Positions 1 to 64,000 of a stretch of 64,000 nucleotides of DNA are shown here, in pieces. The notes under the pieces were generated by a model. It was not told the DNA's origin. It saw only the letters and a list, made by a program, of their open reading frames with translations, and ran no database searches. Each line of letters begins with the position of its first letter. Position 1 is the stretch's first letter. Both the position numbers and the translations under genes were made by a program. Source of the stretch: Spinacia oleracea (Eukaryota; Streptophyta; Magnoliopsida; Caryophyllales; Amaranthaceae); NCBI RefSeq assembly GCF_020520425.1, contig NC_079487.1:87115141-87179140 (forward strand), read 5' to 3'.

Positions 1-1110
1 CTGGGCGCGCGACATCGCTCGCTGTGCGTGCGAGCCATCGCTCGCTGGGCGCGCGACATCGCTCGCTGTGCGCGCGAGCAACGCTGGGCGCAGCGCTCGT
101 GGCACGCGAGCTTGCGCTCGCTGCGCGCGAGGCTGCGCGCTCTTGTGCGAGGCAGTGCGCGTTGTGGCGCAGCTCGCTTGCTGCCCACACGCGACTGCCT
201 TGGCTCGCCCTTCGCCCATGCCCATTCGTCCATTGCTCGTGGCCCACGACACAAGGCAGGGCTGCTGCCTTGTGCACGTGCACCATGCCTTGCTCATTGC
301 ATTCGTGCCGCACGGGCGACGAGCTCCCTTGCTCGTCGTCGCATGCCCGCACTATACAACACCCCTTAAGGGTAACACGAAGCGTTCATTGCTTTGTGCG
401 TGCAAGTTATATGAACGAATCGCATAAAAAATTTAAAATTTATAAAATTAATGACAAATTAATAAATATTATTAATTTCATAATTTTTAGGGCGAAAAAA
501 TCGAAAATTTATTATTCAATTGATTTCCGATTGTTATGGATTCAAGTCTAGGTCATAAAAATTTAAAATTTATCATAAATTTACAATTTTTATGGTGGTT
601 TTTAATCATAGGTTTCTAATTAAATTATAATTAATTATGAAAATCAAATTAATTCTAAATTATTCTAATTTTCAACAAATTAATCATAATTACAAATTAG
701 ATTGCATAATTAACAAGGCTAGGCATTCAAACTTGTTAAACATATACAGTAGGTCAATCAAAAATTCAAGATTTATCAACAAGAATCGCAAATATTTAAT
801 TTAACATCTTAAATTTACGAAATTTTGCATTCGAAAAACATAAACCTTCGAAAAGTCATAGTTAGGCTTTGAATTTTGTCAAAATTTTAGAATGCCTTTT
901 ACATGCGGAATTGACACAAAAATCACTCGATTTGGATGAGTAACGAAGAAACTGCCGAAAAACTGCGTACGTATAATTAAATAAACGCAATTTGCAATTA
1001 ATTAACAATTACGAAAATTAATCACCCCTTTTAATTCTTGCAAATTTGTAATATTTAACCATGTTTATGCAATTTAGATTATGAAAATAATAAGGGGCTC
1101 GTGATACCAC
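1..1110 (-). mobile_element. Internal region of minus-strand LTR retroelement (cut by window edge)
   Basis: This is the stretch downstream (on the minus strand) of the LTR at 1111-2535. It starts next to a primer-binding-site-like sequence and runs off the left edge of the window. About 370-1100 is very AT-rich and stop-filled in all frames; about 1-360 is extremely GC-rich, made of short imperfect repeats around CGCTCGCTG and GCGCGCGA. Long open frames in the GC-rich part are a composition effect and match no protein I know. No gag, integrase or reverse transcriptase is visible, so this may be a non-autonomous element or only the leader of a larger one. Confidence 0.6.
1094..1110 (-). other. 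Primer binding site of minus-strand LTR element
   Basis: Read on the minus strand the sequence is GTGGTATCACGAGCCCC, directly after the LTR end. It resembles the initiator-tRNA-Met primer site of plant Copia elements (TGGTATCAGAGC) with one extra C. It fixes the orientation of the element as minus and shows that 1111-2535 is the 5' LTR. Confidence 0.6.
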
Positions 1111-2535
1111 TGTTATGTTATGATACATATGATATTACATAAATCATGCGGAAACAACCATTAACCCAGGATTACATATTATTTACACATAATCATATAG
1201 CATAATTTAGATGCATACTCTTTGTTGCGTGCCCTCCCTAGCTGCGCCCGAACCGAACAAGAACAAGTCTTTAGGACTCCAAGTGTCGTCCCTCCGTAGA
1301 TAGTCCACAGCACGTCCGGATCCGCCTTAAGATTGACCAACTAGAATCGCCCTTAAGGTACTAGAATTTTCGGCACTTTTGAGCAAGATGTGTGGCTGAA
1401 TTTTTCTCTCAAAAACTCACTTTGAATACTTTGAAACTCGTTATAAATTGTGAACCCAGGCCACATATTTATAGGGGTATGGAAAGGGAATTGGAATCCT
1501 ATTCAGATACAAATTGATTAAACCTAGAATCCTACAAGAACTCTAATTTAATTAATTTATCAAATAGAATTAGGAATTTAATCATTAACCGAACTCTGCA
1601 CGTTTTAGGAAACGTGCACGAACACAAACACTTACACACGCACACACGGCAGCCACGATGGGCCGCCCATGCGTGCGCACGAGCAGCAGCCCACGCAGCG
1701 AGGCCTGCGCGAGCTGCAAGCCCACGCAGCTCCCGCGCGCGCTGTGCGCGCTGTGCGCGCTGCCACGGCCTGCTGGGCCTGGCCTTGCGCTGGGCCTGGC
1801 GTGGCTGTTTGTGCGGCGCGCTTGGCTTGCTGGGCGATGGCCTGGCTTCGTGCTGGGCCTCGTCCGGCAGGCCTCGTCCGATGCTTATTCGTACGATACG
1901 CTTCCGATTAAATTTCCGATTCCGGAATTCATTTCCGATACGAACAATATTTAACATTTCCGATTCCGGAATTAATTTCCGTTTCGAACAAATATTTAAT
2001 ATTTCCGTTTCCGGAATTATTTTCCGATTCCGGTAATATTTCCGATTCTGACAATATTTCCGTTTCCGGCAATATTTCCGATTCTGGTAATATTTCCATT
2101 TCCGATAATATTTTCCGATACGTACCATGTTTCCGTTTCCGGCAACATCTACGACTTGGATAATATTTATATTTCCGATACGATCCATATTTCCGTTTCC
2201 GGTAATATCATCGTTTCCGGAGTATTCATTTCTTGCCTGTGACGATCTCAGCTCCCACTGAAACCAAGATCCGTCGGTTCCGAATATCCATAGATAGAGT
2301 ATTTAATGCCATTAAATACTTGATCCGTTTACGTACTATTTGTGTGACCCTACGGGTTCAGTCAAGAGTAAGCTGTGGATTAATATCATTAATTCCACTT
2401 GAACTGAAGCGGCCTCTAGCTAGGCATTCAGCTCACTTGATCTCACTGAATTATTAACTTGTTAATTAATACTGAACCGCATTTATTAGACTTAACATAG
2501 AATGCATACTTGGACCAAGGGCATTATTTCCTTCA
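1111..2535 (-). mobile_element. Long terminal repeat (5' LTR) of minus-strand retroelement
   Basis: On the minus strand it begins TGAAGGAAATAATGCCC and ends ATAACA, the TG...CA form of an LTR, about 1.43 kb. A TATA box (TATAAAT, minus strand, + positions 1467-1473) lies where a U3/R boundary is expected. Inside it are a GC-rich block (1610-1885) and a minisatellite (1890-2230). The opening bases and the segment at + 2240-2500 resemble the solo LTRs at 6583-7583 and 62040-63151, so all three belong to one family. It is inserted into the Copia remnant that resumes at 2541; AAGGG at 2536-2540 would be one copy of the target duplication, the partner lying outside the window. Confidence 0.75.
1890..2230. 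repeat. TTTCCGATTCCGG minisatellite inside LTR
   Basis: Repeated short units of the form TTTCCGWTTCCGGWAATA run for about 340 bp in the LTR. On the minus strand they read GGAAACGGAAATATT and so on. The solo LTR near the right edge carries the same motif (about 62690-62865), and 6840-6990 a decayed version. The 218-codon minus-strand open frame across it (1532-2188) is a by-product of the repeat. Confidence 0.8.
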
Positions 2536-2540
2536 AAGGG

Positions 2541-3081
2541 TACCTCAAACGTGTGTCTTGAGTTTGGCAGAGATGTAAACGCGCTTGAAAGCTTTTGTGA
2601 CTCGGATTATGAAGGTGATATGGATGGTCGAAAGTCGACTTCGGGGTATGTGTTTACGTTGGATGGTACGTCGGTAAGTTGGCAATCGTCGCTATAAAAT
2701 GTTATAGTACTTTCAACTACGGAAGTCGATCGATTACCGAGGCATTCAAAGAGGAAATTTGGCTAAATGGTCATGTGAGAAAGATTAGTCCAAGTTCAAA
2801 GTTGATTTGTGTGTTTTTTGATAGTCAACGTGTAATTCACTTGTCGAAAAACGAAAAAAAAGTCTACAAAAAAGCGAAACGCATTGATGTGAAGTACAAT
2901 TGTGCTTGAGACGAGCTAAGAAAAAAGAGCGTGGTCTTGGAGAAGATTGGTACAAAGGAAAATCTGCGGACATGTTGACAAAGCCATTTTCAACTACTAA
3001 GTTCACTTTGTGTGTGGACTTAGTTTGTCTTACTCTATTTTCAAAGTGAGAAACAAGGGGTATATTGGAGGGGGAAAACTT
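2541..3081 (+). pseudogene. Copia polyprotein remnant: end of RT / RNase H domain
   Basis: Translation in shifting + frames gives the end of a Copia polyprotein: LKGTSNVCL-like lead-in (KGTSNVCLEFG at 2541), then CDSDYEGD, RKSTSGYVFTLDG, SVSWQSS, a TAA stop inside the SWQS..QN..LSTTE motif, then FDSQRVIHLSKN, RIDVKY, and after a further frame change ADMLTKPFSTTKF. These are the RNase H landmarks DADYAGD / STSGY / VSWQSKLQ / LSTTEAE / DSQSAIHLAKN / HIDVRYH / ADMLTK of the family. Stops and frameshifts make it dead. The N-terminal parts lie left of the minus-strand LTR that interrupts it, outside the window. A purine-rich run at about 3053-3077 is the likely polypurine tract. Confidence 0.85.
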
Positions 3082-4735
3082 GTTATGTATTACTCAATGT
3101 TGAGGACTGTGATGGATTGAATTCAAGGTGGAGAGTTATTGTAATTGAGGTGAGTTATCCTCTAATGATGGGTTAATAATTGGAGTTATTATTAATTGTG
3201 CAAAGAAAATAAATTGGAGTTTTAAGTTTAAGGAAAATTGACCTTAAATGTTAAAAGAAGAAAGAAAAGGGAAAAGTTGGGCCAAAGAGAAAACAAAGTT
3301 GTAGCTTTGATTTGGGCCCAAATTTACAAGGCCCAGTAGCGGCAAGGAATGAGTAAAAATAGAAGCAACAGACTTGTAAATTTTTGGTTGTACCCCCATC
3401 CAAAATAAACATTAACTATTTCGGAAATGAATATTTATTTCTTTCTTTGGAAATGAGCATTTACTATTTCGGAAATGAAAATATACTTTTTCGGGAATGA
3501 ACATTTATTTATTTATTTGGAAATGGACATTTTTCTACTCATTCGAATATGAACGTTTATCTAATTATTTGGCAATCCTCATTTATTCAACCAATTTATA
3601 AATGAACATTTATCTACTGATTGTGAAATGAGTAGTTACTAATTTTAAAATGAATTTAGTTATTGCATTACTATGTTATTACTTTGAACATATATTTACA
3701 TATGTTGAGCAAATAAAACATGTCAAATAACATATTTTACCAAAAAATTGAACATTTTAGGCATTGCCTATGTAAGATTGCACTTGAATTACAAGATATT
3801 GGTAGAAATCATCCTCTTTATTTTTGTTCCTATATCTTCAATCTTTAATCCTGCTTTTGATGTAGTATCGAGTTCTTATACTTTTGAATGTGTGTATGAA
3901 GTGTGATTTGAACACAATATTTGACTTTCACGGTTTCAATTTCCTCATTGTTGTAGGCTGAAAATTAAAATAGCTAGTAAGTAATTTGATATGATGATCA
4001 CAACTAATTTAAAAAAGAACATTTACTGATTTGAAAATAATGAGCATGCAAAGAAAACAAATAGGTTAAAAAGAAAGAACAAGGGTTTAAAAGATGTTCA
4101 GTAATAGAACAAGAAAGAACAAAGAATACAAAAGGTATTAACAAATAAACAAAAAGTATGAACAATTTCATTATGAACATTAACCAGCTGATTATTATGA
4201 ACAAACAAATAAACAAGAAAGAACAAACAATTCAACAAAAAAGAACAAACAATATAAAAAAGAACATAAAATCTAGAAGAAACAACAAACAATACAACAC
4301 TTATGAACAATTTTATAATAAATTTAAAAAAACAACATGAAAGAACAAACAGTACAACAAGAAAGAACAAACTATACAAAAAGAAAAAACAAACCATACA
4401 GGCGCGCCGTTTTTTTGGTGGGGGGTACAACCAGAGCTGGTTGTACCCGGGTACAACAGTTAGGGGTTACAACAGACTTATTAAGTTATTATGTTGATGC
4501 AAGACCCTGCACGAGTTTGCTTTGTGCTACGTGGCTTATTTTTCTTCATATCTTTAGCTTATTCATTTGTACTATATAAATCCAATTAAACTTATTTTTT
4601 GATTTGTAGTGAGATAAACATAAAACATAAGAGAGTTAGAGCGAGAAAGTTATTCTAAACTCATTCTAACACAATTTCTACTAATAATACCTCTTTATAA
4701 ATTGAAGGGGATATTCTTGTGTGGAATGGTCCACA
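3082..4735 (+). mobile_element. 3' LTR of the Copia remnant, split by a Mutator-like element
   Basis: It starts TGTTATGTATTAC directly after the polypurine run that follows the RNase H remnant. A TATA box (TATATAAA, about 4573-4580) followed by a plausible transcript leader ends near CCACA at 4731-4735. The right boundary is a guess because the 5' LTR is not in the window. The LTR is interrupted at 3376-4470 by a later insertion. Confidence 0.55.
3376..4470. mobile_element. Mutator-like non-autonomous element with 9-bp TSD
   Basis: The ends are GTAAATTTTTGGTTGTACCC and, on the opposite strand, GTAACCCCTAACTGTTGTACCC, i.e. degenerate terminal inverted repeats. Both sides carry the identical 9-bp direct repeat AACAGACTT (3367-3375 and 4471-4479), the size expected for Mutator superfamily insertion. 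The interior has no protein: a tandem array of about 35-bp units around GGAAATGAACATTTAT (3420-3650) and an AGAACAAACAATA-rich stretch (4020-4400). A small palindrome, CAACCAGAGCTGGTTG, lies at about 4429-4444. Confidence 0.7.
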
Positions 4736-4768
4736 ATAATATAGTGACCTAAAGCCAACAATTTACCT

Positions 4769-4871
<103 letters not shown>

Positions 4872-4899
4872 CCTTTATATATAGAAAATCCGGAAAATG

Positions 4900-6582
4900 C
4901 AAACCATTTTCGACCTATTAGTTTATGCTCAACCATTTATAAAATAATTGCAAAAATGATGGTGAATAGACTCAAAGTTGTACTAGGAAAAATAATTCAC
5001 CCTCTTCAAGGGGCGTTCACTCCGTAAAGAATTATTCAAGATAATATTATCTTAGCTCATGAGGTGTTCCATTCTTTCAAAAATAAAGTAGGAAAAGGAG
5101 GATGGATTGCAATCAAGTTAGACATGGAAAAAGCTTACGATCGAATTGAATGAGAATTTCTATACACAATGCTAGATAAGCTAGGTTTTAGCAAAAAATG
5201 GATAAGTTGGGTTCGAGAATGTATTTCTCCCGTCTCGTTTTCAGTCCTCGTTAATGGGTGCCCAACAGATAGATTTTTTTCCTACCAGAGGACTGCGTCA
5301 AGGTGACCCATTGTCTCCATACTTATTTATTCTATGTGCAGAACTTCTTGCAAGATAATTTCATTTCCGCAGTTTTCATAAAGACAAGTTGTTAGGGGTC
5401 TCTTTAGGAAACTCTAGAGTTAAAATTCCATTCCTCACCTTTGCAAATGATACAATGATCTTTGCCAAAGCTACTAAAGAAGCATGTATTATTATTAAAA
5501 ATATTTTAGATAGCTACTGCAGAATGTCAGGGCAACTTGTAAATTTTAACAAATCTGCTTTTCAGTGTACTAAAAATGTGCCTGCGTCAGAAAAAATTAT
5601 TTTCAGAAGTATACTCCAGATGAATGAATCTTCTTCTCTAGGAAAATATTTAAGGTGTCCTATAAAAGACGGGAGAGTTTCCAATTCCACTTTTGCGGAT
5701 ACTGTTCAAAAAACCAAAAATCAGTTAACAAAATGAAAAGCTAACTCTTTATCCCAGGCCGGAAGAACGATTCTTATCCAATCTAACTTTGCATCCAAAG
5801 CAAATTATCAAATGCAAAGCTTCACCTTACCGACCTCCGTAAATAAAAGGCTGGACAAAATTTATAGAAATTTTTTTTGGAACCAAGACCCGCTTGCAAA
5901 ATCACCGAATTTAATAGGGTGGGACAAAATTTGCAAACCAAAGTGCTTAGGAGGGCTTGGTTTCAGAAAAGCGGAAATTAATAATAAGGCCATGCATATG
6001 AAACTGTTACGGCAAATTATCTCAAACCCTTCTAATCAATGGGTGCAATTAGTCACTAAGAAGTATCTTCGAGGGAAAGATTTATTTTCTTATTCCCCAT
6101 CCATAAATTGCTCGTGGCAATGGAGGAACCTTATGAAACTACAACCTTTATTCAAAAAGGGCCTAAGATGGCAAGTAGGATCAGGAAAACAAATTTCCTT
6201 TTGGTTTGATAATTGGGCTTTTTCTAGTCCATTAGTAGAAATGGTCTCTTGCTCTAGCTCTTCCCCTGAACAAACAGTACATGATTACATAACGCATGAT
6301 AAGCAATGGAATATGTCTAAGCTACATAGCGTTCTCCCTCAAAATTTGGTGGAGGAAGTTTGTAAGATTCTTATACCATATAATAATATTGATGATAATT
6401 TGATTTGGAGCCCAGGAGACAGGCAATTTCTCTACTAAATCTACATCTTTACTAGCTCAAGGCTTATCCACGACGGTGGAAAATCGAGTCCCCTATCGCT
6501 GGATTTGGTCGCTCGACATCCCCCCGAAAATCAAAAACTTTCTTTGGAAAATTTGTTTAGATGGTCTCCCTACTAAAGAAAG
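4900..6582 (+). pseudogene. LINE ORF2 reverse transcriptase, first part (broken)
   Basis: RT landmarks run in order: QGAF near 5008, AIKLDMEKAYDRIE (5110-5150), [11 protein letters not shown] (5230-5270), LSPYLF / LCAE, FANDTMIFAKA in place of the FADD catalytic box (about 5440), MSGQLVNFNKSAF, then a C-terminal part with KCLGGLGFRKAEINNKAMHMKLL, the zinc-finger/RVT-like segment and PPKIKNFLWKICLDGLP at 6520-6570. Several in-frame stops (e.g. TGA after DRIE, TGA at about 5734) and frame changes show it is inactive. FAND instead of FADD removes one catalytic aspartate. Confidence 0.9.
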
Positions 6583-7583
6583 TGAAGGAAGTATGTCCTT
6601 CACCAAAGGTGCATTAAGTCTAATACCAAGGTTCAGACTAATTGCGAACAATTAATTCAGTGAGATCAAGTGATCGGAACAGCTAGCTGGAGCAATGCTT
6701 CCGATCAGTGAGTTCTAATGAATATTAAACTCACAACTTACTCTTGACTGAACCTACAAGGTCACACCAATGACACGTAACAGATCACCGGATTAAATGA
6801 ATCGGAAATTCATTTAATAGCTTTTCGGGAATTAGTTGGAAAGCGTATTATACGAAACGACCTTGCATCGGAATCGTATATCGTATCGCAAATATTCGTA
6901 AGCTAGGCGAAACGAATAAATCGTATCGTACGACGGTGATTCGTCGTATACGAAACGGTAAATAATATATCGGAAATATATTAATCGCGGATACGAAAAG
7001 GGGCAACGCTGCCAGCCCAACGAGCCAAGGCGCGCAAGCGCGCAAGGCCCACGGGGCGTAGCAGCGACTCAGCGCGCAAGGTCCATGCCTTGGCTGGGCG
7101 CGCGCACACGCAAGGGACAACAGCAGCAGCAGCGCATACAGCGCGGCCCAAGGCCCAGCGCCTGTATGGCTGTGCGCGTGTGGGCTTGCGCGGACGATGC
7201 TGGCCGGCCTTGCCTTATGACTTGGTCGGTTAGTAAGGTTATGTTAATAACCTTCTAACCACTTTTCCAACACAACACAATTCAGTCACACAACCCTAGG
7301 AGAAAAACAGAGAACCCTAATTCTCTCTGTGCCTCCAAAGTGTGTTCATCCCAAAAGCACAAACTCTTGATCGATTGTCTAAGCTACGATAATCAAGACG
7401 GATTTGATCGTGTCGGTGAACCAAGTAGAGGAACGACAAGTGGAGTTCTAAGTTCGTGTTCGTTGACAATTTGTGGAAAACACGCTTCTAACGTAAGTCT
7501 GCTTAATCTGTGCTTTATACATGCTTCCTGGCTTTGGGGATTGTTTCCGCACATGTTATTATGTTTAACTATATTCCCCTACA
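6583..7583 (+). mobile_element. Solo LTR nested in the LINE, 5-bp TSD
   Basis: Starts TGAAGGAAGTATG and ends CCCCTACA (TG...CA), 1001 bp, flanked by the perfect 5-bp repeat GAAAG (6578-6582, 7584-7588). No internal retroelement sequence remains, as expected after recombination between two LTRs. It shares its start, the CAGTGAGATCAAGTGA segment and the GC-rich core (about 7000-7200) with the LTR at 1111-2535. Joining the flanks with one GAAAG removed keeps the LINE reading frame across the junction, which confirms both borders. Confidence 0.93.
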
Positions 7584-8483
7584 GAAAGATTAGCTAAAAG
7601 TCATGTTTTTGTCCCTTCCCAATGTCCATTTTGTGACCACCATATTGAAAATGCGTCTCACATTTTTCTTTATTGTCCATTTAGCAAGAATATCTATGAC
7701 TATTTGTCTGCAAATGAAGGTTGGACCCCTTTACCTATCTTATCTTCCATTGACATGGTCCAGACCCTTCAAACTCTTAAAGATAATTTAAGATTAGTTG
7801 AGTTTGAAAGACTAATTATTATTTGGTGGCATATATGGTTCATACGCAACTCAGTAATTTTCAAAAATAAAAGTTTCAACGCATTCCAAGCTTGCACCAT
7901 TATTAGAACTTTTTACAAAAATTGGATCTCTTCCAAAGATATAAGCTTGGAGGACATCAATCCTCATGTAAAGACTAACAACCAGAAGAAAATGGCTTCC
8001 AAGAGCATTGAAGTTTCTTGGACCAAGTCGCCTTCCGGATTTCATAAGTTAAATTTTGATGGGTCAAAGTTGTCTAATGGTCAAGCTTCTTTCGGTTTTG
8101 TTATTAGAAATGATTCAGGCGAACTTGTGTTAGCCGGAGCCAAAGACCGCAGTGGGTATGCGAGAGGGTATTAAAGGAGCTATTTTCCTTGGAATTAAAA
8201 ACCTTATCATTGAAGGGGATAATCTCCTAGTAATCAATGGTTTGAAACGTACATGGAAAATTCCTTAGATTAACACTATTATGTGTGATGCAGAGATGAA
8301 CCTTGCTCGTTTCGGCTCTTTCTCGGGCAATCACTGTTTTAGGGAAGCTAACCAAGCGGCGGATTTCATGGCGGCTAAAGGGACTAATCTGCAAATCATG
8401 AAGTATTGGTTCTCTTCGTGGGATAACACCCTCTCTCTCATCATCCGTAAGGATGCTTTAGGTTACACTTATGTAAGAGTATA
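7584..8483 (+). pseudogene. LINE ORF2 C-terminus: zinc-finger region and RNase H-like domain
   Basis: Continues the zf-RVT region (SQCPFCDHHIENASHIFLYCPFSKN, 7610-7690; Cys-His spacing typical of plant LINE ORF2 ends), then a linker and an RNase H-like (RVT_3) domain starting WTKSPSGFHKLNFDGS (8020-8060) with FGFVIRNDSGELVLAGA. The frame breaks at about 8170 and resumes around 8280-8480 with HCFREANQAADFMAAKG, the conserved end of this domain. Stops and a frameshift make it non-functional. Confidence 0.88.
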
Positions 8484-8527
8484 ACCTAGTTTCTTCTCCT
8501 TATAAAAAAAAATATAGTGACCTTTAT

Positions 8528-9105
8528 GGTTCACATAATGACTACTCCGTATAATGAATTAAACTCCAATTCTCTTAGATGTTATATATTAACCATTTTT
8601 TGAACCAAACTAACCCTATGTTTTTAAAAGATAATATTAATACGCAACATGTACTAACGACACCAATTTGATATGTTTTTCATAATAATTCTAATAAACA
8701 CGAGAAAATAAATTATAATCAAGTTGATGACATTTTTAGGCATGATCCACAATAAATTTAGTGTAGATCAAGTCCATTTAAGAATTAGTGAGATTGAAGT
8801 GATTAATACAAGAATTAATTCCCTCCCCAAAAGTGGATGTAAGTCACGTTGGATGAGTGAACCACTGTAAATCTTAATGTTCTTTATTTTATTATACTTC
8901 AATTATTTCCCAATTGAAGTTAGTTGCAAAAATTAAAAAAAAATCTATCTTTATTGAATTAATCCGGCATTAATTAATAATAGATAAAAACTTTACCCTC
9001 ATTTGGTCACCTGGAAGAGTCTATGTGCTTTATAAATTAACCTGCTATCACAGATGAATGAGGAATATATATACAATTGTCTTGAAAGTCACATCTTTAT
9101 TTTCC
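8528..9105. other. Intergenic, no gene seen
   Basis: AT-rich, with short A runs and no convincing coding, repeat or RNA signal. The right end is the 3' flank of the ZRK-like pseudogene. Confidence 0.6.
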
Positions 9106-10145
9106 CTAGGTTGTAGGGATAGATTGAGGACATCTAGTGGTGTTGTTGAGGTTAGTTGCAACCTCCACCATTGTTGGCCTATCGTCTCCTCCTTCTGCCA
9201 CGCACCTGAGTGCAAGATGTATAGACTGCCTTAGCTGGAGGTCCTCAATACTTGTCAATCCGTTTCTAGTAATTGAAGGATCTACAATCTCGTAAATGCA
9301 ATTATTTTTGAAGCCATTCCCTGCCCAGATAATTAATGCACTGTTCTGATCATTTCTTTCTCCTGTCAGATCAGAAAAATAAGGGATCTTTCCTGTTAAG
9401 AGCATAAGAAAAATCGCACCAAAAGAGTACACATCAGAACTCTCTGCTACTTTTCCATCCATCAAATATTCAGGTGCTATATAGCCAAAAGCCCCCTTTA
9501 TAGGACTGACTTGAACAAATATTTCACTTTAGGAATAGAAATAGAAGCACTAAAGTTTGACAGTTTAGCAGTGGTGTTCTGATCCAAGAAAACATATTGA
9601 GGTGCCAAACACCTATGGATGATGGGCCTCGGAAAAGCTGTGTGGAGATTAGAAACAACATAAGATATTTCCCACGCAATCCTTAGTCATTCATTCCACT
9701 GCAATACTTGTTTGTTTTGGTGCTTATCCTTAAAAAGTATTCGGTCTTTAAGAGTTTCGGAAGCCACCCACTCATAAACAATAACAGGAGATCTAGTCTC
9801 CAGGCAACATCCTAGTAGTTTGTGGACATTATTATGTGTAGCCATTTGTGAAGCAACCGCAATCTCACGTAAAAGCCCATATTTGGTGTCCTCATTATCA
9901 CTACTCTGCAGCTTTACCAATACAACTCTCCCCTCCCAAGAGCCTCGGCATAGATAAAAGCAGTTACTAACAAAAATTAGATCATGTTCCACATTCATAT
10001 TGTTGAGCTCATCAACTGAGAAGAATCGGACATGATTGGGTTTACCATGAAACAAGGAAATTCTTTCTTCAAGTACATCTGCTCCATTTCTTATGAAATT
10101 GTTTTCACTTCCTTGGAAAACTTTGTATTTCTTGTTTCTCTGCAT
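9106..10145 (-). pseudogene. ZRK/ZED1-like (RLCK XII-type) pseudokinase gene, broken
   Basis: An intronless kinase-like gene. N-terminus MQRNKKYKVFQGSENNFIRN then VLEERISLFHGKPN and RFFSVDELN is the family signature of ZED1-related kinases, which partner NLRs such as ZAR1 in Arabidopsis (family knowledge). VVLVKLQ keeps the ATP-site lysine; VHKLLGCCLE and VIVYEWV follow. The catalytic HRD is HRC (IIHRCLAPQ) and DFG is NFS, so it was probably a pseudokinase before it broke. Damage: a TGA in place of the Arg codon in WNE(R)LRIAWEIS (+ about 9688-9690), and loss of one base near 9530 (PK.EIFVQV), after which GAFGYIAPEYLMDGKVAESSDVYSFG and the C-lobe continue to the normal stop at 9106. Only these two lesions separate it from an intact frame. 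Family call is strong; the ZRK subfamily call is from memory. Confidence 0.85.
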
Positions 10146-10844
10146 CAACCAATTGAGTTATGTGGTCCATTCAAGTAAGGAAACATTGAAAGTGGAAACG
10201 CCAGTCAACTTCAAACAAAGAAATGAAATAGAAGAATTGGCAATTTTCATCCAAGCAGTAAATGAAAAGGAGATGTGCACGAATTCAGATTCATCCATAA
10301 GTTTAGGACATCAAGGACATAAATGAAAATGAAATAGCAGTACCTTTTCAACAACGTAACGAAGTCGTCAGAAAATTTTAATAGACTTGAGATTTTAAGA
10401 TGCCTCCTTCCTGTATCTAGCTCAATCAGATGAAGCATTCAATTTCTTTTCACCACTATTGGAATCGAGAGCGATGGACATGCAAGGCAAATGCGCTTAG
10501 CTCCAGTCAACCATCCTTATTCACAAACCAATGACGTTCTTCAGAACCAAGTCCCTATCCTAGTGGAAATATATTAATGCACTCATCTTGTTGAAGTCTT
10601 TCTAGATTTGTTACTTTTATATGTTTTATTTACTTTATTCTACTTAAATGAAAGACATATCAATGTATTAGATTATTGAATGTCAATCAAATGAGTAGCT
10701 CTACGAAAGCACTCTCACCTAGGCAGGAGGGGACTCAGTTCTAACCAGCACTAACCAACTACCAGTTAAAACACGACTACACGTTACACTTCGTACTGCA
10801 CCGTCAAACTTACCACCAGTCTACCGCAATTTGGATTATACACA
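10146..10844. other. 5' flank of the ZRK-like pseudogene; no gene seen
   Basis: Minus-strand leader and upstream sequence. No second exon is needed because the ATG (+ 10143-10145) already lies at the family's expected start. No TATA box stands out. Confidence 0.4.
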
Positions 10845-11074
10845 CGGGTGCACAGTGCTCATGGTGCACCCTGAAGAACATTTGTTGAGTATCTAAAGAA
10901 CATGAAGAATGATTTCAATGTACATATACAAATGAAATATTTGCAATATATGTACTATGGATTTGAACTATATGTTCATTTAGTATATGTTATATAAATA
11001 TGAATGATATGTTCTTTGCATTTGAACTATATGTTCTTTTAAAAATAGGGTGCACAGTGAGCATTGTGCACCCG
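10845..11074. mobile_element. Short inverted-repeat element (MITE-like)
   Basis: Begins CGGGTGCACAGTGCTCATGG and, read from the other strand, also begins CGGGTGCACAATGCTCACTG. Each arm is itself nearly palindromic (GGTGCAC...GTGCACC). The core is AT-rich with repeated TGAACTATATGTTC. No clear target duplication, so the superfamily is unknown. Confidence 0.6.
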
Positions 11075-11589
11075 AATGTATAAACCATATTTTGCCAATC
11101 TACAACTAATCAACTTTAATCAAGTATGTAAATATCAAACATAACCATGCTTATCCAAAAATAATTTCAAGAATCATAACATGTAAATATCAAACATAAA
11201 TCAAACAAACCATCCTTCAACTGCTAATTAGAAACATAACTGTATAAGCAAGATTCTTTAAATTACAGAATCTAAGTTGTTATTTATTATATTTTGTTAG
11301 GAAAAGAAGACATATAATTTGATTTGGATTATTGGTAAATTATTTGGTTTATAAATTCGAGGTCACGGGTTTGATACTTGTACAACACATATTTGTCATT
11401 TTTAAATACATGTGTATGACATAGAACTTTGGAGTGAGATTAGTCAGAGTGCCACATGACATATAGATGTTCTTATCATACGCTTTGTAATATATTAGTA
11501 TAAATCGGCTAAAACTTCTAAATGAAAGCATACCTCTTCTAAATTCAGATCAGTGTGATCATACATGTAACTATGTCATGCACGTACCT

Positions 11590-11803
11590 CATAACATAAT
11601 ATCCCCTTAGGGCTAATCCGAATTCGGGGCGAGTTCTGGGGTGGATAGGTTCCAGTCCCCTCCCAATTGTTTATAAGAAAGTATATATGTGCCACATATA
11701 TCCCTTCTTATTACGCCACGTCTCCACTAATAAGCATATAACAAGGATCGAACACCGAACCTCATGAGTTTAGGTTACACTTTCTACCATCTTAGCTAGC
11801 TAC
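11590..11803 (-). mobile_element. Possible tRNA-derived SINE
   Basis: On the minus strand, TAGCTAAGATGGTAGAAAG looks like an A box and GGTTCGGTGTTCGATCC like a B box of a tRNA-type pol III promoter, about 30 bp apart, followed by about 150 bp of body. No tail or target duplication could be set because a LINE-type insertion abuts the 5' side. Weak call. Confidence 0.35.
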
Positions 11804-11805
11804 GT

Positions 11806-12367
11806 TTTTTTTTTTTGATAAACAAATTAATTCATTGATAAAAAGTCATACGACATCTACATAAATATATAAATCTAACAAATACATAACAATCGAATCA
11901 AATAAAAACTTCTTTTCACCATAGCTACGATCGTAGTATATCAAACATTTTGTATACCCTCTTTTATATCGCTATGATTTACAGCCTTCATTGACGAGGG
12001 GGTCTATAGATCTGTTGTAGCCGTGACAAATATGATTTCCGTCTGATTCGTCTGATTGTAGTCGAAAGATTGACATATTCTTCGATCCCGCATAAATCTT
12101 TACCAAAGAAACAACCTGAACTAAACTAAACACACAAAACATAACTAAAAACAAACCCACCATAGGGGTACTTACTACACCGAAACAATCAAACCCACCA
12201 TAGGGGTACTTATTGAGATCTAACGCAAAAACACAACGGAATTGAAAGAGAAGGGCGGAAATAACCAAATTTCCGAAGAAAATTGGCTATTTCCGCCCTA
12301 AAAAACCCTAATTTTTGTAAACCCTAAAAAGAGAGAGAAAAGAGGGAGAGAGGGGAGAAGCGGCTTC
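11806..12367 (-). mobile_element. Short non-LTR retroelement with 13-bp TSD
   Basis: The poly(T) at 11806-11816 is a poly(A) tail on the minus strand, preceded by a LINE-type 3' end (TTTATCAATGAATTAATTTG). Both sides have the direct repeat TAGCTAGCTACGT (11793-11805, 12368-12380). The minus-strand 5' part starts GAAGCCGCTTCTCCCC and is pyrimidine-rich with two TAGGGTTT-type motifs, like a plant 5' leader. A 98-codon open frame (11972-12268) has hydrophobic segments and resembles nothing I know. AAGTACCCCTATGGTGGGTTTG occurs twice about 40 bp apart on the minus strand. It could be an internally deleted LINE or a LINE-dependent short element. Confidence 0.8.
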
Positions 12368-12502
12368 TAGCTAGCTACGTTGTATGTTATGTTTTTTCAT
12401 ATAAATATAAAATACAATATTTTTAAAATGGTTTCATGTTTACAAAAGGTAAAACCCACTAAGAGTAAAACCCGTAGCACCACCCGAGCCACACACTAGT
12501 TA

Positions 12503-12535
12503 CTAGGTTAGTTCCCGTGCAATGCACGAATGTCA
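12503..12535 (-). mobile_element. Helitron-like 3' terminus
   Basis: On the minus strand a hairpin CGTGCATTGCACG is followed by GGAACTAACCTAG and then T, the hairpin plus CTRR-T pattern of Helitron 3' ends. I could not find the matching TC 5' end to the right, so this is one terminus only. Confidence 0.4.
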
Positions 12536-12560
12536 CTAAATATTTAGTTTATTTTATCTA

Positions 12561-12839
12561 GGATAAATTGTATTTTACCATCTAAAAAAATCGAAAAATT
12601 GTTTTTTACCACCTAAAAATTAAAACTTGTATTTTACCGCCTAAAAAAAAAATTAAAACTTGTTTTTTACCACCTAAAATTGAAAAAAATAGATGAAACC
12701 GTTATATGAAGTTTCGTCTTTTTTGCCGTTTTTCAGATGGTAAAAATACAATTTTAATTTTTTTTAGGCGGTAAAATACAAGTTTTAGTTTTTTAGGTGG
12801 TAAAAAAATAAATTTCGATTTTTTAAAAACAATTTGTCC
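12561..12839. mobile_element. Foldback MITE (Mutator-type TSD)
   Basis: Almost entirely two inverted arms: left GGATAAATTGTATTTTACCATC... and right, reversed, GGACAAATTGTTTTTA..., each with ACCACCTAAAA and TTTTACCGCCTAAAA. Flanks TTTTATCTA (12552-12560) and TTTTATTTA (12840-12848) match at 8 of 9 positions. Sub-terminal motifs recur in the larger element at 43991-46237. Confidence 0.7.
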
Positions 12840-13696
12840 TTTTATTTATTTTGGTTTTTTCTCCCCAATGAAGTAGAACAAATCAAGTTTTGTCATTTGT
12901 AATTGGAATTATAACAAAAGAAAAACAGAATTAAGCAAGTAGTACAAAATTATTATATACGAAGTATGCAAGTTTATATTCCTCATTTTATCTGCGAACA
13001 CAAAATTTGGCACATATTGCGGTTCAAGGTATCTTATTTTGCAGATCCGAAGTTAACCAAATTTCGAGTTTTCAAGTAGTTTTGCACAACTACTTTTTCT
13101 TTAATTTTTTTTAACACTTGCTTGACCTCAAATGCAATAAAATATTACCCACAATCTCTCACGTTTTCCGGCACAATAAAAGCTATTAGAGATAAAATAA
13201 TGAAATTGGGCCAAATCCATAATGAAATTTAGATTCCCAAACGTGCCATTAAGATTATCATAAAATCTGTAAACAAGAGTACATTAATTATAAAAATACT
13301 TAAGAGCAACGTGTCACAAACTTGAAATCTACTATGTTCTGTTTTTTCCCCTTTATGTATCCACTTTTTAAAAATAGGTGTATTTTGTTATATCTAATTC
13401 TACTTTTATTAATTACTTTATTACGTTTTCCTTACTTTTTCCATCTTTTTCTTACAACCACTCACCACTTCTCAAAACAAGAGTCTATGGTAAATGAGAA
13501 GAAATAAAAGAGAAAAACAGATAGAGTAACAATAATCAATAACAATAATCAATAACAAAGAATCACCTCTCACAAATTAAATGAGTATAAAACAGTGTGA
13601 TAAAAGGATCTCTATGTTGTAGCAAGGCTGGAAAGTAATAATCCGGAAGAAGGTAGCATTATCTATGTTGAACACCGATGGAGCAACATGAGACAT
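12840..13696. other. Intergenic, no gene seen
   Basis: AT-rich. The segment at about 13320-13480 resembles one end of a Stowaway-like repeat (compare the one-sided copy at about 32545), but no partner end is seen. Confidence 0.5.
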
Positions 13697-14382
13697 TCAC
13701 AACATATTGCTAGTGGTGCTGGTTATAGATTCAGAGGTTTTGATCATGTTGTTGAGCTCAGCTGTGACTTCAACCATGGTTGGCCTACCATCTTTTGTAA
13801 TTTTGGTGCATCTGAGTGCAAGATTCAGAGATGCCCTCACTTGAGAATCCACAACACCAATTTTAGAGATTGCAGGATCAAGAATCTCAATAATGTCCTC
13901 CTTTTTTAATTCTTTGGTTACCCAATCAATTAATGGAAGAGTAGCAAGCTTTCCTGTCAAGAGTACAAGGAAAAGCACACCAAATGAATACACGTCTGTA
14001 CACTCTGCCACTTTCCTATGTTGATGATATTCAGGTGCCATAAAATCCCTAGCCCCTATTATAAAATCTTCAACCACAAATTCTTCACCATTGGGAATCA
14101 AAACCGGAGAGAAGTTGGATAATTTGGCAGTGTTGTCCTTTTCCAAGAAAACATTATCAGGTTCCAAGCATCTGTTGATGATGATGGTCCCTCAATCATC
14201 CTTTTTTGCAACTTTATCAAAACAGCTTTCCCCTCCCATGAACCTTGGTGACAAAAGAAATAACGGATAGGATTTGTTCTACCACGAAACAAGAATATGC
14301 TTTCTTCAAGTATCCATGCTCCATTCTTTACAAAGTTTTCTTCACTTCCACGGAAAGTCTTGTATTTGCTTCTTTTCTACAT
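13697..14382 (-). pseudogene. Second ZRK/ZED1-like pseudokinase gene, deleted and broken
   Basis: A paralogue of the gene at 9106-10145 in the same orientation. The start ATG (14380-14382) is followed at once by TAG where the first copy has CAG. The frame then reads KRSKYKTFRGSEENFVKNGA, ILEESIFLFRGRTNPIRYFF, SWEGKAVLIKLQK. The rest of the N-lobe through helix C and up to the catalytic loop is missing; the sequence jumps, in another frame, to IIINRCLEPDNVFLEKDNTAKLSNF and carries on through FMAPEY, DVYSFGVLFLVLLTGK, RPTMVEVTAELNNM to a normal stop. HRD is NRC here, matching HRC in the other copy. Two lesions at least: a nonsense codon and a frame-changing internal deletion of roughly 300 bp by comparison with copy 1. 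Confidence 0.85.
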
Positions 14383-15850
14383 TAAATAAATAAATTAAAC
14401 TGTATTTATGTTACTTTTATGAATAAGAGTATAAATTAAACTCGAGAAGAACAAGTTGTGGAGTTTTTTTATTTTTGCAAGCAAATTAACAATGTTTTGT
14501 ATACACAAGAATAATAGTTTGATACCATTTCATACTCGTGTGGTTTGTTTCTGCTCCAGTAACATACTCGTCTTATCTTCTTTTTGATGCAAATTAAGCA
14601 ACATGTTCGGAGTTCCCTTGAGTCTTAACCCTTGCTGATCGAAGTACCTTTTCTCACAAACCCATGACTTGAACTGCTTACTCAAACTAGAATCGTGGAG
14701 TCTGAAATAGAATGTTTGATATAGTAGTTACAACTTACAAGTGAAGTTATTCAAGTGGAAATATTTGATGAGGAACTTGTCCCTTGTCAACCATCAAGTA
14801 ATAAAACAGAATAATAACCATACCAAATCGAAAATAACAAGAGTACCTTCCAAATGATGCCCTTCTGCAAAAGTAAAAGCAAGGCCCAATTCATTAGCAT
14901 ATGTGTAATTTTTATGGAAACATGACATCAATTACTCTTACTTAACTCAATTTCTTCAACGAAAATAGTGGCGAAAAGTCCACATTTGACTTAGAGTCAA
15001 CTGTCAACTATCTTTGCATCACAAGTCCACGTTCAAGACAAGCATAGAAGGGAATAAGGGGTGACAAAAGAAATAAAAGGGTTCCTCTGTATGAGAAAAG
15101 GATGTCAAATGACAAAAACATCCAAGGTCTGAAATCTCAAGTCTGAATTATTAGTTCGGGAGGAAATTTCAAAACACCTACGGTATCTATACCATTATTG
15201 TTTTTTTTAAACGTCGTACAGTTAATAAAAGAGGATAGAAAATGAAAAATAAAAAATATCTTTTTATGAAAATTTTACACGAGGGAGTGATATGTATTAT
15301 AGTATACTCTAGTTCGTTGTTGACTGCAATTTAACACAGGAAACATATTCAATAATTAAAAAGATAAAAAAGTTGTACGTATGGCAGCTTGGTGGCAGAG
15401 AGCATGAAAATAAGTGTAAGGTGCCCCAGGGAATTTGGGTGTTTTAATCCCTTTATTGCAGTTTAAATCTCTAGTGACATCTATGTGTTTTGACAAGAAA
15501 TGATACAACGTTATTACAAACATACACTTAAAAATGACACAAAAGAATATCTCAACTTCTGAATTACCATTCGGATTTCCAACCGTAAATCGCATCATTA
15601 AGCTCTTATACAATTTATGTGTGTGTGTGTCTATATAGTTAAATTAGATCATAAACAAAGCTCCAGAACTTCTAAATTACAAATACATCAACTGATACTT
15701 TTCACCTATGAACATTACAATTTATCCCAAGCCCGTCCGTTTCTTGATTAACCTATAAACAGATTTGTAATATCATCTGCGTCTATTTTCACAGACAGTG
15801 AGGCTAGTCAGACATTAGAGGAGCAGACCGATAACTTCTTTTATTTTTTT
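14383..15850. other. Intergenic, includes 3' UTR of the PP2C gene
   Basis: No coding or repeat structure convinced me. The right part (about 15600-15850) should hold the PP2C 3' UTR and polyadenylation site (minus strand). Confidence 0.45.
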
Positions 15851-18800
15851 TTAGTGAGAACCACCCTTGGAAGAATCACTGTGTTTTCCAGGGAGCTGAT
15901 TTGAGGAATCACCAGAGTGCCTTTTCGAGGTATCAGCCTGAATTCCCGACACTCGCTTTGAGGAATCACTATGACCACAATTTTCTAGGAACCTAACCAC
16001 TACACAGGTGATGTTATCTGCACTACCTCGCTGATAAGCTTCTTTCATGAGCTTCTTTGATGCTTCTTCCGAATCCTGAATGGGTTTCACCATATCAACC
16101 GCCTCCTGCAATTATTTGTTCAAGAAAATAAATCTAGGTTAAGAGAGTCCAAATTATTGATTGTGGTCTGTAACCAGGAATGATCATAGACATGGCAAAC
16201 CTCGTTAGTGACGACATCCCACAACCCATCACTTGCAAGAATAAGGAACTCAAGAGAACTGTCAACTTTTTCTTCCTGGTAAAACAACAATACACATTAG
16301 AACTTAATCCAGAAATTTTAGCCTAATTATTTAATTGTGGAAAAAAAACACCCCAAGATTTCTAGGCACCGTGCATGAAAACGCGAAAACAGCACCATTT
16401 GCCTGCACACACACATCATATATATGTGTGCTGTTTACAAGCTCATAGAGTACCTACCGGCACAAGATATACCCGAACAAAATTGAGAAATAACAAAATA
16501 AAGAAATGAGACATTTACATAAATCCACACATGTTTAAATCCACACATGCCAGCATCAACAGAAATTGCATGTGGTTACTTATTTTATGTTGCTTTGAGA
16601 ACAAATAGAACTTTTGATTTAGAGGTAATACATTTGTATGAGCATACAATAAAAAGCAACCAACTTCCTCTTCAAAAAAAATTTAGAAACAGGAATGTTG
16701 ATGACCAGGAAATATGATGAGACGGAAGATTTTGGTTAAGAGAAATAGTTAGATAGGGCCCCTTAGGGTGGTAACTGGTAAGAGAAAATCTGAGATACAT
16801 GCACAATAACTCATGTTCTCATTAGATGTGCTTATATCAAAGACATTGTCATAGAAGTTGGAGGGGAGAAATACAGATGACAATGTAGAAAATATCATAT
16901 TTTCCTGCTCTGTTCCATCTGCAGTAAGAATTCAGGCAATTATCCAAACTCGAAATACTCCCTCCTTGCAGGGATAACAGTCACATATGGAGTACCAGTT
17001 TGCTATGTTACTCAGACTCGGGTACTCAAGTCGGACAGACAGACACATATACGTGTTGAAGTGTCTGACTTTGCTATTTGGTGATTTTAATCATGTATTG
17101 GTCCAAAATGAAGTGTCAAAGCGTCCATACCCTTGTCCGAGTGTTGAGGATTCAAACACGAGTACTTGGCATTAAATAAAGAGTCCCAGTACCATACCTA
17201 ATTTACCTATTGTAGCTGCCTGAATTTTATTTTATTCCAAAGTAGTAATGGTTTATAATTTGGTGTCCCACAATGCCCTTTGTGGAAAAGGTCCAAAAAT
17301 AAGCAAAGATTTTTCTAGTAAAATCACATCATGTAGTCAATATTTTACTGCGTTGTGACAAGGTGGCGACTATTTCCATATAGAGAGACATAGCATGGTA
17401 CATTCAATACATTATACATGACAGGAAATGATATTGTACTATCTTATAGCAAGAATTATATGTTGGAGACAGTTAATAATAATCTAACCCATGAAATTCT
17501 TCACCAGACCTTAATCTCAGGGTCAGCAACCACATACTGCTTCAAGAGTTTGTCACCAAAAGCACGAGAAACAGCAAGAACACCCCCAACTCTCCAAGTT
17601 CCTGTTTATCAAGAGTCAGCCATCCAAAATTAAACAAATTACAGTGGATAGAAGGAGCTAAGATGAAAAGGATTGGGTACTAAAAACCCTTACCAGCCCA
17701 CATAACAAAACCTCCTGCATCTTCAATCCGTTGCCGTTCATCACTTTGGTCTGGCTTGTGATCTCGGGAAACAGCAATTGCTGCAAAAATATGGACAAGA
17801 TGAGTGATCAACAACCCCAAAATTGTCATCAAAAAAGTTTCTGATATTAGCATTCAAACATTACAAAGAAGCTGCAAATATTTTTCACACGGAGTAAAAG
17901 AAACCCATTTTACTCTCCCAGTCAACGAAAACAAATTGGCTAAGAAAGTGGTATTCCGAAAAGGATAATCTCACTCTAACCTCAAAAAAAGGCCTTTAAA
18001 ACATAGAACAAACCCTTCCATTTATTGACCAAAATAAAGCCATAATAACTCGAGGTAATTACTCGGAAACAAAAAATCACAACATCACACATTGGAGGGT
18101 TTATTTGACAGTTAAATCAATTCCAATAAAAAGAATTATAAGCATAGGAGGAAAAAGAATAGAGTGAAACCACTAGTTGTTAATCTGCACTATTATTTGT
18201 AATCACACCCAAGCAAGAAAAGACTCTACAAACAATTCTTTTTTCTATAATCAACATTGAAGATGTTATGTAAAATCAATTTTTAGATAACAATGTGTTT
18301 TGGTAACAATAAGGGACAGTCCTAACTTGTTTGTATTTGTTCTCTGGTGCAATGTATAAAAAGGCTCAAGGCGCAACAAGGCGATTTGGAGTTCCCAGCG
18401 CCTTAGGCGCGCCTCGGTGCGCCTCATTGAAGTGAGGCGCCCTAATAAAAAGTGAAAAAAAAAGTGAAAAAATGGTATGTCTCTTGGTAGGTGCTTGCGC
18501 CTTTTTGCGCCTCAAAGTGCGCCTTTGTGCGCCTTTTTGCGCCTTGGTGCGCCTTTTTGCGCCTCATTGAAGTCGCCTCGCCTAGACAATAAAAGGCGCT
18601 GGCTCCAATCGCCTTGCGCCTCAGAGCCTAGGCGCGCCTTTTTATACACTGCTCTGGTGATTAATATATTTCTCTCTTACTTCTCAAAAAAAAAACAATA
18701 AGGGACAGAGGAGGGAGAGATGTGGGCTAGAAATTCCTTTCCAACATTGCATTGCTCCATTTTCATTCGCGTCCCTTTCCCAATTTTATGTCCAAATTCA

Positions 18801-21800
18801 TAAAAATGGATCCCTTGCTCTCTCTACTCTCCCTAACCCTCATCCAGACACACTGCAACCTAATTTCTAATGGTGGTTTATAAGCTGTATATGCCACTGA
18901 AAGCCTAATATCCCATAAATAGTAACTATGGTGAAACATGTTTATTGAGCACTTGCCTTCACCACCCCGGCAAATAACAGCCCTAGAATCACCCACATTA
19001 GCCACCAACAAACGATCACCAACAAGGATAGCAGTGGATGCAGTTGATCCTGCGTCTCTGTTCTGGGAGTTCTCAGATTTTAAAAATTCTGAATCTGTAT
19101 GGCTGTAAGCATCAGCTGCAATTATAAACAGAATAAGAAAGAAGATTTTCAGTGATAAGTGATTCAGCTTTCTTAGAGCACTGACAAGACAACGTGCAGA
19201 ACTCTGAAAATACAAACCTATAGCTGATTTGGTATCAGCAATGAACTTTGGGTGCTTAATCAGATTGCTGAAAAGATGGTGTTTAACATATTCAGCAGCT
19301 CGAGCCCCACCATGTCCTGCAAAATTGAGTTAGCCTCAATTAGATCAAAGAACCAACATTGTGAATGGGCATAGAAACAAAACCCTTCCAAATCCCAAGC
19401 TCCTTGGTTTTATTCTTCCAACCAAAATGTCCAACGAAATTCACTCCTGTTCCCATTCAAGTCTCACTTCCATTTTATAAAACCTGCTAAGATCCAAACT
19501 AAAGATGATTTAAACGGTTGTCATATCATGTTTGCACCTCGCAACTATCCATTACTATGCAAGCAGTATTTACTCTGTAGAAGTACCAAAAGGGAGTGAT
19601 ACAAAGATAGAAGTCATGGAACTATTGGATAAGTATATACTTGAACATATTTGAGAGAATCATATCCAATTGAATTCTCAAGAACAAAATAAATTGTAAT
19701 TGAGCATAATTGAGGTCAGTTCACAGCGGAATCTTTACTTATAAATACCCCACACTTTCAAAAGGATTTTGGATTTTTTATAATTATCAAGGATAAACAA
19801 TCAACAAGACAAATTCACAGAAAAAGTCAGGCGGAGGCATGAGGCCATATCTGGTGTTGCTTCAAATATAAGAGAATGAAAAATTTATTTACAGATGGTG
19901 TTGCTTCAAGAACTCAATTAATACTTTCCATTGTACACAATTCACAGAAGCAATGGTCAGGCCCAACGATGAACGAAATTCCATCCCCACCTATTTCTTC
20001 CCATTCTTTATCTACAGAAGGTTACACACAAATTAAGGAAAGGGGGAAAGGGTAGAGATGGATGATCGTGAAAAAGGAAGAAAGAGAACATTATTAAAGT
20101 AAGGGCAAGAAAGTCATTTTAGGTGTCAAAATTTTCCATAACTAGAAAGGAACTATGGATATGAAATTCCAAAATAATTCCTTCAACAACAAAAAAAAAA
20201 AATGAAATTCCAAAAGAGGTATATGATGCAATAGAAAAAGAACAGAGGAAGTATTACACAGACTTTGTGAGATCTTTAACACTAAATCAGAAACACTGTG
20301 ACGACTATATATGATAAAACCAGCATCGCAAAGCACAGGACAGAAGTCAGGAAGGACAATATACCATCAAAAACACCGAACAGGCCAACTATCTCTCCAT
20401 CAACTCCGTCAATTCTAGTCTCGTAAAAATCTTCCATTGATGACCTTTTTCCAGCAGAGCTTGCATATCCATAGCTAAACTTGCCATTTTGGCTGTTCAC
20501 ATACATATTACTATCACAATTAGTATACTGAATGTTTTGAATATCCACACCAATATAACAAATTAACAATCTTGGTTAACTGTTTTCAGATTCCTCTTCA
20601 AACATAAGAACTCATTAGGAATTAATAATTCTAGTTCAGCTAGCTTGGCAAATTCAAGTTTCAACAATGTTTATGCCCTCAAGGAGAATGATACATTGAT
20701 TATCAAATTCCTGAGTGAAACGCATCATGGTACGCTGTACAACTAAAAAAATCTGTTATTATTAAATTTCTGGTTCCACGACTACTTCCACCCCTAATTG
20801 TTACTCCATGCATATAGAATCCATCTCTTAAACTTTAATTTTCAGTTGCGCGTGACATAATATTGAGCTGCATAGTGATTGAGAAAATACTATAAAAAGA
20901 GAGGGATAAGGAAGAGTAGATAGTTATGTGAGACATGCTCAAAAATGGGTTTGAGATGAAAATTTTAACAAAATTAACAACTAAGTCAGACCTCAGGCCA
21001 ACCGCCCACATATCCAAATGCCTTTAAATCTGAAATCTGAAATGCATCTCACATACAGCAAATCACAGCTCGTGTCCAACGTACAGGACTTTGTCCTGTA
21101 ACAAAGTTTTTTGAGACAAGGTGTATCAGACTGAGATACTCAAACACCTATGCTCCCATACCTGACACTTGAACCCTTGTCTATGTATCTCGTGCGACGT
21201 TGATGAGAGTGTTGACCTATGAGAAGTTTCTACAAGATATTGAAAACTGCACTTTCTCTTCTCAACAAAGGCCACCCTTTTCCGCTTTTATATCATTTTT
21301 AATGGCGTTGGCATTTTCTTTATCAATATACACTTACAACTCTGGGGCACCTTAATCATTGATAAGCAAGTCTTATTCATTAAAGTGAAGTCCTTATCTT
21401 AGGTTACAATTCTTCAAGTAACTTCAATCAGGATAATAGACATAACATGACAATATCTCTTCTCATGCTTATTTCCCCCATGGTCGACGGCACACACCCC
21501 TTCGCCTCGATTTGTCATGATAAAATAATGTGTTAAGCTTGATTGTTAAGAACACTAGCTCATTGGATAAGCATCGTACTCAGTCTCATGTTTGCAGAAG
21601 TGAGGTAATCTTAGGTAACAAAAAGGTCCAGCAGGGATTTAGCTTGGACAAAGATCAGATGTAACTCTAAGGGCCAATTTGTAGTGTTAGGATTATTTTT
21701 AAGGTAAACTGGCTGCAATTATCATTCCAGTGCACCATGCAGGTGTTTTTTTTAGGCCGACAGAAAGTGATAAGATGCAAGAAGGAACAAATTGAGTTCT

Positions 21801-23296
21801 AGCTGAAGTGATAATTCTCTACACTCTCCAGAAAATGACAACCAACAATGTAGTCATCCATAGAGTATGTTCAGCTTCTATTAAAATGTAGGAAGAAGCT
21901 AAAAGACTTATGGTCATGGACATGCAGTCAGGACATCTAGTCCTTCGAGTTGTCATTTTTTCAGGTTCTTCTTACTCTAATAAAAAGAAAACTATAATAA
22001 CGTAGAAAACAAAAACAAAGTCCATGACACATCATCACTACCCAACAGAGCTTAGTGTAATGTAAGAAATCGGTTGCATTTTAACTCTCTCTTTCCTTCC
22101 CCTCCTTATGCTTATGGAGAGCCATACTTCTCAATGGTATATGATTACAAAAGAACCACTGGCAGGCTGGTAGCTTAAAAGTTTATTTATCTTATGAACT
22201 TGAGCAAAACAGAATTCTGTATTAGCAAGTGCAGAATTGACTCACTTCACACAAGAAGCGATAATATCCTAGATAACACACACTCGCGTTTATTACCCCA
22301 TAACGTGCACCTTCACGCCTAGGACACACAAACTCTCTCACACCGCAATGAATCGACATTAGTGAGACAGGCACTTTAGGGAGTAGCATTATAATAAGCT
22401 GTTTGTAGCTTGAAGAAGAAGATAGTTAGTTATTTAGGGTAGAATCTCCATAAATAAAGCAAATCAGAATGAGGGAAGGCATGCTGAATGTTATTGAGAG
22501 TTATTGTTAGTTTATTTTACATTTAAGGAGAGAACAAGCCTCTCAAATGATTGTAACTATCATCTATTATCGCGGTTTTCCAGATAATAATCAATCAAAC
22601 TTCATCTTATTCCCTTAATCTTCAAAAAGATCTTGCACACACCCGGTGCACAAAAAATTTGCTGTACATATTGTTAACTTTTTAAAGTGTTATGATTAAC
22701 TTTTATATTATAAAAAAAAGTTAATGGATAAACATTTTAAATGGTGATCTTTATACATTATTAATGATTTTTAAGGGATAATTTTATTAAAATGAAAAAT
22801 TCTATCACTAAAAAATAGATAACTTTTAAGCATTTTGAGACAACTTTTACTCTGATGTACAATATTTATTGTACACCACCTTTAAATAAGAATTTGAGTT
22901 AGTCTTCTCATTCTATCTCTTAATTGTCTCGAAAGTTATGCTAATAGCACACGCTCACACACAAACAAATTCCTCTTTCTCAATAACATCCCATGATCAA
23001 AACCATCGAAACAATCAGCACGGCATCAACACCTAAAGAGTTAACCGAAACTTATGGGGCAAACCATAATAATGATAGGAATTTGACAATCTCAAAAGCA
23101 TAAATAACAATAACTATATAATTACATCCCCCTCAAAAAAAAACATATAATTACATAAAGCTAAATCTCACAGAACTGTTACACGAAACACTGGAAAGAC
23201 CAGAGGAAAAAATCACCTGAGGCCGCCGCCTGTGACAGGTTGTTCCTCGGCATGAATTTGATTGGGGGATTGCAACACTGAATCAAGGTAACCCAT
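15851..23296 (-). CDS. PP2C59: Protein phosphatase 2C (PP2C59/WIN2 type), 8 exons
   Basis: Mg/Mn-dependent Ser/Thr phosphatase, an intact gene. Coding exons in order: 23217-23296, 20365-20492, 19218-19316, 18957-19115, 17694-17780, 17510-17601, 16201-16275, 15851-16105; 975 nt, 324 residues, phases agree at all joints. Starts [19 protein letters not shown], very close to Arabidopsis At4g31750 (PP2C59/WIN2, 311 aa, partner of effector HopW1-1). Metal-site motifs: RSSMED (Asp48), DGHGG (69-73), GSTAS, GDSRAV, ASDGLWD (Asp231), ADN (270-271). The tail after RFLEN is Ser/Lys-rich, with HSDSSK twice, and has no motif I recognise. The exon 18957-19115 ends GAAG followed by GCAAGT, so this intron is GC-AG; the other donors are GT. 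An in-frame upstream ATG at 23401 would add 35 residues with a hydrophobic stretch (see findings). The hAT-type MITE lies in the intron after the GC donor. Confidence 0.95.
18350..18651. mobile_element. hAT-type MITE with 8-bp TSD, in PP2C intron
   Basis: Ends CAATGTATAAAAAGG and, from the other strand, CAGTGTATAAAAAGG (14 of 15 identical). Both flanks carry the perfect 8-bp repeat CTCTGGTG (18342-18349, 18652-18659), the hAT size. The interior is a striking run of GCGCCTT / GGCGC units in both orientations and codes for nothing. Confidence 0.88.
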
Positions 23297-24130
23297 TTCA
23301 CTGCTCAAATTTTCACAAACCCAACTTCTACCCTCTTTAATCTGATCTATAAAACTAACAACAATAACAATAGCAACAGTTAATATAAATCCTGTATTCA
23401 TTAACCTAATCAACCTGTAGGTGGCGGTACCCGTAGAAACATTTCCAATTACTGATAACAACCAAATCCAACCTGAAAAACCGTTACAAAATTAAAATTG
23501 CTTTTAATCCCAAATTCTTAATTTTAAAAATAAGATCAGATGCCTCAAAAAACAGATCAAATTTAAAAAGATTGCAAATATCTGATCAAAATCAATGCAG
23601 AATGAAAATTGAAAGTGAACCCAAAATTTTAAATTACAAGAAAAGATGAGTGAAGATTATGATAATTAATCAAAATTAATGAAAATCAAGTAGACCCAAA
23701 ATTCAGAAATAAGAGCATATAAATAAAGATCAAAATTACAAGAAAGCAAGATCATTATGCATTACCCAGAAAAGAAAGCAACAAACTTTACAAAGAGGGT
23801 ACCACAGAAATTACCTGTATGTAGAAAAACTAATCAACAAGTCTGAAAATTAAGAAATCTAATGGTGGATTTCGATTTTTTAAAATTTTAAAAAATGAAG
23901 AAATTCAAGGGTGGTTTGACAATGCAAAAAGTGATGTTGGGAAATGCGAAAAGGGGCAAACTTTGATTGAAATTTACACACCTTTGATTAGCAGCAATTC
24001 TAATTTTAGATGTTCGGGAATTTTAATTAGTAAAAAATTCCATTATCATAGCGGTTTAAGCATGATAGGAGAGAGAGGGGCTAAAAATTGAACAAATTGG
24101 TGTAATGCCGAAAATAGAAGAAATTTTTAA
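23297..24130 (-). promoter_or_regulatory. 5' UTR, leader intron and promoter of the PP2C gene (inferred)
   Basis: A splice acceptor (TTTTTCAG, minus strand) at 23473 and a donor (ACAG|GTAATT) at 23814 suggest a leader intron of about 340 bp, with a non-coding first exon from 23815 rightward. An in-frame TGA sits near the end of that exon and no ATG lies between it and 23401. The transcription start is not visible to me. Confidence 0.4.
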
Positions 24131-25259
24131 TTGATTTAGGTGATGTGACTTTTGTCCGATTGGTCACTGACGCCCTAAGGTAATATGCAAATTTCAAATT
24201 AGAATATAGTAAAGGTATTTAATTACAGTAGTAAAAAGAAATTTGAAGACACATGTAAGAGCATCCTTAATAATGAACAAAATAATACAAATTTTTCAAT
24301 AAGACCGTCTGACGCGTCAGACGTGCCTACGTGTCAGGGCGCGGGTCATAACGCGGGTCATGACGCGGGTCAAAAGAACTCGTGGGTTTTAACTTACGGG
24401 TCATATAAATATTTATTTTTTGTCCTATTTCAAAGCCCTAATTCATTTCCCTCTCCCTCAAACTCTCGGCCTCCCTCTCTCTCCTAAATTCCCTGCTTCT
24501 TTCTCTCTCATCAAACCCTAATATCGCGGTGGTGGTGTTGCGCTGCTCGAGGTGGAGGCAAGAGAGGCAGATATCGAGGTTTTGGTTGTCGGCGGCGAGT
24601 GTCGTCCTCCTCCGTCATTGCTTCTCATGTTATTGTTTCGTATCATCACGTCAATGGCGGTGGTGGAGATCTCGGGGGGAGGGGAGAGAGGAGATTGAAA
24701 GGCGCCATTGAAGGATCCGTCGAGCGGCGAAGAAGACCGACAACAACATCATCAGATTCCGTCGATTTTTAGGTTATTGATTTTTCAGATTTTTTGTTTT
24801 TTTTGTTTTTATTTTTTATTTTACAATTTAGATCTTTGATTAATTTTGTTTATTTTCGATTTCCTGACAGGAGGTGGCGGTAGTGGAGGTGCGGCTAGGG
24901 AAGGCGATGAGTTTCTGTGAAATGATAGGGCGGTTGTGGCGAAGTTTCAACGGAATGATAGGGCGACTGTGGTGGTGCGAGTGGGTCAAATAACAAAAGT
25001 CGATTGCGGTGGTAGTAGAGGCGAGCCACGAGTTTGATGCTAGTCCCTGCTGGTGGCTGCGACGCGAACGAACGGAAGCTGCATAAGCCTCGCACCACCA
25101 CAGTCGTTGTTGTTATTTTAATTAGTTTTAGGTGGCGCCGAGTATGGTGGTGCTGAGTATGGTGGTTGTGTGGTGTTGTTGGTGCAGAAACATTGCATCA
25201 CCTCTGGTTCAAGGAGATTATTGATTTAGTTACATATTTGTTGTAATTAGTTAAGAAAA

Positions 25260-27790
25260 AAATTGTTTTAGTTATTCATTGTTTTAGGTTAGTAGTATTT
25301 CATTTTAGTTATTCATTGTTTTAGTTAAGATTTTTATTGTTTTAGTTATATTTTACTTATATTTAGTTAATAAATTAAATGGTTTAGTAATATTTTTTCT
25401 GGATTATTGTTTTAGTTATATATTTATTGTCTTTAGTTAAGAAATAAATCATTTTAGTTATTCGTCACTTTAGTTATAAATCATTTTAGTTATTCGTCAT
25501 TTTAGTTTATATGGTTGTTTTAGTTTTGATAATTTCATTTTAGTTAAAAATTACTTTATTTTAGTTCAGAATAATCCTGTTTTAGTTACATTTTTTAGCT
25601 TTAGTTGAGAATAATGATGTTTAACTTACACATTATTATGTTTTAGTTAAGGTTAATTTGTTTTAGTTTAGAATAATGATGTTTTAGTTAAAAGTTATTT
25701 TGTTTTAGTTAAGAATATTTTTGCTTAACTAATTGGTTCAAATGCTTAACTAATTAGTTCGATTGATTAACTTATTAATTTAAGTGATTAACTAATTAGT
25801 TAATCTATCGGACTAATTAGTTAAGCATTTGAACCAATTAGTTAAGCAATGAAACCAATTAGTTAAGCAATGAAACCAATTAGTTAAGCATTTGAACCAA
25901 TTAGTTAAGCAATCGAACTAATTAGTTAAGCATTTGAACCAATTAGTTAAGCAATGAAACCAATTAGTTAAGCACTGGAATTAATTAGTTAATCAATCGA
26001 ACTAATTAGTTAAGCATTTGAACCAATTAGTTAAGCACTGGAATTAATTAGTTAAGCAATCGAATGAATTAGTTAACCATTTGAACCAATTAGTTAAGCA
26101 ATGAAACCAATTAGTTAAGCATTTGAACCAATTAGTTAAGCAATGAAACCAATTACTTAAGCACTGGAATTAATTAGTTAAGCAATCGAACTAATTAGTT
26201 AAGCAATGAAACCAATTAGTTAAGCACATGAATTAATTAGTTAATCAATCGAATTAATTAGTTAATCATTTGAACCAATTAGTTAATCATTTGAACCAAT
26301 TAGTTAAGTACTTGAATTAATTAGTTAAGCAATCGAACTAATTAGTTAAAGCAATGGAACTAATTAGTTAAGCCTAAAATTCAATTAGTTAATCCCAAAA
26401 TTCAATTAGTTAAGTTTTGGAACCAATTAGTTAAGCAATGAAATCAATTAGTTAAGCATTGTAATTAATTAGTGAAACGTTGAAAATCAATTTGTTAAAC
26501 ATTTGAACCAATTAGTTAAGCAATCGAACTAATTAGTTAAGCATTTGAACCAATTAGTTAAGCACTTGAATTAATTAGTTAATCAATCGAACTAATTAGT
26601 TAAGCATTTGAACCAATTAGTTAAGCACTGGAATTAATTAGTTAATCAATCGAACTAATTAGTTAAGCATTTGAACCAATTAGTTAAGCGATGACACCAA
26701 TTAGTTAAGCACTGGAATTAATTAGTTAATCAATCGAATTAATTAGTTAATCAATGGAACTAATTAGTTAAGCATTTGAACCAATTAGTTAAGCAATGAA
26801 ACCAATTAGTTAAGCACTTGAATTAATTAGTTAAGCAATCGAACTAATTAGTTAAGCAATGAAACCAATCAGTTAAGCAATCGAACTAATTAGTTAAGCA
26901 ATGAAACCAATTAGTTAAGCAATCGAACTAATTAGTTAAGTATTTCAACCAATTAGTTAAGCATTTGAACCAATTTTTCCATTCTGATTGCGTTGATGGA
27001 TGGCTAGTAAGTCACGCCACTTGCCCTGTTTGCAGGTTCAACCTCACAAATTCCGACTTGTGGAAATCGAACGACGACACTGAAGACGACAATGATGAAA
27101 TGAGTAACTTGTCGAGGTCGTTATCGACAGGGCATATGGATAGGTTAAGCAATGAAATCAATTAGTTAAGCAATATAACTAATTAGTTAAGTGTTGAAAT
27201 TCAATTAGTTATGCAATGAAATCAATTAGTTAAGCATTAGAATTAATTAGTTGGGCAATCGAACTAATTAGTTAACTATTTGAACCAATTAGTTAAGCAA
27301 TTAAACTAATTAGTTAAGCACTTGAATTAAAGTTAAGCAATCGAACTAATTAGTTAACCATTTGAACCAATTAGTTAAGTCGGAAATCCAATTAGTTAAG
27401 CAACAGAACCAATTGGTCAAGCAATAGAATGAATTAGTTAAAGCAATGAAACCAAATAATTAAGCCTAAAATTCAATTAGTTAAGTCTTGGAACTAATTA
27501 GTAAAGCATTGGAACCAATTAGTTAAGCAATGAAATCAATTAGTTATGCACTGTAACTAATTAGTTAAGCGTTGAAATTCAATTAGTTAAGCATTTGAAC
27601 CAATTAGTTAAGCAATGAAACCAATTAGTTAAGCATTTGAATTAATTAGTTAGCCAATTGAACTAATTAGTTAAACACTATAACTAATTAGTTAAGCGTT
27701 GACATTCAATTAGTTAAGCATTTGAACCAATTAGTTAAGAATTTGAATTAATTAGTTAGGCAATTGAACTAATTAGTTAAGCAATACATT
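25260..27790. repeat. AATTAGTTAAGCA minisatellite, about 2.5 kb
   Basis: Roughly 100 units of about 20-21 bp of the form AATTAGTTAAGCAATSRAAC, in higher-order alternation (AATCGAACT / ATTTGAACC / AATGAAACC types). From 25260 to 25730 the units are a looser TTTTAGTTA type; at 27800-27930 the same motif appears inverted (TAACTAAAAC). Stops occur in every frame, so it does not encode a repeat protein. Confidence 0.95.
26975..27144 (+). pseudogene. Captured ATL-type RING-H2 finger fragment
   Basis: A 170-bp single-copy island in the middle of the minisatellite, in one open + frame: [20 protein letters not shown], then [35 protein letters not shown]. This is the second half of a RING-H2 domain of ATL-type E3 ubiquitin ligases (consensus FHxxCIDxWLxxHxTCPxCR), plus the following acidic stretch. 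The first Cys pair is missing and the flanks switch abruptly back to repeat units on both sides, so it cannot fold as a complete RING. GC content and codon use differ sharply from the array. Confidence 0.85.
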
Positions 27791-28779
27791 TGATTTAGTA
27801 TAACTCAATCAAATAACTTAAGTGTAAAAAAATATAAATAAAGCGTTTCATTTCATAACTAAATATAACAAAATCATAACTAAAACAATATAATTTTTAA
27901 CTAATTGAATTGATAACTAAATCGAAATTAAAACACCAACCAGATAAAAGAAATTGGGGCTTTGTCCTCTTTATCAACAAAAAAAGCAGGTAAAATAAAA
28001 AAATACAAAGCTAAAAACAAAATCACAGCCAGCTAACACCACAACGCGGCCTCGACAAGCTAACACCACCCCATACTGAAGAAACACCAGCGCTGCTACC
28101 ATAACCGGTGTCGTGAACCAGCCACAACCGCGCAACTTTGCGAGGAGGCCATTAACAACAACATCGACCACCAGTGCAACTTTGCGAGGATGCGAACCGC
28201 CGCCTCTGCTCCCCACGTCTCTCCTCCGTCCTTCGCCACTCGGCCTCCACCGCCTTGATTATTCTGTCGAGATCACCGACTGAAATCTAAAAACAAAACC
28301 GAAAACCTAAAAACAAAATCAAATCCACATCAACTGAAATCTAAAAACAAATTCGAAAACCTAAAAACCTAAAAACCTCAAGGTGCTAGGAGGGACAACG
28401 AAGAACTGTAAGGAGGAGCTCCTCGGAAATTGTCGGCATGGTAATGGTCGTCTCCGGCGAGAGAGAAGAGCGAAGAGAGGAGAGAGAGGATCGCATCAGC
28501 AGGAGAGAGGGGAGAGACGAGGGGAGGAGATGAGCGACGAGAGGGGAGAGAGAGCAGAAACGAGCAGGAGAGAGAAATTAGAAGGGTTTTATTGTGCGCG
28601 TGAACGCACGCGCGCGTGGGCGAATGGGCCGTCTGACAGGCGCGTGGCCGTCAGACGGTCTGACACAAAACTTACTGACAAAATAATGTCCATGTGGATG
28701 AAGTTTTAATTTTGAAAAATGAACAAAAAGTTTTCGCTAAACTAATGTTTGAAGGAACGATTAAAATGACATGCTCTTA

Positions 28780-29868
28780 TTTATTTGGTAAAAAATAAAG
28801 GCAAATTTATAGAAAATTAATTCAATATTTGTCCAATCTTCTAAAAATCGTATCATTTTTATATTAATTTAGAAATAATTTAAGCTTTGAAGTGTATCTT
28901 CCTAAAACAGTATTTGACCTGTTGATAACCCATTTTTTTCCTTTTCCCCCTCCATGACAATCTCTCTACTCCTCCACAACCATGCACCTTAAAAAAAAAA
29001 AAAAAAAAAAAAAGTAGACTTGTTGCTAAGGTTGTAGGTAAATGTCCTGTTTTGAAAGATAACCCTCAAAATTTGGATTAATCCTGAATTAATCAAATAT
29101 GATAGTATTTTTAGAAGATCGGACAAAGACTAAATTATTTATTACAAAATAATTGAGAAAGTACATATCATTTAAAAGAGTTATAATACGAAAAATTATT
29201 ATCATTTTTATAACTCGGCTGATGGGAGTGATCTTCTCTCCTTTTAAACCTCTACTTGAGACCCATTAGAGATGATCTAAAGAACACAAGTAATCAGGTC
29301 TTTTTCTCTTGAAAACAGGAAAGAAAAAATTATGGAGAGTGAATCGATTTGCTTAATGAAGGATTTGCATACTTCACTAAGCTTTTTCTAATTTGACCTC
29401 ATATTTGAGTGTTCAAATTAAGTTCATATTTGAGTGTTCTAAATTAAGAACAATTCACGTATTCATCATTCATCTCTGGTTCTTTCACCAAAAAAAATTA
29501 AAAACTTATTCAACTCTGGTTCAACTCATTTCCTCTTCTCCATTGAAAACGTTAAATTGTGATTCTCCGACAGTCCGGCCTCACAATGGCTGTCATGCCT
29601 ATAATGAATAATAGAGAGTAAATAAATATATAAAAACATCACTTATTTCGTTCTTGTATTTTAGATAAAGCTCAGTGATATTGCAGCAGAAACTAGAAAG
29701 CATACCAGCACATCACAAAGAACGAAAACTCGACCTTTACAACGATGAAATATTAGTAGTTGGCTTAAAATGTCAGCGACATTTGATAGCGTTTTTATAT
29801 ACAGTAGTCAACTCGCCATCCCATGTTTAACTAAGGCCCCTACAGGCTATAGTATCTAACTCACCATC
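28780..29868. other. Intergenic and 3' UTR of the ABC1K gene
   Basis: Contains an A run of about 24 bases at 28991-29014 and AT-rich sequence; nothing coding. About 29600-29868 should be the ABC1K 3' UTR (minus strand). Confidence 0.5.
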
Positions 29869-32800
29869 TCATATATTGTTAGACTTAGAGCTGTCTACAA
29901 AATCGTGAAGTAATTTAGATAAATGTATCAAAGTTGTCTCGGGAACTTTACGGCTAGATTTCTCCATCAAGACTGATGCTATATCCAACATGAAGCTGTG
30001 GAACTCCGGTTTTACTGACATACGAGCTAGCATAGAAATCCATGCTTCTGGAGACTTCTTCACTGCCTCCCAGAAATATTGAAAGCCATTTGATACCCTT
30101 CTTGTGTGTTCCTGGTTTGACATAAAAAAAAAGTTAAAAGCAGAAATACCATGAAATGTAAGTGGTCACAGAAAAGCCAAATATAACAACAAAAATAGTG
30201 TTCCCTTATCCAACAAAACCTGTTTAATAAGACTTAAGTTACTTAAGATAACAATTTATATCTCCAATAAAAAAATGATACACATGATATTGAACAGTAT
30301 CAGGAATCTGAATGCATTTTACAGGAAAAGGAGAAAGAGCAAGTGATCTTTAGTGACCTAGTACTATTACCATTACAGTATCCTTAGTACAAATCCTAGT
30401 AATGTCATTATCATTTTTGAGGTTAACACTATGTTTGGATAAGAGGAAATTGAGAGTAAGGGAGGGAACGAAAAGGGAGAGGAACAAGCTCCCTTGATTG
30501 GATAAAAGGTTGGGGGAAGGGAAGGGAAGGGAGAGTTTATGTTTCCCTCCCTATTTATTAAACACCATCCCTCCAAAATTGGAGAGATTTGGAGGGAAAA
30601 TGAAGTTCACCTTCTCCTCCCCTACTTCCTCTTTCCCTCATATCTTGCTATCTAAACATACCGTAACGGTACGTACAAATGGTCTAAATACTATCTCAAT
30701 AATCACATCCCTTCATCAGAATCTCTCCTCTCCTCTCCTCTCTCCCACTCTCTCCCCTCTTCCCCACTTGCATTTTACATCACCGCATAGAAAGGATAAA
30801 ATGACATTTACAGGAGAGAAAAAGTGCAATAGACTGAATCATAGATCCAAAAAGGAGGAAGAATAACTAGAATAAAAAATTCAAGACAGGGAACTAATAA
30901 AGTTAAACCAGTTATGGAGAAACTATGTGAAATGTTTTCCTCCTAATGCAATAATGAGCATGATCACCTTCATCAGCAGAAGAATGAATAAAGCAATAAA
31001 AGCATGTCTAAGAAGTCCAACCAAATGAAAATCTAGCCCCCAAGTACAATCTAAAACAAATTCTAACCAGTAGCAGAGAGGTATAGTAACACCATATGTG
31101 ACATCCTAATCCAGAAGCAACTAAGTGAAGTGACTCAAGTGAGGGCAATAATCAGCAGTTACCTCAGATGTCGATCTTTTCCTCTCATTGAAATCTTCAT
31201 AAGAGTTCTGAGCAACCACTGCGTCCTGCAAGAATGCATCCACTGTTTGAAGTACATCCCTTGTGAGATGTAGGCGTACCCTCCGACCTTTTTCAGATAG
31301 GATAAATATGAGAAGATCCTCAGTAGCAGCAACAACAGATCGCATGTTGAAAGATTTCCATCTTAAAGGATTTGAAGAATCTTGTTTAGAGTTAAGATGC
31401 TGCTCTGCAGGGTCAAAAGCTTCTTCTGAAATTGCTGCAACCTAGATGACAAATACATTCAGGATTTGACAGCCCTTTAAAAACATTAAAAAAATTATTA
31501 ACCTAAAGAAAATTCAAAAAAAGAATTCGGAAACGAGATTACTTAGAGAACATATTAATATCAAATATGAAATACGAAATAACACAACCCAATAAAAATT
31601 ACAAGCATATGTTCTTGCAAGTGCCCATCCACAAATAAAAGGACTCCTCAGAACAGCCATAACCAATAAAACATATCCTAAAACCCTACACTTTTTCAGG
31701 CACCAGGCTGGGGGAGTTTCAGGAGCAGGTATACAGTGAAATGTCTAAAATTCTGTAAAGACGACATGAAGAGTGGCTTACAACAACCCTGTCTATGACA
31801 CACAGAAAAAAAATAAACCATAATAAGCAACCGTGTTCCTACTTATGCTTTGGAGATAGTAATTTGGTTTTAAACTCAGCTGATAATTGATGTATAAGCT
31901 GGCAAGTATGTTTTTCCAGCTTACCTAACCGACAGTTACCATGTGTAAAGGACTGTTGCCTATTGGCCGATACAGGACCGAAACAGGAAATAGGGGGGTA
32001 ATAATAAGCTGATACGACCAATACACAATCATGCCGCGTCAAAGTCGTCAACAGTAATTCTTTACATGACTGTCGCCATGATTCAATCATTACATCAATC
32101 TGAAGACTTAGATGATTATTTACAAGAAAGGAAAAATGGCTTGCACAACTAAGTCACAAGAAATACATTTAATAAATCACCAGACATGGCAAAATAATCA
32201 TGGCAAAATACCCCTACGGCCCTACTAGTTTGGTCCAAACATGTGTAAGCAAATCACCAGATTGCATAAATGAACTCAATTTTATTTTTTGGTTAAAACT
32301 TAAAACGTTATGGAACCAATTGGTTTTAGCATTGAACATGATGTAGACGACAGTGTAGGTGGAGGAGATGGGGATGTTGGTGAGAGAGGAATGTGTGCTT
32401 TTTTCTTCTTCATTCCAAGGATGGGAGTTAGAAATCCCCCTCGACCCATCGGCCACTGGTACGGAAAAACTATACTGTAGGCTCTCTTGGTATGGCCTCA
32501 CCACAATCATTACAACCCAATTTACAACCAATTTGATTTGAAATCAAATACTCCCTCTGTTTCTTATTTTATGTACCCACTTTCCAAAAAGGTTTTTTTC
32601 TCTTCTATCCGCTTCTACTTTATTCTATTTTTGGCAAAACATATTTGACAATCTTACCCCTTTTCCCCACAATAATTACACCTTTCTATCATTTTTCTCC
32701 TACTTTACCCACCTTTTTCTTACACCCACCCTCCATTACCCATTTATAATATTATTTATATATTAAAACTTCAAGGTGAGGAATGCCACATTGCCATGTG

Positions 32801-35800
32801 TCATTATGACTTGGCAAGTGAAATGCCACCGTGTCATGTCATGCGCACACAATTAGTATCAATGGTTAAACTCATGACCTCTCATCTATAACGTAAAGCT
32901 TTAACCATCTCCACAATAATGCAAAAAATGACTCCAAAGTAATGAAAAAAGACAAAAGGCATTCTTATAAATGTTAAACTTTAACACCCAAATAAATCAT
33001 TATCATTACCCCATTGCCTCAAAGAGGCTCCCGCAAAAAGCAGGGTAACTTTAACACCCAAACAAATATTAGAAAAAAAATCTATTATTAAAAAGAATCA
33101 CTTAATGTTTCTTTATAAACTCATATCATAGGTAAAGTTGTTGTTTTTAAATTAAAAAAAAAAGTAGTTGTTGCACTGTTTTTTTTAGCTAACCAATTGT
33201 CTGGTTTTCTGGTTTTCCCAAAATAATATTGCTTTTTTGGAATTCAATATATAATACGAAGTAATTGATATTTTAAGAAATTTCGTATGTTTATAAGTGA
33301 ATTAGAAAAAATGAAGTTGTATACGTAGTACAAATCAAGTAAACTACTTGAAATTTTAGTTAACGGAAATTTCATGAAATGCCCTCGAGTTTTGCCATAA
33401 TTCACCAAACGCCCATCAAGTTTCAATAATTCATAAAATACCCCTCACAATTCGTACAAATACCCAACATACTCTTACTAATAACAGACCGTTAGTCTGC
33501 CGTTAGCCAAGTTTCCAATTCACCCAAATGCCCCTATTCTGAAACTTATTTCACCAAATGCCCACATATATTAGAGTACCTACCAAATTTTGTTATTGTG
33601 GTAGGAAATTTGTCATTCGAAGCTCTGATACAACACTCAATCCACAAAGGTTGTACTAAAAGTGTGATCCTTGAAACAATCTGAGATAGTGCAAGGGAGT
33701 AGTTGAGCAAGAAAACAAGGGGCAACAACACAAAGGACAATGCGGGGGAAGCTTAGACGAAGGAGAAAGTATTGAAAACAGGCGAAACAGTAAGATGCAA
33801 GAAGAATTGAAGCAAATGAAGAAGCAGCTAAAACAACAACAAAAAGTAGTTAAAATTGTAATACAAATGGGGATATTGATGTTTGTAATTTTACTGTTTG
33901 TAATCATGAAGTAAACACAAGTAATGAGAAACAAATTCACATTTCATAAATAATTGATGTTGCATAATCTGCACAAAATACCAAACTGGGAAGCATTTCT
34001 GTTTTTAGCTTCACTTACAAAACATCTTTGCACCAACTACATTTAATGTTGTTTTCTAGTCAATGAATATGTGCAAGATCAAAACAGATGTTCAAAAAAC
34101 TAGCCAAAAAGCATTAGCAGCTATCCAGAAGAGCTTGTGGAACAATTCTCCACTTCAACCTCCATTCTTACCACAATAACAAAATTTGTCAGGTACCCTA
34201 ATATATGTGGACTCATTGGGTGTGGAAGATGATTGTGAAAGAAAACTCATGACACAAATCTTATGAAATTAGCAAAGTAAAGTAAAATAACATCTAAAAT
34301 ACAAGAACCATTTAGCAAAGGGGTTTTTATAGCCAACTATGACCAAGAACCACTTTTCAAACAAAAAAACTAGCCGTCGGAACATCAGAATAGCTATATT
34401 TAAGTCTGGGGCATTTGGTGAAATAAGTTTCAGAATAGGGGCATTTGGGTGAATTGGAAACTTGGCTAACGGCGGACCAACAGCCCGTTATTAGTAAGGG
34501 TATGTTGGATATTTGTACGAATTGTGAGGGGTATTTTATGAATTATTGAAACTTGATGGGCGTTTGGTGAATTATGGCAAAACTCGAGGGCATTTCATGA
34601 AATTTCCGTTTAGTTAAATTATATATAACTCCTACTAAAAGTCATATGACATTTACAAAAGAAACTTGAAACTAAGAATTTTAGTTAATTAATTATAATT
34701 TTAGTTAATCAATATTTATTCTTACGTATTCCGTTTTGTGTGTTCCATTTTAATCTTTACGTTTGGATATTTTCTTTTATATTGTAAAAAATAAATGCCC
34801 CTAATATTCTGTCAAAAATCGTTTCAAATGATTATTTTAATCAGTCAACTTCACTGTGGCATTAAATCTCTCACACTTTCACATTGAGACAATAAATTTC
34901 CCTCACGTTCCTAATGACAGATTTTTGACAAAAGTGAAAACATTATTAATAAACGTAATTAAGTGGTTATTAAAAAGAAGGAATCTTTACCCATAGTAAA
35001 TAAAAAAAGAAGGAATCTTTACCCACATTAAATACGGAGTAGTTGTTAAATCACGTGCATAATACCATACATAAAGATTAAAAAGGAACGAATGGAGTAT
35101 CAATTATGCTCAACTTATTTTAAATAAAAAATTAATATCAACATATTTGTAACGACCTTGGGCATCACAGGCCACTAACTAGTTACTCCCTCTGTAACTT
35201 TCTATGAGTCGCAATTACTACTTCCGATTATATTTTTTAGGGGTCACAATTCCATTTTTGGTAACTTTTACACCCACTCCCCGATTGTTTATTATTTTTA
35301 CTTTCATATGGGCCCACTTAAATCATAAATAATTCTATTTTTGGTTACTATTACACCCACTTTTTTTTTGTATTGTCAACTACCCCACTTGCATCATTAT
35401 TATATCAAATTCAACTATGCTTTCTTAATACTCTTTCCACCATTTCCTTACACCAGCTCACCTCCTCTAGAAAAAGGAATTTACAATAATTAGGTACGTA
35501 GTAAGTCATACCAACCATTTCCAAAGCATAAACCACACGGGGCTTAATATCTATATACTACCCTGAAGTTAATGCTTTGAGATCTAGAGATAAATGACAG
35601 AATTGCAATAGAACACAAAAGAGAGTGGTTCACGGATAAATAATGTAACAAGAACGCTAGATAAAACACCAAAATAATTATCCATGCATAACCAACAATA
35701 GCAATGTTATATATAGATTACTCAGATACCATACCAGACGTTCAAGACGGTTCCACCTTATTGATCCATCATTACAAATAAGCAGTTCCCTCAGAATTTT

Positions 35801-38800
35801 CCTCATATCACGACTTGAATCTGCCAAAAGCCTCCCAATGACGAATGGGTATGCACTTTCAACTACTTTGAAATCCGGGTCTAGAGCTTTAGCTGTCCCC
35901 TCCAAGGATCCCAGTGCTCTTATCACCAAAGCATAATCAGGAGGGAGAGAGAAGTTGAACTCATACATCACATCATATAGCTGATTCATTATGCTCTGAA
36001 ATCCAAAGAGAAAATGTCAACAATCCGATGTTTGTTGTATAATATAGGCTACAACACATTAAACCTGAAAGGCAGACTGACAGAGGGAGGAAAAGGACGT
36101 AAACAACACAAGAGGAAGATCCGCACTGAATACTCTATGCCCAAGAGTCAACTCTTGAGTTAAATTTTGATAGGAGCTTGTAGGGAAATCTTTGTTACAC
36201 CCCCGAAAGTATGAAATAAAAATAGTTAACTTGAGCAATGTGCAAAAAATTTAATGGTACCGATAACGCAATAGTGTCCGGAAAATCTATTAGCTAAGTT
36301 AATGATTTAAATTTACTACTTAGAAATAGCGAGAGGAAGTGGGTTGCTTTCACAAATGAAAACAATTATCAACTTTGTAGCAGTAGGCACATCAGGCTTC
36401 TCGGATCATTAATTCAATGCAATCGTTTGCATAGTTTCCACACATACAGGAAACCATTAATACCAAATGACACAGATTTTAAAAAATTAGGTGTGAAGTT
36501 AGCTCACCAAACATTCATGTGCTTTCCAGCCAATATCTAATCTCTAACATCATGTCAGACTTTCAAATAATGAATGAAGTTCACGTGTCATGAAGGGAAC
36601 GAGGGCTAGAATTCCCCACACAAAAGAAGCCATGAAAAACCTTCTAACAAAGAGAATAGCCTCAAGGAATCTGCCATATTTTAAACACGCCATCCCATTG
36701 TTTTATTTAGAAAATGGAGACATTATATGCAAATCTCTCTTATGCATCGAAATCAGAATAGAATTATCAAATTCCTCAGTCACTGCAAGGACTCTTTTGC
36801 TGCTGTTAGAGCTAAAAGTCTTTCATTCTTCCTATAGCTTAAAAAAAAGCCTGTCTGCCATCAAAGAGTTCTACTTACGCGAAACAACCCAAAGAAAGAG
36901 ATCATAAAACCCGTCGCAAATGTATTCGCTCTTCTCCTAAAAAATTAAAACTTCCGAGCTCTTCTTATCAGTTTAATTTTTTGAAAAGAAAAAATAATAC
37001 TTCGTATATTATGAGCTGAAAATAGGAGTGCAAAGGAGGATTGTTGTCCTCTAATTAGGAAATTAGTAACAGATTACGCCGGTTTCTTTGAGCACCACCA
37101 ATCGAATTGCTCTTAAGAGTCCCAGGCCCCTTAGCCCACAAACACAAAGTTACGTTGTCCTAGACCAAATCATAAGATGGAAGGTTGAGAAAGGACACGA
37201 GAATTTCACTCCAACAGAATTGTAGCATTATGCCACAGAAACTTCTTCTCCTTGTCCTTACCAAACCCTGCAAAACGAATTTGTAGCCAATCCACTGCTG
37301 TCAAAGGACAAACTCACGATTCTTGACACAAGGAAAACAATCTCCCCCATAGGTAACATGCCATTTCAGAATGAATAAACATGTGAACAAGAGCCACTAG
37401 CACCTCCGCGAAAGTGCGAAACAAATACATTCAAGGGAAGGTAATAGCCCCGACCAACGCCTTTGAAGCATGTCAATGATATCAATCAATCCAATGTAAA
37501 AGCAAAAGCTTTCACCTTACAGAGTTACAAGGACTTTAGCCTTCCAAATCAAATTTGCTACCGGGAAATTTGGAAACTTAGGGTCGGGTTAAGCAACAAA
37601 GAAATGTGAACACGAAAGACTTCCCAGTCAGTCAACGAGGTTGATAAACTCAGTCAAAGAGGGAAGCCCCTTTAATTCCCTCTCATGTGGAGACCTCAGG
37701 AAACTTAATTCCCAAGCATTCTCGCAATCATAAAAAACGAAACTGGCATTATGGAGAGAAGACAATTGGGAAAACCGAGGATATCTAATACAAAAGGGCT
37801 TGCTCTCCTCTCCAACATCTTCCCAAAAAAAATGAGAGAACCATCCCCTATCTTGAACCCCACCAAAAGGGAGAATAAAGTGGACACCTGTAACATAAAT
37901 TTCAATGGCCACAAAGTGTAATCCCAGAAGCAGCTCTCTGTTCATCCCACCCATTTTGCTTCACAGAGCGCCCAATCATTTACTTTTTTAGTCACCACCT
38001 TCTCGGAATCTAAACCTCCTTGCCTTAGGATGACACATCAAATCCTAACGCACAAGATGATCTTTCTCACATCACCAGACCAGACCATAAAAAGTTCCTC
38101 ATCATCTTCTCAATCCTACTTGCACCAGCACCACTAACCAGTATTTTGAATAAGTAAAGATAGTAAAGAGGAATACTAGACAAACATTGAATAGAAGTTA
38201 TACTCCCCCCAGGAGATAGTAGACCGTTTTCTAACCAAAGTCTGCTTGGAATCCTGGAAATCACAAGTCCCAAAACAAGTCAAAACTCTGAACGTGGATT
38301 ACCATAACAAGGCAACCTCTCAACTAGACACTCAAGTGACTCAACCATTGCAGCATACTCACACCCGAGAGTCCGAGACTTATAGAGGGTGATCTTCAAG
38401 CCTGAGACCGCCTAAAAAATCTGTGATAGAGTAAGAACCGTTTTGAAAGTATCGTCCACAATATAGAATCTTCTAAACCATTTATGATCTCTAGGTTTTG
38501 TTATAAAATCCTATGAAGGCTATTATTATCCAAATTAACCACAACCTCAAATTCACAGCAAGCACATAAAAATATAATGCCTCAAGAACAACCACCTGAA
38601 AAATGTAATTAATCCAATAAAGGGACGAAAAAAAAAGGTAATACTCTTATGTTTATCGAAGCAATGTCATATAATAAAAATGTCAAATGTTTGTGGGGCG
38701 TTATACTTTGTATATGTGAGATAGACAAAGGGAAGATAGCATGCTGCATTTCAAAGAAGGAAGCCACATTACAGCATAACCTCTCGCGAGTCGCGACGTT

Positions 38801-41800
38801 CATCATCATATCATAACTCATTACCATTAAAAAGTATCATCACAAACCTGAAAATCTCGAGATTGCCTGGTCCCATCACCAAAGGATGCTTGTAAAGCAC
38901 TAGAAACCAATAGGATATCCACACCTTCAGGGAGAAATCCAAGGGATAAAAAATCATTTGCAAGACCCAGTGAGTCACGATTAACAAAGTGCACAAGCTG
39001 AAAGAATAAATGGTTCAGTCAGAAATAAATTATTATAGCACCATCCTTCACCAGTCCCCCGTAAATATAGGATCAAAAACATATTAAAAAGGACACAAAA
39101 TACAAAAGCCAATTTTATTGATATTTCTCATCGAATAGAAATTAACAGCAGCAATAATTTCCAACATGGATATTTTCCTTCCAACAGCAGGGTCAGGAAA
39201 GTAAAAAGTACATCCAACATGGATATTTTCCTTCCAACAGCAGGGTCAATAGTACTTTATACTAGTAGAAAGTCAATTAAGATTTATCACTTATGCCAGC
39301 AGCTATAAGCCATGGGCATCAGTGTCTATGAGACAAAGAAATCATGGCGTTTACAACAATAATTGCAAGATGCCACATATCGAGGTTGAAGCACTTAGGA
39401 CTTAACTCTTAAGGCCACGGTAACTTACACCATGATCCAATCATAGACCACCTATCCCCCCTCACCCTCACCCTAATAGAAAACAGTTGGTGCCTTGGTG
39501 GAGGGGGGGGGGGGGGGGGAGGGGAAATTGTGTGTGCTAATGGTGAGAGTGTTAGCACGATATGGGTAGAACGTGACCGAAGTAAGGTAAATTCTAAAAC
39601 AACGAAATAGTATAAGAAAACCAGATCAGCCAAGGCAGAAACACCACTTGATATACACAAGCACACAAGATTTTAAAATTGAAGTTCAATATCCATGACA
39701 AGGCGAGTTGATAATTTAAGAGTGAAGAAAAAACTTGAGAAAAATCGAAGTCAGGGGTGGCGCTTCACCAGGAATGATAAAATTCTACAATGAGAATGAA
39801 CATTGGAAGCATCAGCAATGACTAAGATCAAAGATCTAATTCCAACTTACCTCACTTAACTCCCTTTTTCCTGTTCCCCTCTACCCAGCGGTCAATGTGA
39901 ACACCTGCCAATCTCAGGCCCACCAAGAAAGTAGAGGGGAACAGAAGAAGCAGAGTATTTATCAAAGTGAGGCAAGAGCACGACATGGTATGGCACATCT
40001 GTAATTGTAATAAATTTTGAGAAAGGAAGAGGTCAAGTATATTCAAGAAGAGAAAGTATTTGAATTCTGAAAATAGACAAATGCAACACAAAGAGTTAGC
40101 ACAAACTCAGAGGGTTTACTATAAGTTAGCAGTTGGCTAGCCTCATACCTAACTCATAAGTCATGTCATACCTACATCAATATTAACAAATTGCATGGGA
40201 AGAACCAAAGAAGAGATAGTTCTAAAAAGAAATGAAAAGTGAAAAGGCAAAAAAATCAGGAAACTTTGACGTCCTATCCAGGATTCATGTTGCAGAATCC
40301 AAGGAGGCAGGACCTCAAGAGCCCTTTAAAAATCATGAACCTAGGACACCAGGCTTTTAACCAGTGGGTTCTAACCCCCTCCACCTCTACCTGCACCGAC
40401 ATCCTGTAAGTGTGTGTACAATAATTCTAAGTAGTGGCCTTCTTATCATCTGATTGTTTTTTATTACTTTGCACCTCCCCCTTCTTCAATATTGTATTAC
40501 CTTCGACTACCTTTTCTAGTAAGGCTCCGTTTTTTTTTGACGGAGAACGCTTTCCCGGAAAATGATTCTCCCATTTTCCTTTGTTTGTTTGTTAAAATTT
40601 CCCAAAGGTGGAAAACAACTTTACCAAGGGGAAAAACAACTTTCCTTTTGAAAAGAAAGAATGCCATATTTTCCTCTATAATCCCTTACTTTTTTTCTCT
40701 CTCCTATACATCTCTCAGTTCCACTCTTATGTTCATTTTCTTTATAACTTTTCTTGTAAGGAAACAAAGGAAAGCTATTTTCCCTTGATGTTTTCCGTTG
40801 AAACAAACCGAGCCTTAGTAATTAAAAAAAAAGGGGGGAAACTCTTTATGGTACACTTTTATTTTTTACAGTTCCATATGGTACATTAAAAATAAATTAC
40901 TTACCAAACGGTACACTTGAACTTTTGACTTTCTAGGCACAATGAGCGAACAGTTAAAAGAACTTCAAATGAAGATTATTTTTCCTTGAAAAAAGAGGGA
41001 AAATTCTTTTTTAAAATGTCACTGATGAACCATCATCACTTCATATAACTCCTTCATCACCTTATTTCACCACCATCATCTCAATCATCCCCCGGTTACT
41101 CTCCTTATCTCTCTTTTGATTTCAGTCTTTATTTCCCAAAAGCTAAAACCTATACCATAAGCCCGTACATGCCTTCCACAGATGTATACAGTAGTTCACA
41201 GTAGTTCACTTTTCACACCAATTCATCGATTTCACCTCTCACATTAATTTACTAACCAAATAAACAAAATCCAGTTGCGTACTATGGTCTATGGAAAAGT
41301 ATAATTGCGTAACCTTTTTTAACACCACCACCAACTCAAACAAACACAAAACGACCAGAAAAATATCCATGAAATTTCAGCAATTATATAGCCAAAATTT
41401 CCCAATTGTTCACCATCATCGTTCTGTCATCCTTCTTTCTTCCTATTATTCTTCCCTGCTTCTTGTATTTCTATTGTAGAAGGGGAATTGGATGGCAGAG
41501 CTAGACCAAAAGATAGTATTCTGAACAAAAACGTAACAAGACTTACCCAAACACGAGAGGAAGGAAGAGAAATTAGGCAACTGAGCAACTCGAAGAATTA
41601 TTCAGATGCAAACCGTCCAGATGGACAAAATCAGAGGTAAGAAAGCTGCAAACTGCAATTATACCAAACAAAATTCACAGAAATTGGACAATTTCTGAAG
41701 AGGTTGCTGAGAGGCATGTTTATCCCCCATTGACAAGGAGAATAGAGGGAGAAAATTGCATACCAAAAAAACCATTTCATTGACCTTTTTTTCCCTTGGT

Positions 41801-44800
41801 GACAGGCAAGTCAAAAACTTTAAGGATAACATCTCGAGTGTAATTTATTTTTGTGTGCCAATTATGGTGTAAAAACTCGCCCGAGTTAACTCGTATCGCC
41901 CGAGTTAACAAGGTTTTGGAGGCTGGTGATATGAGATATCCCGAGTTGTAAAGGTGTTTTTTAAAACGGCGAGACCTTGGCCGGTTAAACCGATCCGAAC
42001 GAATTTTGTCCGCATTAAACGTTATAAACCTCACATCTACTCGGTTTCCAGCCGAATACCCCATGTTTTCGACAAAAAGAAAGGGAAAAAGGAAAGAAAT
42101 GGAGAAACTCCATTGAAATAGAGTAGAGAACTCCATTTTCAATTCTAAAACAAGAGAGGAGGAAGAAGGTAGACAAAGGAATTCATTTTAATTATGTCAC
42201 GTGTACGGTTTAGGGGAGGGGGACTAGGGTAGGTAGTGAATGGGGCTGACATGGGGCTTCTTTTTCAAATTTCAAATTCCTACTCGACAACCGCGACACG
42301 GTACGCGACTAACGCATAATTTCCGTTACCGAGACTCCGCGACCGATCCCGCGACTGTGACCGATACCGCATTTTTTATCTATGGTACCAAATGGAAAAG
42401 TCAAAAGTGCAAAAGTACTATTAAGAATTTCACAATTATTAGAAGAAAATCAGCAAACCTTGTACGAAAGGGGAACCAATATCATCTTATCTACACAGCC
42501 AGAAAGGACAAGAGCCATTACAACTTACAAGTGCTACACCGGGCTCCAACTAATCCCAGCAGCCTCATAGGAAGAAACTAAACTACCTTACCGTATTTTT
42601 TTAATACTTCTACATGACTACTACTACGAAATTCTTGACGCTCTTTCATTCTTCGAGTTCTGACACGTTTTCTTCTTATACAACTTCCGTTTTTGTGAAA
42701 ATGTTCTCTTCTAGTCTTTCAGAAACAACCTCACTACAAGATTTGACATGTTAGGGCACCATGGGTAATGCTGGATCCTGCAGCAGCTAAATCTACGCAC
42801 TGTTGGTACTGTAATTCTGCTGTAGCATGTCTATATTACAGAGTACAGACTGCCACCATCACCAACACAAAAAAATCAGCTTAGATATTATTTGTATGCT
42901 CCAAACTGTCCCTCAGAACTTTGCTGTTTCCAGCATTAACATTCCAGTATTCATAATTAGACATCCGTAATTCAAATCCTAGACATTATATAACCAGTTT
43001 AAAGTTTAAGCCCACAAGGAGAATTGATGGTTCATACCACTTGAATGAGGCCAACACGATAGTGTCGTGGAATATTTCCCATCATTCCGAAGTCGAAATA
43101 GGCCAGAGATCCATCATCTGTAGCAACCAGATTTCCAGGATGAGGGTCAGCATGGAAAAATCCCACCTCAAGCAATTGTCTCAAAGAGCAGTACAGTCCC
43201 TAAGCCGAAGCAAGAAGCATTCAGAATTGGAATTAATAATGAAACAATAAATATGGGGAGGCTTTTCAAAAGGAAAATAAACACCATTTAAACTTCCCCC
43301 TGTTATGCAAAATATCAATCGACATGTAACTTTATTGTAGATAATCATCCAAAATATGTCGCTTTTTCAATCATTAGTTCAAGTTCAAGTTTCATCAATC
43401 CCATTCCTTTTTCATTTGATTCGTGAAACTACTAATATATAAGAAGCTATCAGCAGCCCATGAGTCATCCAGCAGAAATCAGTGGTAAAAAAAGAGTACA
43501 CCAATCATAAGCAAAGCAGAAATGGCTTCGGAATCTTGATCCTGGTTCCATTTTTGTTGGTAGGATCATTGTTAGTTTTTGAGGCATTTTAGTATAATGA
43601 AACTTCACAATAAAGTTCCATTTTTGTTGGTAAGATCATTGTTAGTTTTTGAGTGCATTTTAGCATAATGAAACTTCACCATTTACATCAGAAGGCATCA
43701 GGAAACTTGATTTTACAATCACTGAAAAGGGTGGTTACAAGGAAACAGCAAAATATTACTAAAAGGTACTAAGAGGTACTCCCTCCGTCCCGTTTTGTTT
43801 GCCCCATAGTCAATTCACTTTATTAAGAAGTGGGTGTAAATTGTGCACATGGATTGATAAAGTGGTCCCATGAGGAGAGAGATAGAGGGAGAACAAGTGG
43901 GAAAACTTTTGGTATGGAGAAATCTCAAAGGGACACACCAAAGAGGAAATTGGGGAAACGAAAAGGGACGGATGGAGTAACAATGTAATGGATTTTTTTA
44001 CTTTTAACACCTAAAATATCGTTTTTGCTTTCTAAAACCTTAGCTAAAATTTATTTTATTTTACCACCTTAAAGTTTAAAAAAAATTGGGTTTTAACACC
44101 GGTTATTGGATTCCGTCCAAAAATCCATTAGTGCGCCCACATATTTTTTTACCCTTCCTCTTTTTCACGAATTTCCTTTCTATTTTCAACCTCCATTTTT
44201 CCTCTATTGTTTTCCGTTAATTCTTAACAACCTTTTCTACCTTTGTTATTATCCCTTGTTCAGCTGAGCCTTCAATTTCAACCCAATAAAAATCCCCAAT
44301 TTCACCTCAAATCCAATTCCCATATACTGCAATTGTATCTTGCTCAGCTAACCCTCAACTTCAACCCAATAAAAATCCCCAATTTCAATAGTCATTGTAA
44401 CTGTGCTCCATGTCGACGATGATGAAATCTTAGCCAGCAAGGCCGGAAATTTCAGCGAGGGTGGGAGAGAAAGAGAAGAGAAAGATACCGTAGAGAGTTT
44501 CACCATTTCTGAGGCGTGATTTAAGAGTTTCAAGTTTAGCCGTGTCCCTGGTGGTGGTGGAGGTGGCGGAAGGCGGGTTTTCGGATTAGGCTTTTATTTC
44601 TAAGGGAAGCAATTGAGGAGGAGAAGTTGGAGACGGTGTTGAAGGTGGTGGAGTTGGAGGAGAGAGAGTGGAATACATGTGTTTTTGCTGAAATTTTAAT
44701 CGATTGATTTCTGGGTTATTTATGTTAATTGAAACTTCAATTCCATAAATTTTGTTCTAAATTATTGATTGTTGAAGCCTGGCGTTTTGTAACATTGTAA

Positions 44801-47800
44801 ATTGTTTATTTTGGTGAGAATTACTCTTAAAGTGTTATAAGAACATTAATTTTGTGGCATGGTTCATCAGTTAGCTCCTTCTCAATTAAGTTTGAGAGAC
44901 ATGAAGAATTAGTTCATGTTTGTCTTTTGTTTTGACGTGGACATACTCGTGTCCTCGAGATAAATTTGTTTGAACAGGGGTTAGTATGGAATTGAACATT
45001 TTAAGAGTAATTTCTCACAAAAACAAACAACTTACAATGTTACCATAATTTTTTGTTCCCTCACTAATGGAATTTCAGACAGAAACCGTAAACCGGTGTC
45101 AAAAGCCATTTTTCTAATTTTTAGGTGGTAAAATAAAATCAAATTAACTAAGGGTTTGTTCGGTATCATTTTGATTTTTGAGTTATATGTTTTCAAAAAC
45201 TGATTTTAGCTTTTAGACTTGTGTTTTTTCAAACTAAAACAAAACTGTGTTGAAAATTGAGACTAATAAGTTATTACTACATAAGTGATCTAGTCTCACG
45301 AATCTCACGAATCTACCATCTTCTATGTCACCTAACCTTGAACCTCACCATATGGGCAAGTCCTTTAACGCCACATGTACATTTCTTTTCTTATTTATTT
45401 ACTTGGAGACATGTGGAAAGTTGGAATATGCAAAATAATAAATCAATAAATAAACAAAATAAATAAATAAATAAAGAAGAAAGACATGAAAACCAGAGTA
45501 TATTAAACACCCCTATTGTTATCTTCTGCAAAATTAAGTAGATTAAGCACCAACCCGTCAACATGGTTTTCTGGTCAAAATCTATAACTGAAAGAGAGTG
45601 TTTTCCCTTCTGCTCTAATATCGGGTGTAAGTTATTGGCGACAATAAAGACCTTCAATTTCCGCCATTAATTGCGCTGGAATTATGTCATGAAAAGGGGA
45701 AGTTGGGGGAACGGATGAAACTGACATCGGAAATTTGTATTTACCGATTTTGTTGGAGTTAGTTGGTCATTTTAAATTAGGAGAGAGAATGAAATTAATG
45801 GATTCTAATAGCAATAGGGGTAGCATCAATCGACCAACGGCAATGAACGTCGGAGACTTCGATGATCGTGCAAGAATGGTAGAAGGAAGGCACGATGGAG
45901 GCAGAATTTAACAGAAACAATTTATTGAGAGAGTATGAAAGAAGCACAATAATGGTTCCTGTAGAGAACAATAGATGACGCCATGACGGTATTCTGTAAT
46001 TGCGCGGATTATGAAAATGAAAAAAAAAAAAATCAAATCGATGAAAACCACTTCAGTGGTTTGAGGTTTTCCGCTGCAGTTTTGTGAAAAGTGGAGAAAA
46101 GTTGTTTTATAAATCAGTTTCACACAAGTTTTTGTTTATTTTCGTTTTAAAAAACAGGAAACAAAATTAATGCCGAACACAACATAAGGTGTTAAAAAAA
46201 AGCGGGTTTTTTTAAGATGTTGAAAGTCAAAAAATCCTAATGTATTATCATGTCCGGAAAAAAAAAGGAAACTCTAAAGAATGTAGTAAAAAAATTCAAT
46301 CTTCAGATTTGGCCTATACCTGGTCAACAAGGTCCTTGCGCTTCAATTGGAGCTTTGCTATTGCTTCCTCATTTGTAAGCTTAATTCCATTTATCCATTC
46401 CAATGTCAGCACTGCTTTACGAGTATACTTCCAATATATTTTTGGAACTCTAATAAGGCCTTGACCTCTGTTTGTCTCATAATTCCCAGTCGTAGCATGG
46501 AATTTATTTCCAAGACTATCATCACCTTTCAATTAAATCAAGACTTAACTCAGAAAAACTGGTAGAGAAGCTGCCTATTTTAAAGGCCCAAACATGTTTA
46601 TAGGAAGGGCGGAAAAACGTGTTAACTTCTTGTAAAGGAAATATACTGAAGCAAGCAAATGGAGATTTCAAAGTTTGCAGAAAACTACAGAGATTGAACC
46701 CAACTAAATCATATCAATACACGCGATATTTAAACAACGCAGATTTTTCATGTTCCAAACTGAGGATGATGAGCAGCAAGTCAGTAAAAATTTATCTACC
46801 AGGAACATATACATATACATATACAGACCGCTTCAGAACAACAGAGACAAGTTACAAAAATAATGCGAAAATTATGGTCGGCCAGCAATCCATCACTGTC
46901 TGAGCAAGATTTCTAGATCAATAACAGGCTAACAGCATATACGATCTTCAAGGAAGGAATTGAGACATGTACTAAAGTGCAAAAAGTCACATATAGAGTT
47001 AGATGGGCTGGTCTAAAAATTCTCAGTTCTCTTGTGTCTGCATGCCAGGGCAGCCCCCTTTTCTGTAGTCATTTCATTTGGAAGGCTAAATCCTAAAGCT
47101 TCTTTTAAGACCAGGGATTTCCCATGAATACCATCCGTAGGGATTAATACAGATGACACACTCCATAAGTGAAGGTCATTGTTGACTATTTCACTGGATA
47201 TACAGTGTGCTTTGCCAACCCAATGGTGGATCTTGCTTACATATCTTTCTTCATTATCAAGTGTCATAGATCTCTTCGTCAATTAGTCAATTTGGCCATC
47301 TCAACGACCACAGCTTCATTTTCTCTGTTCTCTCTTTTTTCTCTATTTTTTAATAGTCTCTCTCCCCATGGCCAATGGATGGGATTACTTTAAGTGTGCT
47401 CCAAAGAAACAATGAAAAGACGGGCTAATCCTACAACTAAAACCAGCAAATTTGCGTACCCAAGCCAGCAGAGGCATATAGATCTATAACGGACAAACAG
47501 ACATTAGCGCAAATCTTTATCTAAAAGAGTTGACATGAGAGTGAAGCACTTGAAGAACAAAAACTTGCAGCACTCGGAACCACATCTATTATTTAGGTGT
47601 GAAAATCAAAAGAAAGAACAAACTTCAGTTTCACTTCTTGAAGTAGATAAACAAGTATGATTAGTTAGATGTAAATACAAGTACATCTGGTAGGCTACAC
47701 CACCACATTGAACATTCAACCACAACAAAATTTGGTTCGTTGACGTACCCCTTCTCTCTTATATTTAGTGTACCCACCACAACAACCTCAGGCCTCAGCC

Positions 47801-50800
47801 ATGGCTAGCTAACAACTACCCACTGTCAGAGCAACAGAAATATGCATACCGAAAAACTCAAGGACATTCCTCATGTCTATACCCTTTAGACAAGTCAAAA
47901 GAAAACTCAAGGACAATTGCTGAAACTGACCAATTGCAATTCATATATCAAATAACAAAGGATGCCAAGTAATTGTATCCTGAGGTTGATATTAAGCTCT
48001 TTACCACCATCATTATCCGAAACTCAATTGAAAGAACCAACAACAAAACCATATCCCATTGTGAACATACTGAACAAACAATAATTTCTGGCCACCTTCC
48101 AGAAAAAACAGAAAACCCCTTCAGAAACCTAGTTTTGCACTACACATGAAGACCAAATTTTATTACATTTGAATTATAGAATAAGTCACAAGAGTATTTA
48201 CATTTGTGCACTTGTTTTTCTTTTATAACCAAAGCAGAACAACAAACTGTCACACTTACCAGGATGAGAAGCATACAAAGAAGCAAACCTCTCGGCATTT
48301 TCTCCTTCTAAGATGTAATCTATCTCTTCAAACATGTGCCTGACCTATCCAACCATGAAAGAAGGCACAATTAGTAGGAATTTGCACACAGAATTCTCCA
48401 TAGAAGTATCTACCAAGGTTGTGAAACATACGGGAGATTTCTGAACATTGATAATCTAGCGATAGCAAATATGTAGGTTCAACTAGGCCAACAAGTAACC
48501 GAATGATGGAAAAGCCCTTCAAATAAATGAACATTACCAAAGCAATCGCCAAACACATCAAATTTATCATGGATTTCATTAACCATTAGTTCTATTACAC
48601 ATGAAACTAAAGTTAACATGACTGACATAATATTCATTTTTCTCGACCTATTGGTCTATGGATGCAAGGGTAAAAAGGAAACAATATGCTTTTCTGATAT
48701 ATACTCAACAAAAGTAATAGTAAAAGTTTCACTACAATGTAGCAGTAAACCAATAGTCCGTATGAAAACATTTTACCTTACACGTTTTTCTCTACCTTCT
48801 ACAACTTTCCTCTTTAATCCTTTAAATTTAAGTTTGTAGGTAAAACTTCAGATCTATTCCTTATGAAACTAATTGAATGTGGATTTGTCAGAATCAAAGC
48901 AAACACTGTCGAAGTGACAGCAGTAAGCATTGTAGGTGAGCATGGCATGCCAAAAGAGAAACATCCTGAATTTCACATCCGCATAGCTATAGCATGTCGG
49001 TTTTAGAATGGCTCTAAAATGAGCATGAGATCATAATTCAAAACTAATTGAGTGAACTTCTAATTATTATTTATGGAGATTCAGAGTTTAGTGGCAGCCT
49101 TCAATCCTTCAGATGGAGACCTAATTAAAGAATCGGCCTACCTTTAGGGAGGTATTGGGGGTTGTCCAATAAACAATAGTGGCAACCAGGCATGAGAATG
49201 ATAAGATATATAAAATCTCACCACTAGAGAAACCACGATGATTAAAAAATATCTACTCCAACTCTCCAAGGTCGAAATTCAGTAGAGCAAAACCGGGGTA
49301 CAGTCACAAAGACATGATGATGGTAAGTTGATGGCAATGCCAGGGAAATGAGCAAGCAACAGGCAGGTTATTTTATGGAAGACGGGGCAGATGGACATGT
49401 GCTAGAAACTGAAACACCTAATATCAATCAAGTACTGGAAGATACACCAGTCTCAAGCAAGCACAATGTATGCTGCACATATACCTACGGATACATGTAG
49501 GAATTTCTGAGTCTATTGCTACAAATCCTGAACTATATGGTAATAGCCACAAATCAGGTTCAAGGGCTGACGAAGAGAGAGATAAGCATAAGGCTCTCAG
49601 CAAAGCTACCACACTACCAATGACTGTACAAATTACAAAACCTTGGTTACGTGTCAAAGGGCCGAATTCCATAGATATATATTTATCTCTGAGGATGAAG
49701 GGAAAGACATTCAGCATGACAATATTAGCATTGACATGAAACCAGTTCTTTTAAGCAGGAAGGATTTTTCTGCTGAAGTCTTGTAAGAGCCAAGATCACT
49801 AAATCTGTGGATATTGGACAGGGAAGATAATCTCCTGATCTCCTACCACTGTTGTACAAAGCACCCAGCTGCTCTAAACGCATGAACCAAAAATGTATGG
49901 GAACAAGAATAAAGAGGGCTGCATACACCAAGGAGCAAGGCGAGGGTACAAGAAACAATATTTTCCCAGTTCTGGTTAGGGCTACCTAATATAAAGGAAG
50001 TATCAGCAGAAGGGGAAAATGACATACTATCCTTACTTACCTGGAACTTACACTGGTCAATCCAACAGAAAAAACAAAGGTCTAATAACCAAGTATTCTG
50101 GGGTAGAACTAACTGAAACAGAGTGTAGGAGCATTTAAATAAGGGGAAAAACTATCAGAGCAATGTCTTAAGAGAAAAATTCTAAGAGAATTATTCAAGT
50201 TACCACTTTGTTATTCATTTTGAGTACAGCTTGTAATTTCCCATTTTCCATTCTGAAGAATTTCTTTCCATAATCACAATCAAAAGGTCAAAATACCATA
50301 TTTTCCACTCCCATTGTCTTTTTCCAACTGACTGAAAACTCCAATCTGGATAGGTACAGGCTTACAACATTAGGTGCATTAGGTGCTAAAAAATCAGGCC
50401 AACAGACCTTAACCAATCTAGTGTTTCTCCAAGACAACCAGGTATTAAAAAAATGGACCACAAGAATTAGGTGCTAAATTCTCTACAAAGAACCCTGAGT
50501 GACTTCAGAGTTCTCCTAGACCAATCACATAACAAAGAATGGGCTAACAGCATTAGGTGCTAAAAACTCTAGGCAATTAACCTGTATAATTAATTCTTAA
50601 TTTTCTCCGAGATCAACCACGTATTAAAAAAGAACAGGCCAAAGACTACAGTTTAAGTTTCTGTTTCAAGAAACAATTCACAGATCATTTGACTTGTTAC
50701 AATGCAAAAATCATACTTCAACAAAAAAAAAAGCCAAAAAACAACAATAATCTACAAAATTATGATCTTACCATCTCATTCACTGCAACTAACAAATCCT

Positions 50801-53800
50801 TGCGAGCCTTGGCAAAACGTTTTAATTGACCGCCTATCATGTGAAACAATAATGCGTCAAGAGTCAACGACAATGACATACCAGGCCTCTGCACCTTGAC
50901 AGCTACCAGCTCTCCGGAATGCAAATGAGCTGCACCACTTGAATCATCAACAGAGATATTGAGATCAAAATCACACATAACGTACAGCTTTCTTTCGGTA
51001 ACCACATACTCATAAGACTAAGAGTGATTAAAAGGGAACATTTTTGCAAAATGAAATTAACAACCAATCCCATGTTTAGCAGATATCTCTAACCTTTATA
51101 AACCTGCCCCAGAGAAGCTGAAGCAATAGGCTCTGCGCTGATGTCGGCAAAGATTTCCGAAACAGGAGCACCCAACTGGGATTCAATAGATCTCATTGCG
51201 ACAGATGTTGGAAAGGGAGGTATTTGATCCTGGGATAAGTTTGGAACAAGAAATTTTTTAATGCTTATTTGTAAGGCAATATCATGGCAGAAGAGGTACG
51301 CAAAAAAGAAGAACCTAAACCTGCAATTTTGTAAGCTCTTGACAATATATGGTTGGTAATATATCTGGTCTAGTGCTCAATGCCTGTCCAAGCTGTAGAT
51401 ACAAAAAAAAAAAATTAAGATTAGAGTTTCAGTCTAGGGTACAACTTCAGTATATCTCTCTGACAACAAAGAAAGGTTACATTGTTGCGATCCCTCATAG
51501 CCTGCCTTAGGCAAGAACTCTAAATTCCATGAGGGATACTGCATTTGGAAAATTATACCATTACTACAGTCTACAGCCACATCCGGGTGCCATCGATGCT
51601 ACATTACATTTAACAACAATAATAACCTAGTAAAGATGCCAGCAAAGGCAGGGTTTGAGGAATGAGGAGTTCCAAGAATAGGAAACGGTAGTACCATACC
51701 ACTAATTAACTGAAATAGACTACCGTGGGGCGAAGGGGAACCTGTGGCAACGCAAATTAGTTTATTAGAGTTAGCTTGAGGAAGGGAACAGAGATTTATT
51801 AGAGGGAAAGGATGTAAGAAGCACATAAATAGAGAGGGAATAAACAGAAAACTATCGAGTTATATTTTATTTTACTTGGTTTAGCTTTTATTTTGGAATT
51901 GACCAGCCACTCGAAGATCAGGGATTGTAGAACCATTTGTGATTTAATCGCATCAAATTACAATCAACTTTCAACTTTATCCCAAATTCTCGTCTTCTTC
52001 CTTATGATTTTTCTATTACATTAACCTAGGGGAACTAGTAGGAATTTAGTTTGCGACTGTGTTACTTCGACACTTTGGTTGACCGGGTGTGTCGGATGTC
52101 AACATGACATGACACTCAACATGGTACTCGAGGAAGTGTCGACACCCCTGCTGGCAAAAGGATCTGAAAATCAAGTGTCGAGATCGGAGGAAAAGAAAAG
52201 AAAAAAAAAAGTTCACTTTTTGGTATCCAAGATGAAGATGAAGCATCATATGTGAATAAATTAGTCTTGCCAGATGTTGCCCTGATCAAAAAGCTCTAAA
52301 AATAAAAAACTGAGAAGTCAGGTTAACTTAGTGTCCTCTTCTTTTCTTTTTTCTTTTATATACTAAAAAAATATGAGGTGGGAATCTTTCCGTCACTTTA
52401 TATGACAGTCATGTCTAAAGAACTAATCAAGACACTCCTTTGACCATGTGCCGTGTCTGCAAAATTTTGGATCTGAGTGTCGGAGGATCGGACACTGGAA
52501 TATGTATCAGAGGATTTGTTGAGTGTTGGAGAATCGGCGTCGGACATGACACTTTTCGAGCACTCAAATTTTGACAACCTACTTTCCAGTAAAATAACTC
52601 AACAAATCCTGACTATTCTGGTCCTTTAAAGTTTACACTTCTGCAGAATTCCATTCATCTTAGTTCAGATGTACATGTACCACGGCCAATTATATCTTTT
52701 TATTGTTCTGTGCAGGGCTTGCACAAAATAACAGTAAAATGGTATCAAGAGAGTATTTTTCTAAACATAAGATAATAACACAAAAGAATCTTCCGAATGA
52801 TTCATATTCACTATGACCCAGCACAGAGATTAAGACAGCACGAACAACGTTTTCTGATGGATAAAAGCAACTAGGCGAGTGTTGTAAGTCCTGTAATAGT
52901 CATTTAAACTTCAAAAAAATGAATTATTATCAGATTGCAGTGAAATTACTACGACCAGTGCTACTGCAATGTTCAAAACTCGACACTGCTTTCACACAAT
53001 CTTCCAAGAATTTATTTATTTATTATTGCACAGTGGGCAATATTCCTTAGCTTCCCACATTTTTTGACATTTATTCGTAGGAAATTGAGACCTTAATTCT
53101 CACATAAAGGAAATTTGAATCCTTAATCATCTGGCACACTGTTTTCAGCTCCTAAGTTAGCAATCTCCTAATAACTGGAAGTCCATACTCCCAACTCGTG
53201 AAACTGTTTCTATTTAGCTGTCTTAGCTGGGGACAACTTCGTCCTCCGGTACTGAATAGATATACCTAGCAATTAACTAAAAAAATTTAGTATGTTGTAC
53301 ACTACAAGAGCTTTCTTGTTTTGCATCCCAGCACATAAGATAAGTAGATAACATGTCCATTGCTCATGCACTGTCACCTTCCTTTCACCCATGTATTAAA
53401 CTCGGTGTCATGAATAAGCAAGCTTATATCACATGCAAAAATGGAAAGCCAATGCTTAATGTGAACTTGAGGGAGAAGGTAACCCATAGAGCTAACTCAT
53501 GTGTTAGTTTAAGCCTTAAGGAAGTGAATGATTTTTTTTTTTTAAATAACAATACCCTTTTGGAAAAATAACTTCAGTACTTCACTCTTACGAAACTTCG
53601 GTATGAGATATAAAATTTAAATAAAAACGGCTAATGGTTTGTTTCTCATTAAGTCCTTTGATATGCAATGTAGTTAGAAGAACAAGAAACTCACCCTTCT
53701 TTATAGAAGGTAGAAAGATACACAGCATTTGCAAATAGAAAAATTGCAGATTAAGTAGTAAGGCGGTCCGTATGACACAGCTGGTGTAAGAGTTAAGCGC

Positions 53801-56800
53801 TAGTGGAAGTAAGTCTACAAAAGTTATCCGGTGAAACCAGCTTACTGCATGGTATGGATAACAGTTACCAAAATGTATAGATTGTTATCACTGTGATTGA
53901 GGACACCAGCAAATCATACTTATCATATTCTTAGAGTAAAGGAGAGGCAGAATTCTTCGATGATTAACAACTGAAAACGTGAAAATTTTTAGACGCCAAA
54001 AGTTACAAAGAAGCCAATGAAGCAGTTGGCAAATAGTGGGATGAAGCCTAAAATATAAAAACTACAAGCATTATAAGTTGAGCTACAAAAACTTAATTGG
54101 AATACACATGCTTTTCCTCAAAAACTTCAAAGTACTAATCTAAGAGCGCTAAATCCAAGATAAACCTTAAAGAATAAACTCCTGCAATCAAATAAAATCC
54201 ATCCAAACATGAGTGTCATCACACAACATCAAAATCCAATCAGGATCCTGTTTTGGTGGGTTATGTAATTGTTACTCGATATCTATAGTTTTCATATCAG
54301 ATATTTTCCTTTTGAACTCGAGCACTTGACCAACTTTGTAAGCTCGGTAAATTCTTATGAACCACATGAACTTTATCTTTATCCTTCCCTCATTATCCTC
54401 TATGTATGCTTTGGACGTGAATGTTTCAAAATTCTGTTTGATATTTTACGAGTACGTACAATATATAGTTATTGTAAAAATTAATTGAAAGAACAAACTA
54501 TCACCATACGTATGTCGCAAATCTGAATAATGCCAAGGATATAAGCAAAGCTTATAGAAACGATCAGAATACTGAATAAATGTTGTTTTAAGATCAGAAG
54601 CTCCTCCCTCTTTTTTTCTGTTTTTGCATTCACCAAGTTATGCGTCAGACTTCCCGAAGAAAAAAGCAATTATTCTGCCTCAGCCTTCCGGAGCTTAAGA
54701 ATATTTACTGATTTAGAACTATAGAAGATGACCCTGGCAACCAAACAGCTGATTACCCCTTTCTCCTTTGGGAGATTTACGTTTCGGAAGAGAAAAGACA
54801 TAGGAAACAAAATTTTATAGAGACAAGCGCAAAGATAATAAACACTGCAAACTCACATGCAGTATTGTATAAAATGAATTTGCATAAACATCATATAATT
54901 GATCCATCTCCGCAAAAAGCAAATATGAACATCCTATACTAAAGAGACGGCATGAGGCAAAACAGCAAAATATTACGAAAGAAGAGAGTAAGATGCAAGG
55001 TAAACAACACTTGCCTTTATATAAAATGGTCCAAGCTGAATTAGAGTTTCGCAAAACTGCAGAAAAATGCATTGTTATCAATGTCAGTCACGAATACAAA
55101 TGAGCAAGGTTTCAAAGATACTTCAAAGATAGATGTCATGAATGAAATCAAAAGTGAAGTAAAACTATAACCGCTAATATTCTTGCACTCTGAGAGGAGA
55201 GATATTCAAATACAACAAGCACATACTTCCTCCATCCCAATGTAATTGTCGCAATTTCTTTTTATGCCCATCCCAATTTAATTCACATTTCTTTTTATGG
55301 CATGGACCCACTAATATTTTATTTATTCTCTCTCTCTCTTCCCAATACCAAAAGTTAAGGACCCATTTCCTCCCTCATTCAATTAAAAAAAGCCTCCACT
55401 ATCTCTCTTCACACTTACTTTTCTAATAAAGTGAAGTAATAGATAAGCAAGCAGTAAATTATCGCATAAAACTCCATGAGAATGTACTGCGACGATTAAA
55501 TTGGGACAGAGGGAGTAAAAAAAAAAAAACTAAAACAAGTCTCAAATTTGGCAATCGGGCATATCCTTCAAAGACATAATTTCTGACTTTCGGTACAGCA
55601 AGTCAGTGTAGCTTGTGCTTAAATAAGGAAGGGTTGGTTGATCACTTTTTGCTCCTATGTCTTGGGTTCTCCGTCTTTGACACTAATATTTGCCTAAGAT
55701 AAGTTAGGTCCAAGTTCACAAGAGAAGTGTGTGCTTGTCAGTTGAAAAGGTCGCTTATATTGCTAAAATGTGTCCATCTATTGTTGTGCATTAAAGGAGA
55801 GAAACCAGATGACTATAAAACCCAGAGTTTTATTTATCTTCTTTCAGTAATAAAGAATTACACTGGCAAACATATACAAAAGGAAGGATAGGGACAAAAA
55901 GGATCATGCCCTTAAGCTATCACAGAGCATTATATCTACATAGTCAAGATAGCGAAGTGACGTTCACAATTACGACTTGACTCCAGCTATACAAAAGCCT
56001 CAATGAATGGAGCTTAAAGCCTTCAGGAGTGGAAGCTAAACCTTCAAAAATCTTCTAATTTCTTTCCTTCCAAATGCACAACCAAATTGCCAACAGAATA
56101 ATCGTCCACACCTCAACAAGCCAACCTCTTAAGTCCTTTTCCAGGCAACAAAAACATCTTTCACAGAACAAGGTTGAATCCACCCATCTCAATCCATAAA
56201 AGGCTAAAGATAAGTTCCAAAGAGAACCAAAGGAAACAGACCAGAAGATGTTATCCGAAGAGAACCAAAGGAAAAAGACCAGAAGATGATTAACATACTT
56301 ATCCTCCTTAAGGCACAAACTGCAACAACTAGCAATGACAAAGTTCTTTCTCTTAAAAACATCCTCAGTTGGGATCTTCTCTTTGACTGCCACCCCAGTG
56401 AAAAAACAAGATTTAGGAGCTTTTGTCTTCCAATTATCAAAGGCAGAGAAAACCCTTGAAAACAATTCAAGGAAGATGCAGAAGCACTAACCGGAAAAGG
56501 GGCCACTCTAACTATATCACCAAATTATCTCATCATAAAAGCCAAAGTTCATTTCCACCAGAACTTTAAGTACTCTTCTATGAGACTTTTCTCTACTTGG
56601 ATTTTTGACTTTGTAGCAAACTATTAGGATCTGCTTTGCTCGCCTTATTTCCACTTATTTCAGTTCAGACAAGTTCATATAAGCTCAGAAAAAATAAGGG
56701 CTACCAAAGTACAATTTATAACTAAAATAAGTTTTGATAAGTTTAGTTAAGTTCAGATTTTATAAATTCAAAAAAAAATGTGAAAAACAGGTGAATAGAA

Positions 56801-59716
56801 CACACCCTTAAAGGCCTAAACAAAGTGGCACTAGGCTTTCCTTTATTTTCAAGTTAAAACTATGTAAAATAGCTTTCAAGCATCAGGGCTTTTTCTCTAT
56901 CCCTCCTATCTGTGAGGAAAACATGATTTCGTATAAAATTTTTAAAAAAAAAATTGAAAATTAGCAGCTACAATATTTACAGCAATCTAGTAAAAATAAC
57001 GCAATTTAGATTTCTTCATTGAGAAAGCCAGAAAGTAGAACAGAGAAAAGAACATAGTTCACCTTAGTGGCACGTTTGTGAATATCATGAACAAAGAGTT
57101 GCCATGCAGACAACTTTAACACGTGGTATGAGATAACTGCTGCTCTGAATAAGGCTAGGAATGGTCCAAACCGATAAACTATTGACACACTTTTGGAGCT
57201 GTGTGTCCCCAGTGCGTGTCCGAATTCTTGTTCCAAAGACTGTTTCCTCTGCTTTGCATATTCAGCAGATGGCCTCTCACCATGCACACTATTAAAACTG
57301 GTGGAGAAACTGCGTCAAATGCCCCGACGTAAGATAATAAATAAGGTACTATATGAGAAGATAGATACATACTATGACAGTGCAAAATGTTTCTTTATTT
57401 TTGGACTAGGGAAGGGAGTTGGAGGAGATATAACTAATTCCAAATTTGTCATGAAAATAGTTAATCAAGACAAAAAAAATCATTAAAAAGCAAGTTGGGA
57501 AATCTAGAGAACTCTCGTTAGCCTACTACTCCCTCTGTCTCTTTTTGTTCTTTACGTTTTCCTTTTTGGGTGTACCAAAATGTTCTTTACATTTTCTTTT
57601 ATATTATCACACAAATATTCTATCAAAATTTGTTTCCAATTATTATTTTAACCAATCAAATTCATTGGGTCATTTAATCTCTCACACTTTTCCATTGGGA
57701 TATTAAAATTTTCTCATTTTCCTAATATCAGATTTTTGATAAAAGTGAAAACATTCTAAATAAACGTAATTTGCCTTGTTTAAATAAAAAAACAAAGGAA
57801 TCTCGATGCACATTAGTAAATCGTTAAAATGCGTGCAAAATACCAAACGTAAAGAACAAAAAGAGACGGAGGGAGTAACATCTAAAACTGGAGGTTTACA
57901 GACAGGCTACTAAATACCTACATTCAAACAGTTTCTAGTAATCTAGTCTTTCTACAAAAGAAAATATATCACCGAAGGTTCTGTTCTTCCAGAAGCGAAC
58001 CTAGAAAATTTTGTAGATAAAATCAACTTTTCAACGTCTCTCATATTATTAGAAGACAAAAGGCTCCAGCAACATTACACCATAAGAAAAGCAACTCAAA
58101 CACAGAACCATCAGAAATGCCTATCATGTACCAACATATCCTACCATGTCCTATCCTCTTTCTTTCTCTATCACAGACATGAAGGAATGGAAATGAAAAA
58201 CTCTTCTAAAAACCATAGTATCTGCAAACTTTATCCTTCTCAAATTATCAAATACCTTGCTAAAGCACATATTTCGAATGAACCAGGGAAACTCAGACCT
58301 TCCATCACATAGCAAAGTAAAAGTCAAATTCCAACACAACTAGTCAACAACCTCAAAATGGAGAAAAGATGAGTTCACTGCACCTCATTCCCCTTCCCCC
58401 TTCCTCATGACACATTTCTCTAGTGGATACTTTTAACGGCCCTGCGATAAATCACTAATATGAAAACATATATGCAGATGTACTTGTGGTGCTTTTGTTT
58501 TGACTCCTAACATCAGATACACAAAACACAGTGGAAAGCAGAATAATATAGAATGAATCCAGAAATTAAACCAGAATATACTTCCATAATCACAAATTCA
58601 CAATAAAAATAATCTACTTCCTAGTGAAGCATATGGAAAAACAATAAGAAAACAAGTTACTCACAATCTCTTTTGCAGCATAATGTAAGGAAACCAAAGA
58701 TCTTCATTTACTCGAGGACCACTCCATTCTCTTAATGATAAACACTGACATGCCCTCCTCCATGCTGTAAATGGAAGAACTAATGTAACCATCAACCCAA
58801 AGAAGAAACATCATTAACACGCAAAACCACATAAAGGGCGCAAGGCAGAGAATTCCAGCAGTGTTTCTGAAGTGTCTTCTGTGTGGTGGGGGGTGTAAAC
58901 CTCTTAAAATGGTGCATGTTATAAAACGAATAGCACGAAGCAAGGGGCGAAAGCAGCACGAAAAGCGAGAGTAAAGTTGGTTATATAACAAAGAAGTCGC
59001 CGGTAATAACTGAAGACCCTACCAGCGGCAATCATGAAGAAATGAAAAATAATGATGCTCACAGCACTCCTCCTTTGAAAAGCTACAAGGTGCCTCGGGA
59101 AATAGTTCTAATAACCTAAAAAAAAAAAAAATTTTTTTTTTTTGTTAAATATTACATAGAAAATAACTCATGGTAAGGAGTGATATTGCAATACTGAACT
59201 CTAGAAGGCAAGAGGAGACTGGGGAAAGTAAAGTGTTTGTACCACCAAAGCGAGGCAAAATTTAAGCTTCTCATATCTGGTTAACGGACAGCTTAATCCA
59301 ATGGGTATAGGTTTAAGGTAAAAGAGCTACAGAAAAACCTGACTTACAGCAAAAGGCCGACTCTCAAGTCTCAACACCATGACAATGATCAATTCATATG
59401 GAGCTTACATGGTATAGAAACACATTCTTAGACCCAAATCCAAAAACACTTGACTGAAATTGCCAGCATTTACAACTCATACATATTGGCTGAATTTCAA
59501 TCAAGTAATCATATTGACCAAGATAAAATTGAAGAGTTCCATGACCCAGTGAGAGAAATCATCTACTTTGAAGAACCCAAAACCCGCTACAATTGTATAA
59601 AATAAACTAAATTAGACGATTCGCAAAAGCTTGATCAAAGAAGAAGCAATGGTAATACCTGTAGAACGGAACGATGCATGGCTATGGTAACGGAGAATTA
59701 GAGCGGCGTGCCTCAT
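29869..59716 (-). CDS. ABC1K (UbiB/aarF-domain) atypical kinase, 14 exons over 30 kb
   Basis: Atypical kinase of the ABC1/ADCK/UbiB family, which in plants controls quinone and prenyl-lipid metabolism in plastids or mitochondria. Exons: 59659-59716, 58665-58764, 57063-57297, 55015-55056, 51321-51392, 51094-51229, 50772-50929, 48260-48344, 46320-46525, 43038-43199, 38848-38997, 35735-35995, 31163-31441, 29869-30111; 2187 nt, 728 residues, all phases consistent, no stop. Motifs: KLGQ (about 145-148), the Ala-rich loop as ASAS (205-208), VAVK (Lys226), EEIDY..EGEN, catalytic HADPHPGN (380-387), DFGMM (400). The Arg-rich start [19 protein letters not shown] fits an organelle transit peptide. The sequence resembles the plastid clade of ABC1K2/ABC1K4 type, but I am not sure of the orthologue. 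The 42-bp exon 55015-55056 is followed by a GC donor (AAAG|GCAAGT). Introns carry the transposons listed separately; 47-50 kb and 52-55 kb show nothing else clear. Confidence 0.95.
30424..30667. mobile_element. MITE in ABC1K intron
   Basis: Inverted ends: left GTTAACACTATGTTTGGATA, right (reversed) CGTTACGGTATGTTTAGATA, with purine-rich left and pyrimidine-rich right arms (GGGAGGGAA / CCCTCCCT). No certain target duplication. Confidence 0.6.
33364..34608. mobile_element. MULE with long TIRs, 9-bp TSD, in ABC1K intron
   Basis: Terminal inverted repeats of about 200 bp (33364-33570 and 34400-34608) start CGGAAATTTCATGAAATGCC at both ends. The flanks are the identical 9-bp repeat TTTAGTTAA (33355-33363, 34609-34617). 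Long TIRs plus 9-bp duplication is the Mutator pattern. The two arms are nearly identical, so the insertion is fairly young. The interior carries a decayed GRF-type zinc-finger gene; part of its first codons is also inside the extended right arm (about 34160-34215). Confidence 0.93.
33570..33914 (+). pseudogene. GRF-type zinc-finger gene remnant inside the MULE
   Basis: One + frame of 115 codons reads [19 protein letters not shown] then NPQRLY, a stop, KC, two more stops, and then an open end [19 protein letters not shown] followed by a hydrophobic helix ([19 protein letters not shown]) and TAA. CxC...T..NPxRxFY.C is the GRF zinc-finger pattern; a coiled coil and a C-terminal membrane helix are usual in small plant proteins of this type. 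Three in-frame stops make it dead. The minus-strand Cys-rich frame at 33656-33940 is its shadow. Confidence 0.75.
34729..35097. mobile_element. Stowaway-like MITE (diverged)
   Basis: Ends TTCCGTTTTGTGTGTTCC and reversed CTCCATTCGTTCC, flanked by TA. The interior matches the element at 57529-57875 along its length (TTTAATCTCTCACACTTT..., GATTTTTGAYAAAAGTGAAAACATT...AAACGTAATT). Confidence 0.75.
36990..38470 (-). mobile_element. Degenerate LINE fragment in ABC1K intron
   Basis: Minus-strand pieces in changing frames: [14 protein letters not shown] then [15 protein letters not shown] (RT, 38370-38465), [22 protein letters not shown] and [14 protein letters not shown] (38080-38240), FFWEDVG and [20 protein letters not shown] (37740-37860), then zf-RVT traces down to about 37000. 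These are plant L1-type ORF2 landmarks. Many stops and frameshifts. It lies in the same orientation as the host gene. Confidence 0.85.
39161..39248. repeat. 35-bp tandem duplication in intron
   Basis: The unit starting CCAACATGGATATTTTCC occurs exactly twice, 39161-39195 and 39214-39248, with 18 bp between copies. Confidence 0.9.
39503..39519. repeat. Poly(G) tract
   Basis: About 17 consecutive G in an ABC1K intron, next to further G runs; its exact length is prone to sequencing error. Confidence 0.8.
40522..40815. mobile_element. MITE with TAGTA flanks, in ABC1K intron
   Basis: Left end AGGCTCCGTTTTTTTTTGAC, right end reversed AGGCTCGGTTTGTTTCAACG, with GGAAAA motifs in both arms. Both flanks read TAGTA (40517-40521, 40816-40820). 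Confidence 0.7.
43546..43680. repeat. 70-bp tandem duplication in intron
   Basis: Two head-to-tail copies of a unit starting TTCCATTTTTGTTGGTA, at 43546-43615 and 43616-43680, with only a few differences. Confidence 0.9.
43779..43977. mobile_element. Stowaway-like MITE
   Basis: Ends CTCCCTCCGTCCCGTTTTGTTTG and reversed CTCCATCCGTCCCTTTTCGTTT, TA on both flanks, 199 bp, in an ABC1K intron. Confidence 0.85.
43991..46237. mobile_element. Inverted-end element with a second element nested in it
   Basis: Outer ends GATTTTTTTACTTTTAACACC and reversed GGATTTTTTGACTTTCAACATC. Inner arms at about 44055-44120 and 45065-45145 are inverted copies (TTTATTTTACCACC..., ACACCGGTT). The nested element at 45150-46189 separates the right inner arm from the right outer end. 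The sub-terminal TTTTACCACC motif links it to the foldback MITE at 12561-12839. No transposase. The flanks share TAATG, but the border is off by one base. Confidence 0.5.
45150..46189. mobile_element. Nested hAT-like non-autonomous element
   Basis: Left end AGGGTTTGTTCGGTATCATT, right end reversed CTTATGTTGTGTTCGGCATT, sharing TTGTTCGGYAT-type termini with AT-rich interiors. No coding sequence; target duplication not resolved. Confidence 0.5.
52060..52580. repeat. Dispersed GTGTCGG / CCGACAC repeat
   Basis: Repeated short motifs such as GTGTCGGATG, GACATGACACT and CGGACATGACACTTTTCGAG occur in both orientations in an ABC1K intron. Related sequence is seen in a PP2C intron at about 17000-17170 (TCGGACAGACAGACAC, GTTGAAGTGTC). 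It looks like a known type of plant short interspersed repeat, but I could not set its borders. Confidence 0.3.
55226..55515. mobile_element. Stowaway-like MITE
   Basis: Ends CTTCCTCCATCCCAATGTAA and reversed CTCCCTCTGTCCCAATTTAA, TA flanks, 290 bp, in an ABC1K intron. Confidence 0.85.
55850..56510 (-). mobile_element. LINE ORF2 C-terminal fragment in ABC1K intron
   Basis: Minus strand: [62 protein letters not shown] (56055-56400) are the zf-RVT and following landmarks of plant L1-type ORF2. A further frame to about 56510 adds [11 protein letters not shown]. The 3' part (about 55850-56050) would be the LINE tail. Not intact. Confidence 0.85.
57529..57875. mobile_element. Stowaway-like MITE
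   Basis: Ends CTCCCTCTGTCTCTTTTTGTTC and reversed CTCCCTCCGTCTCTTTTTGTTC, then both continue TTTACGTTT; TA flanks (57527-57528, 57876-57877). It is well preserved and is the best reference copy of its family here. Confidence 0.92.
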
Positions 59717-60299
59717 TGATTCTTCCTGAAATTCGGAAACATCAAACGCAGAGAAAGTGTTTTCAGTTATGAGCCCAACAGATGTTCGACGAAATGCGCA
59801 ACTGACACAGAAAACTTAAGCGCAAGCCTTAGTCGCAGGCCTAGGATGAATCACAGAGGTCGCGTTGCTCATAGAATGACACGTTTCTACACTGCCTAAC
59901 GGCGGGGAAGCCGCGCATCTACGGCAAAACCGCTCTTCAAACTTTGGGGATATGTGTTCATGATCTAATTTAACGTTGATAACGACAAGGAGAAAAATGT
60001 TGTAAAATTGAAAATAAAAATTTTAATTTGTGAATTGTCTAATAAATAAAAGTATGTATTTTTGTAATTAACTCGATTAAAAGTAAAAGATGGAAATAAA
60101 AATATATATAAAATAAACACGTGAATTAAAGATAAAGTTTGAGATTAAACGAATAAAAATTGAGTGTGAATGAATAAAAATTAAGTGTAAATGGATGATT
60201 TGATCCTAATTGAAGGTCATATTCACCATTATGCTATGGGATTGTACAAAACATAAATATTTGTAACAGTTATTGCTTTATTTTATTTTTAAAAAGTTA
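59717..60299 (-). promoter_or_regulatory. 5' UTR and promoter region of the ABC1K gene (inferred)
   Basis: Immediately upstream of the ATG on the minus strand. The first 200 bp are of mixed, more GC-rich composition and then it becomes AT-rich. No definite TATA box or other site could be called. Confidence 0.35.
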
Positions 60300-62039
60300 A
60301 AAACAAATATATCATGAGCCCCTCTCCTCGAGGGTAACACCTTAGTAATAACTAATAAGAATTGAGAGAAGTTACGGGTTGTTACAAGTATCAACATACA
60401 TCATAGAACTAACTAAATACTAACCACAATATGTTGCTCTATTTTCTCTACGGTAGACATGTTTGAGTTCCCGAAATGACGGAGAAGACACTTGATGCCG
60501 TTGACTATGGTTTGAAGCTTCAAGGAGTAGACCAAACATTGTCAGCAATGTTAACGGGGAGCTAATTCTGCCCTTCAATGTAGAATTGCTTGATGTTGAG
60601 ACGAATAGCTTGTTGCATGCCTTATGAAAGAGTGGACACTTCTGCCATAAAATCTTGAGAAGTACTGACAGGCTAAAGTCGTATCACATAATAAAAAATA
60701 AACCTAAGTTCCACTAACTAATTAGTAGTTAGAGAAGTTATGATCAAATCCACATGGAAATAACTTTTTTTACTACTATCAATCAAACGAAACTAGATCA
60801 AAGGTAACCATCTTGTGGGTTGTAAGTACAAACTAAGAACGAAAATAATCAAAGGAATAAATAATGAAAGGCCTAAGGCAAAGGAACACTATGAACATAG
60901 ATCGGAGTCAAAACGATAATCAAATAACAAATAACATGGAAATATTATTAAGGACAAACATGTTCTCTCGAATCTATGTCACCCTTAAGACTCCAAACTA
61001 GCAAGCACTCGTGATTCACTAGTTTAGTTGCACTTATTATTGCAAGTCTAACTATATGGTTTCTACCTCTTGGCATAACCAAAAGTTCACAAAACTAATT
61101 GATCAAACCTGATCAATACTTAATTGAAAAGAAATGAAGACAAACAATAGGACAATAGAAAAACTATAGGGGTAGTGTCTCTCCAAAGTCCTATGATCAA
61201 GGTTGTTTATTTGGTCTGACCTTAATCATGTGGATCCGCACTCACTAAAAGAGAAAAAAAAAATTCCTTTCACAACTTCATTAATCATTATGCATTTCAT
61301 AAACGTTTTCAAATCATTCCTTTGGGCCTAGTCCAACTACTAAGCCCTAAATTTTTCTCGATCAAGCTTCGGATAAGCCCAATAAAACCAAAATCGAGTT
61401 TATTCCATCCATAAGCTCTTGATTAGACAATGAATCGATAACTATTCAAATAAGTTTTCCATCCATATACCATAAGCTCAATTCCGATTTGTAACAAAAA
61501 GGTTATGAGGTCACTATTTGGGTCATATCTTGAGTTATACAAATGATAACACGATGGTTCCATGGGTTAGAAAATAGGAATATGTAGCTTACCAACAATC
61601 TATCATAGCCCAAAAATAAGCTATGGTGAGCGAGATGTGACTAATCAATCCGCTGCTTTTGCAGATTTTCAAAATCTTCTAAATTATCTCGAATCAAAGT
61701 ACGTTAGTGGACTGCGCCAACACCTAGCGCATACCGCTGGCCTTGGAAGCTCGCGCCAGCCCCAGCATAATCCGCTGGTCTTGACGGTTGTTCCATTTCT
61801 TAACCCAATTCTATTGTTTTTCCTATAAATACAATAGAAATTAAGGTCTTTTACACGACTAAATTATACCCTAAAGTGACCCTTGTCAACTCCGAAAAAT
61901 TCATTTTCATTTACACACTAAAAGTTGCATTCACCATTTCGCAATTCATTCATCGAACTTAATCACAATTCGTTCCTTGCGTGATTATGCCTAATGAAGA
62001 CTCGTAATTTCCTAAAACCCAAACAAACTTGGTAATAAT
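60300..62039 (+). mobile_element. Degenerate LTR-retrotransposon-like sequence
   Basis: A long non-coding AT-rich stretch ending in an LTR-like promoter: TATAAATA at 61824-61831 followed by a transcript-leader-like sequence, and upstream a GC-rich GCGCCAGC-type segment (61710-61780). It is cut at 62040 by the solo LTR and seems to resume at 63152. No coding domain identified, so the element type is not known. Confidence 0.35.
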
Positions 62040-63151
62040 TGAAGGATATACGTTCTTGCTCCAAATATGCATTTATGTCTTTATACGAAGTCTAATAAAT
62101 GTTGTTCTGATTAATTAACAAGTAAATTATTCAGTGAGATCAAGTGAATCAGAATTCTTAGATGGAGGCTGCTTCAGATCAAGTGGAATTCATTTTAAAT
62201 ACACATCTTACTCCTGACTGAACCCGTCGGGTCATACAAATACTCCCTCCGTATTTATTTAAGAGATACACTTGGCCGGGCACGGGTATTAAGAAAAAGA
62301 ATTGAATGAAATAAAATAATAAAGCAAGTGGGGTTGGGTAGATATTTTAATAAGTAAACAAGTGGGGACTATGTCATTTTGGTGGGGTGGGAGGTGGTGT
62401 GGTTTTATGAAATTTTTTGTTTAATAGGATGGTGGGTCATAGGGTAAATTAGATGTATTATTTAATTAGATTGTGGGGTTGATAAGTTACTAAAAATGGC
62501 AAGTGTATCTCTTAAATAAATACGGCCGGAAATGGCAAGTATATCCCTTAAATAAATACGGAGGGAGTAGTATGTAATGGATCAAGTATTTAGGTGAATA
62601 TATTATATTTAGTAAATACTCTAATAGATGGTTATATTCGGAAATGATGGATGTTGGTTTCAGTGGGAGCTAAACAAATCATCAAAAGGAAAAATCGTAG
62701 TGGAGACATTGCTGAAAACGGAAATATGGTTCGAATAAGAAATATTATCGGAAATAGAAATATTACCGGAAATAGAAATATTGTCAAAATGGAAATATTA
62801 CAGGAAACAGATATATTGCCGGAAACGGAAATGTTGTTGGAAATGAAAATATTGTCGGAATCGAAAGTAAGTGTTTGCGCAGGAGTCCAGCACGGTCAGC
62901 CAGCTACTATCGAGCCACGATGGGCACTAGTGTGTTGTGTCTGGAACAGGCGCGGGCAGCCAGCCTTTGGCGCATTGCCTTCACCTGTCTTGAGGCTGAA
63001 CATTTCTGCATCCAATAAAAAAACTCTAACTTCGTCGTTTTTAATCGTCTTTGCAGCTACGGTTAGCCTTTTAATTACATAATTAGTGCGACTAATCGTG
63101 CGCTTTAATTGTGTATTTAAGCGACTAACTAATTTTTTGTTGTAGTGGGCA
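62040..63151 (+). mobile_element. Solo LTR with 5-bp TSD, carrying a Stowaway MITE
   Basis: Starts TGAAGGATATACG and ends TTGTAGTGGGCA, flanked by ATAAT (62035-62039, 63152-63156). It shares ACGAAGTCTAATAAATG, CAGTGAGATCAAGTGAAT, CTGACTGAACCC and the GGAAATATT minisatellite with the minus-strand LTR at 1111-2535. Without the MITE it is about 787 bp, shorter than its relatives because the GC-rich core is reduced. Confidence 0.7.
62243..62567. mobile_element. Stowaway-like MITE nested in the solo LTR
   Basis: Ends CTCCCTCCGTATTTATTTAAG, and reversed the same 21-bp start, TA flanks (62241-62242, 62568-62569), 325 bp. A second inner copy of the end motif (AAATAAATACGG) sits at about 62513-62526, so the right arm is duplicated. 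Confidence 0.9.
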
Positions 63152-63560
63152 ATAATTAGGAGTGAGGGTTGCCTGTTGGATTAAGTTGTGTGCGCCAACT
63201 ACTTGTGCACTACGCTTGATCCAGCGAGCCTAGGTATGGCACAATACGGTGGCCCCAGTTTGCTTCGCTAGACTCGGCGTGAATCCTCGTTTCGGCGCTC
63301 AATGTTCATGGCTCTATTTGATTTAATTCGATGCATAATTAATTAATTTCATGTTTATGTCTTTATTTCTTTGTAATTAATATGTTTTATTTAACTTTTA
63401 ATTTATTTTGCTAGGTTAAAGGTAGTTAATAATGCATGCTTTTCATAATTAATACTAATATGTTATTAAACTAACTTGTTTTATTTTATAGCGCTACGCT
63501 AATAAATTTGTGAAAATCGTGTATAAAACCCTTAGCTTTATCTCTTTTATTCAATGTAAA
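63152..63560. other. Right continuation of LTR-like sequence; no gene seen
   Basis: Mixed composition, with GCGCCAACT and CTTGATCC-rich segments at 63180-63300 and then AT-rich. Possibly the rest of the element cut by the solo LTR. Confidence 0.3.
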
Positions 63561-63829
63561 CTAGTATTTGGCCCGGGTGCTGCCCCATGCTACTACATTA
63601 ATAACATTTGAATTTACTTATTTTTATTTTCGCAATGATAACATGAAACATGTCATGTCTTAGTAGTAAAGACTTTTTTTAAACACAAGGTTGAGGGTTC
63701 AAACCTTATGAAAACCATATTTTCCAATTTTTACATGTACATGAAAATCGCATAAAGTGAATGACTAATAAGCAGAATGCCACATGTCACATAACTTCTT
63801 TTAAAACGCCTTTTAATATATAGTATAGA
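63561..63829 (-). mobile_element. Short Helitron-like element
   Basis: On the minus strand it starts TCTATACTATATATTAAAAGG after A and ends GGCCAAATACTAG before T, with a GC hairpin-like GGGGCAGCACCCGGGCC just before the CTAG. A-TC...CTAG-T is the Helitron insertion signature. 269 bp, no coding capacity. Confidence 0.65.
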
Positions 63830-64000
63830 TATTATATACTAACCATTTCTTTTGCAGGATGTTTTAATTAATTATTATCATGTCATGTACTTATCAAGTT
63901 TTGCATCATTCTTGATTGTGGCGTGTCCTTAGATTACTTTTTCCTTTTTTTATTTCTTTTATTTTTTGGAAAAGATTTCATGATATTTGAATAGAATCTT

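Follow-up and report, generated by a model that had tools for sequence, protein, structure and literature searches.

How does a piece of a host gene come to lie inside a satellite array that is itself carried by a transposon? This question is raised by a locus of Spinacia oleracea where one short coding-like island interrupts a 21-bp minisatellite. The window, i.e. the whole stretch of 64,000 nucleotides that was analyzed, is C1:87115141-87179140 of a genome of 894,210,420 bases, in which six large sequences (C1-C6) were seen. Other members of the family are designated by locus number.

Borders and insertion site of the element

Matches to the other genomic copies start and stop at 24287 and 28678, delimiting an element of 4392 bp that is flanked by a perfect 9-bp duplication. 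The following features were assigned to the element and its surroundings.

24256-24277, no strand: left piece of an older short target element, with its TAAGAGCAT end
24278-24286, no strand: left target-site duplication, CAAAATAAT, same letters as 28679-28687
24287-28678, forward strand: whole element
28679-28687, no strand: right target-site duplication, CAAAATAAT, same letters as 24278-24286
28688-28779, no strand: right piece of the same older target, ending in ATGCTCTTA

The earlier note had placed the borders at 24256 and 28779, on the TAAGAGCAT mirror ends, and had warned that other copies might end elsewhere; they do, since they match 24287-28678 only, and borders at TAAGAGCAT were therefore rejected. 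When the element and one duplication were removed, the flanks joined into a 123-bp sequence with two matches on C2 (74% and 71%), both spanning the insertion point. Because the match runs across this point, the TAAGAGCAT ends at 24256 and 28779 are part of an older short element that hosted the insertion. The element itself ends in ACAAATTTTT...AGACCGTCTGA, its left terminus reading ACAAATTTTTCAATAAGACCGTCTGACG and its right terminus, taken inward along the opposite strand, TCAGTAAGTTTTGTGTCAGACCGTCTGACG.

Target duplications were surveyed in 11 elements with both ends in the stretch (L029, L030, L032, L033, L036, L050 and L052 were omitted). Offsets of up to 4 bases on the left and 8 on the right were tried, and the right ends of L006, L028, L037, L038, L039 and L051 were moved 1-17 bases beyond their BLAST ends. 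Nine of the 11 copies carried a perfect 9-bp duplication; L035 agreed at 8 of 9 bases and L006, whose right end is truncated, displayed none. The duplications of the window copy and of L005 differ from each other.

Arms, satellite array and classification of the family

Searching the genome for further copies by the element ends was productive: at least 40 scored matches were found for each end, both counts being lower bounds (40 places scored of 110 candidates for one end, 41 rows from 40 scored of 147 for the other). The interior of the element is organized as follows.

24287-25720, forward strand: left arm outside the 21-bp array, comprising sub-terminal AGACCGTCTGACG, GC-rich, CT-rich and TTTTAGTTA layers; 0.7-1.0% from L005, L006, L050 and L051
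25721-25801, reverse strand: about 4 reversed 21-bp units (62 in L050, 45 in L051, 94 in L052)
25786-25805, no strand: perfect palindrome GATTAACTAATTAGTTAATC, where unit orientation flips
25802-26976, forward strand: 21-bp array upstream of the island, from TRF and the unit orientation comparison
26977-27143, forward strand: captured ATL-type (RING-H2) gene fragment of 167 bp, with shared bases TTT at 26974-26976 and GTT at 27144-27146
27144-27785, forward strand: 21-bp array downstream of the island, from TRF and the L028 comparison
27786-28678, forward strand: right arm outside the array, with 17 differences from L028 in 872 positions; its outer 700 bp are common to L005, L006, L028 and L038 (87%)

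The minisatellite, previously estimated at about 100 units, spans 25790-27785 with 94.9 copies of a 21-bp unit according to TRF, island included. This array is a module of the family, present in all 15 elements compared, and it also occurs in some members with unrelated arms. Units run in reverse and then forward in 9 of these 15 members, with a turning point that shifts from one to another (reverse/forward units: 4/87 in the window copy, 62/55 in L050, 45/21 in L051). The exceptions are L052, with reverse units only, L028, L029 and L038, which are devoid of a central reverse run, L039, with units forward then briefly reverse, and L030, which is mixed. Orientation was compared in 15 elements and arms in 13, L032, L033 and L036 being left out of both. 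The unit layout looks like that of foldback elements with unequal, changeable arms. Indeed, because the satellite turns round inside the element, a strand is able to fold back on itself, and in comparison with shuffled sequences the strand 25700-25900 folds with z = -13.9. The island lies in the array of the right arm, off the centre of this fold.

Mirror-image arms had also been proposed, and here the inner and outer parts have to be separated. The inner layers are inverted: 25240-25722 aligned to the reverse complement of 27786-27935 scores 171.9, a value reached by 0 of 200 shuffles, and the array reverses at 25786-25805. The outer GC-rich and CT-rich arms exceed whole-sequence shuffles (0 of 200), but their scores are reached by 23 and 78 of 200 composition-preserving shuffles. 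Their likeness is thus mostly composition, AGACCGTCTGACG excepted, which both outer arms share, and a true long inverted repeat could not be told apart from local composition there. Rfam gave no match within the window at the gathering threshold, and no reading frame overlapping 24287-28678 exceeds 114 codons (Pfam was applied to the island translation).

Altogether, the family would be classed as foldback, Mutator-like, non-autonomous transposons, and the window copy as a foldback Pack-MULE. The 9-bp target-site duplications are those of Mutator-like elements, opposite tandem repeats able to fold are found in 9 of 15 members, with the hairpin at the axis in the window copy, and a host gene fragment between the ends has moved to three loci. 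Helitrons are not known to make a target duplication, so that this assignment was discarded. As to an autonomous partner, none was tied to the element ends among 150 scored genomic matches to the PF10551 transposase (of 1960 candidates) and 80 end positions (40 right and 40 left, one of 41 left-end rows being dropped). A single match of the 150 lay within 15 kb of an end position; it adjoins L006 and presumably belongs to a different element. By inspection, no other gap of at least 55 bp in the arrays of the 15 family elements looked gene-derived. The L030 array contains one private gap of 120 bp.

The captured fragment and its closest intact relative

The island had been described as a single stretch of clean coding sequence from an ATL-type RING finger, with the repeat resuming sharply on both sides. 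Both points held: the exact island is 167 bp long, and its translation matches Pfam zf-RING_2 with E 2.7e-6. Its DNA matches four places in the genome, namely the window copy, L005, L006 and an intact gene on C4. The three island copies occupy three loci of C1, with junctions that are alike apart from point changes, different flanks and private substitutions.

The C4 gene encodes an intact RING-H2 protein of 301 aa, which we take to be an ATL from its layout, Pfam giving the RING domain. A search for a full ATL gene carrying the island's sequence, as the earlier note had advised, thus led to a relative that probably is not the direct donor. The island differs from it at 10 of 172 aligned positions and by gaps of 9 and 21 bp, both in frame; before the first gap there are 4 synonymous and 3 amino-acid changes. 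If the fragment was taken up after L028 had split off, it would be expected to differ from its donor at about 3.4 positions at most, against the 10 seen (Poisson P = 0.003), which makes the C4 gene unlikely as direct donor and argues for a relative of it. A rate of 7e-9 per site and year underlies the ages. The island was probably copied from a different allele or from a relative that has since been lost. The 130 listed matches, from 131 scored of 211 candidates, include no closer relative, the best other protein being 52% identical once the C4 gene itself and the three island copies are set aside. Moreover, the 10-kb stretch around the C4 gene contains no match to the element or its ends beyond the island.

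The open frame around the island has 77 codons and is devoid of the first half of the RING domain. We therefore do not expect a working gene or a functional ligase; an effect of the island, if any, would more likely be exerted through small RNAs.

An island-free sister and the probable replacement of array

At a separate locus of C1, L028 carries 368 bp of plain 21-bp array at the position of the 167-bp island. It is collinear with 26309-26967 of the window (50-bp segments 96-100% identical, one 88%, with two shifts of one 21-bp unit) and again from 27149 (82-100%, most segments 96-100%), although about 128 bp of array near 27530-27690 are absent from it. Immediately upstream of the island junction stands the unit variant GTATTTCAACC, which L028 and the three island copies have in common; the 13 other family loci that were checked lack it.

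Array and gene share three bases at each switch point, TTT on the left, where a T of the gene is missing from the junction, and GTT on the right. Under a simple model, three or more shared bases would arise at a random array-gene pairing with a chance of 0.06 per junction, so that the joint chance for both junctions is small.

The earlier note had suggested an array that expanded around a fragment already acquired. This is not supported: plain arrays are carried by all 12 members without the island that were compared (L028 and 11 others), and L028 shares the array on both sides of the island's position. We therefore read the array as having come first and the fragment as having replaced part of it. 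As a sister copy from elsewhere in the genome, L028 does not represent the pre-capture state of the same locus. The direction of change would be from array to island. The right arm of L028 is 1.6-1.9% from the island copies, hardly further than these are from each other (1.1-1.6%), so the distances leave the order of events unsettled.

A mosaic of two lineages

The two halves of the window copy have different closest relatives. Its left 900 bp are common to L050 and L051 (98% over 100% of the length), whose right 700 bp are covered by those of the window at 0% and 10%, respectively. Conversely, its right 700 bp are common to L028 (96% over 97%) and L038 (87%), whose left 900 bp are covered at 23% and 0%. 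Inside the array, the window tracks L050 up to the 84-bp segment starting at 26452, and L028 from about the segment starting at 26284, which defines the interval of exchange.

26284-26535, forward strand: crossover interval, which lines up with the left lineage (L050) as well as with the right one (L028), from 84-bp segments starting at 26284-26452

High identity of a single segment is of little weight here. Random array pieces of a distant member match at a mean of only 0.81 and 0.79, with single pieces reaching 0.98-0.99. A few pieces upstream of the crossover also have matches of 0.98-1.00 in L028 that are not collinear. Since single stray pieces also match highly, it is collinearity and not identity alone that carries the mosaic reading. 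As judged from this comparison, the window copy is a mosaic, L050-like on the left and L028-like on the right, with arms exchanged inside the satellite. A position of the island exactly at the seam between the two halves was rejected, the crossover lying about 440-690 bp upstream of it.

Proposed mechanism and alternatives

We consider it probable that the window copy is a foldback Pack-MULE in which an ATL-type fragment replaced 368 bp of array through template-switch repair, and which was joined to an L050-type left half and then spread. The starting point would be an element with the L028 array, in which a break or a stalled fork occurred in the hairpin-prone array of the right arm, with loss of 368 bp. 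Repair synthesis would then have copied 167 bp of an ATL-type gene, templates being switched at the three shared bases on each side. The changed element would also have been joined, through the satellite, to the L050-type left half, and subsequent transposition would have brought it to its present three places. The 9-bp duplications point to a MULE transposase, supplied in trans, that would mobilize the element and leave these duplications behind. The earlier note had supposed that a Mutator-like transposon captured a gene fragment within its satellite, which is supported by these duplications, by the three copies of the same island and by the related intact gene.

Alternatively, two neighboring copies might have flanked an ATL-type gene and moved as one, deletions later trimming the composite to array, ATL fragment and array. 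Such a model, with tandem insertion and re-mobilization, has been proposed for plant Pack-TYPE elements (PMC8903248, PMC13317346), and shared bases can arise at deletion junctions too. We nevertheless judge it unlikely. Apart from the island, the 10 kb around the C4 gene match neither the element nor its ends, an argument tempered by the gene probably not being the direct donor. Moreover, the array resumes 368 bp on, in line with L028, whereas a composite could re-enter the array anywhere, even with duplicated units, a point that discriminates weakly.

Less credible still is that the island was kept for a function, the RNA of the element giving rise to small RNAs that silence an ATL-type gene. 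The strand can form a hairpin, the changes before the first gap include 4 synonymous against 3 amino-acid ones, both gaps are in frame, and a 2026 review describes captured sequences of maize as reservoirs of small RNAs (PMC13317346). Yet the island, being in one arm only, would not itself be in the duplex, and the synonymous excess is drawn from seven changes in all, for which a donor gene other than that on C4 is a simpler reading.

The last two explanations are both highly improbable. Repeat arrays are hard to assemble, so that the island might be an assembly artefact, an outcome that the earlier note had itself foreseen; it was not borne out, as the same junctions are found in all three copies, which sit at separate loci, have different flanks and bear substitutions of their own. 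A PacBio assembly of spinach line Monoe-Viroflay has been described, about 894.3 Mb in size, with six chromosomes and a mean fragment length of about 20 kb (PMC8668906), and the present assembly is presumably the same one. An origin from the fragment first, with repeats then amplified on both sides, would fit the sharp borders and the tandem context only, and would require L028, which shares the array on both sides, to have shed the island and acquired array again, which no observation favours, while 11 other members also carry the same array without it.

A broader idea may tentatively be put forward: the inverted satellite could be the working part of a gene-shuffling machine, in which hairpins provoke breaks, repair through the 21-bp repeats reassorts arms between members of the family, and microhomology stitches in pieces of unlinked genes, a route of capture in plants with no insertion beside the donor needed.

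Comparison with known systems

Both Pack-MULEs and foldback MULEs whose arms carry repeats have been described before (PMC3169594, PMC4079207, PMC8277862). In a search of open-access papers, neither the spinach family nor a plant foldback MULE whose satellite arm encloses a gene fragment came up. FARE of Arabidopsis, a plant foldback element classed with MULEs (PMC3169594, PMC4486113), is likened here by class alone.

Tetris of Drosophila virilis resembles the spinach family in being a non-autonomous foldback element with variable tandem repeats in its arms and a partner that was not found (PMC4079207). Its duplications of 8-10 bp were the basis for placing it in the Mutator superfamily; it differs in its 220-bp units, and the accessible text does not describe a captured gene. 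Tm1, a Mutator/Foldback element of root-knot nematodes, is also similar, with 9-bp duplications, composite arms in which a short motif is tandemly repeated a variable number of times, terminal bases that are asymmetric and lie beyond the inverted repeat, and a possibly host-derived motif (PMC3169594). However, one Tm1 copy encodes a transposase and the motif is about 14 bp long, whereas no transposase was tied to the spinach family, with its 21-bp unit.

As regards capture, a 2012 paper on plant MULEs called the mechanism 'yet to be understood' (PMC3310237), and the 2026 review leaves room for a yet undiscovered capture mechanism in plant DNA transposons (PMC13317346). In animals, microhomology was reported at one breakpoint or more in 190 of 281 cases (PMC8277862).

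The nearest published parallel that we have seen is Ssk-FB4, a foldback Pack-MULE of Drosophila melanogaster (PMC8277862). Like the spinach element, it has long repetitive arms, 9-10-bp duplications, a captured host gene that is distant, and several copies with different duplications, and the mechanism proposed here is close to the fork-switching model given for it. Nearly the whole gene was captured in Ssk-FB4, whereas the spinach element took up 167 bp, and into the satellite itself. Ssk-FB4 shows a 2-bp microhomology at one breakpoint and a new insertion of 45 bp at the other; unlike it, the spinach element has shared bases at both junctions and a sister showing the replaced 368 bp. One genome thus holds three copies with the fragment, a sister without it that retains the replaced array, and an intact relative of the donor. 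With all of these in the same genome, the two switch points are resolved at single-base precision. Foldback elements would gain a further route of diversification if whole arms are swapped through a satellite that they have in common.

Family members with the island, extra DNA or interruptions

The RING-H2 island within the 21-bp array is shared by the window element and the family members at loci L005 and L006. The third island copy and the interruptions found in the satellites of two further members, L029 and L030, are located as follows.

L006, 6410-10000 (C1:17642.9-17646.5 kb): third island copy, right end cut
L029, minus strand, ~1964-4957 (numbering starts at the stretch's end): 3-kb interruption
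L030, minus strand, 3771-3890, counted from locus base 9875: private piece

About 2.5 kb beyond the cut right end in L006, a match to the transposase profile PF10551 begins; our impression is that this transposase may belong to a different, FAR1-like element. The right arm of L005 holds approximately 256 bp of additional DNA adjoining the array, at the point equivalent to window 27889, and this extra DNA is absent from both the window copy and L006.

The satellite of L029 is broken by a stretch in which no array runs were detected. That of L030 contains a piece of 120 bp with no match in the other 14 elements compared, possibly a second, independent insertion into an array.

Other inverted repeats in the window

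33352-33607 and 34165-34620: further inverted repeat
44034-44133 and 45062-45157: inverted pair, 78% alike
1953-2305 and 62613-62870: TTTCCGATTCCGG-type repeat arrays, opposite orientation

The first of these has 212-bp arms that are 95% alike, with an inner 58 bp at 86%, and its outer ends read approximately AACGGAAATTTCATGAAATG. No clear target duplication was seen for it. It is probably a second terminal-inverted-repeat element, unrelated to the main one. Both halves of the 78% pair have the motif TTTTACCACCT in common, and the pair resembles the tandem repeats at 12568-12824. Finally, the opposed arrays, one near each window end, are 69-77% alike, and the DNA adjoining them is likewise inverted (2337-2536 versus 62039-62242, 80%).
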